NCBI RefSeq assembly: GCF_038396675.1
Contig: NC_088921.1
Span: 25,253,501 to 25,317,500, forward strand
Origin: Hydra vulgaris
Taxonomy: Eukaryota > Cnidaria > Hydrozoa > Anthoathecata > Hydridae
DNA length: 64,000 nt
Reading direction: 5' to 3'
Shown here piece after piece: positions 1 through 64,000 of this stretch. Under the pieces are notes generated by a model. That model made no database searches and was not told the origin of the DNA. It saw only the letters and a program-made list of their open reading frames with translations. Position 1 is the first letter of the stretch, and every line of letters starts with the position of its first letter. The translations under genes were made by a program, and so were the position numbers.

Positions 1-404
1 GCGTTTTTATTCATTCTTATATGCGTATTTATTTATTCATATATATGAGTTTTAAAAAAGCACAGTTTTTCAAAACAAATTGTTCTTGTTTCTCCGTAAA
101 CAAGGTTAAAAATACATAAGACAAAGACTTTTTACATTCAATGATGGTTTATGTAAGGTAGAAACTACCTTCTTTTTATTACTTAATTTAGTATTAGGTC
201 TTTGTTTAATTTTATTATTAAATTTATTGATTGGTTAAATTATTATTTATCTAATTATTTATTGATCTAGATTTAAATTTAATTATTTAAAATGATTATT
301 AATGCACAAATACATACCTTATGGATGAAGGAGAAATAGCAGTGCCAATTGAAAAACAAGGGGAAATGTTACAAAAGAGTTCATAGAAATGCTTAGGCAT
401 TTAA

Positions 405-1193
405 ATGTTTAAGCATTTAGTTGAAAGAAATAAATCTACAACAAGCATTTCCACTTCTCTTAATTTATCTAAGCGCGCAGTTCAAAATCTTGTCGTTAAG
501 TTAAACAGACGAAAATTCGACGACATGACTGCATTTAAGTCGTTTTCTGATAAAAAACGAGGTGAAAGATCTATAAAGGCTCAAATAAAAAATATAATTG
601 AATTATGCGTACAATAAACAATCTTTGTACGCAAGAAGCAATAAAAGAAAATCTTTTTCAAGATTTAATTTAGATTCACAATCTACTATTTCAAGAAAAC
701 TCAAACGCTCGGATTTATCAAGAAAGTGAGTTGTGCATGTGCCAGAAGAGAAATTTCTAATGAAAAACTTATTTATTTCAATGAAACTAGATTTAATGTG
801 CACACCAATAGCACATATGGTTATTCGCTAAGAGGTGCACCAGCAGTTTTACAGTCGTCTTCAAATTGTTGCAAAAATGTTAGTTTAATTTGTGCTGTTT
901 CAACAATGCGAGTGCTGGCTTATGAAATAAAAACTGGAGTCTGAAATGCAGATTTATTTATTATTTTCATTACTACAATGCTGGCACGATGGATTTGAAA
1001 TGTAAATGTGGAAGCGCCGTTGCTTGTTATGGACAATTGTAAATTCCACGGGAGTCTTTCTCTTAGGCAAAAACTGCCAGCATACACGCCACCGCTTAAT
1101 CCGATAAAAGAATTTATTTCTTCTTTAAAGAATACTTACAAACAGGGAGAAAGGCCTCGAAATACGGATGGGGTAATCTTAAAAATTTTATAA
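405..1193 (+). pseudogene. IS630-like DDE transposase, broken and catalytically dead
   Basis: Three pieces in different frames follow the order of an IS630-type transposase. The N-terminal piece (405-617) is a helix-turn-helix like region around 'STSLNLSKRAVQNLV'. The middle piece (726-944) has the block 'FNETRFNVHTNSTYGYSLRG', where families normally show an Asp two residues before Thr/Val ('DET' or 'DEV'); here it is Asn. The last piece (1008-1193) has 'LVMDNCKFH', containing the second Asp, and 'PPLNPIKEF', where the catalytic Glu of 'NPIE' is Lys. Two of three catalytic residues appear lost, and frameshifts and stops separate the pieces. It is a relic and encodes no intact protein. The family name is recognised by motif only. 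Confidence 0.65.
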
Positions 1194-1354
1194 TATTATG
1201 GATACTATAGACTTTAATTTAATCCCATTGTACAACCATAAGCGTAGTTACATAAATTCAGCACTGGCTGGGCCACCATTTTTTAAATAAATAGCAGTGG
1301 CAACAAGCCTATTTATTGTCTATATAAAAATATATTGGGGATTTTAGGGTTGTT

Positions 1355-1475
1355 GACTCGCATATAAACGCGTATATAAGAATGAATAAACACGCATATA
1401 AAAATAAATAAATACGCTTATAAGAATAAATAAGTACGTTTATAAAAATGAATAGACGCGCACCTAAGAATGAAT
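1355..1475 (+). repeat. Tandem 20-23 bp units, inverted relative to the window start
   Basis: Repeated 'ataagaatgaataa' / 'ataaaaataaata' units alternate with 'acgcg' or 'tacgc' spacers. The first 55 bases of the window carry the same units in reverse complement. This fits multi-unit terminal repeats of the IS630-like relic. Confidence 0.65.
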
Positions 1476-1539
1476 AACCCTGTAAAAAATGAAGACCTTT
1501 TTTTTTCTTTTTAGTCTGCAAATATTGTAATGGCAAATA

Positions 1540-1990
1540 TAGTAAACGGCATCAGTACTTTATTATTACCAACTTGTCGTTGTTCTCAATTACCCATGTA
1601 AAACAAAACTAATAAAAATGTTACCTTGGCTATTCTGTTTATAAATTAGACATTTTTTACTTGTCTAACTTATTTAACGAAGTTTAAACAAACGAGAAGG
1701 TAAGCTATAGGACTTTGCACTCCATCTGTAAACTGTCATGTGACCTAAGGTTAGCCCTCCACTTCTAGATTCTTTCCTTTTCTTGATAGGCAGTTATACC
1801 AAATTTTTTATAGTTTTTTTTTTATGTTGGTTGTTCTAATTTTCACTAAATATAAGATAAACTTAAATATAAAATAAAATAAAATACACGAGTATAGTCA
1901 ATAAACAAAAAAGAAATTAATAAATTAATATTAGATAAAAACCAACTCTAAGCATTGTTCCCCTAAAACAGAAAAAATATTTACAACTAT
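1540..1990. other. AT-rich stretch with no recognised gene
   Basis: No open frame, repeat or RNA feature could be supported here. It separates the IS630-like relic from the 3' end of the hAT relic and may contain the 3' untranslated part of the hAT element. Confidence 0.5.
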
Positions 1991-2011
1991 ATCTACATCA
2001 GGAATTATTTC

Positions 2012-3010
2012 TTAATGAATAGACATCAGAGCTAAAGAATTAAATCTTGACTCTGTCATACGGCTTCGCATATAAGTTTTCAGTCTGCGTATAAAAAAAA
2101 TGCTCCTCTCACATTCAATTGTAGTAATTGGAACTATTCCCATTATTAAAACACCTTTCCTAATGTTTGGAAAACCCCTCATATCAATAGACTTTAAAGT
2201 CTCTGTAATAGTGGATGAGATCACAGATTGATTGTTCTAAAATGTTTCCCACAAATCTGATTCAGCATGAATTGATGTAGGATGAGGCATTCCGGATATA
2301 TAAAAATGCAAAAATTCCATAAAATTTAACTTCAAAAAACATTTTTCTTTATTTTTTTTTTACAGCAGTTGCAGGAATACCAGATAAACCTTTGTAAATA
2401 ACCATCTCACCTTCATCAAATCTATCTTCTAATTCATTAACTAAATGATCTAGAATAGAAGATGCGATGGAATATTTGAAATAATCTGAAACTGTGTCAA
2501 AGGGATAATTATCTCTATAAATTAGTCTGCCACAGAGCCTTGCTTTAACTTCTGAAACATCAAGAGTCTTAGCTAGATCAAGAGCAATTAAGTACCATTC
2601 GTTATGATAGATATCAATTTTTTTTTTTAATCTAAAATTTGAGTTTTTAAACAATTTATTTCATTACACTGTTGTGATATATCAAAGGCTTCAGTTTGGA
2701 GAACAACAATGATGGCATAGAAATAGTCCATTATCTGCTTTGTTAAAACTAAACATACAATAAAAAAAAAATTTGTCATAAGATTTAAAAAACATGAAGC
2801 TTTTGAAGAAGTATCAATATTACAACTCTTACCTTCATTGTATGCCATTTCTTCCATTGAATGAAAAACGGATATGTAGTTATCAAAAAAAACATCCAGA
2901 ACTCTAAGTTTCTGAACCCATCGACATGTATTAATTAATTTTGCTTGACCAGGAAAAATGAATTTATTGTGACAGCTGGCACGTTTAAGTGATAAGTTAA
3001 AAAGATATGA
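2012..3010 (-). pseudogene. hAT transposase (ZMYM1-like), C-terminal half
   Basis: This is the downstream half of a hAT transposase of the type annotated in animals as zinc finger MYM-type protein 1-like. On the minus strand, 3010-2627 continues the catalytic region, 2654-2349 covers the insertion domain, and 2290-2012 is the C-terminal dimerisation block. The last contains 'FPNIRKGVLIMGIVP', 'CERSIFFIRRLKTYMRS' and 'SRFNSLALMSIH', matching the usual C-E-R-S-F...LK..LRS..RL..L..LSIH pattern. Frameshifts lie near 2640 and 2230-2290, including an in-frame stop. The 5' half is at 4630-6140. The two halves were one frame before the Tc1 element inserted at 3011-3012. Confidence 0.75.
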
Positions 3011-3012
3011 TA

Positions 3013-3037
3013 CAGTATGCGACAAAATTATTCATAC
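3013..3037 (+). repeat. Tc1 left terminal inverted repeat
   Basis: Starts CAGTATGCGACAAAATTATT and is matched in reverse complement at 4603-4627. The outer four bases CAGT and the TA immediately before it are characteristic of Tc1 ends. Confidence 0.9.
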
Positions 3038-3350
3038 CCCAAGCATATTACTAAACTTTGATTTCATACTCTGACGTGTTTATATTTTGTAAAAACATGA
3101 TAATTAAGAATAATTTGTGGTGATAATTAAGATGTTAAGTTATTATGTTTGGTTATATTTAGTATATAACATAAAAAGTGCAATTTTAAATACGACATAA
3201 GTATTCATACCTATTGAATTATTTAGTGCGTAAGTTTATTTTTTAATTGTATTTGCTGGTAAATTATTTAATTTTTTTTGTCTAAACTACAGACTTAAAA
3301 TTTTAAATATTTAAATAACTTCTTCTGTTTCATGTCAAAAGTTTTCCAAA

Positions 3351-4356
3351 ATGCCTAGGATCAACGAAATTAGTGTTGACGTACGGCAAATGATTTTTGA
3401 TGATCATGAAAGAGGCTTTGGGTATAGAAAATTGCTGAAAAATATGATAAAAGCAAGGCAACGGTACAATCAATAATACAAAAATATAAAAAGATTGAGA
3501 GTATGCAAAATAAAGCACGTTCAGGCCGTCCACCAAAAACAACATCTCGAGAAGATAGGCTTATTGTACAAGAAGTAAAGCGAGAGCCTGCTATTTCTGC
3601 CAGAGCTATTAAAGAGAAACTAAACGTGAACGTTTCTAAACGAACAATACAATGTCGACTTCGCTCTGCAGGGTTCAGGCTCAGAAAAAAAATAAAACTA
3701 AACGCTTTGCTTTTGCAAAAAAGTACTTTTCAAAGACACAAGGTTTCTGGAAATCAATTTTATGGTCTGATGAAAGTAAATTCGAACTAAAGAATTTCAA
3801 AAAAGTACCAAATGTATGGATAAGAAAGGGAAAACCCTTAGATAAAAAAACTATAATAGCAACCATCAAACACGGAGGTGGTAATGTGGTAACGAAGGTG
3901 GTAATGAATTAGTTTGGGGCTGTTTTAGTTATAACAGAGTTCTAACTTAGTTCAAATTAGAGAAAAATTAACAGGAACTGGATATGTAAATATTTTGCGA
4001 AACAACCTTATGCCCTCCTTCAATAAATTAGGATTAGCGGATCAATTTGCCTTCCAACAAGACAATGATCCAAAACATACCAGTAAAATTGCCAAAATAT
4101 ATTTTGAAGAGAATGAAATAGAATTGTTAAATTGACCTGCGCAAAATCAGATATCAATCCATTTGAAAGTTTGAGGCATTATTTGGATAGCAAAGTTAAT
4201 AGGGATGAGCACAGTATCAACAAACAAAAATTCGTTTTAGCGTTGGAGGTAGCTTGGCATAATATTCCCCCAAACTATTTACAAAACTTAGTTGATAGTA
4301 TTCCTCGTCGCTTGCAAGCAGTTATCGATGCCCAAGGACTTCATACTAAATATTAA
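3351..4356 (+). pseudogene. Tc1 transposase (DD34E), frameshifted
   Basis: The start is the ATG reading MPRINEISVDVRQMIFDDHE, typical of Tc1-like N termini. It is followed by a paired-like HTH region and the GRPPKT linker with 'SAGFRLRKK'. The catalytic part shows 'WSDESKFEL' (first Asp), 'QQDNDPKHTSK' (second Asp) and 'DINPFESL' (Glu). Spacing from the second Asp to Glu fits DD34E if the frameshift is allowed for. Breaks include a frameshift near 3460, one near 3700-3790 where two overlapping frames share the sequence, a stop near 3910, and a Trp codon turned into TGA near 4132 followed by a frame change. The protein cannot be made as is. Its terminal repeats are intact, so it could in principle be mobilised by a related transposase. 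Confidence 0.8.
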
Positions 4357-4602
4357 TTAACAAATAAAACAAAAAAACTCGAATATATTAAATAAAACTT
4401 TGAGAGGTATGAATACTTTTGACGCTTCCTAATATCTCAATTTTTAAATAATTTTCACTTTTTTAAAAACAAGATTTAATTTTTCAAATATTATAGTTAA
4501 TATTGTTAATAGTTGCTACAATAAACATTTATTAAATTTTAATTGAAATTATTTTAATCAATTTGGTTTTTGTTTTATTGCTACAACATATTTTATGATA
4601 GG

Positions 4603-4627
4603 TTTTGAATAATTTTGTCGCATACTG
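4603..4627 (-). repeat. Tc1 right terminal inverted repeat
   Basis: Perfect reverse complement of the left end, followed directly by TA at 4628-4629. Confidence 0.9.
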
Positions 4628-4629
4628 TA

Positions 4630-6140
4630 TTACTTTGACTTGATCGAGAATATTTCTAACACTCTGAACATTCCATGATTTTACTAACAACTAAATTAAG
4701 TTTATGGCAAGCACAGTGAACAAAATTTGCATTTGAGCTGACAAATTTAATTCTAGATGAAATACCTTTTAATATACCAGGCATTGCTCCAGCACTATTA
4801 TATCCTTGACCTCTACATTTTTGGATATCAAGACCAAGATTATCAATTGCAGAAATTATGTTTTGCGGAAGACTAAGACCAGTTGTACCAGATTTACCTT
4901 CAATAAACTGTAGAAAGTTTTTGCAAATAACATTATCACAATCAATGTATCTTATAACTAGAGATAGCTGTTCAACATTAGAACAATCAGAGGCTCCATC
5001 ACACGAGATAGAAAAGTAACCCAACTTTTTAATCTTCTTAATTAGAACTTCTTCGATTATTATTCAATAAGTTCATTTTGTGTGGTTTTAGATATGTAGG
5101 TTGCATTTTTAAGAGCAGAACGAATATGGTGTTCAAGAGCTTTATCACCTGCTTCAATGCGAAAATTTAAAAGCTCTACAAAGTTACCTATACCAATGAT
5201 GTCTTTACATGTTTCTCCGATCTCTGGATGATACTTACTGTCATCACAATGACCTCGAAAAGCAATATCATTGCGGCCAAGAAAAATAATTGTCTTTATA
5301 ATTGGAATTAATTTATTTCCATTACTTATAATAAGTTTTTTTCTTAGATTATCAATGTCAACTTCAATCAGATTTTTTTTGAATTAGATCTAGATTGCAG
5401 CATGTTAAGGCAATGCATTGACATTTGATGAAGTCGAAAACTATTATTATGATCCATATAAGCACGAGTTACATTACCCCATATTGTTAAAGGTTTTCAA
5501 ATAAAGTTGATTATTAAGGTATTGTTTTGAATGCTGCTACCCAACAGTGTACATGGAAGGCAGTATGCTCCATCTTCAATCTGTGAGTAAGCTAACTAGG
5601 AATATTCAAGCACCCATTTATGTAAAAATGATCATTTCTTTTCTTTACCAGAAACAAGAAAAATGAAAGACAAGTTGGGAATAAATATTTTATTAACTAG
5701 ATCTAATAACATTGAATCATCTTTGTCAGGAGATGGATGTCTACCGCGCTCATAGTAAGTAGAAACATCATAAAAAGGAAGACTTGAAGACTGATCTGAT
5801 GTACAAGGAATACAATTAAGTAAGATTGGATTAGGAGTAACATCAATATTTACATCTATAAATTTAGCTTCATTATCTATGCAAAACTTTATGTGAGATT
5901 GAACAAATAATTTTTTCATTGAAAATAGATTTTTTGGAGGTTTACAAGATAATATAAGAACCTTAGTGGGAACAGAAGAATGCGATAGAACACTTAGCAA
6001 AACTAAACACGATTCTCTTTTTGAATCGCTTTTGACAAGTTTCTTGTCAAAAGTGATTTAAAAAGAGGATCGTGTGACAAGAGCTAAAAACTTCTCTTTT
6101 CACAGTAGGGACAAAACGATTTGGTGACGACATATCTTTA
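4630..6140 (-). pseudogene. hAT transposase (ZMYM1-like), N-terminal half with TTF-type zinc finger and DUF4371-like region
   Basis: Read on the minus strand, a possible start is the ATG near 6134 (MSSPNRFVPTVKREVF). A linker (6000-5632) leads to a TTF-type zinc finger block near 5630-5540 with 'FLHKWVLEYS', a stop replacing Trp, then 'LAYSQIEDGAYCLPCTLLG'. The transposase body follows, with 'FLGRNDIAFRGHCDD' and 'NFVELLNFRIEAGDKALEHH'. The 5024-4656 part has 'ISCDGASDCSNVEQLSLVIRY', 'CRGQGYNSAGAMPG' and 'FVHCACHKLNLVVSK'. These are hallmark blocks of ZMYM1-like hAT proteins. The first catalytic region reads CDGASD, where many relatives have a D-E-x-x-D pattern. At least one stop and several frameshifts break it. 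The frame continues across the Tc1 insertion into 3010. Confidence 0.75.
6007..6075. repeat. Hairpin, 33 bp arms with a 3 nt loop
   Basis: Positions 6007-6039 pair with 6043-6075 with three mismatches. It lies inside or just upstream of the N-terminal coding part of the hAT relic and disrupts its frame. It could be a tiny foldback insertion or a snap-back duplication. Confidence 0.8.
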
Positions 6141-6232
6141 TCCTTGGAAATAGAGCGATAATCTGTGATTTATTATAAAAAACTCAGAATTTCTTTATTT
6201 TTTTTATGATTACCGCGTGGGTATATACTTAC

Positions 6233-6627
6233 ATTAAATAACTTTTTATATTTTTCAAGTGCAAATTCAGGATAAATAGAACGAATTGTTTATTTAATAC
6301 TGTAGATAATCCAAATAAACAAAGAAAAGAAGCAAACTTATTGTTTCTGCAACTGTTGTAGGCTCCTTTTTTTTCAGAACTATTTATATCATTTAATTCT
6401 GTAAAAGAACCAGAATACTTAAATGAAACACATACCATGAAAACACTAGAGAGTGAAGAAAAACTTTTAGATTCCACTTGGTTTAAAATTATTGGGCATC
6501 TTGAATAAAAATTTCTTTCCCAAAGGACTCAAGAGAAGTTAATAGTCAATAAATTTCATGTGTTTTATCTGATGAATTTATCACTAAAGCAGCAAAGTTG
6601 TAAAGACATTTACCATTTTCCATTAAC
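6233..6627 (-). pseudogene. OTU/vertnin-like domain relic (possible exon)
   Basis: On the minus strand a good acceptor (cttaacag, ending at 6628) precedes 'LMENGKCLYNFAALV', which resembles the 'DGNCLFNA' motif of OTU-like and vertnin-like proteins. After two or more stops or frameshifts come 'VSFKYSGSFTELND' and 'YNSCRNNKFASFLCLFGLST', similar in layout to the later part of that domain. The piece ends in 'LEKYKKLF' followed by a strong donor (GTAAGT at 6232-6227). Such domains are common in cnidarian repetitive proteins. The assignment comes from motif memory and is tentative. The gene is broken, and the neighbouring mariner lies in what would be its upstream intron. Confidence 0.4.
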
Positions 6628-6649
6628 CTGTTAAGTCATAACATATATA

Positions 6650-7919
6650 CCAGGTCTATAAGTATGAAATGAGCGTTTTTTTTTCAAAATAAAACACTAT
6701 TTTCTTAAGGAAAAATAAAAAATATTTTATTCAAAGTATTTGCCACTGCTTTCTACACATTTTGACCACCTTTCTGGAATTTTGTGGATACTACGCCAAT
6801 AAAACTGATCGTTTTTTGAGGCAAACCATTCGGAGACCCATTTTTTGACTTCTTCGTAGGAATTGAAGTGTTGCTCATTCAATGTATGTCCTATCGATAA
6901 AAACAAGTCGGAAGGAGCCAAGTCTGGTGAATACGGCGGGTGAGGTAACTCTTCCCAGCCAAGTGATGTTATCGTTTCCTTGACCGCTTTTGCTGTATGA
7001 CTCGGAGCATTATTATGCAACAAAATTACCTTTCCGTGTCTTCTGGCCCATTCTGTTCTTTTTCAATCAATGCATGGTTCAAATTGATCATTTGTTGTCG
7101 GTAGCGTTGCGTATTAACAGTTTCGCCAGGTTTTAGAAGTTCATGATACACCACTCCCTTCTGATCCCACCAAACACAGAGCATTGTCTTTTTTCCGAAC
7201 CGATTAGGCTTTGCAGTCGATGTTGATGCTTCTCCTGGATTTACCCATGATCTTTTGCGTTTGGGATTCTTAAAATAAATCCATCACCAGTCACAATTTG
7301 ATGCAATGCTGACTTCCTTTCGTGTCGTAACAGCAACATTTCACATGCGGTTTTTCGCTTTTCCATCTGCCTGTCATTCAATTCATGTGGCACCCAATTT
7401 CCGCACATTTGGATCTTTCTCATAGCTTTTAAACGGTCAGAAATTGCTGGTTGTGAAACATTTAACATTTCTGCCATTTGTTTTTGACTTAAAGTGTCCT
7501 CTTCATCCAGTATTGCTTGCAATTCTGTGTCTTCAAATTTTTTTGGTGGTCTTCCACGTTCTTCATTTCGCACATCAAAATCATTATCTCTGAACCGCTG
7601 AAACCATCTTTTGCATGTTGCTTCCGATAGAGCATGATCACCATAAGCTTCGACAAGCATTCGATACGATTCTGCAGCACACTTTTCTTCAAATGAAAAA
7701 ATTAGTGCTTTCCGCAAATTATCATTTTCTGGTACAAAATTCGACATTTTTAACACGATTAAAAAATATAATGTTGTTTATACAATGACTTGGTGTTTAC
7801 TAAATATGTTTGACAGATGTCATAGCAGCAAAATTAAAAAAAATTAAGGCCCGTTCACAACAAATGATCTCTATCGATACATATGTAACTCGACGCTCAC
7901 TTCATGCTTATAGACCTGG
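6650..7919 (-). mobile_element. Complete mariner element
   Basis: A 1270 bp element with about 28 bp inverted ends. The left end starts CCAGGTCTATAAGTATGAAA and the right end is its inverse with two differences. TA dinucleotides flank it at 6648-6649 and 7920-7921. Length, TA duplication and transposase type all fit the mariner family. Its transposase reads on the minus strand. Confidence 0.9.
6727..7756 (-). pseudogene. Mariner transposase (DD34D), frameshifted with second Asp changed to Asn
   Basis: The start MLKMSNFVPENDNLRKALIF is followed by the N-terminal HTH ('SFEEKCAAESYRMLVEAYG', 'ATCKRWFQRFRD'), the linker 'GRPPKKFED' and a second HTH ('LSQKQMAEMLNVSQPAISDRL'). The mariner signature 'WVPHELND' is present, as is the first catalytic region 'IVTGDGF' (normally TGDEKW). 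A frameshift near 7260 and further frame problems near 7050-7020 split the ORF. The last part reads 'LHNNAPSHTAKAV' and 'YSPDLAPSD'. Mariners have HDN at the first site, so the second catalytic Asp is Asn here; the third (SPDLAPSD) is kept with 34 residues between. The protein is inactive on two counts. Confidence 0.85.
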
Positions 7920-7981
7920 TAAATTAAATATAACTAAAAAAACCATATTTAATTAAAGAATATTTGTCAAAAATTCTTGTT

Positions 7982-8200
7982 TTATAAACAAAATAAAAAA
8001 TAAAAAAAAACGTGTTTAAGCTCCGAGTTTAAAACAATATAGTCTTCATTTTTTAAAGAAAAAATATTTTTGTTTACTACAGGAAACTTTGAGTTTAATT
8101 CTTTGAGATTATTACGAAGCATTGCTTTGTAAGTCGTAATATTAGGCAAATGCTTCGCTTTAATGGCATTGGATAGCAACAAATCCATAATTGTAAACAA
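7982..8200 (-). other. Short open frame upstream of the OTU-like relic, unidentified
   Basis: Encodes about 72 residues beginning MFTIMDLLLSNAIKAKHL. It lies on the same strand as the OTU/vertnin-like relic, on the other side of the mariner insertion, so it may be an upstream exon of the same broken gene. No family is recognised and no convincing donor is seen. Confidence 0.2.
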
Positions 8201-9624
<1,424 letters not shown>

Positions 9625-10432
9625 GACCGTTTTCCTCAAGACGAAATATTCGCGCGAAGCGAATTTTTTTCTCTATGACAAAACGCAATTTTAATTTTCA
9701 TTTACTTTTTTTTGCGCTACTTTTTTTTCGTTGTCAACAATAAAAATGGCAGCAATAAGTTTACCCTGTGTTTGTAAATAAAAATAATTACTACCTTTTT
9801 AGCATACATTCTGCTTTGAAGCATGTGGAAACTATTTTCCATGCATTAATTTTAACATTTCTGTCTTCGTATGTAAGTTTTTTATATAAAAATTATAAGA
9901 AAATAAATGCTAAACTCTAAAATGATTATTTCTGTTAAAAAATTGTTACTGCAAGAACGAATAGCAGGTTTAACTCCATGTAAGTTTCACAAAAAGGTTT
10001 ATCTTCGTGTGGCCACTTAAAGATAAACTTTCTTAAGAAGTCTAACTTTCGAAATCGACAGTGTGAAAGTTTACATTTGCAAATTATCGATTTAATTCTA
10101 GCTCCTTATTTGATGAATTTACTAATGCTTGCCAATGTTCAGAGTGAGTTCATAAAAATCATAAACAACACCAGGTTAAGAATTTTGTTTCTTTGTCTTT
10201 TTAAAAACAACGTGCTTTCATTTTTTTTACTGTTTACATCACGTGATATAAAATTTAAAATTGATTGGTTTTCGCTTATGGCGGATTCGCAAAAAGTCGA
10301 AATGATTCCGACTTCTTTTTTTGCTGCAGCGAAACGCTGTATCAGCATAACTGTCAGAAATGTTTTATCTGCGCATGCTTATCGACCAAAAAATTCGTTT
10401 CGCACGAATATTTTGTCTTGTGGAACACGGCC
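9625..10432. mobile_element. Non-autonomous TIR element (MITE-like), about 0.8 kb
   Basis: The 45 bases at each end are inverted copies (about 80-85 percent identical by eye), with outer sequence G(A/G)CCGTNTTCC and inner 'aaatattcg(c/t)gcgaa'. The interior has no recognisable coding sequence. The open frames near the right end simply read through the TIR. Target-site duplication is unclear. The superfamily is not assigned. Confidence 0.65.
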
Positions 10433-10845
10433 TTAAGTGTACCAAAATCGATTTCTTTAAAAAAAGAGATACAAAAAATATTTAGTTATTTGTTAACAGT
10501 TTTTAATGCAATAATAATTTAATTTATGTAAAACCTATCGTTATTTCTTTGTATTGGAGTTAAAACTTAAATATGGAATGTGTGTCCTTGATATTCGCGA
10601 GTTAATGGATATGTGAATAATAATATAATAATATCCCGCATGCTCTTTCTAATAATTCTACTTTTATTTTTGCCATAATAAAAATACTTTTAATTTTTTT
10701 ATTTTCCATAAATGATTTTATAAATTTTTTTCTGTATTTCCTTAATAACATAAATTACCTATTAACATAAAGTATGACAAGCAGATAACGTAATATTAGT
10801 AAAGTAAATAGAAATGTTTTAGATGTATGTAAAGATATTCGAGAA
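10433..10845. promoter_or_regulatory. Upstream region of the Bcl-2-like gene
   Basis: AT-rich sequence between the MITE-like element and the Bcl-2-like start codon. An in-frame TAA at 10786-10788 with no ATG between it and 10846 supports 10846 as the first usable start, unless an upstream exon joins through an acceptor such as the 'attag' near 10799. No specific motif is claimed. Confidence 0.3.
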
Positions 10846-11950
10846 ATGAAAGATCCTATGATGGCGAGATTTGTAAATACTAGTTGCGAGATTAATAACA
10901 ACAACGCGACAGATCACAATTATAATAATTACGATACTAGTGACACAGTAGAACAAGATTTTTTTAGATCGATAGAAGACAACATAGAAAAACACCGCGG
11001 TTTCATCCGAAAACTTGCTAACGATCATATACATTATAAACTGTTTGGTAAGGGAATTATAAACATATGCGATGACAACATTAAAATGAATCCTTTTGAA
11101 AAAAAACTCACAAAGACGGCCGTTACATTGCGTCGCGTCAGTGTTGAGTTGGAAGATATACATATTGATTTTTTTAAAAATGTATGTCACGCAATAAACG
11201 AAGAAAACGTCGGTAAAGTTTTCAACGAAGTTTCGCAAGAGGTTTTGGCTGATGACAATTTAAATTGGGGACGAGTGGTGAGTTTAATTACGTTCGGTGG
11301 AAACCTAGCTCAATGGTTTTGGGCTAGACAGCCGAATAATGAATTGATTGAAGAGATCGAGGATTGGTTAACCGAAAGTTTGACAGATAAAAAAGACTGG
11401 ATTATTGAAAAAGGAGGCTGGGTACGACTTTTTATAATTTATATAGTTTTGAGTTATGAGTTTTCATAGCTCAAAACTTAATTTTTTCAGACTTTTACAA
11501 ATCTCTAAATATCACTGTTATTCTCTATTATCTAAAGTTTAGATAATTAAAGTTTTATATATTGTATATTTAAATTCTAAAAGCGTCTTACCTCCTCCTA
11601 TGAAGTAACGTTGGTGTTACCGCAACTTCGTAGTTTCCTTATTGTTTATTAATGCTTTTGCGCGCAACTAATCCATATTTTATTCGTAGAATAAGCTATT
11701 CAGAAATTTGCTAAGAAAATTCTACATTTGCTAAGAAAAAAGTGACGTGCAAATATAAATTTATTTACAATCGTATAATTTGTATGTATAATTTATTTTA
11801 ATTTTGATTAATATGGATTTTTTTTTTTTTTAGGACAACTTTAATCGCACATTTACAAAACCAATGCGAAGCACATGGTGGAAAACTAGTTTATGGGTTG
11901 GGTTGAGCGCATCTTTAGTGGTAGCATTTGCTATAAAATTTCTGAGGTGA
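10846..11950 (+). CDS. Bcl-2 family apoptosis regulator, two exons (10846-11421, 11834-11950)
   Basis: Joining 10846-11421 and 11834-11950 across a GT-AG intron gives 230 residues with an in-phase junction and a TGA stop. The exon junction falls inside BH2. A BH3-like stretch lies at about residues 94-105 (TLRRVSVELED), degenerate because the usual Gly-Asp pair is missing. BH1 is clear at 138-152 (NLNWGRVVSLITFGG). BH2 is at about 184-196 (WIIEKGGW then DNF from exon 2). The last 25 residues hold Trp-Trp and a hydrophobic helix ending in KFLR, a typical tail anchor for the outer mitochondrial or ER membrane. The N-terminal third is Asn/Asp rich with no BH4 recognised. Strong BH1 and BH2 favour a multidomain member, and the BH1 wording is closest to Mcl-1-like proteins. 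Pro- or anti-survival function cannot be told from sequence. It is the only clearly intact host gene in the first 58 kb. Confidence 0.88.
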
Positions 11951-12524
11951 AATGCGGTTCTCCAACAAAAAATAAGTATGACGTTATAGTAAGAGAAAAT
12001 GAAAAAATTATAGTTGTCGTTTTGTAGTAAATAAGAAAATGACAGAAGCATCAATACTTTTAAAGTAAAAACTGTTGTAAATATTTATCTGATTGCAATG
12101 TCGTTTATTAAGTTATTTATTTGACTTTACAGAAAAAGATTCTTTAAAAGAGCTATGGATGTTTTTTTTTAAATCTTATGATTTTTTTTAAATAGATAAT
12201 AGGCTCATTATTTTGATATTGAAATAGTCGTGTACTCTCGTGCCAAATACAATGGAAATGGGGGTGGTAATAAAAGGGGATTTAGAATAACAATTATTTT
12301 ATCTTAATTTCTATAGGATTTAACATCTTTATATAAGTTTTATTCTATGGTGAGGAATAAACCAAAAGTAAAAAACAAAAAATTTTAGAGATTTTTTATA
12401 GGTCGACAATTTTTACACACAGATTACATTAAAAGCTTTTTTATTGATGGCTGATACTTTTTAATGTTAAAGGCTGGTTTATGCTTATTTTTATTGTTAT
12501 TATTGTTATTATTGTTATTATTAC
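11951..12524. other. 3' flank of the Bcl-2-like gene with a half-copy of a small MITE
   Basis: Around 12228-12285, 'tactctcg' followed by a G-rich part resembles one arm of the 92 bp element at 18329-18420. A (TTATTG)n-like run lies at 12487-12522. No gene is seen. Confidence 0.4.
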
Positions 12525-13427
12525 GGAAAAGGCGCCTATGATGGCATACTTAACTTTGAAGCTTCATTATTCAGTATCCTGAAGACCAATAATAAAAGTT
12601 TTGATATGGATACATTCCTTGTTAGATCTAGAACAATAATTACCTTGGGAGTTTCCATCAGTTTTATTTTTTTTATAAGTTATTCTTATTGTAAAAAAAA
12701 GTACAAGTATGCCATCATAGGCAACCACTGCTCCTATGATGGCATAGGGGAGGATGGGGCTAGTTAGGATCGAGGGTAACTTAATGATTTCATTTAAACT
12801 TAGATTCTTCCCTCAGAAAAGACAGAAATTACTCGAAACCATCCTAATTTACCATGTTATCCTACACACCAGCATTGTAAAATTTTGCGCATGCGCATAG
12901 GATATATTGCGTTTTACGTATTTTTTTGACCAAAAAAAAATGTTGGAGCATCGCTTTCTTTTAACTTTACTTAAAAATAAGTTTTTCTTATAAAAAAAAA
13001 AGGTTTTCCCAACTCGTCAATATTTCAACACCCCCAACTCGTCAGTATGCCATCATGGGTAAAAATCATCATTTTCATTAAAACAAGCTGTGTCTGCTTT
13101 GTTCAAAAGATAAAATTAAAGTAACTATTCCACTAAATGTACAAAACTTGAATATAAAATGCATGAAAATTTCATTTCTGCACAGTTAATAGTAAAATCA
13201 CAATCTTAAATATATGAAGGAAATAAAACTGCAACAGCACATCCCAAAATCGATTTTTGTTGATTATAAAAATAATATTTGTGCACAAGGGACATTTTTT
13301 CACTAAAACTAATGTAAAGTCAGCATAGTCATGTAGGTCTAATCATTTTTTTTTCCAAAACCAATTTTAATGGAAATATGACCGGTATGCCATCATAGGC
13401 GCTATGCCATCATAGGCGCCTTTCCCC
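12525..13427. mobile_element. Non-autonomous TIR element with repeated 'tatgccatcatagg' motifs
   Basis: The left end (12525-12549, GGAAAAGGCGCCTATGATGG...) is the inverse of the right end (13403-13425), differing by about one base in the outer part. The same 14 bp motif or its inverse also occurs near 12706, 12732, 13045 (with a G change) and 13385, in alternating orientation. No coding sequence is seen. It lies at the edge of a TTA-rich microsatellite, which hides any target duplication. Confidence 0.7.
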
Positions 13428-14834
13428 TATTAGTAGTATTATTAACACCGTTATTTTTATGTTATAAAGTTATTATTAATACCGTTATTTTTATGTTACA
13501 AAGTTTATTATTTTTATTATATATTATGAAAGTTAGCATTATATTTATTTTAATTAGATATTGTTAACATTAGCAGGTGTTTACTTTATATTAGCAAAAT
13601 TACTATTTGTAAACATCCTTGAATATAAAATCTTATTTAGAAATAAATTATTGATTGATATTGATTGATTTGAAACTCTATGTATACAAAACGTCTAAAG
13701 AAATCTCATTCGTAGGCATCTTTTCAAACTATGAACTAAAATATAAAAATTAAACAGAAGACTGATGAAATATAGAATTCAAGACCTAGTGGCTGATCTT
13801 TATTAACAAAAAAACTGCTGCCACAAAGATTTCAACTTTGTTTCTATCCGTTCTTATAACATTTTGGATCTCCGTTTGGGTTGAAAAAAAACCTTTTACC
13901 ATTTATATTTAGAGATCTTTGTCAGAGGATCCTAATGCGTGGTTAACGGATCCAAACACTTTGCCATAATTTTAATACCACTTCTGCAGCAGACTTATAT
14001 CCAGTATAAGTTAAATGATATTTATTAACTACAAAAGCGCATTAATTAGAGCAATATTTTTTTTAGTATCAAAGAAGCAAGAACTTCCCTTCAACAAAAA
14101 AGTTTAAAAAATTTTTTCGCAAATATCCTGGTAAATAATTTGTTTGGCACTTGGGTATCCCTTTACCAGAAACTGCCTTGCCCCCCTCCTTTCACCCCCC
14201 ACCATCCCCCCATTCAAAGAAGGTGATTTTCAAGTTGCAGTAGGATTCTTTGTTGTTGTTAGTATTTTTGCAATAGAGGCGAACCCTTAAAAAGATGGTA
14301 CTTTTTAAGAATTCGCTCCCTCATCTTATTCCTGGAATTGCCGTTCTGAGCTTTAAGGCAAGAGACATAATTATATTTTGATATTACGCTGGACTGTTAG
14401 CAAGAAAAACAAGTTTTGTTCTGTTTTATTATGTGTTTATAATACTTTACAGTTAAATAAGAAAGTTTTAAAGCTGCTTTTCTAGCTTTTCTATCAGCAA
14501 AGCTCTCCATAACATATCATAATCTATTTTCTTTGTTAACTTATGTTCGATCGAAAGATGTTATAAATAGCTAAACCGGTTCTGTTCTGTTGTTGAACGT
14601 AATTAACTTTTTTATTAATTTAATTTGCTGAAAGATATTTCTCCTGATGACCCTGACGTGAAAATTGTAGAGCGTATTTCAAGACGAATACATATTTGAT
14701 TATTGAATAATATTTATTTTGTAGTTCTTTTATTGGATTAATAATAGAAGTTAATGAAATTTTTTTTCAGTAAAAACGCTAGTTTATACATTGCATATTT
14801 TGTAAAAAATTCCTAATTCCTCTTTAAATAGCGC
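13428..14834. other. Intergenic, AT-rich, no gene recognised
   Basis: Contains a short (ATTGATTGAT)n-like run at 13650-13670 that could be a LINE tail, and a C-rich patch at 14180-14210. No protein family was recognised in any frame. Confidence 0.4.
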
Positions 14835-14837
14835 ATA

Positions 14838-15001
14838 CTATGCCTGCCGGATTGTAGCAATATTCAAATTGAAAAATATATGTAATCTTTTCTAAATATA
14901 TATTCAATCATTTTCAAATATATATTCAATCTTTTTCAAATATATTCAACCTTTTTCAAATATATTCAATCTTTTTCAAATATATATTCAATATTCCTGG
15001 G
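14838..15001 (+). repeat. Left TIR with five 20-22 bp tandem units
   Basis: After the outer 40 bp, five units of 'caatctttttcaaatatatt' type (20 or 22 bp, differing by one AT) precede 'caatattcctgggg'. Confidence 0.85.
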
Positions 15002-15120
15002 GAGAACGCGGCCAATCGGCTTTTGGTTGAACAAAACATTGTCAACATTTAAAAATACTTTAATGATATTATTTATAGAAAAAGCGTGTAGTTATAAAAA
15101 GCAGTTATACTTATACCGAT

Positions 15121-18067
15121 ATGGATAGTTATAGCAAAGTTGCATCTTTGTTAGAGGAAGCTTCTATTCTTCTTCGCACAAATCAAAGCACAAATATCAG
15201 CAGGCCACAATCGGAACTCACAATAACCTCCACATTACAAAGAGCTAGAGGAATGCTCAATGAAAGTGGTTCATCGGGTATTTTTAGGCGCCTTAATAGA
15301 AACGATAGATTAAGGTCGTCAGCACCATACAGTAGCAATATAGGCAACCACATAGGCAATCAAAATAAATCAAAGAAAATGACAAAAACATTAGAATTTG
15401 CACTAATTTCATCTACAGAAAATGATGAAGAACAATTCCTAAAATGGGATTCTGTAATTGCAAATGGAATTTTGATTATCAATGAATTCGATAGTGAAAA
15501 AATATTAAGAGAGAAAATAAAGGAAAATTTTCTTTGCTGGGTTCAGATGAATTCGATTTTGTTAAAGTATCACGAAAAAAAATATCAAAATTAAATAAAT
15601 GCTCAAATATTGATTACTCATATGATGTTGTAAAAAAACTAGCTGGACAAGGGCTTTTATATAAAAAAAACGATGCAATGATCATCAAATGATCATTCCA
15701 ACGGAAGTTATTGAAATTCCATCAGCTTCATTTGTATCAAAAAGTTCACAACTAATAGATCAAGAAGATGTTAATGAAGTTGATATACAGGAAATAAAAG
15801 AACTTACATCAGCTTCATTTGTAGCAAAAGGTTCAGTTGATAAAAATATATGTATTGAAATTGATTTTGAAAACCAAAAAAATAAGGAAATTAAAGAAAA
15901 TAATCTTCAGGATCCAATAGAAATTTGAAGGTTTCTTCAAAAAACAATGATCAAGGGCAGAGTTTAAGATATAGAAAACATTGATGAAAACACGGATAAA
16001 GATTCTGAGACAAACTTTATTTGTATCGATCGACAAAATATTTTAATGTCAACATTTGCTGAATTAGAATCCGTTGGAAATTTTTTAATTACATTTGAAG
16101 TTGACTTTATGGGAGAACTAGCTAAGGATTATGGTGGTCCAAGGAGAGAGTGGATACGAGAATGCAATAGAATGATTAAAGAGAGATTATTTGATAGTGG
16201 TTTGAGAGAACTCTTTGCTGAGGAATATTACTTTGTAGGTTTGTTAATTGGTATTGCACTCTTTCAAGAAGGGCTACCAACATATTTACCAGACAGCATC
16301 ATTATTAAGATCACCGAAAATACAGCAGATATTTGTATATCTAATGTACAAAAAGGTTTAAACAAGTTTAATTTGATAAGGTTTTTCAAAGAGTTTCCAC
16401 AATTACTTGAATTATTAGGACCTTCAAAAGTACAATTCACAGCAAAAATGCTTTTAAAATTATTGAAGCCAAAATTTTCATCAGAAGGGTCGACAGCTTT
16501 AGTTAAAGAAAAAGAGATTTATTCTATGTTTGTGAAATATGTCAGAGAGGTAAGTTTTTTTTAAATGTAAAACAGTGATCACTGTGATGTTTTAGATGTT
16601 ACATATAATATATTATTTAGGTTGCCAGTGGTAGAAGAGAGTGTGTTTCATTGGCAAATATTCTTTCTTTCGTCACTGGAGCTTCAGAAGAGCCTCTACT
16701 TGGGTTTGCATTGCAACCGTCTGTTAAATTTATTCCTACTATTGAAGCTGATGAAAAAGTAAAAGATCTATTATATTTAATAAAATAGTAGTATTTAACT
16801 GAAAGATTTTGCTCATACTCAAAATAAATATCGGAATAATTTATTTCATTCAAATTTAGTTTGTTATCGGAAACTAAATTATAATTTAAAAGATGTATAT
16901 TATTAAAATATTATTTTTATAGTCTGTCAAGTCATGTTATCCAGCTACTGGTAATATGTAATCTAGTACAACCTGATTCATGTTAACATCAGGAAGGGCA
17001 TTTAATTGTAAAAATGTTGCTTTAACTTTTCTATAATGGTTTTTAAGTGTCACTATGAAGTGGTTTGGATGGTTCTTCATAGTTTATAGTTTTTAGATTT
17101 CTTCATAATACAAAACTTGCAAAATTAAAAAACGTAAAAAAGGGCAACTTTGGCCCTGCATGTTTCTGCATGACTTTGTTTCACAATATATATTTTGTTT
17201 TAAAATGTTTATATTCTCTACCATAACAGTGTTCCCACAGTCCTGCAATGTCCGGGACTAGTATCCTAGAAAGTCCTGGAATTTTTCTTTTTTTTTCTCA
17301 AAAATCCTGGAAAAGCCCTAGAATTTTTAAAGTGTAGGGGAAGTTCGTGTACCTAGGGCTACGTATTTTCAACGTCAAAGTTTAATGCTCCGCACTTGTC
17401 TAAAAATTGTAAAACTGATATGATCAAATGTATATACCAATTACTTTCTATTGATATAAGTATATTGACTTAAATAAAAAAGTTCCGCCATATAGAGGGG
17501 TTTGAAAAAAATTGGCCATCGGTACAGTGAGCTTTTTTTTAATTGTATCCAATTTAATTGTAGACCAATTGTGGCCAATTTTTAATTGGCCACCAGCTAT
17601 TGTACCTAGGATAATTTAAGTGCAAAGTGGGACAAAACCACCCCAGTTTACTTTAATTAGTGTGATTTCTATAATAAGCTAAAAACATAAACAAGAATAA
17701 TTTGCAAGATCTTGAAATTTTTTTAATAAATATGCAAAAATGTGTGTAAAAAAACTCCATGCTTGGATTTATGATGTAATTTTTCAAAAAATATTTGAAG
17801 GTTATTTTCATAAAAAATTGTTTTTTTAAATAAAAATAATAAAACTAGACATTCTTAAGTGTTGCAAGTTATAATAATATTTTTATTTTTGTTCATTTAT
17901 AGGATCAGAAGACACATGAAGCATATATGTATATACCAACTGCACATACTTGCTCTAATTGTTTAGTTTTGCCGCGTGGCTCGCTGTTATACAAGCTTCC
18001 AGCTAATAACGACCTTTTTGATGTTTATGACATGGCATTTACTAATAACTTTTTTGGAACAATATGA
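15121..18067 (+). pseudogene. HECT-domain E3 ubiquitin ligase-like gene carried by the transposon; HECT exons open, 5' part broken
   Basis: The start MDSYSKVASLLEEASILL lies 120 bp inside the left TIR. The N-terminal part runs open to about 15530, then needs a frame change to continue as 'DEFDFVKVSRKKISK' and 'YDVVKKLAGQGLLY', a block seen in cnidarian and fish HECT proteins of this type. Further breaks lie near 15690 and 15926. The HECT domain itself is open in three exons joined in phase: 16046-16549, 16621-16758 and 17903-18067, with GTAAGT, GTAAAA donors and TTTAG, TATAG acceptors. It shows 'FMGELAKDYGGPRREW', 'YFVGLLIGIALFQEGLP', 'VASGRRECVSL' and the C-lobe 'IPTAHTCSNCLVLPRG', where the Cys after Thr is the expected ubiquitin-accepting residue. 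The C-terminal Phe four residues from the end is also kept. Closest relatives by eye are G2E3-like HECT proteins. How the enzyme would help the transposon is unknown. Confidence 0.75.
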
Positions 18068-18328
18068 TTTTGCAATATGTTTGATGATATTTTTACATGT
18101 TCATATATGAAGTCTTACCAAGTAATATATAATATTTGAGAGAAACGCTAATCTTTTTTTTTCCAAGTCTCTGTTTACCCTCTAAAAATATTAAGAGACC
18201 GTCTAGAACGAATGCAAAAATTTAAAAAGTAACCCTATTATGGATAATTTCCATTTAGTAGCAAATGAATATATTGCTTGATTTGAATATAGGCTCAAAA
18301 CGAATTACATGGAAGTAAAAAAATATAG

Positions 18329-18420
18329 TACTCTCGAGTCCTTAATAAACACACACCCCCCCCCCCCATTTCCACTGTGCCGTTTATTCCCACCCCACTT
18401 GTATTCTGGACTCGAGAGTA
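18329..18420. mobile_element. 92 bp palindromic mini-element
   Basis: Perfect 13 bp inverted ends (TACTCTCGAGTCC at 18329-18341, inverse at 18408-18420) flank a C-rich centre containing a C12 run. It sits between the HECT gene and the transposase gene of the large transposon. One related arm occurs at about 12228. Confidence 0.65.
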
Positions 18421-18643
18421 TAGATACAAAGGATTCTATTCAGTAAAAAACTATTCTGTACACATTAACAAGCAGCTAATACAAAATAAAATAGAAGAAG
18501 AAGTTAAATTCATCTGAAATTATAAATAAGATTCAAATTTTTCCACCACAAGTGCTAAGGCTTCTATGTAAATGTCGATTGCCATTTCAGTGGATTCTTT
18601 AGACATATCTATTGAATTTCTGACGAATGCTTCAATATCAATT

Positions 18644-20042
18644 CTATATTATTCTATTCGGAATTCTATTCGGAATACTAACTGAGTTAACAACAACATT
18701 GTTTAAATCGTGAGATAAAGGGCCGTCAACATCTACTCCATAGATATTAAAATCATTTATATCATTTTCAGTTTCATCTCTTGACATAGGATTGTCAATA
18801 TTTATCATTCCCATAGTCCATATTTGATTGGGAGTCCAATTTTCTTCTGTAGATAAACGATGGTCGTTGTACATAAGTTTAAGCTCTTTCAAGGAAAGAT
18901 TTATTCTTTCTAAATAAACTATATGCAGTGTGAACATGTGAATTGGATTTTCAATATCTAAAATGCCGCTCTGTTCCATAGCATAAAAAGTGTAATAAAA
19001 AGGTAACACGACGCATCGAAACACATCTCTCCATAACCTCTCTATTCTTTGATTTCTTGTGGAAGATCCAGCTAAAAAACTCCCTCTGCCATGACCTCTT
19101 CTTGCAATCATTTCATCACATATAGGAACATTTTCTACCCCCAAAGTCTACTCTTATTCTTGAAGGCGTTGAAAACTCGCTTGTCGCATTTAAAAAAAGA
19201 TTTAACACCGTTTCTGCTAAATTATTTGTATTGGCTTCCAAAAACATTACTTTCCTTGATTTACCATCAATGCACCCATGTATTACGAATTTCCAACGAA
19301 TTAGATAGTGATGTCCATCTATATGCCATAAAGAATTTGGCCATGGTACATAATAAGATCGCCTTCTAACCAATGCTCCCCATCGCAATGCAGTATTCCT
19401 ATGATCCACTCTGTTTAAACTAGAGCGGATTCTTCTTCTTTGTATGTGGTAACCTTTTGATCTAAAATAACCAGATAATAATGGTTCCCCTGTTGCTACA
19501 CCGTGACGAGATATGTATTCAGCTATAATTCTGTCTATTTCGTGGTCATTGATGTTGCTAAAACGACCTGTTTTGTTTAAATTAAGTTCATTTACTCTGC
19601 GATGAACTGTCCAACGTGAAACACCTAAAACCTTCGATGCAACGTTCCAAGAAAAACCCAAACACTTAAATTCTTTTAGAACATTTTTTGGAATTTCGTA
19701 CTTTGGCCTTCCAGGGGTTTTACTATATAACACATTAATATTGATACTGCAGTATTTTAAAGATTTTTCATGATAATAAAGCGAAAGCATTTTCCGAATC
19801 TCCAAAAATATATATAATATACTTTCTATTCTTTCTTTGTTGTTTAAATCACCAATAAACTCTTCATTAAAACTGTTCAATACTGGAATAAGTTGATCGA
19901 TTAAATCAATATGCTGTAATAATAACGGCAAATTATCACCACAAGTGGTTTTTCCAATAAAAGATTCAACTTCATCTAGAAAAAATATTAAATTTTTATA
20001 TAGATCTGCACCCATGTCTTTTTCAATGATTTCGGTCGCCAT
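18644..20042 (-). pseudogene. Integrase-core (rve-like) DDE transposase, one-base frameshift in a G5 run
   Basis: On the minus strand the start MATEIIEKDMGADLYKNL lies about 80 bp inside the right TIR. The first 110 residues are helical and unrecognised. Then come a linker 'KTPGRPKYEIP', an HTH ('GFSWNVASKVLGVSRWTVHRRV'-like region, about 127-155) and a second DNA-binding region ('EYISRHGV' to 'RRRIRSSLNRVD'). The integrase core has 'NSLWHIDGHHYLIRW' with the first Asp, 'HGCIDGKSRKVMFLE', 'SRIRVDFG' with the second Asp, then after the frameshift 'ENVPICDEMIARRGHG', 'GSSTRNQRIERLWRD' with the catalytic Glu. The whole DDE triad is present. The break is a single extra base in the C5 run (plus strand) at 19138-19142; four bases would restore the usual DFGVEN reading. 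The C-terminal part continues to the stop at 18644. This is the type often annotated as integrase core domain protein in fish and cnidarians. Confidence 0.8.
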
Positions 20043-20125
20043 TGTTTTTGTTTGTGTTTAATTTTTTTGTTTGCCATTAATTGTAGTTATTATCCTTCTA
20101 TTTACGCGCGTAAATTGCTTTATCC

Positions 20126-20432
20126 CAGGAATATTGAATATATTTGAAAAAGATTGAATATATTTGAAAAAGATTGAATATACTTGAAAAAGATTGAATA
20201 TATATTTGAAAAAGATTGAATATATTTGAAAAAGATTGAATATATATTTGAAAAAGATTGAATATATTTGAAAAAGATTGAATATATATTTGAAAAAGAT
20301 TGAACATATTTGAAAAAGATTGAATATATATTTGAAAAAGATTAAATATATTTGAAAAAGATTGAATATATATTTAGAAAATATTGCATATATTTTTCAA
20401 TTTGAATATTGCTACAATCCGGCAGGCATAGT
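20126..20432 (-). repeat. Right TIR with about twelve 20-22 bp tandem units
   Basis: Eleven units ending 'gaaaaagatt' plus one degenerate unit, alternating 20 and 22 bp, lead to the outer 40 bp ending in 'ccggcaggcatagt'. The array is more than twice as long as in the left TIR. The units may be transposase binding sites; that is inference. Confidence 0.85.
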
Positions 20433-20566
20433 ATACGTCATTAAAATATAAGTTTAAAACAACTTTAGCTTGAGTTTTTATAAATTCAACACTCGGTTCT
20501 TTTATTTCTGTTAAACTTTTTGATATATTGAAAATATAAACATATTGATATATTGAAAATATAAAT

Positions 20567-20626
20567 ATCCTGAATTAAATAAACAGTTTCAATATAAATA
20601 TTGAAACTGTTTATTTAATTCAGGAT
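20567..20626. repeat. Perfect palindrome, 29 bp arms, 2 nt centre
   Basis: Positions 20567-20595 are the exact inverse of 20598-20626. No coding content. Confidence 0.95.
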
Positions 20627-21249
20627 CACCGTGTCTTCTTTTACTAAGTTCTCTAATAATTTCTTTCGTATCTCAAATAAATCATACTTTCGTATTAATT
20701 TGCTTTTAAAATCCTTCATCACTAACAAATCACTGTCTGAATTCAAATCAAGTTATTAAAAGTTTGATCTACAATATGCAGATTATAAAATTTTTTTTTT
20801 TCACTTACTCTTATTGGAGTTTTATTATTGTTAGGGGCTCCATAAGAGTAATTTAGCAACTACCTGTCTCCCCGTTTTGTATTTTATATGTTTTTTAAAT
20901 GCAAATAAATGAAATAAAAAAATGTTATATATCTCTTCCGTAGTTGCTAAAATGTTACATGCATCTAATAAATGATCAGATTCACATAAATTTAAATGAT
21001 CTAATTTACATAAATTTAAAATATGAGCACTGCTTGGTGATAACAAACTTGTGGATATTCAACAACATGACAACATGCCCCCAAACCCATAATACTAGTA
21101 CAATAATGCCATCCTATAGTATTAGAAAAATATATATAAAAAAAAGAAATATCAAATCACGACAAAACAAAATTTGACAAAGGATATGAAGTTAGCAGGA
21201 ACAGTATTTTTTTAAATTGATGAAATTAATTTTAATTTAAAGTACTTCA
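20627..21249. other. AT-rich sequence with no recognised gene
   Basis: A short duplicated 'aaatttaaatgat' segment (around 20990 and 21013) is the only structure noticed. Confidence 0.4.
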
Positions 21250-21495
21250 TATTTTTGTTCAGTTATTCTTAATATTACCAAAACTAAATTGTTCGATATT
21301 TTGTAATATGTAATAAAGACTTGATTTAGAAGACGAATATCTAGTAGTTTCATATCCGATATTCTAAATCCTGAACTACAAATTTATGTTTGGTATATTG
21401 TCATTGTGCTTTTTGACTGCGTTTATTAATTCAGAGCTGTGAGGAGACCAGATCGGAGAGCAATATTTCAAAACTGGTCTCCATATACCCATATA
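21250..21495 (-). pseudogene. LINE reverse transcriptase C-terminal fragment
   Basis: The minus strand reads 'WRPVLKYCSPIWSPHSSELINAV', matching the common LINE block 'RP-LEYCSPVWSP', then decays through stops and frame shifts into 'RISDMKLLDIRLLNQVF'. Short and heavily mutated; the CR1/jockey-like group is the likely source. Confidence 0.5.
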
Positions 21496-22500
21496 TAATA
21501 TAACAAAATAAGCTAACCTAAATCCTGTACACAACGATTTATTTTTTATTTGGATTGGTTGTCATATAGCTTAGTGCACAAAGAAAAAGATTTTAAATTT
21601 TTAAACTATGCAGCAGAATACAATCCCATTTCACAGAAATTTTTACAGTTATTATCACATTTTGTTTAGAAAAAAATTATTGTTATTTATAGGTTTTGAT
21701 GAGGAAAAAAATCGTACTTAAAAATTTCCTTTTAAAAAGCAAAACTCATTTTACTCATCAACGTCATTCGTGAAAAGTTCTCATTAAAACACTAACGTGA
21801 AGTGGATTGCTTGTCGCATAAATGCTGATGTCAAATATGTCAGTGTGTTCTACAAAAATAGTGTTCAATGTACTTAAGCAACAAAACAGTAATAAATTCA
21901 TGATGATCATGATGAAGGACAAGCTGCCAAATTAAAAAGTTAGATAAGTTCTTAAACGAAGATTCTAGTGGCTCTTTCTTTTCCTTCACAGAAAACTCCG
22001 TTTCACTTTCAATATAAGGTTTGGCCTCGTAATTTATGCAAAATGTAACTTATTAATACCACCTAATTCCATATTTCGGCACAACCTTTTATCTTCTAAA
22101 AATTAAACATTTTACATTATCATTTTTCTGGCCTAATATCATTTTTATTTGTAAATATAAATGGCAAACAGTTGAAAAGATATTTCAGAAAATTTGCACT
22201 CTCAACAGGAAAATAAACTTTAATCACTGAATTATTTTAACCAAATTAAAACTTACTAAAATTTTTATTATGTAGTTCGGATTCAAACATGCCGGAAAAT
22301 GTGACAATCAACATTATAATATGCAACGACCAACCAATTATTTGGTTGTTAATATTTTGTTTCTTATTAAATTGAATCCAAGTGTGGATTTGATTAAATT
22401 AAAAATAAAATGCCTAAAATGTAAAAGGGTAACAACCAGCACAGCTCTCTTTTACACTTAATAAATTTTAAAATCGAAATTATTTGTAAAAAGTATTCAA

Positions 22501-22531
<31 letters not shown>

Positions 22532-22553
22532 TCAATATCAATTTGTATTGAAT
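21496..22553. other. AT-rich sequence with no recognised gene
   Basis: Holds a short TA run at 22508-22532. It is the downstream flank of the SLC26 relic exon 3, so it may include that gene's 3' untranslated region. Confidence 0.4.
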
Positions 22554-23738
22554 TTATACATATTTGCTTAATAAATAACAGTCAATCTTATTGTTTGAAA
22601 TATATTCTACGTTTGTGCTACTCGCTGCATCCAAGTTGTCGGTATTCAACTCTAAATCATCGTCCTCAGTTAATCCAGTTTTCAGATACTTTGTAGTTTT
22701 AGTTTCAATAAACGGTTTATCATTTGCGATCAACATAACTGTGTGTGCTAAAGAGTCCTTTGTTATTGTCAAATCTTCTCCCGCATTAATTAAACCGGCC
22801 TTTAAAAATTTTCTTTGAACAGAAATGCAAGAAAAGTTTATGAAACATAGTAAAATGTTCTTTTTTGAAAATTCGCTTTTCAAAAATTCAAAGTTTTTAA
22901 GTATTTTAAAATCAACTCGAACCATGACAGACATATCTAAAAACACAGTTTTAATCCAAGTACAGTTATTAACTTCAGAATAAATTGTTTTATTCACTGC
23001 TTCTACACCAGGATAGGTCAAGTTTTCTAACAATAGTATTTTGATATATTTCTCAGCTTCTACCTTTTCAAGTAAATATTTTGGACGCGCTTCACGGGAA
23101 AGAAGTACTAAGATTGCGATACCTGTTCCTACAATGACGCCATACTCTAGTTTGTAAAAACTTGTGCAAAACACAGCAAAAAATGGCAATAAATCCCATT
23201 CATGCAAGCTCCAAATATGTTTTGCTATACTCATTTCAATCATAGTGACAACTGCCATCACCATCATAGCTCCTAAAGCTGCTGATGGAATATTACATAA
23301 AGCTGAAGTCATGAACTCAAAAGCTATCAACGCAATCAGTCCTGAAATTGCACCTAATTAAACAAAATATCTTAAATAAATAAAAGTCAACTTTTCATGA
23401 GTTTTGTTGATGATGATATTTTATTAAATAAGATTAAGTAACATACCTGCTAAAGGAGTTTGAGCACCACTCATAGAATTTAGAGCAGAACGCGAAAAGC
23501 CACCACCTACAATCCAACCTCCATAGAAAGAAGCAATTATGTTGCACATTCCGATTGCAATTCACTCTTGCAGCGCGTTTACTTTATAATTGAATTTTTT
23601 AGCAAATGCTTTTGTTATAGACATTTGTTCAATAAACATCACTATGGGTAATATAATAAGAGAAGCACCAAAGCCTTCTATTAGTTGACCAGTTGTTTTA
23701 ACGGTAACATTTCCATTTTTGTATGGTTGAAATGGACT
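22554..23738 (-). pseudogene. SLC26/SulP transporter relic, exons 2 and 3 (STAS domain)
   Basis: Two exons match the intact gene at 58088-60290 in length and splice sites. Exon 2 (23738-23447, 292 bp) has an acceptor CAG and donor GTATGT. Exon 3 (23353-22554) is open and encodes the last membrane helices plus the STAS domain, with 'LEYGVIVGTGIAILVLLSREA' and 'TVFLDMSVMVRVDF'. Exon 2 carries an in-frame TGA where the intact copy has Leu (after KFNYKVNALQE), which truncates the protein before the STAS domain. The C-terminal tail differs from the intact copy. No exon 1 lies just upstream; the matching exon 1 sequence is 29 kb away at 52822-53410. Confidence 0.85.
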
Positions 23739-24685
<947 letters not shown>

Positions 24686-25006
24686 CAGGCATAATCCGGA
24701 AATCATTTCGTACTCGTACGTCAAAAACAAACAAGAAACACACGACCCCGTAAACACGACCGCATCCGTCAACTTGAAACAACTAATAATCAAACTGCAA
24801 CAGAACCTAAAGTAATCTGCAACACACTAAACAAATATTTCAATCAGTTTTCGAAATCGAGCCGCTAGGGCCTGTTCCAACATTCAACCCTCATTTCACA
24901 AACATAAACCAACCAACTACACTCGCATTACGAATCCGTCAAAGAAAATTTTTCGGAACTGAACAAAACCAAATCAATGGGCATCGACGGCATTCACCCA
25001 CGCGCA

Positions 25007-25882
25007 CAGTGGGACAAAGTCAAGTTTTTTGTTCCAAAATTATTTTCGTAGATTTTTTTTTATTAGAATAGCTATATATATATATATAAAATATATAAAT
25101 AAAGTAATAAATATGTAATTATATAATATAAAAAAAAAATATTAAAAAAATTTAAATTTTGGTGAAAAATACGAAATATATTTAATGGACAAGACAACTT
25201 TTAGCAAACGTTAAAAATATTACTTTTCAATGCATGTATTTGTCATAAAATAACTTTTTTAGATTTATATTTACAGAACTTATACTTTATAACATTAAGG
25301 AAAGGTTTTGTAGGTATTCTTTGTGTACAAAACATCTTTTTTACATGTTCAGTATTTCTCATCATTAACCGAAGACCAATCTTTTGTTATAACTTTTTTT
25401 ATTGCAAAAAGTAGCAAAATATTTATGATGCATGGCTATTTACAAACATTTAGCATGAGATTTACATAGTCAAATGTTTGGAGGATATTGGAGGATAGTT
25501 TATCTGATACCTAATAGTAAAGGTTAGTAGCAAAAAAAATATCGAAAACTGTCTGTTTTCGATGCATAAAAACTAATGATTACACTTACGTTAAATTGTT
25601 TTTAAAAGTCTAAGCGAAAAAACCATTGTTAATTAAAATAATATATTTTAAAATTAAAGTCAATAAAGTTAATTTAAAACAATAGTAGCGTAAGAAAGTT
25701 GATAAATAAAAAATGCAAAATAGCGTTTTGGAACACGTGTCAAATTAACGTGTAAATAACTTAAATTTAATGTTTTTAACTAGAAATTTCCTCTAAAGAA
25801 CATGTCTTCACCATTATAACAAATTTTTACCGTGCAATGCCGACATTGATTTTTTGGTATTTTGGCACACTCTGTCCCTCTG
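25007..25882. mobile_element. Non-autonomous hAT-like element inside the LINE relic
   Basis: Ends CAGTGGGACAAAG and its inverse CTCTGTCCCTCTG form short imperfect inverted repeats of the hAT type (CAGNG). LINE coding sequence is interrupted at 'HPR' and resumes after the right end with 'gtcctgaaata' (VLK), which supports insertion. An 8 bp target duplication is not clearly preserved (acgcgca against actcgtc). Confidence 0.55.
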
Positions 25883-25899
25883 TGACTCGTCCTGAAATA

Positions 25900-26161
25900 C
25901 CGGTTTTTGCATCCATTTAAAACAACCATGACATTCATTTAAAACATCGCGACAATCAATAAAAACAATCACGATTTTCAATTAAAACATTTAACGCATG
26001 CGCAATCTCAACATTCTATATTATACAAAAAAAAAAAGGTTTTATTTATAAATTTTTTAAATTTGTTTTTTATTAATATTACATTGATTTATTTTAATTT
26101 CATGGAATTTATTTTAAATTTAAATGGAAACCATGTTTGTTTTAAATGGATGGAAAACCCG
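25900..26161. mobile_element. MITE copy A ('ccggtttttgcatccattta' family)
   Basis: About 262 bp with inverted ends CCGGTTTTTGCATCCATTTA and its imperfect inverse. It shares an internal part 'acgcatgcgcaatctcaaca' with copies B and C. Confidence 0.7.
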
Positions 26162-26190
26162 CCAATGCGTTCATGCATGATACATATTTA

Positions 26191-26475
26191 CCGGTTTTTG
26201 CATCCATTTAAATCAACCATGACATTCATTTAAAACATCGCGACAATCATTTAAAAAATCGTGATTTTCAATTTAAACACTCGTGATTTTCATTTAAAAC
26301 TTTAACGCATGCGCAACCTCAACATTCTATATTAGTTTAAAAAATGACTTTATTTATATATTTACTTATTTAAATTTATTTATTATTAATATTACATTAA
26401 TTTATTTTAATTTCTTGGAATTTATTTTTAATTTAAATGAATGCCATGTTTGTTTTAAATGTATGCAAAACCCGG
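26191..26475. mobile_element. MITE copy B, same family
   Basis: About 285 bp with inverted ends CCGGTTTTTGCATCCATTTA and TGTATGCAAAACCCGG. It is followed by 'tacatattttttatacacat', which also follows copy C at 62289, so the flank is part of the repeated unit or of an older host repeat. Confidence 0.75.
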
Positions 26476-26611
26476 TACATATTTTTTATACACATACTGT
26501 ATTGGAAAAACAACCACGACGTTCAATTAAAACATGGATGATAATAATTAAAACAACCATGATTTCCTACTAAAACATTTAGCGCGTGTGCATATTAGAT
26601 TTTTATTAAAA

Positions 26612-26788
26612 CATGCAGCAAAATTCTGTTTTCCAAAATACGCAAAAATTTGTTTTGAGAAATTTGTCTTTGATCAAAGAAAAATTCAATCTAAATCTTC
26701 ATGCAGCGAAATTCTGTTTCCCAAAACATGCGAGATCTTATTGTAAATCTAGTCGTTGATCAAAGAAAAACTTAATCTGAAGCTTTAT
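26612..26788 (+). repeat. Tandem duplication, two diverged copies of about 88 bp
   Basis: 'catgcagcaaaattctgttt' starts at 26612 and its variant 'catgcagcgaaattctgttt' at 26700. Both run on through 'gttgatcaaagaaaaa' or 'tttgatcaaagaaaaa'. Confidence 0.7.
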
Positions 26789-27466
26789 CGTCAACAGGAG
26801 CTAATCGAAACACAGTACAATCAATTTTAAGAATGTACGATCGATATCATATTCACAGACTTTGCTGAAGCATTCGACAAAGTTCTGTACCGTCGTCTGC
26901 TGCATAAGCTGAAATCTTACGGTGTCTTACAACTTGCACAAATGGATCATAGCCTGGCTAACCGACTGCCTACAGCGCGTAACCATCGGTAACAACAAAT
27001 CCGATTGGAAAACAATCTTTAGCGGTGTGGCACAAGGATCTGTTCTTAGACCACTTATATTCTTACCTACATTAACGATTTGTCAGACAAAATACAACAC
27101 CACTTTAAAATGTATTCAGATAACTGTAAAATAATCGGAGTTATTGAATCGAACTATGATATCATAACTCCAAGCCGACATCAAAGAAGCAGTGAAGTTG
27201 GTCGCACATATGGCTTATGTCAATTAATGTTGATAAGTGCAAAGTCATGCACACTGAGTGCAGCAACAACAAAAAATTGACTGCAAATTATACAACAACT
27301 TGGTTGGCCAACTGCACCAGCTACTATGCACATCATCTAAACAAGACCTAGGCGTTTTTATGACTAACAATCTAAATGTTAGAAAAAAAGTCTGCGCGGC
27401 ATCATCAGCTGGCAAACGAAAGCTTGGCAAGCTCAAAAAGGTTTTTTGAGGTCTAAGTTTTGTCAT

Positions 27467-28049
27467 AATGCAAAAATTTCGATTAAAAATTTAAAAAATT
27501 TTCTGTTCCCAGGCTCCAATCATTGCAATTTTTTGCAAAGCATTTTTATTTAAAATAAGTGTAAACATATAAATGTTTGAAGTTCATGTCTGGAAGTTAG
27601 CCGTCTCCAAGACCAAAAAAATGCTGGATCCGCCCCTGGAAGAAGTTATGTATAGATAAATAAATAAGAAGTAATGTATATGTGAACAAATAAAAAGTTG
27701 TGTATATGTTACATATACATAACTATTTATTTATTTACATATACATTACTTCTTATTTATTTGCATATAATATGTAAATATAATGCAATTATATGTACTT
27801 TGCAATTATATGTACATTTGCAACATTGCAATTGTATGTATATGCAATTATGTGTACTTAAATTAATAAGAAGTATATGTAAAAATGTATAAGTAAATAA
27901 ATTTTATTATCTTATCAATTTAATTAAAATAAGGTGAAACCTTATAAATAGTATGCGCTTACCTTTTTTTTTTCTTTTTTTTTGGTTTTGAACACTTTGA
28001 TCTAGAGTTTTGTAACTCATTTACCGCTTAAAAAAAGTTAAACTACCGA
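27467..28049. other. AT-rich spacer with an inverted repeat
   Basis: 'aataaataagaagtaatgta' at about 27659 is the inverse of the segment at about 27737-27760, giving arms of roughly 25 bp. A few 'gcaattatatgtac' repeats follow at 27780-27860. Confidence 0.55.
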
Positions 28050-28510
28050 ACTAAACTAAAGAGCGTAGATAATGAAGATAGAAACAGGCGAAATAACTTA
28101 CGAATCGATGGGGTAGTTGAAACAAACGAAGAAAAAGATTGGGATATAACAAAAGAAAAGATCAAGAAACTTTTTAACGTACAACTTGGAATAGAGAAAG
28201 ATATTAAAATTGAACGAGCCCATCGAGTGGGACTCGTTAAAGTAGAACGAGCTCGAACAATTGTTCTAAAGCTTCGTGATTAGAAGATAAAAAAGTAATC
28301 TTAGAAAAAGCAATGAAATTAAAAGGGAGCAATATCTTTATAAATGAAGATTATAGTTTTACAACTCGAAAAATACGAAAACAACTTTTTGAGCTTCATC
28401 GACAAAATGGTCATTACGCTAAAGTCGTGTACAATAAACTTATTCAATAAGTTATTGTTCGTGAATTTAAAGAAAACATCCACAAAGTAATTGTTAATTT
28501 GAAGAAATGA
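28050..28510 (+). pseudogene. LINE ORF1 (transposase_22/L1-ORF1p-like RNA-binding region), broken
   Basis: Reads 'RRNNLRIDGVVE', 'VQLGIEKDIKIERAHRVG', 'ARTIVLKLRD', a stop, then 'LEKAMKLKGSNIFINEDYS' and 'RKIRKQLFELHRQNGHYAKV'. This is the RRM plus C-terminal arrangement of L1-type ORF1 proteins, also present in the LINE at 45552. It belongs to the LINE whose ORF2 follows at about 28860. The coiled-coil N terminus is missing. Confidence 0.65.
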
Positions 28511-28859
28511 AATGAAGACCACAGCGCAGCTAGTTGTTCGACGCGCAGAAATGAGGAAGATTTTTTTTAAAGTTTTAATTTAATTCATTGTTTTTATCTA
28601 TGGATATATTTTTTGATCTTTTTTTGTTAAAAATAGCTACGCATTTTGAAATTTAAAATCTTTTGAGGGTGACTTCTTAAATAACCTGTCTGAAAAAAAA
28701 TATATATTTTTCCAGAAACCCATATGAACTTAATTGACACACCCTATATTGATCCTTTTGATTTTAAAATAATAAACGATCATTGTTCTTTTTCATTGTT
28801 CTTTTACATTGTTCTTTTTCAGTTTTGCATATAAACATTAGAAGCAGCAAAATTTTGAG

Positions 28860-31600
28860 AAACTAAAAGATTTTTAAATATTATAAATTACACGTTCGAC
28901 GTCATAGCTCTTTCAGAAACTTGGCATGATTTTGAAAATTCTCTTGAATTAAATTCTACTTTTAATTTGCCATTTAATAAATTTATTAGTCAAACAAGAG
29001 GAAGTGGAAAAAAAGGTGGCGGGTTAGGGCTTTATATCTTAAAAAATCATGATTTTAAAGTAAAAAACATACTATGCTTCTCAAACGATAATTATGAAAG
29101 CCTTTTCATTGTTATTATATATAAAAAATTTCGAAATATTTTAACTGGATGCGTTTATCGTCCACCAAGTGGTAAAATCAAATCATTTGAAACTTTTATT
29201 AAAAATACAACTGAAAAAATAAAGAAATTAAAACTTTACACGTTATTGGAGACATGACCCTTGAAGCTCTAACTTATTCAAAGTTTCCGAAAAAAAAATC
29301 CTTTTTTGATATGCTTCTTAAATTTAATGTCTTGTCAGCAATTAATAAGCCAACACGAGTGCCAAAAACCTCGGCAACGGCAGTAGACAATATTTTAATT
29401 AATAATTACCTGGAAATGGAATTTAAAACCGGGATACTTATGACTGATAATAGCGATCACTTTCCGATATTTATAAAAGTAAGAGATTTAAAAACCATGT
29501 CTGATTGTGAACCAAAAGTTATAAATTTGAAAAAAGGCAATCTCAAAACAAGTAATGCTAATGAATTATCAATTAGACTGAAACAAGAAACGTGGTCCAA
29601 CGTATATAAATGTCACACTAACGAAGAATACAATAATTTTTTAGATATATTCCTAGATTGCTTTAATGAAACATGTCCTCAAGAGAAGATACAAATTAAG
29701 ACAAAAGCAGTTGCTAATCCGTGAATTGATAAATCACTGATAAAATGCTCAAAAAAGAAGCAAAAACTATATAGTAAATTTAAAAAAAATAAAAACACTG
29801 AAAATGAGATAAATTACAAAATCTATAAATATTTTCACCAAAATCATATCAAAAAGGCTAAAAATAAATACTACAGTAATCAAATCATTAAATGCAAATC
29901 TGATAATACGAAAACGTGGTCCATCATTAATGAGATAATGGGAAGGAAAAAAATAAATTCAACTTCTTTACCAAAAAGAATTAATATTAACAGCATTGAC
30001 ATATTCTGTAAAAAACAAATCTCGGAAGAATTTAACAAATATTTTATAAATATTGGTCCTAATCTTACTAATAAAATAAGTCCAACATCTCATTCATTTA
30101 AAAACTACCTAAAACCCGCAAATAGCACTATCATGTATGATAATGGAGTCAACTATAAAGAATTCGAAGAAGCCTTTTCCTCTTTAAATAAAAAGAAAAC
30201 ACCAGAGGTTGATGAAATAACTAGCGATTTAGTTATCTTCAATAAAATCAGTCTAAGAAGACTTCTGATCCATATACTTAAGCCCTCAATAACATCGGGG
30301 GTTTTCCCTGATGTACTTAAATTAGCAAAAGTAATTCCTATTTTTAAATGTAATGAACATTCATACATAACCAATTATAGATCTATATCAATACTTTCTG
30401 TATTTTGAACGTATAATTTATAATAGAATCTATAATCACTTAACTTACAACAAATTATTTTACCCAAACCAGTTTTGGATTTCAAAAAAACCTCTCAACA
30501 GAGCATGCAGTCATTGAATTAGTTAATCAAATAACTGATGGTTTTAAACAAAATAAATTTACTCTAGGAGTATTTATTGACTTATCAAAAGCTTTTGACA
30601 CAGTTGACCATTGCATACTACTAGATAAACTAAAGCACTATGGTATAATTAACAAAACTTACAATTGGATTAAAAGTTATCTTACCGATAGAAATCAATA
30701 TGTGTGTAATATACAATCTGGAGTTTTAAATGTTATATGTGGAGTCCCCCAAGGATCTATCCTTGGTCCACTCCTATTTTTAATTTATATAAATAATTTT
30801 TGCAATGCATCTTTAAAACTTAATTCAGTCATGTTTGCTGATAATACAAATCTATTTTTACTAACAATGATATCAAGAAATTATACTTAGATATGAATAT
30901 TAGACTAAATAAAGTAAATAACTTTTTTAGGGCTAACAAACTCTCACTTAACTCAGAGAAAACAAACTGTATATTATTCCATAAAAAAATACAAGAATAA
31001 AACCTTCCTTTTAAGTTGCCTGACCTTATCTTAAATGATAACTTAATTAAAAAACAAGCCAGTATTACATTACAGTATTAGGAGTTTTTGTTGATGAGAA
31101 TTTATCCTGGCTTCCTCAAATAAGATATATTCAATCTAAAATCACTAATATAATTGGTATGATATACCGAGTTCACTCATATATCAATAAACAAAGTCTC
31201 AAACTAATGTATATTGGACTAATTCATTGCTTCATCAGCTATGCAAACATAACATGGACGAGTACGCAACCATCAAAACTTAAAAAAATTTATAGTCTAC
31301 AAAAACATTCTATGAAAATGATGGACGATTTTGAAATAAATATCTATCAGCTTTTAATTTTTATGTATTGATTCAATAATAATCTCTCTACTGAAAACTT
31401 TAATAACAAGTTTGTAATAAACATAAATGAAAACTTTTATCTAAGAGCAAATATAAGTAACTTATATAAAGTGCCTCAAAACTTTAATAAATATGCTGAA
31501 TATAGCATTGCATATCGAGGACCAAATATATGGAATAGTTATCAAAAAGGATTCAAATGTATGGCAAAGTTATTAAGTTCATTTTAGTTTCTAATAAAAA
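28860..31600 (+). pseudogene. CR1/jockey-like LINE ORF2: endonuclease and reverse transcriptase, broken
   Basis: The endonuclease part has 'VIALSETWHDFENS', 'SGKKGGGLGLYI', 'LTGCVYRPPSG', 'TRVPKTSATAVDNIL' and 'TDNSDHFPIF', the expected catalytic and fold blocks of an APE-type endonuclease; a gap or frameshift removes the 'GDFN' block near 29250. The reverse transcriptase follows with 'KVIPIFKCNEHSYITNYRSIS', 'GVFIDLSKAFDTVDHCILL', 'GVPQGSILGPLLFLIYINNF' and 'MFADNTNLF', where the usual FADD is FADN, so one catalytic Asp is lost. The C-terminal 'WTSTQPSKLKKIYSLQKHS' is present. Frameshifts and stops at about 29724, 30400 and 30887 split it. Related to the LINE at 45552-49440. Confidence 0.8.
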
Positions 31601-31995
31601 AAAAATTTTTTAATTTGATAACCATTTGTGCTTAAAGGGATCATCAAGTAATTTTAATTATTTTAGTACTTATTTTATTTGATCTTTTTTTGATTTACTG
31701 ATTAGGGTTTTTAATTTAATATCTATATTCTATTGAAAATGTATAAAGGGGCTCTAGGAAAAGATTGCGATGACGTATTGTTATTTTCATCTTCTTTGAG
31801 CCCCTGTCTGTTTAACTCTTTATTTTATATAGATAATTATAAAAAAGAAAAGTTTATATTTGTTATCGTATATACAAAAACGGTGCTTGTTGACAAGATT
31901 TTACTGTCTTCTTTGTTCTACGGATATATTTTTTCTTTCTTGTATATATATACGTTGATTATTTATTGTTAAACAGCAAAATAAATGTAAAAAAA
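31601..31995 (+). other. Probable LINE 3' untranslated region with stem-loop
   Basis: 'aggggctctagg' at 31746 and 'tgagcccctg' at 31797 could pair as a stem, as in 3' regions recognised by CR1/jockey-type reverse transcriptases. A poly-A-like stretch near 31985-32000 may mark the end. Confidence 0.4.
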
Positions 31996-33050
31996 AACAA
32001 ACTTAAATACATCAAAGATTATCAAATATACTAACTATATAAAAGAAAAAACGCTAATATTGAAAATAAGCCTACTTTATTAAACGATCTGCCTTTATTT
32101 TTTTAGTTTAGACATGTAGTAAATAAGAAAAAAAATGACCAAAACATTAATTTTTTAAAGACAAACGTTTTGGTGTTTATGTTATTTAAATTTATTGGGT
32201 TTTTCATAAAAACATTTATATAAATTTCAAAAATTGGCAAAGGTTCTGCAAATGTACAAGTCATATGACTTCTACATTTGTATATTTTTTGAACGCCAAT
32301 TTTTTGTTCTCAAATTTTTGCTTGGAATGCAGTCAAAAGCAGCCACTTGTTTTCTTTTGTAACCAATGTTTTCTAATATACAATTGTTTTCTTATGTAAA
32401 AAATTATTTTAGATGTTTAGATATTTTTACAATAAAAAAATTTCTCAAGATATAGCACCAACATATATTATAACTTCTTAAGTATTGTGTACATAGATTA
32501 AAGCATAACGAGATTTAAATCTTATACTATTAAAACCTAACGCTTGCAGTGTTCTTATATCTTTAAATGACTACGTTATTTTAAAGGTATAAGTTCTTAT
32601 ATCTTTAAATAACTACGTTATTTATAGATATAAAAACTTTATTTTGACAATTTTAGCTCATTGCCAGGGTGTTACCCAGGAATGAAATTTATACAGCGTT
32701 ACCATAATATTGGGAGTTTAGGTTGCTGTCGGCTGGCGAGTGAAAAAAAAAAAAGGTCGTTCATTATAAAATTTCTAGTTTAACGATTATTTATAACCGT
32801 GTATGGCTGTAAATATAGAATTCTTTCCTATTCATTTACTTTTTATTATAAGTGTAAAATTTAAATTTCTACAACAGAACTTTTAGATTGGTTTAAATTG
32901 CTACTAACAAAAATTGTAAAAACACGGCTGGAATACAAAGAAATTACCGTGAATATTCCGTGAAAAAAAATACAAGCATTAAATATTCACCAATTGTCTG
33001 TAGTCTCAAAAAAAAATCAAAGTATGAAGTTTACGTTGCAAATTATCAAT
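31996..33050. other. AT-rich sequence with no recognised gene
   Basis: Includes a diverged tandem duplicate ('cttatatctttaaat(g/a)actacg' at about 32556 and 32597) and 'gccagggtgttacccagg' near 32663, which could be an hAT end for the relic to the right. No matching opposite end was found. Confidence 0.4.
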
Positions 33051-35290
33051 TTACAACGTAATTCTCATATTTTGATTTTTACGTTTTAACTTGTCGACAA
33101 AGTACTCTAACAAATTGTCGTCAAAACACTCCTTCATACCTTCTGTTACAATTATCACCAAGCTGTTTAATGTGCATTCGCTTAGCTGATTTCTAAGATG
33201 GTTTTTAACTATTTTTAATTTTGAAAAAAATCTTATAACGCAAGCTACACTCAATGGAAATATAATGAGTAACTTAGTTAAAAACATACAATTAGCATAA
33301 ACACTTATCAAAACAGGGTCATTATTAATCACTTTCCATAACTCTTGAGGCGTAAAAATTGTGTCTTGACTTAATTGAATTAATGACTACCTCTTCATCT
33401 TTTTCTTTCGATATACGTATATCGAAACTGTATTCCCATTCTCGGCGTTTCGTAAAAAACATAATTTTGTAACTTTCAAAATCGGTTTTTGTCTCGGTTT
33501 TTGAGATATCTGGAACTTAAATGTGTAATGCTATAAATTTATTACAGCTTTTTGGTTTGCCATAGTGATTTATAAGTTGCTCTAAGCTTTCTTTACCATA
33601 ACTAGACAGTTGACTTAGAGTTTTAGGCAATCGTTTTGGGTCAAAAATCGAAAGCAATTGCCAAAATTGCGCGAAAGTGTTTTTTAATTACTTTTAAAAC
33701 TGTTAACAAAAGATCTAAAAATGTTTAACTCAAACTCACGTATGTCAAAGTTTTTTGTTTTTTTTAATCGGCTTGTGGCTGGTAACGAAAAAGTTATTTC
33801 ATCAGTCACTGATTTTATTTCAATAAAATTTTTTTATGTGAGATGCTTTCGTCGAGTACCCAAAATTAAATCATCTAAACTATGATTAGCTTGATTGACA
33901 TAAGTTGGAATGTCGCTGTGACTAATTCCTACTTGCGAACTTTGTAGTGCAAACACAAGTGGGCGAATTACTTCAAACACATCTAAGATCATTAATATTA
34001 TTGCGATGTTAGATTGTGAACTTACTTGCATAAATAGCCGGAGTGCTTCTGCTTCTTTTCGTTCGATATAGTATATTGACAAAGCATTGTCATTACAAAA
34101 ATTGTAATATAGGTTTATAACCTTTGAACATAACAAAACAAGCTCAATCGTGCTCAGTCCAATGAGTTACACTTGGAACTATGGTTTCTAGTTTTCCATA
34201 GATTTTGGAACATTCCTGCAGCAAATGCATGGCTAGAGTGCGATACTTAAAAAACTTCCATAGGTTAAGTAAAAAAAATATCTACCTCCATTATAGTAGG
34301 AAAGTCCTTCAAAATAAGTTTAAAGCATTACGCAAGTTTATGACTTGTACACCCAACGCAAATACACAGTTGCACAGCATCTTTAATGTAGGTTTTTAAA
34401 CCTTTTACACCGCAATTGACGCTTGTTGTGTCCATACAAGCAAAGCGAGCATTTTTAAATGAGATATTATTAGCTTTAAGAAAATTTTGAATAACATCAA
34501 AAACATTTAAAGCTTATAGACTAGAATCGGTGAGCTTACTTAAAGGAACTATCCCTATAAAATGTTCTTTAACGATGCCGTTGTGTTCAAAAGTGGCTTG
34601 TACAGTTAACTGTTCAATCGAAGCAATGTCAGAAGTTTCATCCAAATAATAAGAAAAACTCCCACCACTTCTAAGTGACTGGAGTAAAGGATTTTTGACA
34701 AAATCAAAGATAATGTTTATTTACTTAGCAATATATTTTGGAGACATGTATCTTGCATTTGCTGGGCCAGACAAAATGTGCGCCTTAACTTCCTTACAAT
34801 CACACGCAGCAATAAGTTCAATAATGTCTGAAAAATTATGAGTATGTACCCAGTTTTTCATGATTATCAAGTGCGTGACTCGAAAGAAGGTTTTAATAAC
34901 AAAGCGAGAGTTACTTGTTTTTAATGTTTCTTTTAAAAGGGTACTTTTACGCAGCATTTTCTAGATACTCGAGTTTTGCTTAGACATTTCATCAAAAACT
35001 TGTTTATTTTTTAAAGCTATAGTATGCCTATGCGTATTTAAGTGATCGTTAGCACGCTCCGAGGGGTGATCTGCAAATTTGCCAGGGTTTTCAATAAATG
35101 CAAGATTACTTTCACTTACTGCTGATGTAGGCTGAAGAGGACGTTTGCTTACAAAAGATGCAGACTGATGAAGACTTTTGCGTACTACTGATTTACATTG
35201 TTGACCATAGTTTTGCACACTTGTTTTTTCTTTGTGTTTCTCAAATAACCTTACAATATTTTTTGATTAAATTTTGTTATATTTCTTTTT
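33051..35290 (-). pseudogene. hAT transposase relic (ZNF862/KIAA1586-like)
   Basis: Minus-strand pieces follow the order of this hAT type. The N-terminal part is 'HPSERANDHLNTHRHTIALK' and 'VFDEMSKQNSS' (35218-34961). Then come 'FVIKTFFRVTHLIIMKNW' (34957-34721), a degraded catalytic region at about 34700-34390 with 'SFSYYLDETSDIASIEQLTV' and 'NARFACMDTTSVN', a middle part (34136-33834) and the C-terminal dimerisation block 'LSVACVIRFFSKLKIVKNHLRNQ' (33332-33051), where the usual C-E-R-S-F is CVIRF. Frameshifts and stops separate the pieces. It is a distinct subfamily from the hAT at 2-6 kb. Confidence 0.7.
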
Positions 35291-35454
35291 AAAGTAGTAT
35301 TTTCCATTATTTGAAGGCATTTTGATGTCGCTTTTATTTTATTGACTTGAATCTAAATTATTAATAGAATAGTGTGAAAACCAAATTAACTATATGGAAA
35401 GATCTGCATTGATTTATTTGTAAGTTTAAATTTCTTACAATCTTTTCATGTGGT
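35291..35454. other. Short AT-rich spacer
   Basis: No feature recognised between the hAT relic and the minisatellite. Confidence 0.3.
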
Positions 35455-35626
35455 ATGTGCAATGGATGTAATATGTGCAATGGATGTGATTTGTGCAATG
35501 GATGTTGTATGTGCAATAGATGTGGTATGTGCAATGGATGTGGTATGTGCAATGGATGTGGTATGTGCAATGGATGTGGTATGTGCAATGGATGTGGTAT
35601 GTGCAATGGATGTGGTTTGTATGTGG
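35455..35626 (+). repeat. 18 bp minisatellite, about ten copies
   Basis: Unit 'atgtgcaatggatgtggt' repeated with a few substitutions in the first copies and near identity in the last five. Because 18 is a multiple of three and the unit lacks stops, several frames stay open. These are not genes. Confidence 0.95.
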
Positions 35627-36406
35627 CAACGAGTAACTAAAATCTTAAAAATTTTAAATTTTGAAATTTATCAGCTTTATCAAGATATTGATATCATATT
35701 ATCAAGATTCAAGAATATTTCTTTTATTTTAACATCATTACCTCTGAATGTTAAACTCGGTTCACACATAAACTAACTTGTATCAGTCTTGCAAAAAAGT
35801 TCATTGTTTTTAGTTTGTTTTGTCTCTAAAGAGTCAATAGATTTTTCTTATACCTCTGTAATTGAAATAATATTTTGAAATAAAGAATGAAAACGGTCGT
35901 TTTCATTTTTTTATTTTTTATTTATTTTTGAAATCTTTTAACTAATTGACATAGGCCAGCAAATGTACATGCTTATAGAAATGTATATATACTTAATTCA
36001 TTTATAAATGGGTTCGTCAAAACTTGTAGTTTTTCAATAAAGTTAACTCATTATTTAAATCTGTATATTTATCATCATTTAATTCTGAAGATGTTATTTC
36101 TGATTCAAATAGTTTTTTCTGTGATAAACATAAACATTTTACCTTTATTACTTATTAAGAGAAACACTGTTAGTACCAACTAACAGAGAAACACTGCTGG
36201 TACCAACTAACAGGACATGTGAGTTCTTTAAAACATGTATTTGAATAATAGAAAAAAAAAATTAAACTTGATCATTAACCGTAGTTCAATAAAAATTACT
36301 TCTAATTAACTTAAATTCATAATATATATAATAATGTAACTCTGTCACTTTTTAATCTGAACAACTGTTGTTGTTAAAAAGTTTTTATTCTGAATAACTT
36401 GTTGTT
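35627..36406. other. AT-rich sequence with a 27 bp tandem duplicate
   Basis: 'gagaaacactg(t/c)tagtaccaac' style unit occurs twice at 36160-36212. No gene recognised. Confidence 0.5.
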
Positions 36407-36682
36407 AAAAAGTTCCGTACTTTTACGGAAATATTTTCCGTTATTTGTAAGGAAAGTATCCATTTAACAAAATTGAACGGAAATTTTTCTTCTTTAAAAT
36501 GAATTTTTCCTTATTTAAAATAAATTTTGAAACACAGAAATTTCCGTGTGAAAAAGGTTTAATTATGGAAGCCAAAGTAAAATTTTTGCATACAAACTTG
36601 TCACATTAAAATGCAATTTTAAATTTTTTAGCAAGGGTGTTTTTTAAATATAACCAATTCTAGTGTGTTTATATATATATAA

Positions 36683-36684
<2 letters not shown>

Positions 36685-36771
<87 letters not shown>
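36685..36771. repeat. (CA)n microsatellite, about 87 bp
   Basis: Uninterrupted CA run directly abutting the CAGGGG element. Confidence 0.98.
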
Positions 36772-36773
<2 letters not shown>

Positions 36774-37715
36774 GGTTAAAGTAGGGGGGCTAGCTGATTT
36801 TTCTTTAAATTAAACAACAATTTTAATTTTGCTAAAATTTATGACTTTGTGAGCAAAAAGTTTCAATTTTTTGCTCACAAATAAATTTAAACTAATTTTT
36901 TGCTTACAAATAAATTTAAATTAATTTTTTGCTTACAAATAAATTTAAATTAATTTTTTGCTTACAAATAAATTTAAATCAATTTTTTGCTTATAAATAA
37001 ATTTAAATTAATTTTTTGCTTACAAATAAATTTAAATTAATTTTTTGCTTACAAATAAATTTAAATTAACGTAATTTATGAATGATCTAAAAGAATTAGT
37101 AATAAAATAAAACAATTCTTTAAGATTTTAAGAAAATTCGCATTTTTTTGTGTTTGATATAGCTAACTTTTCGTATGAGCTAGCTAACCAGACATGGAGA
37201 AAACTCAAAACATTTATATGTTTATACTTATGTCATATAAAGTTGCTTATCAAAAAGTTGTAATGAAGAAAACCTGGGAACAAAAAGAGCCCTAAAATTG
37301 AGACTCCTCTGCCCCAAACGTGAGAGCAAAAAGTTAATAAAATATTTCTTTTTACTTTCTATAACTAAATTAATATTTATCAATAAATTGTTAATTTACC
37401 AAAACAATTTCATAAACATAACTATTTTTTGTTTATGTTATTACATTTACGTTTGAACACCAGAAATTAGCTCATTTTAAAGTTTTTCCCTAATATAGGT
37501 ATTTAATTTAAACATTTGACATGAGCAAATAATTGTGGACAGAAGTCATCTGGTCATCATGCGACACCTCGAAATGCACCTAACAAAAGTACACTAAAAA
37601 TGAAATTTGAAGGACGATTCCCCACTCAAATGGGCTATTCCACATCCCTTTGAGCAAACAATTTTAACTTTCTAAAAACTGTTTCACTTGGTTTCTTATT
37701 TTACTTTAACCCCTG
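36770..37715. mobile_element. hAT-like non-autonomous element with a 29 bp tandem array
   Basis: Ends CAGGGGTTAAAGTA and its exact inverse TACTTTAACCCCTG (14 bp) flank 946 bp without a gene. CAGGGG is a common hAT terminus. A CA microsatellite abuts one end and a TA microsatellite the other, which hides any 8 bp target duplication. Confidence 0.7.
36865..37069 (+). repeat. 29 bp tandem repeat, seven copies
   Basis: Unit 'ttttttgcttacaaataaat' plus 'ttaaattaa', with gct(t/c)a at an exact spacing of 29 bp from 36873 to 37047. Nearly identical copies, so young or homogenised. Confidence 0.95.
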
Positions 37716-39290
<1,575 letters not shown>

Positions 39291-39296
39291 TTGCTG

Positions 39297-39545
39297 CAAC
39301 CGTTCCGTTGTTTAACGGGAAAAAATTGTTTAATTTAAACGGAAATATTCGTTAATTTAAGGAAAAGTTCCAGCAGCTGCGATGACCAAAGCTCTAGTTT
39401 TTTAACGGGAAAAACCCATTGTATTTAAACGGAAAAAATCCGTTTGTTAACGGAAACTTCCGTTTACATGCGATGGATTTTTCCGTAAAATAACGGGTAG
39501 TTTGGTCATCGGCAGCTGCCGGAACTTTTCCGTAAAAAACGCGCT
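39297..39545. repeat. Cluster of inverted 'aacggaaa/ttccgtt' motifs
   Basis: At least eight alternating copies of AACGG(G/A)AAA or its inverse, plus paired 'cagcagctgc' and 'ggcagctgccgg' palindromes, in about 250 bp. Likely the end structure of a foldback-type element. Confidence 0.6.
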
Positions 39546-40744
39546 ATTTTTTTAACAGTGTATTACACTTTATTACAATGTAACATCATATAACAGCTTA
39601 CAATGTAATATGATGTTACACGAGGAACGATTATGAGGAAAGGAGTTGGGTGGTTTTTTTTTTTTAGAAAGCAGTAGGGAATCGTCCATAAATTACGTTA
39701 CACAAACTTACAATAAAAAAAAAAATCAAAAGTTTTCCCTCTTAATTTAAATCAAAAATCAATATAGCCCATCAAGTTTAATGAAAATTGCCGTGTAAAA
39801 AAGCCTAACAACTCTTCCCAGTCGGCATATCTAGTATTGAAAATACTCGGAGTATTGATCACGTATAACATACCGCCATTGATACCAGAAAAATGCGCAT
39901 TTAGTTTTAAGTTTCGAATTCGAGTTCAATACCACTTATTTATCAAAAATACGTATTTATAATATTTGATCAAAATCGGATATGATATCGAACCCGATTT
40001 TGATCAAATATTAACAAATAAGGGAAAAACGAAAATCTTTGCTTTTAAAACGCATGCTTAAACTGATATAGCCAAAATAAAATTTAAATTAAAAAGGTTT
40101 CTCTTGAGCAATTTAGTAAATTATCTCCAGTACAGTTACAGTACTTTTTTTGCACTAAAAGAGTTATCATAAAAATATTTATTACTACTTTTAAATTTAT
40201 TAATTTAGTTTTATGAAGTCCTAAATTTATATAATTCAAATATATGTTAAATCCTATCATTTCATACATTGCTTATTTTATTCCGTTGATTACTATTTTA
40301 TTGACATTTCTGTTATGCTATCACCTTTTTTTGTTCTGTTTTAGAAAATTTAGAAAAATAAGTTAAAATTTTGAGCCAAAACTGACATTTTAATTGTTGC
40401 TAAACGTAAAATTTTGTTATTAGGATTGCAGTTCTCTTATCTGTTTTTTGTTCTTCATTCAATAAGTATTTGATTTAAATTAAATATGATTATAATTTGA
40501 TATTTTATTATGAGATATATGTCTTTATATATAAATATATATGAACCTTTTTAGATTTTTTCATGTTATTTTTAAATTTTTTGTTCACGCAATTCAAGTT
40601 ATATATGTTTATAGTTTGCATATGTGTTTATATTATGTTCAAAATTAAAAAGTTTTTGATAAATATATGTATGTGGTAATATGTGTTATATAATTGTTTT
40701 ATAAATGTATTTTTAAAATAGTATAAAATGTATCTATTGTGTAT

Positions 40745-40944
40745 ATAAATATTATAAGAAGTTTTTATATATGTTATATAAATTTAAATAAATATATTGT
40801 GTTTTATAGTTAGTATATATGTTTATATTATGTTGTTTTGCATGACATAGAAACAGCATAATATAAATATATATACTAACTATAAAACACAATATATTTA
40901 TTTAAATTTATATAACATATATAAACACTTCTTATAATATTTAT
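40745..40944. repeat. Foldback, 93 bp arms with three mismatches and a 14 nt loop
   Basis: 40745-40837 is the inverse of 40852-40944 with three differences. The AT-rich arms carry no gene. The loop contains 'gcatgacat'. Confidence 0.95.
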
Positions 40945-42197
40945 GGACCATGTTTTCAAAGTGTGTGACTTGGCAATCGTGTTGAGCAAGATTTTGCATA
41001 AAGTTGTTATTTATGTTACTAATGTTTTTACATTTGGCTTACCTTTATGTTGGTGTCTATTGTTAAAAATTATAAGTGGTTTTATTATTGAAACTCACTG
41101 CTTTTAATCGTTCAGTAAAAGCCACTCAAGAAAAATCATTTTGCCACATATACATTTTGTTTATATCTTAATTTAAATTTTTAGAACCATTGGCGTACCA
41201 ACATGAATTATTTTCTACGAGCTAACATGAAATAACAATACTTAACAACTACTACTCTCTTATCATGACATCTTATCTCTATCTGATATATTGATTTGTG
41301 ATTCATATATGATGTTTTTCTTTGTATTTACTTATCAATTACATTTTTTCATTTCAGATTTATCATATGATGGATTTATGCAATATAAAAGAACGAATAT
41401 ATGTAAATTTTTATGAATTTTTTAAAAACATCTGCTAATAATTAGTCCAGTCAACGTTCAAACTTAAATTTTGCATATGTCATCTTTAAGTAATTTCTAG
41501 GCTTTTCTAAAAGTGTTTCTTATTCACATGGTTTTACAAGCAAGGTATGCAAGCAAATTTGAGTTGAAAATTTTTTTTTAGCATTTAAGGAGAATTGGCG
41601 TTACACTTTTTTAAATTTAATTTGTTTAAATATAGTAATTTTAACAAATTTAAAAAATTGTTTAAATATAGTAGTTTCAACAAATAAATGTTTGTTTGTT
41701 CTTTGTTTTTTTACTTATTTGTTTTCAGATTCTTAAGAACTTGGCAACTTATCTAAGTAAGTTTTTTTTTTCTTTTTAGTGCAATTGGAAAGAGCTGAAA
41801 GTTATTTTTTAGAGCAATTGAAAAGAGCTGAAGTGTTTTTTAGTTACTTCACACAGTATAACTGATACTGATTTGAGTAAGTTTACTATTTTGTTTTATT
41901 TTATATTGTATTTATATGATATTTGATATATGTTATATTAGATATATATTTTATGTATTTAACATGGAAAACTGACTGTAATTTGTTGACACAAAAGTTT
42001 ATAAACGTAAATCTGCCTATATTTGAGTATATTTTATATTTCTCTGTATCTTTATAAATATTCTTTCTTAGAAAAAATAACAGACTAAAAAAAAAAAAAA
42101 AAATTTTTGAAAGTAGTTGAAAAAATGATGATGTATTTACATATTTCATTGTGTAAAGTGTAATACCACTATTTAAAGGTATGTGAATAGATATATA
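40945..42197. other. AT-rich interior of the nested element
   Basis: A short internal duplication occurs near 41770-41840 ('gcaattg(g/a)aaagagctgaa'). No gene recognised. Confidence 0.35.
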
Positions 42198-42658
<461 letters not shown>

Positions 42659-43650
42659 TTAAATAATTAATTTAGAGTAAAATATACTGATTGACATTGC
42701 TTCATTTTTTTATACAAGATTGTGAATTTATTATTTTTATGCATTAAGGTAAAAATAATATTGTGCATTGTAGTCTAGATTCTTTTTTAAGTAAAAATAA
42801 TTGATGTAAGTAAATGTTGTTTAATATTTTTGATAAACGACTAATGTATGTAAACATATAAAAAGATATGGATTTCAATAAATCTTAAGTTTAAATAAAG
42901 TCTTTGATTAGAAAAGATCACAATTTGTAAAATTCTTTTACGTTCATTTATTCAGTTGCAGCAATAGTAAGATTACTGGTAATATGTTTAATGATAATAG
43001 TTAAATTGAAATAGATAGTATTAGGCTCAACGAAGTTATTAATGTAAATGCTTATAGGCAACTTGAAAATAGTAGTCAAATGAAAAAAATAGATCATTTC
43101 TAAGAAATATTTTACGATTTGCTTGCTATTTTATGGTATAATTGTTTAAATTGTTCAACTATAATTGTCCCTCGATTGTTCAAATATTGTAATAAATAAA
43201 ATCTTTTCAGTCCAAGTATTAAGTTGTTGTGTTATTTGCCAGTGTTACTACATTGTGTTGTCTAGCCTTTTTATAATCTTTTTTAATTATTCTGTAGTCA
43301 CGGAATATATATTTTCTGTTATTATTATCCTAATTCTACTAACAATAAAATGCAAATAGTACTTTTGTAATTAAAAATTGTAATTTTTTTTTTAATATCA
43401 TTTTTTAGGTATTTGCAGGCTTTACTTGACTTTCCGTTTCTGGTACCTGTGTTGTGACTATAAGCAATGACGTTGCTGATATGGAGTCAAAGTTAAAATA
43501 TTTATAGATAAATTTGTATTTAATTTTTTAGATAATATATCAAGTTATTAATGTGTTTTTATTGTTATTAGTGATTTAATAACTCATAACCCGTATTACG
43601 GGTTGCTTACTGCTAGTCATTATCATTATGTTATGAATTCATATTAGTTA
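42659..43650. other. AT-rich sequence with no recognised gene
   Basis: Open frames here are short and low-complexity. Confidence 0.35.
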
Positions 43651-44030
43651 ATAAAATTGTATTGAATATTCTCTGGTTATCGTGTTTTATACGTGTTTAA
43701 ATGCGAGTTTGATACTCAGTAGGCGTCGTATTGTATACCTGTCTTTATACGCATCTGATGTCTATTTTTAATGCGCGTTTGACACGATTAAATGGCTAAC
43801 AAATATTCGTAAATAATGCGTATTCTGGAAAGTTTTAAATGCGCATGTAATACCAGGAAAATATCGTATTGAATATTCTCTGGTTAGCGTGTTTTATACG
43901 TGTTTACAAGAGTTTCAAATGCGAGTTCGATACTCAGTAGGCGTCGTATTGTATACCTGTTCTTATACGCATCTAATGCGTATTTCTAATGCGTATTCGA
44001 CACGATAAAATGGCTAACATACATACCACA
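43651..44030 (+). repeat. Tandem direct repeat, two copies about 218 bp apart
   Basis: 'attgaatattctctggtta' starts both copies (about 43652 and 43870). Each continues through 'gatactcagtaggcgtcgta' and ends at 'aaatggctaac'. CpG-containing blocks such as 'tatacgcatct' and 'aatgcg' recur, unlike the AT-rich surroundings. Confidence 0.85.
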
Positions 44031-44297
44031 TCGATACGTATTTAAACGAGTTTCTAATGCGCATTTACAACTAAATTTGCCGACTGGGTTACTTCTGATT
44101 TTTATATATATTTTGCGTTGCGTAATTTATGGACAATCCCTAGGCAGTTTTTAATGATTCGTTGCCTCCCTTATTTTATTTCTAGAATTGCCCCTGTGTA
44201 ATAGAGTGTAATATATAATTACTACTTTGTGTTTTTTAGGTTTTACTTCTAAGGTCGATCTTACTTCTAAGATCGAGTTGAACTTTTTAGTACATTA

Positions 44298-44894
44298 GGG
44301 ATCGTCCATAAATTACGCAACGCTAAATTTAGCTAATAGATAAAACAAAAAAGATCACGAGTTGATCTCCTACTTCGATTATTCTAATGCTTTTATTAAC
44401 TCGTCTGTCTGTTTGTTTGTTTGTGAGCATCAAATCTTGCAATCAGTTTTTGAGTCACTTTCTGATGATAGATTTACTTCAAATTTTGCATACATACTCT
44501 TGCTTGATGACAATACAATAATCAATAATTAATTTTGTAATAAGCCAATTAATTTAGTTAATTTTAATCGAGTTTATTTTTTATATGGAAAAAAGAATAA
44601 AAATTTTATAAATAAGTACATTGATTGTTTTCACACTTTAACGCGCGTTTAGCGCATTTGGATAAGGCGTTGACTTCGGGACCAGGAAGACTGTGATTCA
44701 TGATTAGCATCTCCCTGAAATTTTTTGTTTTTTTTACACACGCATACAGCCGAATTTTAATAAAATAAAATAGTAGTATCAGAAAAAATTGATTGCAAAT
44801 TTGTGTTATAATAACATATAAAAGCATTGGGTTTTAAAAACTCGATTTTAATTTTACCTGTTTTAATAAGTTTTGCGTTGCGTAATTTATGGAC
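44298..44894. mobile_element. Second copy of the 'gggatcgtccataaattacg' TIR family
   Basis: The left end GGGATCGTCCATAAATTACG is preceded by TA. The right end is the inverse 'gcgttgcgtaatttatggac', which lacks the last 6-8 bases, so the right border is degraded. It contains the tRNA-like segment at 44641. Confidence 0.7.
44641..44712 (+). tRNA. tRNA-like segment (possible SINE head or tRNA pseudogene)
   Basis: An A-box-like stretch 'ttagcgcatttggataaggc' is followed by 'gacttcgggacc', which can form an anticodon stem-loop with a TCG (Arg) reading, then a degraded B-box-like 'gtgattcatgatta'. The acceptor stem is not convincing. It is more likely a tRNA-derived SINE head or decayed tRNA copy inside the TIR element than a working tRNA. 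Confidence 0.35.
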
Positions 44895-45551
44895 TTATTA
44901 GTTAAATAAATAATTAATTAAATACATTTTTTTTTAAGTTTAATTTGTTTATGATTTGTACTTAGCATCAAATATTTTAATAATAACCAATGTTTTCTAT
45001 TGTCAAAAATAGTAGTCATGGCAAACTGTAAGATTAAATTACTTTTAAAATACCCAACAAGAAAACTTGATGCACACCATATATGATAATTCAGATTACT
45101 GATGAACATTCATTTCAGATGGCAATATCAATCAAAATAGACAAGTGATTGTGAAAACAAAGTTAAAATGGAAATTAGTTTTTATAATGTAAAGAACAAT
45201 AAATTCAAACTGTTGTATACAGATTATATGTATACATTATCTATATACAACTATTTTTTACACTGTTTTTTATATACATTTATTTGATTGTTTGTTATTT
45301 AATTTAGTTTTCTACGGTTATTTGGTTGGTATGTTTTTAGATCATATTATATTTGGAAAATGTTACTTTTTTTCATATGTAAATGTGTATGCGTAAATAA
45401 AATTTATATGCTGTTCGAGGTAACTTCTAAGCATACATCTATTAATGAATTGTGTTAATAAATTTTTTTTTTTTTTTTAATTGTTTGCAGTTATTTAAAT
45501 AAACAAATATACATAAATATATATTTTTAAATAAAGACATATTGGTTAATT
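44895..45551. other. AT-rich sequence, possibly including the 5' end of the LINE
   Basis: A T-run at 45462-45478 precedes the LINE ORF1 by about 75 bp. No other feature supported. Confidence 0.35.
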
Positions 45552-46309
45552 ATGGCTATTACAATGGATCAAATAAAAAAAACAATACAAAAAATGTTTA
45601 AAGAATTTACGAACGAAAAAGACGAAATAATGAAGCAACATGAAAAAAACGTGTTAAACATATTAGGCGCAAACACGAAAATTATATACGATAGATTAGA
45701 TATCATCAAAACAAATAAATATATTAGAAAAAGACGTAGAAGAAATCAAAAGAAGCTTAAATTTTCACGAACAACTTTTTGAAGAAAAAATTAAGACAAC
45801 AATTACTTCTCAGGAAAAAAAACAAACATCTCACATCGAAAAGCAAAATCATAATTCCGACTATCTTAAAATAAAAAGTAAACTAGAAGAGATGGAGAAT
45901 AGATCTCGCAGAAACAATTTAAGGGTTGACGGGTGAAAACGAAGGTGAAACGTGGATTGACAGCGAATTAAAAGTCAGTAAAGTTTTTGAAGAGCATTTG
46001 GGGTTAACAAATATTAGGATTGAAAGAGCTCATAGAACTGGTCAGATAGATTTAAACAAACAAAGAACAATTTTATTAAAGCTGTTAGATTATAAAGATA
46101 AAGTTGAAGTTCTAAAAAAAACATCTCAATTAAAAGGTAAAATTATTTATATTAATGAAGATTTTTGTGCCGAAACTGTCACAATTAGGAAAGCTCTACG
46201 GGATCAGATGAAAGTTGAACGAGCGGCTGGAATATATGCATTCATCTCTTACGATAAGTTGATCATTCGGGATTGGGCTGCGAACAAAAGTAAAATATTA
46301 TTTTCGTAA
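45552..46309 (+). pseudogene. LINE ORF1 (coiled coil plus L1-ORF1p-like RNA-binding domain)
   Basis: The start MAITMDQIKKTIQKMFKEF opens a Lys/Glu-rich coiled-coil region. One frameshift near 45715 moves it into 'ILEKDVEEIKRSLNFHEQLFE' and 'KLEEMENRSRRNNLRVDG'. A second near 45930 leads to 'ENEGETWIDSELKVSKVFEE', 'IRIERAHRTGQ', 'RTILLKLLDYKDKVEVLKK' and 'IYINEDFCAETVTIRKALRD'. The NRSRRNNLR-DG and ERAHR motifs are the standard L1-type ORF1 (transposase_22) signature. It functions as an RNA-binding partner of ORF2 in relatives. With two simple frameshifts this is a fairly recent copy. Confidence 0.75.
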
Positions 46310-46391
46310 CACATTTATATATACTACAATTTTATTTTACTTTCTATATAAGACTTTGTTTAATTAATTATTTTAAATTTTACTTATAAAA

Positions 46392-49300
46392 ATGGAGGTC
46401 AAATTTTCATTTAATTTTAATGATGAGAATGCTAGTGATAATAACTATTTTATTGGAAAAAATTTAGAAAGCGAGTATTATTAAATTTCTGAATCTACTC
46501 AATATCTCTGTCAGAACAAAAATAACTTTTCTATATTAAATGTAAATATTCGAAGTATTAACAAAAATTTTGAAAATCTTAAACTCTTATTGCATCAACT
46601 AAACCACGAGTTTCAAATAATTTGTATCACGGAAAGTTGACTTAAAACCAACGGAAAAAATTCAAATTTTGAATTAAATAATTACGCATCGGTTCACTAA
46701 CCGCGTTTTAACTACGCTGGTGGTGGTGTTAGTATTTTTGCCCACAAATCAATTAACTTTACTTCACGTAATGATCTTAATGTTAATGAAACAGATTATG
46801 AGTCGTTGTGCATAGAAATTATAAACAAAATCACCAAAAATATTGTAATTAATTCTATATATAGACAACCATCTGGTAGTTTAAGAAAATTTAAAACTTA
46901 TTTAAGCAGTTTTTTAACCAAAACTAGTTTAACATGGAAACATATTTACTTAGCTGGTGGTTTTAACTTAAATTTGCTTAATTATGCTTCAAATAAAAAT
47001 GTTCAATACTTTTAGATACTCTAACCCAATATAACCTAATACCAACAATAAATAAGTCAATAAGAATAACTAAGACTACATCGTCATTACATGATAATAT
47101 AGTTACTAAAAATTTTCAAAACTGTCGTTTAGGAACGGGTATAATCAAAACTGATTTAACAGATCACTTACCAATATTCTTAATTACTGAAAATAATCCC
47201 CCCTCGAACTCTACAATTTTAACGCGAAAGATCAATGAAAACTCCTTATTGCATTTTCGAACTCTTTTATCAGAAAATATCGATTTCAATCTTATTTTAC
47301 AATCCCATGAAGTCAATAATGCATATGAAATATTTTTAGCGCAAATCTGTAAACAGTATGACATAGCATTTCCAATATAAAATAATAATTATAAAATCCA
47401 AGTCTCTTTTAAACCCCTGGATGACCAAGGGACTAATGAAATTGTCTAAAAAAAAAAAAAAATCTTTATGTTAAATATTTAAGGCATAAAACATATTAAA
47501 ATGAAATAAACTACAAAAACTATAAAAACTTGTTTGAAAAAACAAAAAAATACTCTAAAAAAACTTATTATGCAAAGTTGCTGGAAAAAACCAACGGCGA
47601 CACTAAAAAAACGTGTAATATAATTAAGCAAATAATTGGTAAAAATAAATGTGTAAAAAATAATCTCCCCCAAAAGCTTTTAATTGACGGGAAAATGTAT
47701 TATGATAAAAAAAATTACTGAAAAACTAAACTCATTTTTTCTTGAAGTAGGGCCGAACTTGGCGAGTAAAATTCCGCCAAGTACCATAGAGTTTGAATCT
47801 TATATTAAACCGTTTGAAACTTATATTAAACCGTGTAATGCTATTATGGAAGAATCTAATTTAAATCTAAGCGAGATAAGGAATGCTTTTAATAGTCTTA
47901 AAAGTAACAAAAGTGCAAGCATTGACAAAATTTGTGTAAATGTTGTTAAGTCAGTTTTTGATATCATTGAACCGTCATTATTTCATATTTTTGACCTTTC
48001 ATTAAAACTAGGTTACCGTAATCGCTCCAATTTTTAAATCTGGTGACGAAACTAATATTTCCAACTGCAGACCTATTTCCGTCTTACCTTGCTTTTTAAA
48101 ATTATTGGAACGAATTATGTACAACAGACTTTATAACTAGTTGATGTTAAACAGTTTGCTGTACAGTAAACAATTTGGGTTAAAAAAAGATAATTCAATT
48201 AACCATGCGGTACTCGAAGTGATTAATCATGTATCAGTTGCATTCAATAATGACTATTTTACCTTAAAAGTTTTTATTGATCTGTCAAAAGCCTTTGACA
48301 CTGTTAACCATAAGATACTAATAAAAAAACTGGAACTCTATGGAGTAAAAAATAAAAACTTACTTTGGTTTGAAGGTTACCTGGAGAACAGGTCACAATG
48401 TATTATTTATAAAAAAATTGAAAAAGAAAAACACATTAGATGTTGTGTGCCCCAAGGTTCAATCTTAGGACCATTATTATTTTTATTGTATATAAATGAT
48501 TTGTACTTAGCATCAAATATTTTAAATGTTATATTGTTTGCAGACGACTCCAATCTTTTTTATTCCAACAAAAATATAAAAGCTCTCTTTAATATATTTA
48601 ATGAAGAACTATTAAAAATAAACGAGTGGTTTACAAGTAATAGGCTTTCGTTAAATGTAGAAAAACTAAATTTATTTTGTTCTCCAAACCTAGTAAAGGT
48701 GATTATGTTCCTCTAAAATTACCTAATCTTTTAATCAATAAAACATTTATTAAAAGGGAACCAACCGTTAATTTTTTAGGAGTAATATTAGATGAAAATT
48801 TGTCATGAAAACCACATATAAAATATATATAAAATAAAATCTCAATAAATATTTCCATATTATATAAAACTAAACCACATCTTAACACTGCTTCCTTGAA
48901 AAAGTATACTTTTCATTTATTCATAGTTTTATCTCCTACTGTAATATTGTATGGGGTTGTACTATTATAGTAAATTTAAAAAAATTTATAGTAAGCAAAA
49001 ACACGCATGCAGGATTGTATATGGTGCACACAGAAATTTTCATTGCGAACCTTATTTTAAGGAAGCTTGGTGCCCCAAGTATCTATAAACTTAATATACA
49101 CCAAGTTCTTCAATTCATGTTTAAAATAAAACATGGGCTTTCTCCTATTGTATTTCATTCTTACTTTAGTGAAATCTCGCACAAGTATCCTACTAAATTT
49201 TCAATTTACAACTTTATTGTACCAAAACTAATTTAAAACTATGTTCTTACCAAATCCAGCACCGTGGACCGTTTCTATGGAAACACTTTTCACAATTTAT

Positions 49301-49440
49301 TGCAAAAAAAAAAGAATATTCAAAACATATCTTTGGAACAATTCAGGAAAAAATCTAAGAGTCTCTTATTACAAAATGACTTTGATTTAAAATATCTCTT
49401 TCAAAATAAATACATAAATAATATAAATTATCTAAAAAAA
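46392..49440 (+). pseudogene. CR1/jockey-like LINE ORF2: endonuclease plus reverse transcriptase
   Basis: Start MEVKFSFNFNDENASDNN. The endonuclease has 'FSILNVNIRSINKNFENL', 'IICITES' followed by a stop for Trp, 'YAGGGVSIFAH', 'INSIYRQPSG', 'HIYLAGGFNLNLL' (GDFN altered to GGFN) and 'KTDLTDHLPIF'. The reverse transcriptase has 'VFIDLSKAFDTVNHKIL', 'CVPQGSILGPLLFLLYINDL' and 'ILFADDSNLFYSN', keeping the FADD catalytic pair. The thumb and C-terminal part (48717-49236) retains 'KLGAPSIYKLNIHQVLQFMF'. Stops and frameshifts at about 46483, 47015, 47380, 47700, 48037 and 48716 block translation. A copy of the same group lies at 28860-31600. Confidence 0.85.
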
Positions 49441-49936
49441 TAGTTATTGACACTAGTTCTCTTTTGTTGCAGTTTTATTTTTATTTAGTTTTTTTAGTTT
49501 TATTTAGTTTATTTTGATTTAGTTTTTTTTTTTTTATACTTTTTTTTAAACTTTTATGTTGTTGTTAATCTTTGATATATTGCGTTATATTTCAACACTA
49601 ATATTTATATTATATTAATATTTATATTGTAACTAATATGTGTAAAATTCTTATTATGTACTTAGCTACTTTTCTTTTTTGCATATAAACTGACGATTCT
49701 TTCAATTTAAATGGGGCTCGATAATAAGACAGTTTATGTCTTCTGCTTTTTCCAGCTCTCTTATTTATTAACACGATTTATTTCATTGTAAATTTTAATA
49801 TACGGCAAATAATAATAATAAAAAAAAATAAAAGAAATAAATAAGTTTTAAAAAATTTGTTAGTGCGCTAAGTCTTGCTTTGCTGTATTAAAATCTTTAT
49901 ATAGATTTCGTTAAAGCTTAGCATAAATAAATATTA
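49441..49936 (+). other. LINE 3' untranslated region and tail
   Basis: T-rich sequence is followed by 'ggggctcg' at 49711 and a partner 'gctctc' at 49756, then 'aataataataataaaaaaaa' near 49809-49825, which looks like the LINE tail. The next LINE ends tail to tail about 110 bp further. Confidence 0.45.
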
Positions 49937-52025
49937 CTAATAATATTATTATTATTATTCAGTGATCAAATACAAATACAATAATCTATTTATAATTTGA
50001 TGAAGAGGTGCTACACCAGGCCCCCCTATGCTGACGAACATGGAGATACAGAAGCTACAGACAAAGCAGCAATTGTATCTATAAAGTTACTTTCTTATGT
50101 TGTTTTTGAAAGCGTTAATGGATTGAGCGTTCACTGCTTCTTGCAAAAGCGCATTCCATGGGGCGACAATTCTATTTGAAAAAAAGTTATATCGCTCCTC
50201 GCAGTTTTTTACCATCTGACGTTCTAGTTTAAGGTTATGGCCTCTTAGAATATACTTATCTTTACTTTTTGAAATTTTTTGCGGAGCGACAAAACTAACA
50301 AGCTCGAGTTTACGAGTGATTTTGAATTGCTCGATAAGATCTGCTCTTTTGCGTCGTTCTTCAAGAGTTGTTAAACCGAGCCGTTGGAGTCGATCTTCAT
50401 AGGTCATGTGTTTAATAGTCGATATTGTTTTTGTTGCTCAAAGTTGGACTTGCTCGAGATTGGCAATGTCTGATTTTAAATGCAGTGACCAGGCTTGTAC
50501 AGCAAACTCAAGATGGGGGCGAATGTAAGTGAGAAACAGAGTGCGCCATAAATAAAAACTGCGACTGCGAAATGTTTTTTTGAGTCGCCCTAGCACTCTA
50601 TTTGCTACTGATGCGGCTGACTCTATTTGCGGTCTAACGTTAAGGTCATTCGATACCATCACACCAAGGTCTCTTTCGACTGCAGTTTCTTCGAGAGGAC
50701 GACGGGTGCCGCTGACGTTTGACATTGAGTATTTGTACATTGACTTGTTACATCCGCGCCCAACATGCATTACTTTGCATTTCTCAACGTTGAAATGCAA
50801 GAGCCAAATATGTGACCATTTCACTGCTCTGTCAACGTCATCTTGGAGAGTGATTTTGTCCGACTCCTTTTTAATTATCCCTATTATTTTGCTGTCGTCG
50901 GCAAACAGTTTTATATGATGAGTAATACTGTCCGGCAGGTCGTTTACAAAGATTACGAATATGAATGGGCCTAAGTCCGAGCCTTGAGGCAGCCTACTAG
51001 TGACTGCTTTCCATTCAGAAAAAATGCCGTGTATAACCACTCGTTGACATCGATTGCTTAGCCAAGCTGCGATCCAGTCAAGAAGGGCGCCTTAAATACC
51101 GTACGCTCTCAGCTTATGAAGAAGGCGTTTATGTGGTACTTTGTCAAACGCCTTTGAAAAGTCTGTGTAAATTACGTCTACTGCGTGTCTGCAGAGAGTT
51201 GCTTCCTTCATGATATCCCGAGTTTCTAAAAGGTTTGATACACATCCCTTACGATGAACAAAGCCATGCTGATTTGGAGAAATTAGACCATTAGCAACGC
51301 AGTGTTCCATTGTTCTTTTTTGTAAAATACTTTCCATAATTTTGAAAGGTATGGAAGTGAGCAAGACTGGCCAGTAGTTGGATGCTTTAAGCGTACTCCT
51401 CTTCTTGAAAATAGGTGTTACATTCGATTTTTTCCATAATTCAGGAACTACACCAGTTGCAAACGAGCACTTATAGATAAGCAAAAGAGGCTTGGCAAAG
51501 GTAGCTGAACATTTACTAAGGACCCTTGGATGTAATCCATCGTAGCCGGTTGATTTTCTTTCATCAAAGTTGTTTAGGCATTTTTGTCGATAGAGAAACT
51601 TGCTGGATCGGTGACACAAACTGCTTCAGTACGACTTTCAAAGCCTGGCATTCAACCTTCGGGCTCTAAAACAAAGACTGATTGAATATAGTTATATAAC
51701 GATGCGCTTATATCGCCGGTATCGGTTGTGATGTTGCTATTGACTGTTTCAAGCGATGTAATGTTGTTACTGACGCTCTTCTTGCTTCTTACATATGCAT
51801 GTAAGCGTTTAGGGTGCTTACGGAATCCCTGACGAGTAGCTCTTCGTACTTTTGCCTACCAGCTTTGACCATTTTTTTAAACTTTTTTGCAGGCAGTGCG
51901 ATGCGATATTTTGAGAAATTTGTGCGTATCTCGACCTGCATTAATGTATTTGGCCCAAGAGGTGCGTTTAGCTTTGACTGCCTGAATAAGTTCTGGTGTT
52001 ACCCATTGCTCCTGTTTTTCTGTAA
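49937..52025 (-). pseudogene. CR1/jockey-like LINE reverse transcriptase, minus strand, 5' truncated
   Basis: On the minus strand translation starts mid-protein near 52025 ('EQWVTPELIQAVKAKRTSW'). It continues through 'KSVSNNITSLETVNSNITTD', the reverse transcriptase entry 'NFDERKSTGYDGLHPRVLSK', 'KKSNVTPIFKKRSTLKASNY', 'QHGFVHRKGCVSNLLE', 'IYTDFSKAFDKVPHKRLLHKL', 'LPQGSDLGPFIFVIFVNDL' and 'IKLFADDSKIIG' with an intact FADD. It ends with 'ERDLGVMVSNDLN', 'LTYIRPHLEFAVQAW', 'YEDRLQRLGLTTLEERRKRA' and 'NFFSNRIVAPWNAL'. Breaks occur near 51660, 51600, 51065 and 50430. The element ends in an (ATT)n tract at 49940-49963. It is GC-richer than its surroundings and looks younger than the relic at 24690. 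The endonuclease is missing, typical of 5' truncation. Confidence 0.85.
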
Positions 52026-52821
52026 TGATAAATAATAATTGTTTTTGTTATTTAGATTGTTAATGGGTACGTCAGAATAACTTTTAGGATGTATAATACT
52101 AATTGAAAAGATTTGTAACCTGAAAAACATATTTAAAAATTACCATGTATAGTGAAATAAATAATTTTTTTCTGAATGATTAGTGTGTTATTTGTCCCTA
52201 GCAACGGTCATAGTTGCTAGAAAATTGTCAATAAAACGTACCTTGAACTGTTTTTTTTTTGTTTTTTTTTGCATATTCAGTTTTGTCAGAAATATGCATT
52301 GCATCGCTATTTTTAAGTTTCAGATTTCGTCTAAAATTAAGTAACTAAATATTCAAGTTACTAAAATTAAACAACTATATATTGAATATTATATGATAAA
52401 ATCATATTTTATAATATTGTATATTATTTGTTTTATATTTGACGGATAACATTGAATGTTAATGTTTTAATTTGAGAATTACTGTATGTAGCATTTTTAG
52501 AATTGATTTTTTTTTTAAATATCAGCAATTTATTTCCTTTATAATTTAATATTTTTTATCGCATTGTTCAGGTCTGACTTTAAGATTTACTCAAAATAGG
52601 CCAGTCTAAACATATTAAAAGTACTCAAAATACATGTGCAATTTTTCTAGATCAAAATATCTTGCTATCTGATCATTTTACTTGAAATAATTAATATATT
52701 TTTTTCTTTTAATTTATTTTTTAATTAGTTTTTACTCACTATTATTTACTCATTAACAATTTTCCTTAGTTAAAAAATATTCTTTATAAACGTCAAATAG
52801 TGACACTTTTACATAAGTTAC
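52026..52821. other. AT-rich sequence, presumed intron flank of the split SLC26 relic
   Basis: No gene recognised. It follows the donor of the relic exon 1 on the minus strand. Confidence 0.35.
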
Positions 52822-53413
52822 CTGGTATTAAGGCAAACCTTTTAAAAATATTCCAGCCGTAGACAACTTCTCTCTGAAGCCATTAACGTGAAATATGTAG
52901 ACAATAGTTGTTGCCAAGAAACACGTAAGAACCATTCTAGATGCACTTAAAATCCTGATTAATTTTGCTACGAATATTCTAACTATATTTTGCTTTTCAT
53001 TATCAAACTTTCTGCTGGATAGCCAAACAAAAAACAATAAAAATGCTAAACAAGAAATGCTCATAAATAAGTCCCATTTATTGGTACGTTTAATGTTCAC
53101 GATGATAAGTTTTAAAATTTCAAACACATTTTGAGGAGCTTTTTAAATTCCAAATAAATTCGAAATAAATTCGAAAGTTGTGTTGCCATAATAGTAATAG
53201 CCGTCGCTGAAACAAACGCGCTAATGACTAGTTGAGGTACGTACTTGATCATATAACCTAATTTAAATATGCCCATCAGTACCAAAATAATACCAGATAA
53301 AAAATTTAGAAGGGATGCTCCTATAGTGCTATGAGTCGAGTTAAAACTTGATGTATATAACCCTAGAGTAACTGCTGTACCTACGCTGACATCTTTTGAT
53401 GTTCCAAAATGTT
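52822..53413 (-). pseudogene. SLC26/SulP transporter relic, 5'-truncated exon 1
   Basis: Homology to exon 1 of the intact gene starts abruptly at about residue 89 (GTSKDVSVGT region, near 53410) and runs to the exon end with a kept donor (CAG then GTAACT). Damage includes an 11 bp duplication of 'aaataaattcg' at about 53150-53175, which shifts the frame, and an AAA-to-TAA stop four bases before 'TACCAG' at the exon end. It lacks the first 88 residues. No exon 2 follows nearby. The nearest exon 2 on this strand is the relic at 23738. Confidence 0.85.
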
Positions 53414-53587
53414 TTATTCTGTTTGCCCGTGGGATTTTTTGTTATTTAAATTCTTTCAGAATTTAAATCACATCTTTTTTTTTTTTTCGTTTGGCATAAA
53501 AAGCCTGAGGGTCAAAAGAAGTATTATACTGTATTAAACAAGCAGGGGCCCCCCAAAATTGGCAAGAATACACTTTTAATGGACAAA
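53414..53587. other. Breakpoint region next to the SLC26 exon 1 relic
   Basis: Homology to the intact SLC26 gene stops here within a few bases, which suggests insertion or deletion. 'gcaggggccccccaaaattg' near 53542 could be an hAT-type end, without a matching partner found. Confidence 0.3.
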
Positions 53588-53660
53588 ATTAATAACTAAC
53601 TAAATATTGGGTTTTTATTTACTAAATAAATAAAAACCCAATATTTAGTTAGTTATTAAT
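53588..53660. repeat. Perfect palindrome, 34 bp arms, 5 nt loop
   Basis: 53588-53621 is the exact inverse of 53627-53660. Confidence 0.95.
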
Positions 53661-53669
53661 GCTTAAGGC

Positions 53670-54080
53670 TAAAGGCATGAGTATTAATACAAGGTCTGCG
53701 CTTCTTACAAAAGTGACATTTTTTATATTTAGTTGCTATGGAGACCTAATTTTGCTCAGCAAAATAACCTACAAAACCTTTTGATAGTTGCAGATGTTTT
53801 ATGTGTGTAATATACTCTATAATTAGTTTGTGCATTAATATGTAGTTTTCTCTTCTTTTGAGGGGATGTTTATCATTTGGTTGCTATGGATACCAAGTTT
53901 TATGGATACCTAATTTGCATAGCAACGACCTGTTTTGATAGTTGCAGATTTTTTACGAGTGCTATATTCATTAAATTTGGCATGAGTATCAATACGAGGT
54001 CGCACTTTATATAAAAGGTAAAATTGTTTTTATTTAGTTGCTATAGATACCTATATTGCTTAACAACCAGGTACTTTCCT
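53670..54080 (+). repeat. Diverged tandem repeat with 'gttgctatgga' motifs
   Basis: Blocks 'ggcatgagtat(t/c)aatac' (53674, 53978), 'gttgctat(g/a)ga(g/t)acc' (53741, 53880, 54032) and 'gatagttgcaga' (53782, 53937) recur in the same order, giving two to three degenerate copies of about 140-170 bp. The first 'gttgctatggagac' fits the RFX X-box consensus, but the repeat context makes function doubtful. Confidence 0.6.
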
Positions 54081-54581
54081 TAGTTACATACTGATAACTG
54101 AATTTTTGAATAAATTTTTACCGGGTTTTCAACCTGTTAAATATTAGATATTTATGTAATAATTTTAGGTAAAGATTTAGGTCATTAATAACAAAAACAA
54201 AAAATAGTGCAATAAAACATTTACAATCTGAAATACATCAACGGTTTAAAAAACATACATGCAAGCATAAAATAAGAAATCATATGATGAGTACAATCTG
54301 ATAATTAATCTAATGAGCACAAAAATCGGCATAAAACATCATAGTTTGTTTTTTTCGAAGGACTGAATCTGCGAGAGTAGTTTTCACGGAAACGTTTGAA
54401 TTTCTTGTTTCGTCTTTCCTGTTTCTCTTAAGAGAGCATGACATTAGGCAAGACCACTCTTCTCACAACCTCATGTTTGTGTAGTAATATCTTGTCCAAA
54501 CTTTGTGGCATGTAATACCATGGGTAGCTTTGTTCAAACAAATGAGCCAACTAAAAAAGGCAATTAATCATGTAATTACAA

Positions 54582-55700
54582 CAGGCGCGGATTAAGGCTA
54601 CCTGCGGCCAGAGGAAAAAGTATTTTGGGGGCCATTTTGACTGTAGAAAAAGTGTAGCATCAAATATTGCAGTCATGTATTTAAAAATTAAAGTGATATT
54701 TTTTGTATTTTTGTCTGGCATATTGTTCAACAATTCATCAATTGAGAGTTGTCTGGTCACCTCACTTTCAGTGCACATCAAAGAAAGCATGTTGAGCAGC
54801 TCTTGATCAATTCTATTAGAGCATTTATTTTTTATACACTTCAATTGCAAGAATCTTTTTCTTTTGTACAATTTGCCACCATTAGGCTGAGGTAAATTCA
54901 AATAGCTTCGGCGACACTTGGAGAATTTTCTACCAACCATCATTGAGCAAAATGGGTACATCAATAATTCCTTGCTTGTTTTTGTGTTATCAGAGTTCAT
55001 TTGTGTGATTGTGTAAGACCGAAACTGAACAGTTTCTTCTCCCAAGCTGACTTTAATATTATTTGAGTAATGTGCTGCTAAAGTCACAATATTAAATCAG
55101 TTTCATACGAAAAATGATGTAAAATCTTAATATTTTATCACTTCCATACGATTCAATGTTTGCAATCTGTTCATGAACCTAAATCTGCTGGTCAAATCTA
55201 AACATGCGGCAGATCTGTGAGCCAATGCTGCTTTTAATTGATTGGTAATAACAATTAGCACATTAACTCAATATTCATATTTTGTAAGCAGGAGAAATTC
55301 TTCAGAAAGAACTTTATCGATTTGTTGCGTTCTTTGAATCTTTGCAGTATCGCGTACCAAAAGACACTAAAAGTACCAGTTTTCAATTCACCAAGACGTT
55401 TTGCTAGTCCAAGCGCAAAGCAAGGTGTGTAAAAAAAGCCACGGAAGCGAATTTCAACTCTCAACTGAGTCAACTCACAGCCGTTATGTTGTTTTGTAAC
55501 TGTTTTTGTGTATTAAAAGAAACATATTATAAATTGTTCCCACTTTCTTGTTCTTTCTTTCTAATGGCATATGATTCTAATTTCTTCAAGTAAAAAATAT
55601 GGGCTTTTTAATAAAGTGTGTTAACTAACTTCAAAAAGTGTATTAAAAAAATCTGGCTAGAGGCAAATGCCTCAATTGACTCAGTTATAATCCGTCCCTG
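54582..55700 (-). mobile_element. hAT element relic, about 1.1 kb, with CAGG ends
   Basis: The left end CAGGCGCGGATTAAGGC and the inverse of the right end CAGGGACGGATTATAAC are matching hAT-type termini. On the minus strand, 55473-55255 reads 'LGLAKRLGELKTGTFSVFWYAILQRF', and the 55087-54551 part includes 'KRFLQLKCIKNKCSNRID' and 'LSLMCTESEVTRQLSIDELL', the C-terminal dimerisation region of hAT proteins. Most of the transposase (DNA-binding and catalytic core) has been deleted. The 8 bp target duplication is not recognisable. Confidence 0.7.
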
Positions 55701-55834
55701 GTAAAAATGCGTGTTTACAGTTTACAACTTGTATTTTCAAATATTAATAAAAAGCTAAGATTCGCAAAAATGTATCAAAAAACATGGACTTTTTGATGTT
55801 TTCATTATAAAATATGTTTTCAATATAAAATCAC
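55701..55834. other. Short AT-rich spacer
   Basis: No feature recognised. Confidence 0.3.
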
Positions 55835-56643
55835 ATAATGTAGAGCGTATTTGTACATCCAAAAAGCAAAGATGCCTATGAACTGACTGCTTCTTCTGTT
55901 AAAGCTATGTACTCTCTTCTGTTCTGTGTGTCTGCATATGGAAGATACCTTCCACCATTTTTTATTTTTAAGGGAGAAGGCTATCTGTTTTCTAAATGGA
56001 TAGAAAATAGGCCGCCAGGATGTGCTTTGGGATGGGATGGATGCAAGACTATTTGGCATGGATGGATGCAAGACTATTTGGTAAGTATGGTAGTTTACTT
56101 GATTTTTGTACTGCTATTTTACTTGAATTTTATAATTTTCATTTTTTTCTTGAAACTTTTTTTTTCTTTGCCTTTTTTTAATAATGTATTTACACTGAAT
56201 AGCCTTTGTTATTCTTGAAGACGGTACAAATGGTTCAATAGAAGTAAATACATTCTTTGTTTAGGTTTGTCGAGCACTTTATACCGTTTGTTGACCAAGA
56301 TTAAAAACCAATAGTCTTGTTTTATGATGGTCATGGCAGTCATTTAACATATGGAACCATAAAAGCGGCCATGGACAACCATGTTCAAATTGTTTTTCTC
56401 CCGCAAAATTGCTCACATGCATTACAGCCGTTGGATGTGGATGTCTTTGGACCAGTAAAGAAGGAATGGAGAAAAAGTTTAAAGCGGTTTGCAAGAGAAA
56501 CCCAACACGAAAATATTGATAAGACAGCAGCAATAATAGAACAACAAAAACAAAAGAGGAAGAGAGTACAAGCAAAATGTGGAGAACTCCTTACAAATGA
56601 GAAATGTAAAGCTGAACTCAGCGTTTGTAGAGAAAATTGCTAA
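55835..56643 (+). pseudogene. pogo/Tigger-like DDE_1 transposase relic
   Basis: The first piece (about 55843-56083) reads 'VFVHPKSKDAYELTASSVKA', 'FCVSAYGRYLPPFFIFKG' and 'GWMQDYL'. It holds a 26 bp tandem duplication ('ggatggatgcaagactattt' twice) that disturbs the frame. After about 180 bp, possibly an intron starting GTAAGT at 56084, a second piece reads 'FVEHFIPFVDQD', a stop, 'KPIVLFYDGHGSHLTYGTIK' with the second catalytic Asp, and 'QNCSHALQPLDVDVFGPVKK' with the Asp of the third catalytic position. These are diagnostic blocks of pogo-like DDE_1 endonucleases. The N-terminal CENP-B-type DNA-binding region is not found. Confidence 0.75.
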
Positions 56644-56863
56644 GCTTACGTGAATAAAAATTTGAGCGAGTTAGCTGAGCTTTTTATTTGCCTAAAGCTG
56701 AACAATTACTCCAAAAACGCTGAGTAAAAGCAATTGCTTTTTTTTAATCACCCAGCCTAATGATATAGAAGACGTTGGAACAACGTTGTTCCAAAGTAAC
56801 TTTTCTAACTGGGACTATTGTAAAAATGATATACGGAAAATAAATAGCATGTTGTTGTTTGCC

Positions 56864-56901
<38 letters not shown>

Positions 56902-58087
56902 GCTGTTGTTGTTGACAAGATCTTCAGCTTTTATAAGTATTTTATAAGTTATATACAAATAGCTAAATAAAAAATATATATGAATAGCTAAAAAAAAGTT
57001 TCCTTTGAAATTCAAGTGTAAATAAAATTGATATCAATAAAAATCTGTATCAATAAAAATCCATTTTAAATTCTTTTTCCTGCTCTTTTTAGGTTGTCTT
57101 CTTGCAGCAAACACAATGTATTAAGTTGTTTTTTTCTTCATTAAATAAAACACAACTCTAACAACTCTATTAAACAACTCAAGAAATATTTATTACAAAA
57201 TATTAGACTAATAAAAATGGGGACGATACCATGGAATATTCTTGAAATGGAATCACAAATTAGTATTTTTATAACTTAATATGTGGGTATAATTCAGTTA
57301 GATCATGTGTTTTATGGCCCATATGATAGCCACATTTTTTTCCCCCACGTATTTTACTAAATATTGTACAACATTAGGTGGGATAATTATTTGAACCGCA
57401 TTGTGTTCCGCATTTGCCATACCGATCATCAAACTATAAATCGATCATAAACTAGGTTTGAACTTCACACTTTTTATTCAACTTTTAAAAACTATGGTCA
57501 CGTGTGGCAACATGTACCTTTCTTGTCATGAATATACCACTTTATTTATTTAGGAGTAGTAAATGTTAGGCAGATTCAGCTTTAAAAAAAATCTACTCAT
57601 TTTTTTTGATATTTCTTTGAGCAAAGTTTAATTTACTTATTTTTAATTTTACAATATTTAATTACTTGTTGTAAGATAATCTTAAGATAAGTTTTCTTAC
57701 ACAAATAACACCTAAGACAATGCATGAGTAGTTTTTAGAAGTTAGAAATGACTGGCATTACATAAATAATTACATTTGCTTGTGAAAAGTTTAACTTACT
57801 TGAGTGAAGTTTTTACGATAAGTAGCATCTTGTTAAAATACTGTTCTCTACATTTATATTCACTTGTAAACTGTTCAATGATACAATCATAAAACTGTAT
57901 AAATATATATGTGAATTAATACATATACAATATCTGAATATCTATAAGTTTAAAAAAGTTTTTTATTCAATTACCACTTTACAAAATAATATGCTGGATA
58001 AGGTGTTTAATTAAGTTTCGCAGACTCAGCCTTTATTTAATTATCAAATATAAACATCACACAAAAGTCTTAAAACATTTTTAAAAA
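56644..58087. other. AT-rich intergenic sequence with a (TTG)n run
   Basis: A (TTG)n microsatellite lies at 56864-56914. No gene recognised up to the stop codon of the SLC26 gene. Confidence 0.5.
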
Positions 58088-60290
58088 TTATTGGTCTCTA
58101 AAATGCACGACTGCAACATTTTCCAAGACATTCACAGTACTCAATTCATTCTCGCTCATTTTATTTAAAACTGTCATTTCTAGTTCTAAATCATCATCCT
58201 CCGTTAATCCAATTTTGAGATCATTATTTTCAACCAAATCTAAAGTTTTTCCTAAAGAATTATTTACTATTGTCAAATCTTCTCCATTGGTTATTAAACC
58301 AGCCTTTACAAACTTTCTTCGAACAGAAATGCGAGAAAAGTTTATAAAACAAAGAACAATTTTCTTTTTTAAAAACTCGTTTTTTAAAAATTCAAAGTTT
58401 TTAAGTATTGTAAAATCAACTCGAACCATGGCAGACATATCTAAAAACACAGTTTCAATCCAAGTACAGCTATTGACTTCAGAATAAATTGTTTTATTTA
58501 CTGCTTCGACACCAGGATAGGTCAAGTTTTCTAACAAAAGTAGTTTGATATACTTTTCCGCTTCATTCTTTTTTAGTAAATATTTCGGACGCGCCTCGCG
58601 GGAAAGAAGTACTAAAATTGCGATACCTGTTCCTACAATGACGCCATACTCTAGTTTGTAAAAACTTGTGCAAAACGCAGCACAAAACGGCAGCAAATCC
58701 CATTTGTGCAAACTCCAAATATGTTTTAGTATACTCAATTCAATCATCGTAACAACTGCCATCACCATCATAGCTCCTAAAGCTGCTAATGGAATATAAT
58801 ATAAAGCTGGAGTCATGAACTCAAGAGCTATTAACGCAACCAGTCCTGAAACTGCACCTGTTTGAAAAAAATATACTAAGTATATAAATATCAATATTTT
58901 AATAGTTTTGTGGTTGATGATATTTTATTGAATAACATTAAGAAACATACCTGCTAAGGGAGTTTGAGCACCACTCATGGCGTTCAGGGCAGAACGCGAA
59001 AAGGCCCCACCTACAATCCAACCTCCGTAAAAAGAAGCAATTATGTTGCACATTCCGATTGCAATTAACTCTTGCTGCGCTTTTACTGTATAGTTGAACT
59101 TTTTAGCAAATGCTTTTGTTATAGACATTTGTTCAATAAACATCACTATGGGTAATATAATAAGAGAAGCACCAAAGCCTTCTATTAGTTGACCAGTTGT
59201 TTTGACGGTAACATTTCCATTTTTGTATGGTTGAAATGGACTCTGTAAGAAAAATACTTTTTTGATGAAAGATTTTTTTAGTTATTTCACAATATTTTAA
59301 AACGTTTTTATATTATAATACGTTTAGGAAAGTTTTTTTTTTACTTTTTTTAGTTATTTAAAACGTTTTATATTACAATACGTTTTACAATTCCATAATA
59401 TTTTAAAATAACTAAACCATGATTTAAAATATAAGCTTAATTGTAATTACCTGGTATTTGGGTAAACCTTTTGGAATTGTTCCAGCCGTTGTAAATTTTT
59501 CTTTTAATCCATATATATGGAATATGTAAACAGCAGTTGTTGCAAAGAAGCACACTAAAGCCATTCGAGAAGCGCTTAAAAACAAAATCAGTTTTGCTAC
59601 AAACGTTTTGATCTTACTTTTTTCTTTATTACCAAACTTTCTAGTAGAAAGCCAGACAAAAAAAAATAAAAACACTATGCAACAAACGCCCATTATTATG
59701 TCCCATTTATTAGTTCCACTTATGTTTACAACGATGAATTTTAGAATTTCAAACACATTTCGAGGCGCTTTTTTAATTCCAAATAAATTCGAAAGTTGTG
59801 TTACCATAATAGTAATAGCCGTCGCTGAAACAAACGCGCTGATGACTAGTTGAGGTACATACTTGATCATATAACCTAGTTTAAAAATGCCCATCAGTAC
59901 CAAAATAGCTCCAGTTAAGAAACTTAGAAGAGATGCTCCTATAGTGCTATGAGTTGAATTAAAACTTGATGTATATAACCCTAGAGTCACCGTTGTACCT
60001 ACACTGACATCTTTTGATGTGCCAAATATTGCATAAATCAATCCAGGGGTTAAAGATGCGTATAATCCATATTGTCCAGGAAGTTTTCCAAGATTTGCAT
60101 ATGCAATACTTTGAGGAATAACGACAAATCCACACGTTAATCCGGCAATAACATCTCCGCGCAATTTGGTAAAGTTATATTGAGGAAGCCAAACCATTAT
60201 TGGAAAAAATCTGTGTAGTAAGTTTATAAGATCGCTTTTCTTCATGTTAAAGAAAACCATTTTTATAGTGCTAAACACATATATTATCAC
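58088..60290 (-). CDS. SLC26/SulP anion transporter, SLC26A11-like, three exons
   Basis: Exons 60290-59451, 59242-58951 and 58857-58088 join in phase through GT-AG introns of 208 and 93 bp to give 633 residues, close to the usual length for SLC26A11-type sulfate/anion transporters. The SulP signature 'VIPQSIAYANLGKLPGQYGLY' is at about residues 57-77, followed by 'GLIYAIFGTSKDVSVGTTVT'. About a dozen hydrophobic segments follow, with 'GGAFSRSALNAMSGAQTPLAG' in exon 2. Exon 3 has 'TVFLDMSAMVRVDFTILKNF', typical of the cytoplasmic C-terminal STAS domain. The start could be Met1 or Met at residue 11 or 16; the latter two give a more usual short N terminus. It likely exchanges sulfate or other anions at a membrane; substrate is not determinable. 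No frameshift or stop was found, unlike the relic copy. Confidence 0.88.
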
Positions 60291-61147
<857 letters not shown>

Positions 61148-62027
61148 GATGTATATATGGTACAGCAAAACACAAGACTCACTGGCACTGGATCTAAAAA
61201 ATTTTAATAGATCTATAATATTTTTACCTTGTTTCCAACTTATTATTGCTCCCATGCGGCATAAAAGGAAGAGGAGCAAAAAAAAAATGCTTCGAAGTTG
61301 GAATAAATGGGTGCAGTATTCATTTTTCGTCCAACGCCCGCGCTTTGCCAATTAATAAACTTGGCTTCATCGTAAGCTTCTTGCTGCTCAAAGGAGAATT
61401 TACTTATGTGTTAAATAAAAAGTCTTTTTATTTGTAAAACTTCTGTGCATCATAACTTTTAACTAAGATAGTGCTATAGAAGTAAAGAAAAGCTAAATAG
61501 GGATATGTCATTGCTCATAAGATAAGTTTTCCAGTATCACATTTTATTTTGATAGTCTCATGGTCACCATAATTGAGCTCCTCAATGTCATCTATTATAT
61601 CATTTAGATGTGACATAAGAGCATGACAGCGTTATGTTGTAACTCCACCTGGTTTCGCATAAGCTTTTACATTATTTTTGCATATGGTTCTTCAAATCAT
61701 CTGATCTATGAGTTGAGGCTGAAAAGTAGGTGTAAATAATACTGTGCCAAAGAAAGTTACCAACTTTGTACCCCTTTACCTACTCTATGCACACCCTAGA
61801 ATTCATCTTTTTCCAATTAAAAAAATCCTTTCCTGATTCTAAAAGTGCTACTATTATCCTAAAAAATTCTTGACTGTTGTCATCTAAGTGCGGGCTTTTA
61901 TCGACGTGTAGTTTTCTATTTTGATGTGAGCTATTTTTTATCTTACTTATTTATTAAATCTTACAGTTTACCATTGACTATTAATCTTGACAATAGAATA
62001 CATTGGTTGATATTAATTGCCATTTTA
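61148..62027. other. Intergenic sequence with no recognised gene
   Basis: Slightly less AT-rich than its surroundings. Translations on both strands gave no recognisable family. Confidence 0.35.
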
Positions 62028-62288
62028 CGGGGCGTTGCATCCATTTAAAATAAACATGGCATCCATTTAAAACAACCATGACATTCATTTAAAACATCGT
62101 GACAATCAATTAAAACAATCGTGATTATCAATTAAAATATTTAACGCATGCGCAATTTCAACATTATATATTATTCACAAAAAAAAGTTTTTATTTATAT
62201 ATTTATTTATTTAAAATTATTTTTTAATAAAGCTATATTAATTTACTTTAATTTCATGAAATTTATTTTAAATGGATGCAAAACCCGG
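62028..62288. mobile_element. MITE copy C ('gcatccattta' family)
   Basis: About 261 bp, inverted ends around 'gttgcatccatttaaaa' and 'ttttaaatggatgcaaaac'. It shares the internal 'acgcatgcgcaat' block and the right-hand flank 'tacatattttttatacacat' with copy B at 26191. Confidence 0.75.
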
Positions 62289-62335
62289 TACATATTTTTT
62301 ATACACATACTGTACACGGTCGTTATTATACGCAA

Positions 62336-62387
62336 GCATAGCTTTTATACGCAAGCGCAATATTGCGCTTGCGTATAAAAGCTATGC
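62336..62387. repeat. Perfect 52 bp palindrome without a loop
   Basis: 26 bp arms meet at 62361/62362 in the centre 'gcgcaatattgcgc'. Unlike the AT-rich surroundings, the arms contain several CpG and GCGC steps. Confidence 0.95.
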
Positions 62388-62739
62388 CGTATAGTTAAGC
62401 TATTACCCCAATTTGTGATGTCAGGCAATGCAACGACATTGCAAATGGCGGAAGCGTTTATTTAACGGTGAAAGGAAAAAAAGAGAAGAGAAAAGGCGAA
62501 GGAAGTTTTTTTGATGAATAAAAAAGATTAGTTAAAAATAATGTAAAATAAGAAAATTATTGAAAGGTATATGCGAATTGAGAGATTAAAGAAAAATAAA
62601 ACACGAAAATGGATAAAAGAAGAAACAGATTTAATAAAACAAAACAAAAAAACCAATTAAAAGCAAAGTACTAATTTTTAAAAAAAAGTTCGAGATAGTA
62701 ATAGAAAGAACTAATTAAACGTAAAAATAAATCGCTACC
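62388..62739. other. A-rich sequence with no recognised gene
   Basis: Lys-rich short frames only; none has family similarity. Confidence 0.35.
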
Positions 62740-63170
62740 AATTTTCTACTCCTTTTTTTTCCGGCAAAAATAACAAGATTATTATTTTTTATTTTATTTT
62801 GTAAAGTTTTTCTTTGCATTTTCGTTTTGTAGTTTTTGTGTTTGTCTTTGTTTGCGTAAAGTTCGTTATTATTTATGCGTTTGTTGCTAATTATTTTTAT
62901 TGTTGTTCTCTGATTTTCTATATTGCCAAATTTTCTACACCTTTTTTTTCCGCCAAAAATAACAAAATATTTTATATTTTAATTTAGTTTTATAGAAGTT
63001 CTTGTGTTTGCATTTTCGTTTTGTAGTTTTTGCTTTTATTTTGTATTTTTTGTTTGCCTTTTCGTTTCTGTAAAGTTTGTTTTTATTTGTGCTGTTTTGC
63101 TAATTAGTCTTTTTTGTTTGCTGTTGTTATTGAGTGTTTTTGTTTGCTGTTGTTATTGAGTGTTTTCATA
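62740..63170 (+). repeat. Diverged tandem duplication and a 26 bp repeat
   Basis: 'ttttctac(t/a)cctttttttcc' with following 'cattttcgttttgtagtttt' occurs at about 62746-62835 and again at 62932-63030. A 26 bp unit 'gtttgctgttgttattgagt' plus six T-rich bases repeats twice at 63116-63166. Confidence 0.7.
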
Positions 63171-63339
63171 TTTTTTGACTTCTTATTTAACTTATTATAG
63201 CTTTATCGTTATTATTATTTTTTTTAAATTAATTTAGTTTACGAATGCTTTTATTTAAAATCATTGCTGCTAATTTTTTTTGTTTGTTTATTTCATTCAG
63301 GTGTCACTCTAATGACTAGTTTTTAACTATGAGTGACAT

Positions 63340-63765
63340 CTAACACTGAGTGACACCTAACCTAAATTTGAGAACAAGATAACGATTGACAGACGACTTA
63401 AAAGATTGCAATTTATATGAATCAGGAAAACAAGATGAAGGAAGCGAATTTCAAAGACCTTATGTTCGGGGAAAAAAACTAGACGAATGAGAGTTTTTAG
63501 AGCACTTAGGAACAGTCACAGAAAAAGGATAAGACTTAATTGAATGACGAGTAACACGAGAATGAATTTTAGTAGATGGCACAAGAGACGCTAGCTCTTT
63601 AGAGCAGTGCCCATTATAGTATTTGTAGAAAGGGAAGCCACATTAAGACGATGTGATAATGGTTGCAGGTTGGCTGCAAGAGCAGGTCCAACTATGTTTA
63701 CAATGCGTTTTTCCAACTTTCCATAAAAATTCCATATAAGGCCGGATTTGAGATTTATAGAGAAT
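63340..63765 (-). pseudogene. LINE reverse transcriptase C-terminal relic
   Basis: The minus strand reads 'FYKYYNGHCSKELASLVPST', 'HSRVTRHSIKSYPFSVTVPK', 'SHSSSFFPRT', a stop, 'GL', a stop where Trp is expected, then 'NSLPSSCFPDSYKLQSFKSS'. The 'FFPRT..LWNSLP' and 'F-S-VNRYL' pattern is the C-terminal signature of many animal LINE proteins. Only the end of the element lies in the window. Confidence 0.65.
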
Positions 63766-64000
63766 AGAATCTGTAGTAAGAAAGTGTTAAATGCACTGTT
63801 TGTATATTTTTAATAAAACTAAAATTATAGAAGTAACTGATTTTTTGATAAAAAAATGATAACATATATATACATACATATATTTTTAAAAATTGCTTCT
63901 TTCGACAATAATCTAATTGCTAAAAGTGTAATTTGTTTATACCTTTAAAACGTTTTTAAAAAAATGTGAGCGTAGAAATTTACTAATTTTTTGTTTTTAA
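63766..64000. other. AT-rich window end
   Basis: No feature recognised. The rest of the LINE, if present, lies beyond the breakdown point near 63765. Confidence 0.3.

Follow-up and report, generated by a model that had tools for sequence, protein, structure and literature searches.

Does a DNA transposon in the Hydra vulgaris genome own the ubiquitin ligase gene that lies between its ends, and what would the ligase do for it? The locus lies in a window of 64 000 nucleotides, the whole stretch of DNA analysed here, in which a sequence-only reading had described two convergent genes, an integrase-like transposase and a HECT ligase, between terminal inverted repeats (TIRs). The explanation that we favour, with a probability of about 0.7, is a two-gene transposon of the IS3EU/GingerRoot superfamily, in which the HECT ligase is old, selected and working in trans for the element. 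A ubiquitin ligase of its own would place ubiquitination in the life cycle of a DNA transposon or in its defence against the host, and the pairing with a transposase makes this role testable.

Anatomy of the window element

The transposon spans positions 14839–20430 of the window (Table 1). The inverted ends described earlier are borne out, as perfect repeats accompanied by subterminal arrays that are inverted relative to each other and by a 6 bp target-site duplication (TSD). A longer inverted match of 173 nucleotides (14823–14995 with 20274–20446) is 88% complementary. The termini read TATGCC..GGCATA in the window and in other copies of its family (family 1), which gives TA..TA ends. The two genes are convergent, as had been proposed, and their start codons lie about 126 bp (HECT) and about 91 bp (transposase) from the arrays.

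Table 1. Features of the transposon, numbered from the first nucleotide of the window
Feature	Position	Strand	Details
Left TSD	14833-14838	.	GCATAC; one mismatch to right GTATAC
Left TIR	14839-14882	+	Starts TATGCC; 44 bp, perfect inverted match to right end
Left subterminal array, 20/22 bp units	14874-14992	+	Repeat and inverted-match comparison
HECT gene, exon 1	15121-16549	+	ATG 15121; N-terminal part and HECT N-lobe; frame-broken here, unbroken in L022 and L009
HECT gene, exon 2	16621-16758	+	Borders ATTTAG / GTAAAA
HECT gene, exon 3	17903-18067	+	C-lobe; acceptor Cys codon 17951-17953
Transposase gene, rva_4 integrase-type DDE core	18520-20042	-	ATG 20042, stop 18520-18522; frame-broken
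Transposase DDE codons	D 19317-19319, D 19146-19148, E 19040-19042	-	Window sequence
Right subterminal array, 20/22 bp units	20133-20395	-	Includes a 42 bp double unit; repeat comparison
Right TIR	20387-20430	-	44 bp
Right TSD	20431-20436	.	GTATAC

The window element, a cut-and-paste transposon with two genes, is a dead copy in which both are frame-broken. All three acidic residues claimed for the integrase core are found, but the gene carries two frame-shifting indels, and the second D and the E are in different frames. The transposase frame of a sister copy, L018, matches PF24764 (rva_4) with E = 5e-75, and no zinc-domain (HHCC) family matches it at E ≤ 1. Both D columns are invariant between families 1 and 2, and the E is present in both rows that reach its column. 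A search for viral relatives of the transposase returned 99 pattern stretches, none of them confirmed. With its TA..TA ends, 6 bp TSDs and rva_4 integrase-type DDE core, the element appears to fit the IS3EU/GingerRoot superfamily. Catalysis is assigned by analogy with this family: the transposase would excise the element after binding to its TIRs and its inverted 20/22 bp arrays, and would insert it with a 6 bp staggered joint.

The second gene had been read as a full HECT domain in three in-phase exons with the acceptor Cys. The exons, their GT..AG borders and the Cys are present, and phase 0 is derived from the sister copy L022, but exon 1 is broken in the window, where it differs from L022 by six indels, four of them frame-shifting. 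The HECT assignment from the window alone is weak: the C-lobe exon matches Pfam HECT with E = 0.033 and 14.3 bits, below the curated cut-off of 23.9 bits, and the exon 1 frame at 15968–16561 matches no Pfam family. The spliced gene of L022, however, is unbroken over 584 amino acids and scores E = 8e-10 and 39.3 bits, above the same cut-off. The nearest solved HECT structures are AREL1 and HUWE1, and the acceptor Cys motif, PTAHTC, aligns with that of AREL1. The gene would encode a HECT E3 ubiquitin ligase with an N-lobe and an acceptor cysteine.

The HECT gene across copies and families

At least 23 family 1 loci were found; HECT sequence is present in all 23 and transposase sequence in 22, and more copies may exist, since scores were obtained for 40 of the 59 candidates. 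Copies with the same TIRs that lack the HECT gene were looked for among these loci and none was seen. All three HECT exons occur in each of the 18 single-locus copies with both ends, exon 1 being short by 71 bases in L024 and by 3 in L014. The 6 bp TSD is exact in 15 of these 18 copies and carries one mismatch in the other three, the window included, and a copy split over two loci (L030 and L031) has AGAGTG on both sides. A host HECT gene with a transposon inserted in or beside it, for which no supporting observation turned up, is refuted by this structure and keeps a vanishingly small probability: 19 loci with both ends share the HECT exons within the same TIRs at mostly different TSDs, and exons running past the TIRs into host sequence were looked for and not seen, all of them ending inside. 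Two of the copies (L010 and L018) share their TSD and flank and may represent either a single insertion that was duplicated or two matches in one repeat.

The pairing extends to two further families; the transposases of the three HECT-bearing families are 27–47% identical over matched pieces. Among 26 transposase loci outside the family, of which 22 were read, a HECT piece lies nearby in 19, convergent with the transposase in 19 of 19. Co-occurrence of the two genes holds at nearly every family 1 locus but not throughout: at three other loci (L038, L044 and L046) a transposase-like piece was found and a HECT gene was looked for without success. From the HECT side, 12 of 24 non-family loci have no transposase match within 8 kb. 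Family 2 repeats the convergent layout of family 1, with period-21 arrays at both ends. Its ends are of the TA type and read TATGGAACG.. on the left and ..CCATT on the right in L034, which has a perfect 6 bp TSD (TAATAA), and ..CCATA on the right in L035. The HECT domain of family 2 scores 27.2 bits and the C-lobe of family 3 (L041) 25.7 bits against the cut-off of 23.9, and the acceptor Cys motif is PTSNTC and PTVSTC, respectively; L040 has Val in place of the Cys. This co-occurrence shows that the HECT gene has been in the elements since before at least two of the families split, and probably all three.

Separate IS3EU families might instead each have taken a host HECT gene, which would agree with the different intron positions of the HECT gene in families 1 and 2. 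We consider such repeated capture improbable. The HECT proteins of the two families are 40% identical over 366 amino acids, including about 90 before the N-lobe, and this match reaches 238 bits against about 30 bits to the best solved HECTs, the scores coming from different programs. Of the 66 rows of a HECT-domain search, 65 lie away from every locus matched by the two element HECT queries, and the only row within 10 kb of any of the 52 element-HECT loci is itself an element. The searches scored 88 of 100 candidates in one case and 80 of 138 in the other, so that weak host matches may be missing.

'G2E3-like' is often used as a name for such HECT proteins, and vertebrate G2E3 itself, a single HECT ligase, has PHD-type fingers before its HECT domain. 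Both are HECT E3 proteins; the 584-residue L022 protein, however, contains no domain other than HECT at E ≤ 1 and no PHD finger was found in it. PMC2837046 places the origin of G2E3 after the chordate/echinoderm split. Together with the separation of the 65 rows from the element loci, this makes the 'G2E3-like' host genes proposed earlier for comparison probably the wrong choice. Transposons may inflate the number of HECT genes counted in animal genomes.

Constraint on the HECT gene

To judge whether the gene has been kept, we compared family 1 with L035 of family 2. Identity at the three codon positions is 0.54/0.66/0.43 over 302 codons for HECT and 0.45/0.63/0.39 over 365 codons for the transposase, in alignments made by protein similarity that lean towards conserved codons. 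The contrast with nearer relatives is weak (HECT dN 0.29 and dS 0.42 for L032; 0.27 and 0.45 for L033). The codon-position values support a HECT gene constrained about as much as the transposase between the two families, and its retention by selection over their divergence.

Variants within family 1 give no sign of selection, and here a passenger gene, picked up once and carried without use, has to be weighed. HECT singletons look neutral, with an omega-like ratio of 0.91 (135 replacement, 42 silent). Among variants common to two or three copies, 9 replacement changes stand beside 1 silent change in HECT (ratio 2.6), which runs against constraint on this gene, compared with 4 and 4 (0.27) in the transposase; these latter numbers are small. 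The HECT reading is intact in only two of 18 copies. However, transposase singletons behave alike (0.85), as expected of decay after insertion, and the transposase is intact in none of the 18. The copies are star-like, 113 of 120 intron variants being singletons, so most within-family changes are best read as such decay, and the dN/dS comparison of copies proposed earlier carries little information on selection. A passenger would also have to keep a constraint about equal to that of the transposase between families 1 and 2, the Cys motif in all three families and a place at 19 of the 26 other transposase loci, and we give it little credence. Presence in three deep families and constraint between families make the ligase look like a long-kept second gene, rather than a one-off capture.

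Possible targets and known systems

The ligase would then work in trans for the element, and the targets suggested by the sequence-only reading, host proteins that limit transposition or the transposase itself, are those that we also consider. In one proposal, the ligase marks the element's own transposase–DNA complex, either for turnover of the transposase or for removal after strand transfer, which would free the ends for repair. This target is suggested because a SAM-like domain seems to start both family 2 genes: SAM_1 in the transposase has E = 8.9e-5 and 23.2 bits, barely above the Pfam cut-off of 23, and in the candidate first exon on the HECT side E = 0.0012 and 19.6 bits, under it. 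No SAM-like domain was seen in the family 1 proteins by Pfam search. In the other proposal, the ligase behaves like some viral E3s and marks for degradation host silencing or restriction proteins, such as chromatin factors or components of small-RNA pathways. That the HECT gene is a separate one, faces the transposase gene in convergent orientation and has long been retained speaks for this proposal; the SAM-like domains of the two family 2 genes point instead to a partner within the element. We rank the two targets as equals, each tentative and short of even odds, and regard some other target as rather unlikely.

A more specific version makes ubiquitin ligation a built-in step of transposition: paired SAM-like domains would join transposase and HECT on the arrays, the ligase would mark the complex for removal and the joint would be repaired. 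We regard this as doubtful; if it is true, many animal 'G2E3-like' HECT genes would be transposon genes. In phage Mu, the removal of MuA by ClpX is host-run, whereas the proposed HECT step would be its element-encoded counterpart.

PMC10045372 describes IS3EU/GingerRoot elements by TA..TA ends, a 6 bp TSD and an integrase-type DDE core without the HHCC zinc domain. The present element shares these ends, the TSD size and the DDE core type, and differs in its HECT E3 gene, which converges with the transposase gene, and in its inverted 20/22 bp arrays. According to PMC12730594, fungal IS3EU elements carry a TET/JBP dioxygenase, proposed there to help escape methylation silencing, and an alpha-kinase as a second gene opposite to the transposase. 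That parallel within the superfamily favours host silencing factors as the target; in both cases an IS3EU element bears genes for accessory enzymes, which are a dioxygenase and a kinase in the fungi and a ubiquitin ligase here in an animal. Our literature search, mostly of titles and abstract openings and with Repbase entries outside its scope, found among the papers listed no report of a HECT or other E3 gene in transposons, nor of IS3EU paired with HECT. Ginger1 and other transposons carry proteases of the ubiquitin pathway. Both types are transposon-borne enzymes of ubiquitin or ubiquitin-like systems; their proteases remove the modifier, whereas a HECT ligase attaches it.

Boundaries and gene content of family 1

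The element ends lie at window positions 14839 and 20430, where the first 44 bases are identical on inversion, and a longer inverted match at the ends extends to 173 nt with 88% identity. Together with the inverted arrays of 20/22-bp units internal to the ends and the flanking target duplication, these features bear out the TIR-bounded element proposed by the sequence-only reading. Of 18 copies, counting that in the window, that have both ends in one locus, 15 show an exact 6-bp duplication and three a duplication with one mismatch; a 19th copy, split across L030 and L031, shows AGAGTG at both sides. Just beyond the right end in the window there is a 29-bp perfect inverted repeat with a 2-nt loop (20567-20626).

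Features flanking the element or lying elsewhere in the window
Feature	Position or sequence	Strand	Location or type	Evidence
Target duplication, window copy	left GCATAC, right GTATAC		flanking element	
Bcl-2 family gene piece	10789-11466		upstream of element	Pfam 3.4e-20
Sulfate-transporter gene pieces	22557-23357 and 58088-60314	-		
Mos1-type transposase HTH piece	7244-7777		other mobile element	
Reverse transcriptase pieces (n=2)	30444-30887; 50441-51091		other mobile elements	

By eye, the sulfate-transporter frames at 22554 and 58088 resemble each other, so these two sites are likely a local duplication.

Family 1, comprising the window element and its sister copies, was sampled at no fewer than 23 loci (the window and 22 others), a lower bound since 40 of 59 candidates were scored. 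Other copies with the same ends do carry the ligase gene: HECT sequence is found at all 23 loci and transposase sequence at 22, and the HECT exons finish within the TIRs rather than running into host sequence. The transposase is partial in L020, where the final two thirds of the gene are gone, and in L027. For L025, no transposase was found in the stretch read, which ends about 1.2 kb past HECT exon 1, or in the genome-wide transposase search. L010 and L018 have their TSD and flank in common, so these insertions may not be independent.

The HECT gene of L022, on the + strand, is split into three exons, all bounded by GT/AG and joined in phase 0, and encodes a 584-aa protein, which matches Pfam HECT (E=8e-10) and whose alignment with AREL1 extends through the acceptor Cys. 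The transposase gene, on the - strand, runs to 499 codons and is of the rva_4 integrase type, which the L018 frame matches at E=5e-75. In the window copy, to which a full in-phase HECT domain and an integrase-type transposase had been ascribed, both genes are broken. When stop and frame data are used for copies otherwise unclassed, HECT is unbroken in two of 18 copies (L009 and L022) and the transposase in none.

HECT pairing among transposase relatives outside family 1

The genome searched comprises 911.5 Mb in 15 contigs. All 95 transposase candidates were scored, giving 90 rows, and those outside family 1 collapsed to 26 loci. A HECT match (two element HECT queries and a PF00632 search) lies within 8 kb of 16 of the 26, convergent in every case, and reading of the DNA added convergent HECT sequence at L039, L041 and L045. 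The total is therefore 19/26 loci, 19/19 convergent. Four other loci, on contigs C8, C12, C13 and C14, were covered by the HECT searches alone, which placed no match within 8 kb of them. No HECT was found in the DNA read at L038, L044 (1 kb masked) and L046. The reverse count is weaker: 12 of the 24 non-family HECT loci listed, from 88 of 100 candidates scored, have no transposase match within 8 kb, including L033 (6.5 kb read) and L036 (partly masked).

Family 2 (L034, L035 and L037) has the same convergent layout as family 1, with transposases 38-47% identical by piece to those of family 1 and HECTs 40% identical. L034 is bounded by a TIR of its own and flanked by a perfect TAATAA duplication, and it carries arrays at both ends of period 21, the left one 42. 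In L040 (4475-4732), another family 2 copy, Val occupies the HECT acceptor Cys position. In family 3 (L041, L045 and L047), the transposase is 27-30% identical and HECT C-lobe pieces are present. The L041 and L047 pieces contain a PTVSTC motif, and that of L041 also scores above the Pfam cut-off. No element ends were found for this family.

L038 (G000:C3:5611000-5618500, in the same genome) holds a 526-aa open frame at 4836-6413 (-) with an rva_4 match (Pfam 2.3e-29 over the C-terminal 348 aa), in which the first catalytic Asp motif, WHxD, reads WRCES. Neither HECT nor long inverted ends were found within the 7.5 kb read, and the frame is a candidate domesticated transposase gene.

Selection and origin of the HECT genes

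Family 1 variants are mostly private to a single copy (113/120 in intron 2). In the dN/dS comparison across copies, coding changes of this private kind look neutral in both genes, with ratios of 0.91 for HECT and 0.85 for the transposase. Variants common to two or three copies are few: nine replacement and one silent in HECT, which goes against constraint, and four of each in the transposase. Majority codons are open in both genes. We infer that the copies arose in a burst, from genes that were still intact, and then decayed.

Comparison of family 1 with L035 of family 2 over codon positions 1/2/3 gives identities of 54/66/43% in HECT (302 codons) and of 45/63/39% in the transposase (365 codons), with synonymous sites near saturation. 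The nearer, decayed L032 and L033 give a weak contrast for HECT (dN 0.29 and 0.27, dS 0.42 and 0.45, respectively), and the transposase of L032 gives dN 0.30 and dS 0.57. All of these alignments were picked by protein similarity, which biases them to conserved codons.

The PF00632 search scored 92/92 candidates and returned 66 rows at about 26 loci. Only one of these rows comes within 10 kb of the 52 or more loci matched by the element HECT queries, and that row is itself an element (C4:1018431), so the element HECTs seem not to have been copied recently from host HECT genes; some weak host matches may have been missed, since 88 of 100 candidates were scored for one element query and 80 of 138 for the other. 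The row at C4:33797644 is also an element (L047). Three host-type HECT loci at G000:C9 (about 52.95, 53.44 and 53.82 Mb) have near-equal scores and spacing, possibly a recent triplication.

Proposed mechanism and comparison with known elements

The element anatomy supports cut-and-paste transposition by the predicted DDE enzyme, and the HECT ligase would act in trans on the element's behalf. The family 2 transposase begins with a SAM domain (L035 4289-5662, -; Pfam E=8.9e-5, 23.2 bits against a cut-off of 23), and an open putative first exon on the HECT side (L035 444-824, +) begins with a weaker SAM-like match (E=0.0012, 19.6 bits, below the cut-off of 23). SAM domains are able to pair, so such pairing may bring the ligase to the transposase complex. 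An equally likely rival is that the ligase is directed at host silencing factors, a reading that matches the fungal IS3EU elements bearing TET/JBP (PMC12730594).

No report of HECT in a transposon was found in literature represented mostly by titles and abstract beginnings, and the main text of PMC2837046 on animal HECTs has no word starting with 'transpos'. The element is classed as a variant within the known superfamily IS3EU, whose features are described in PMC10045372.
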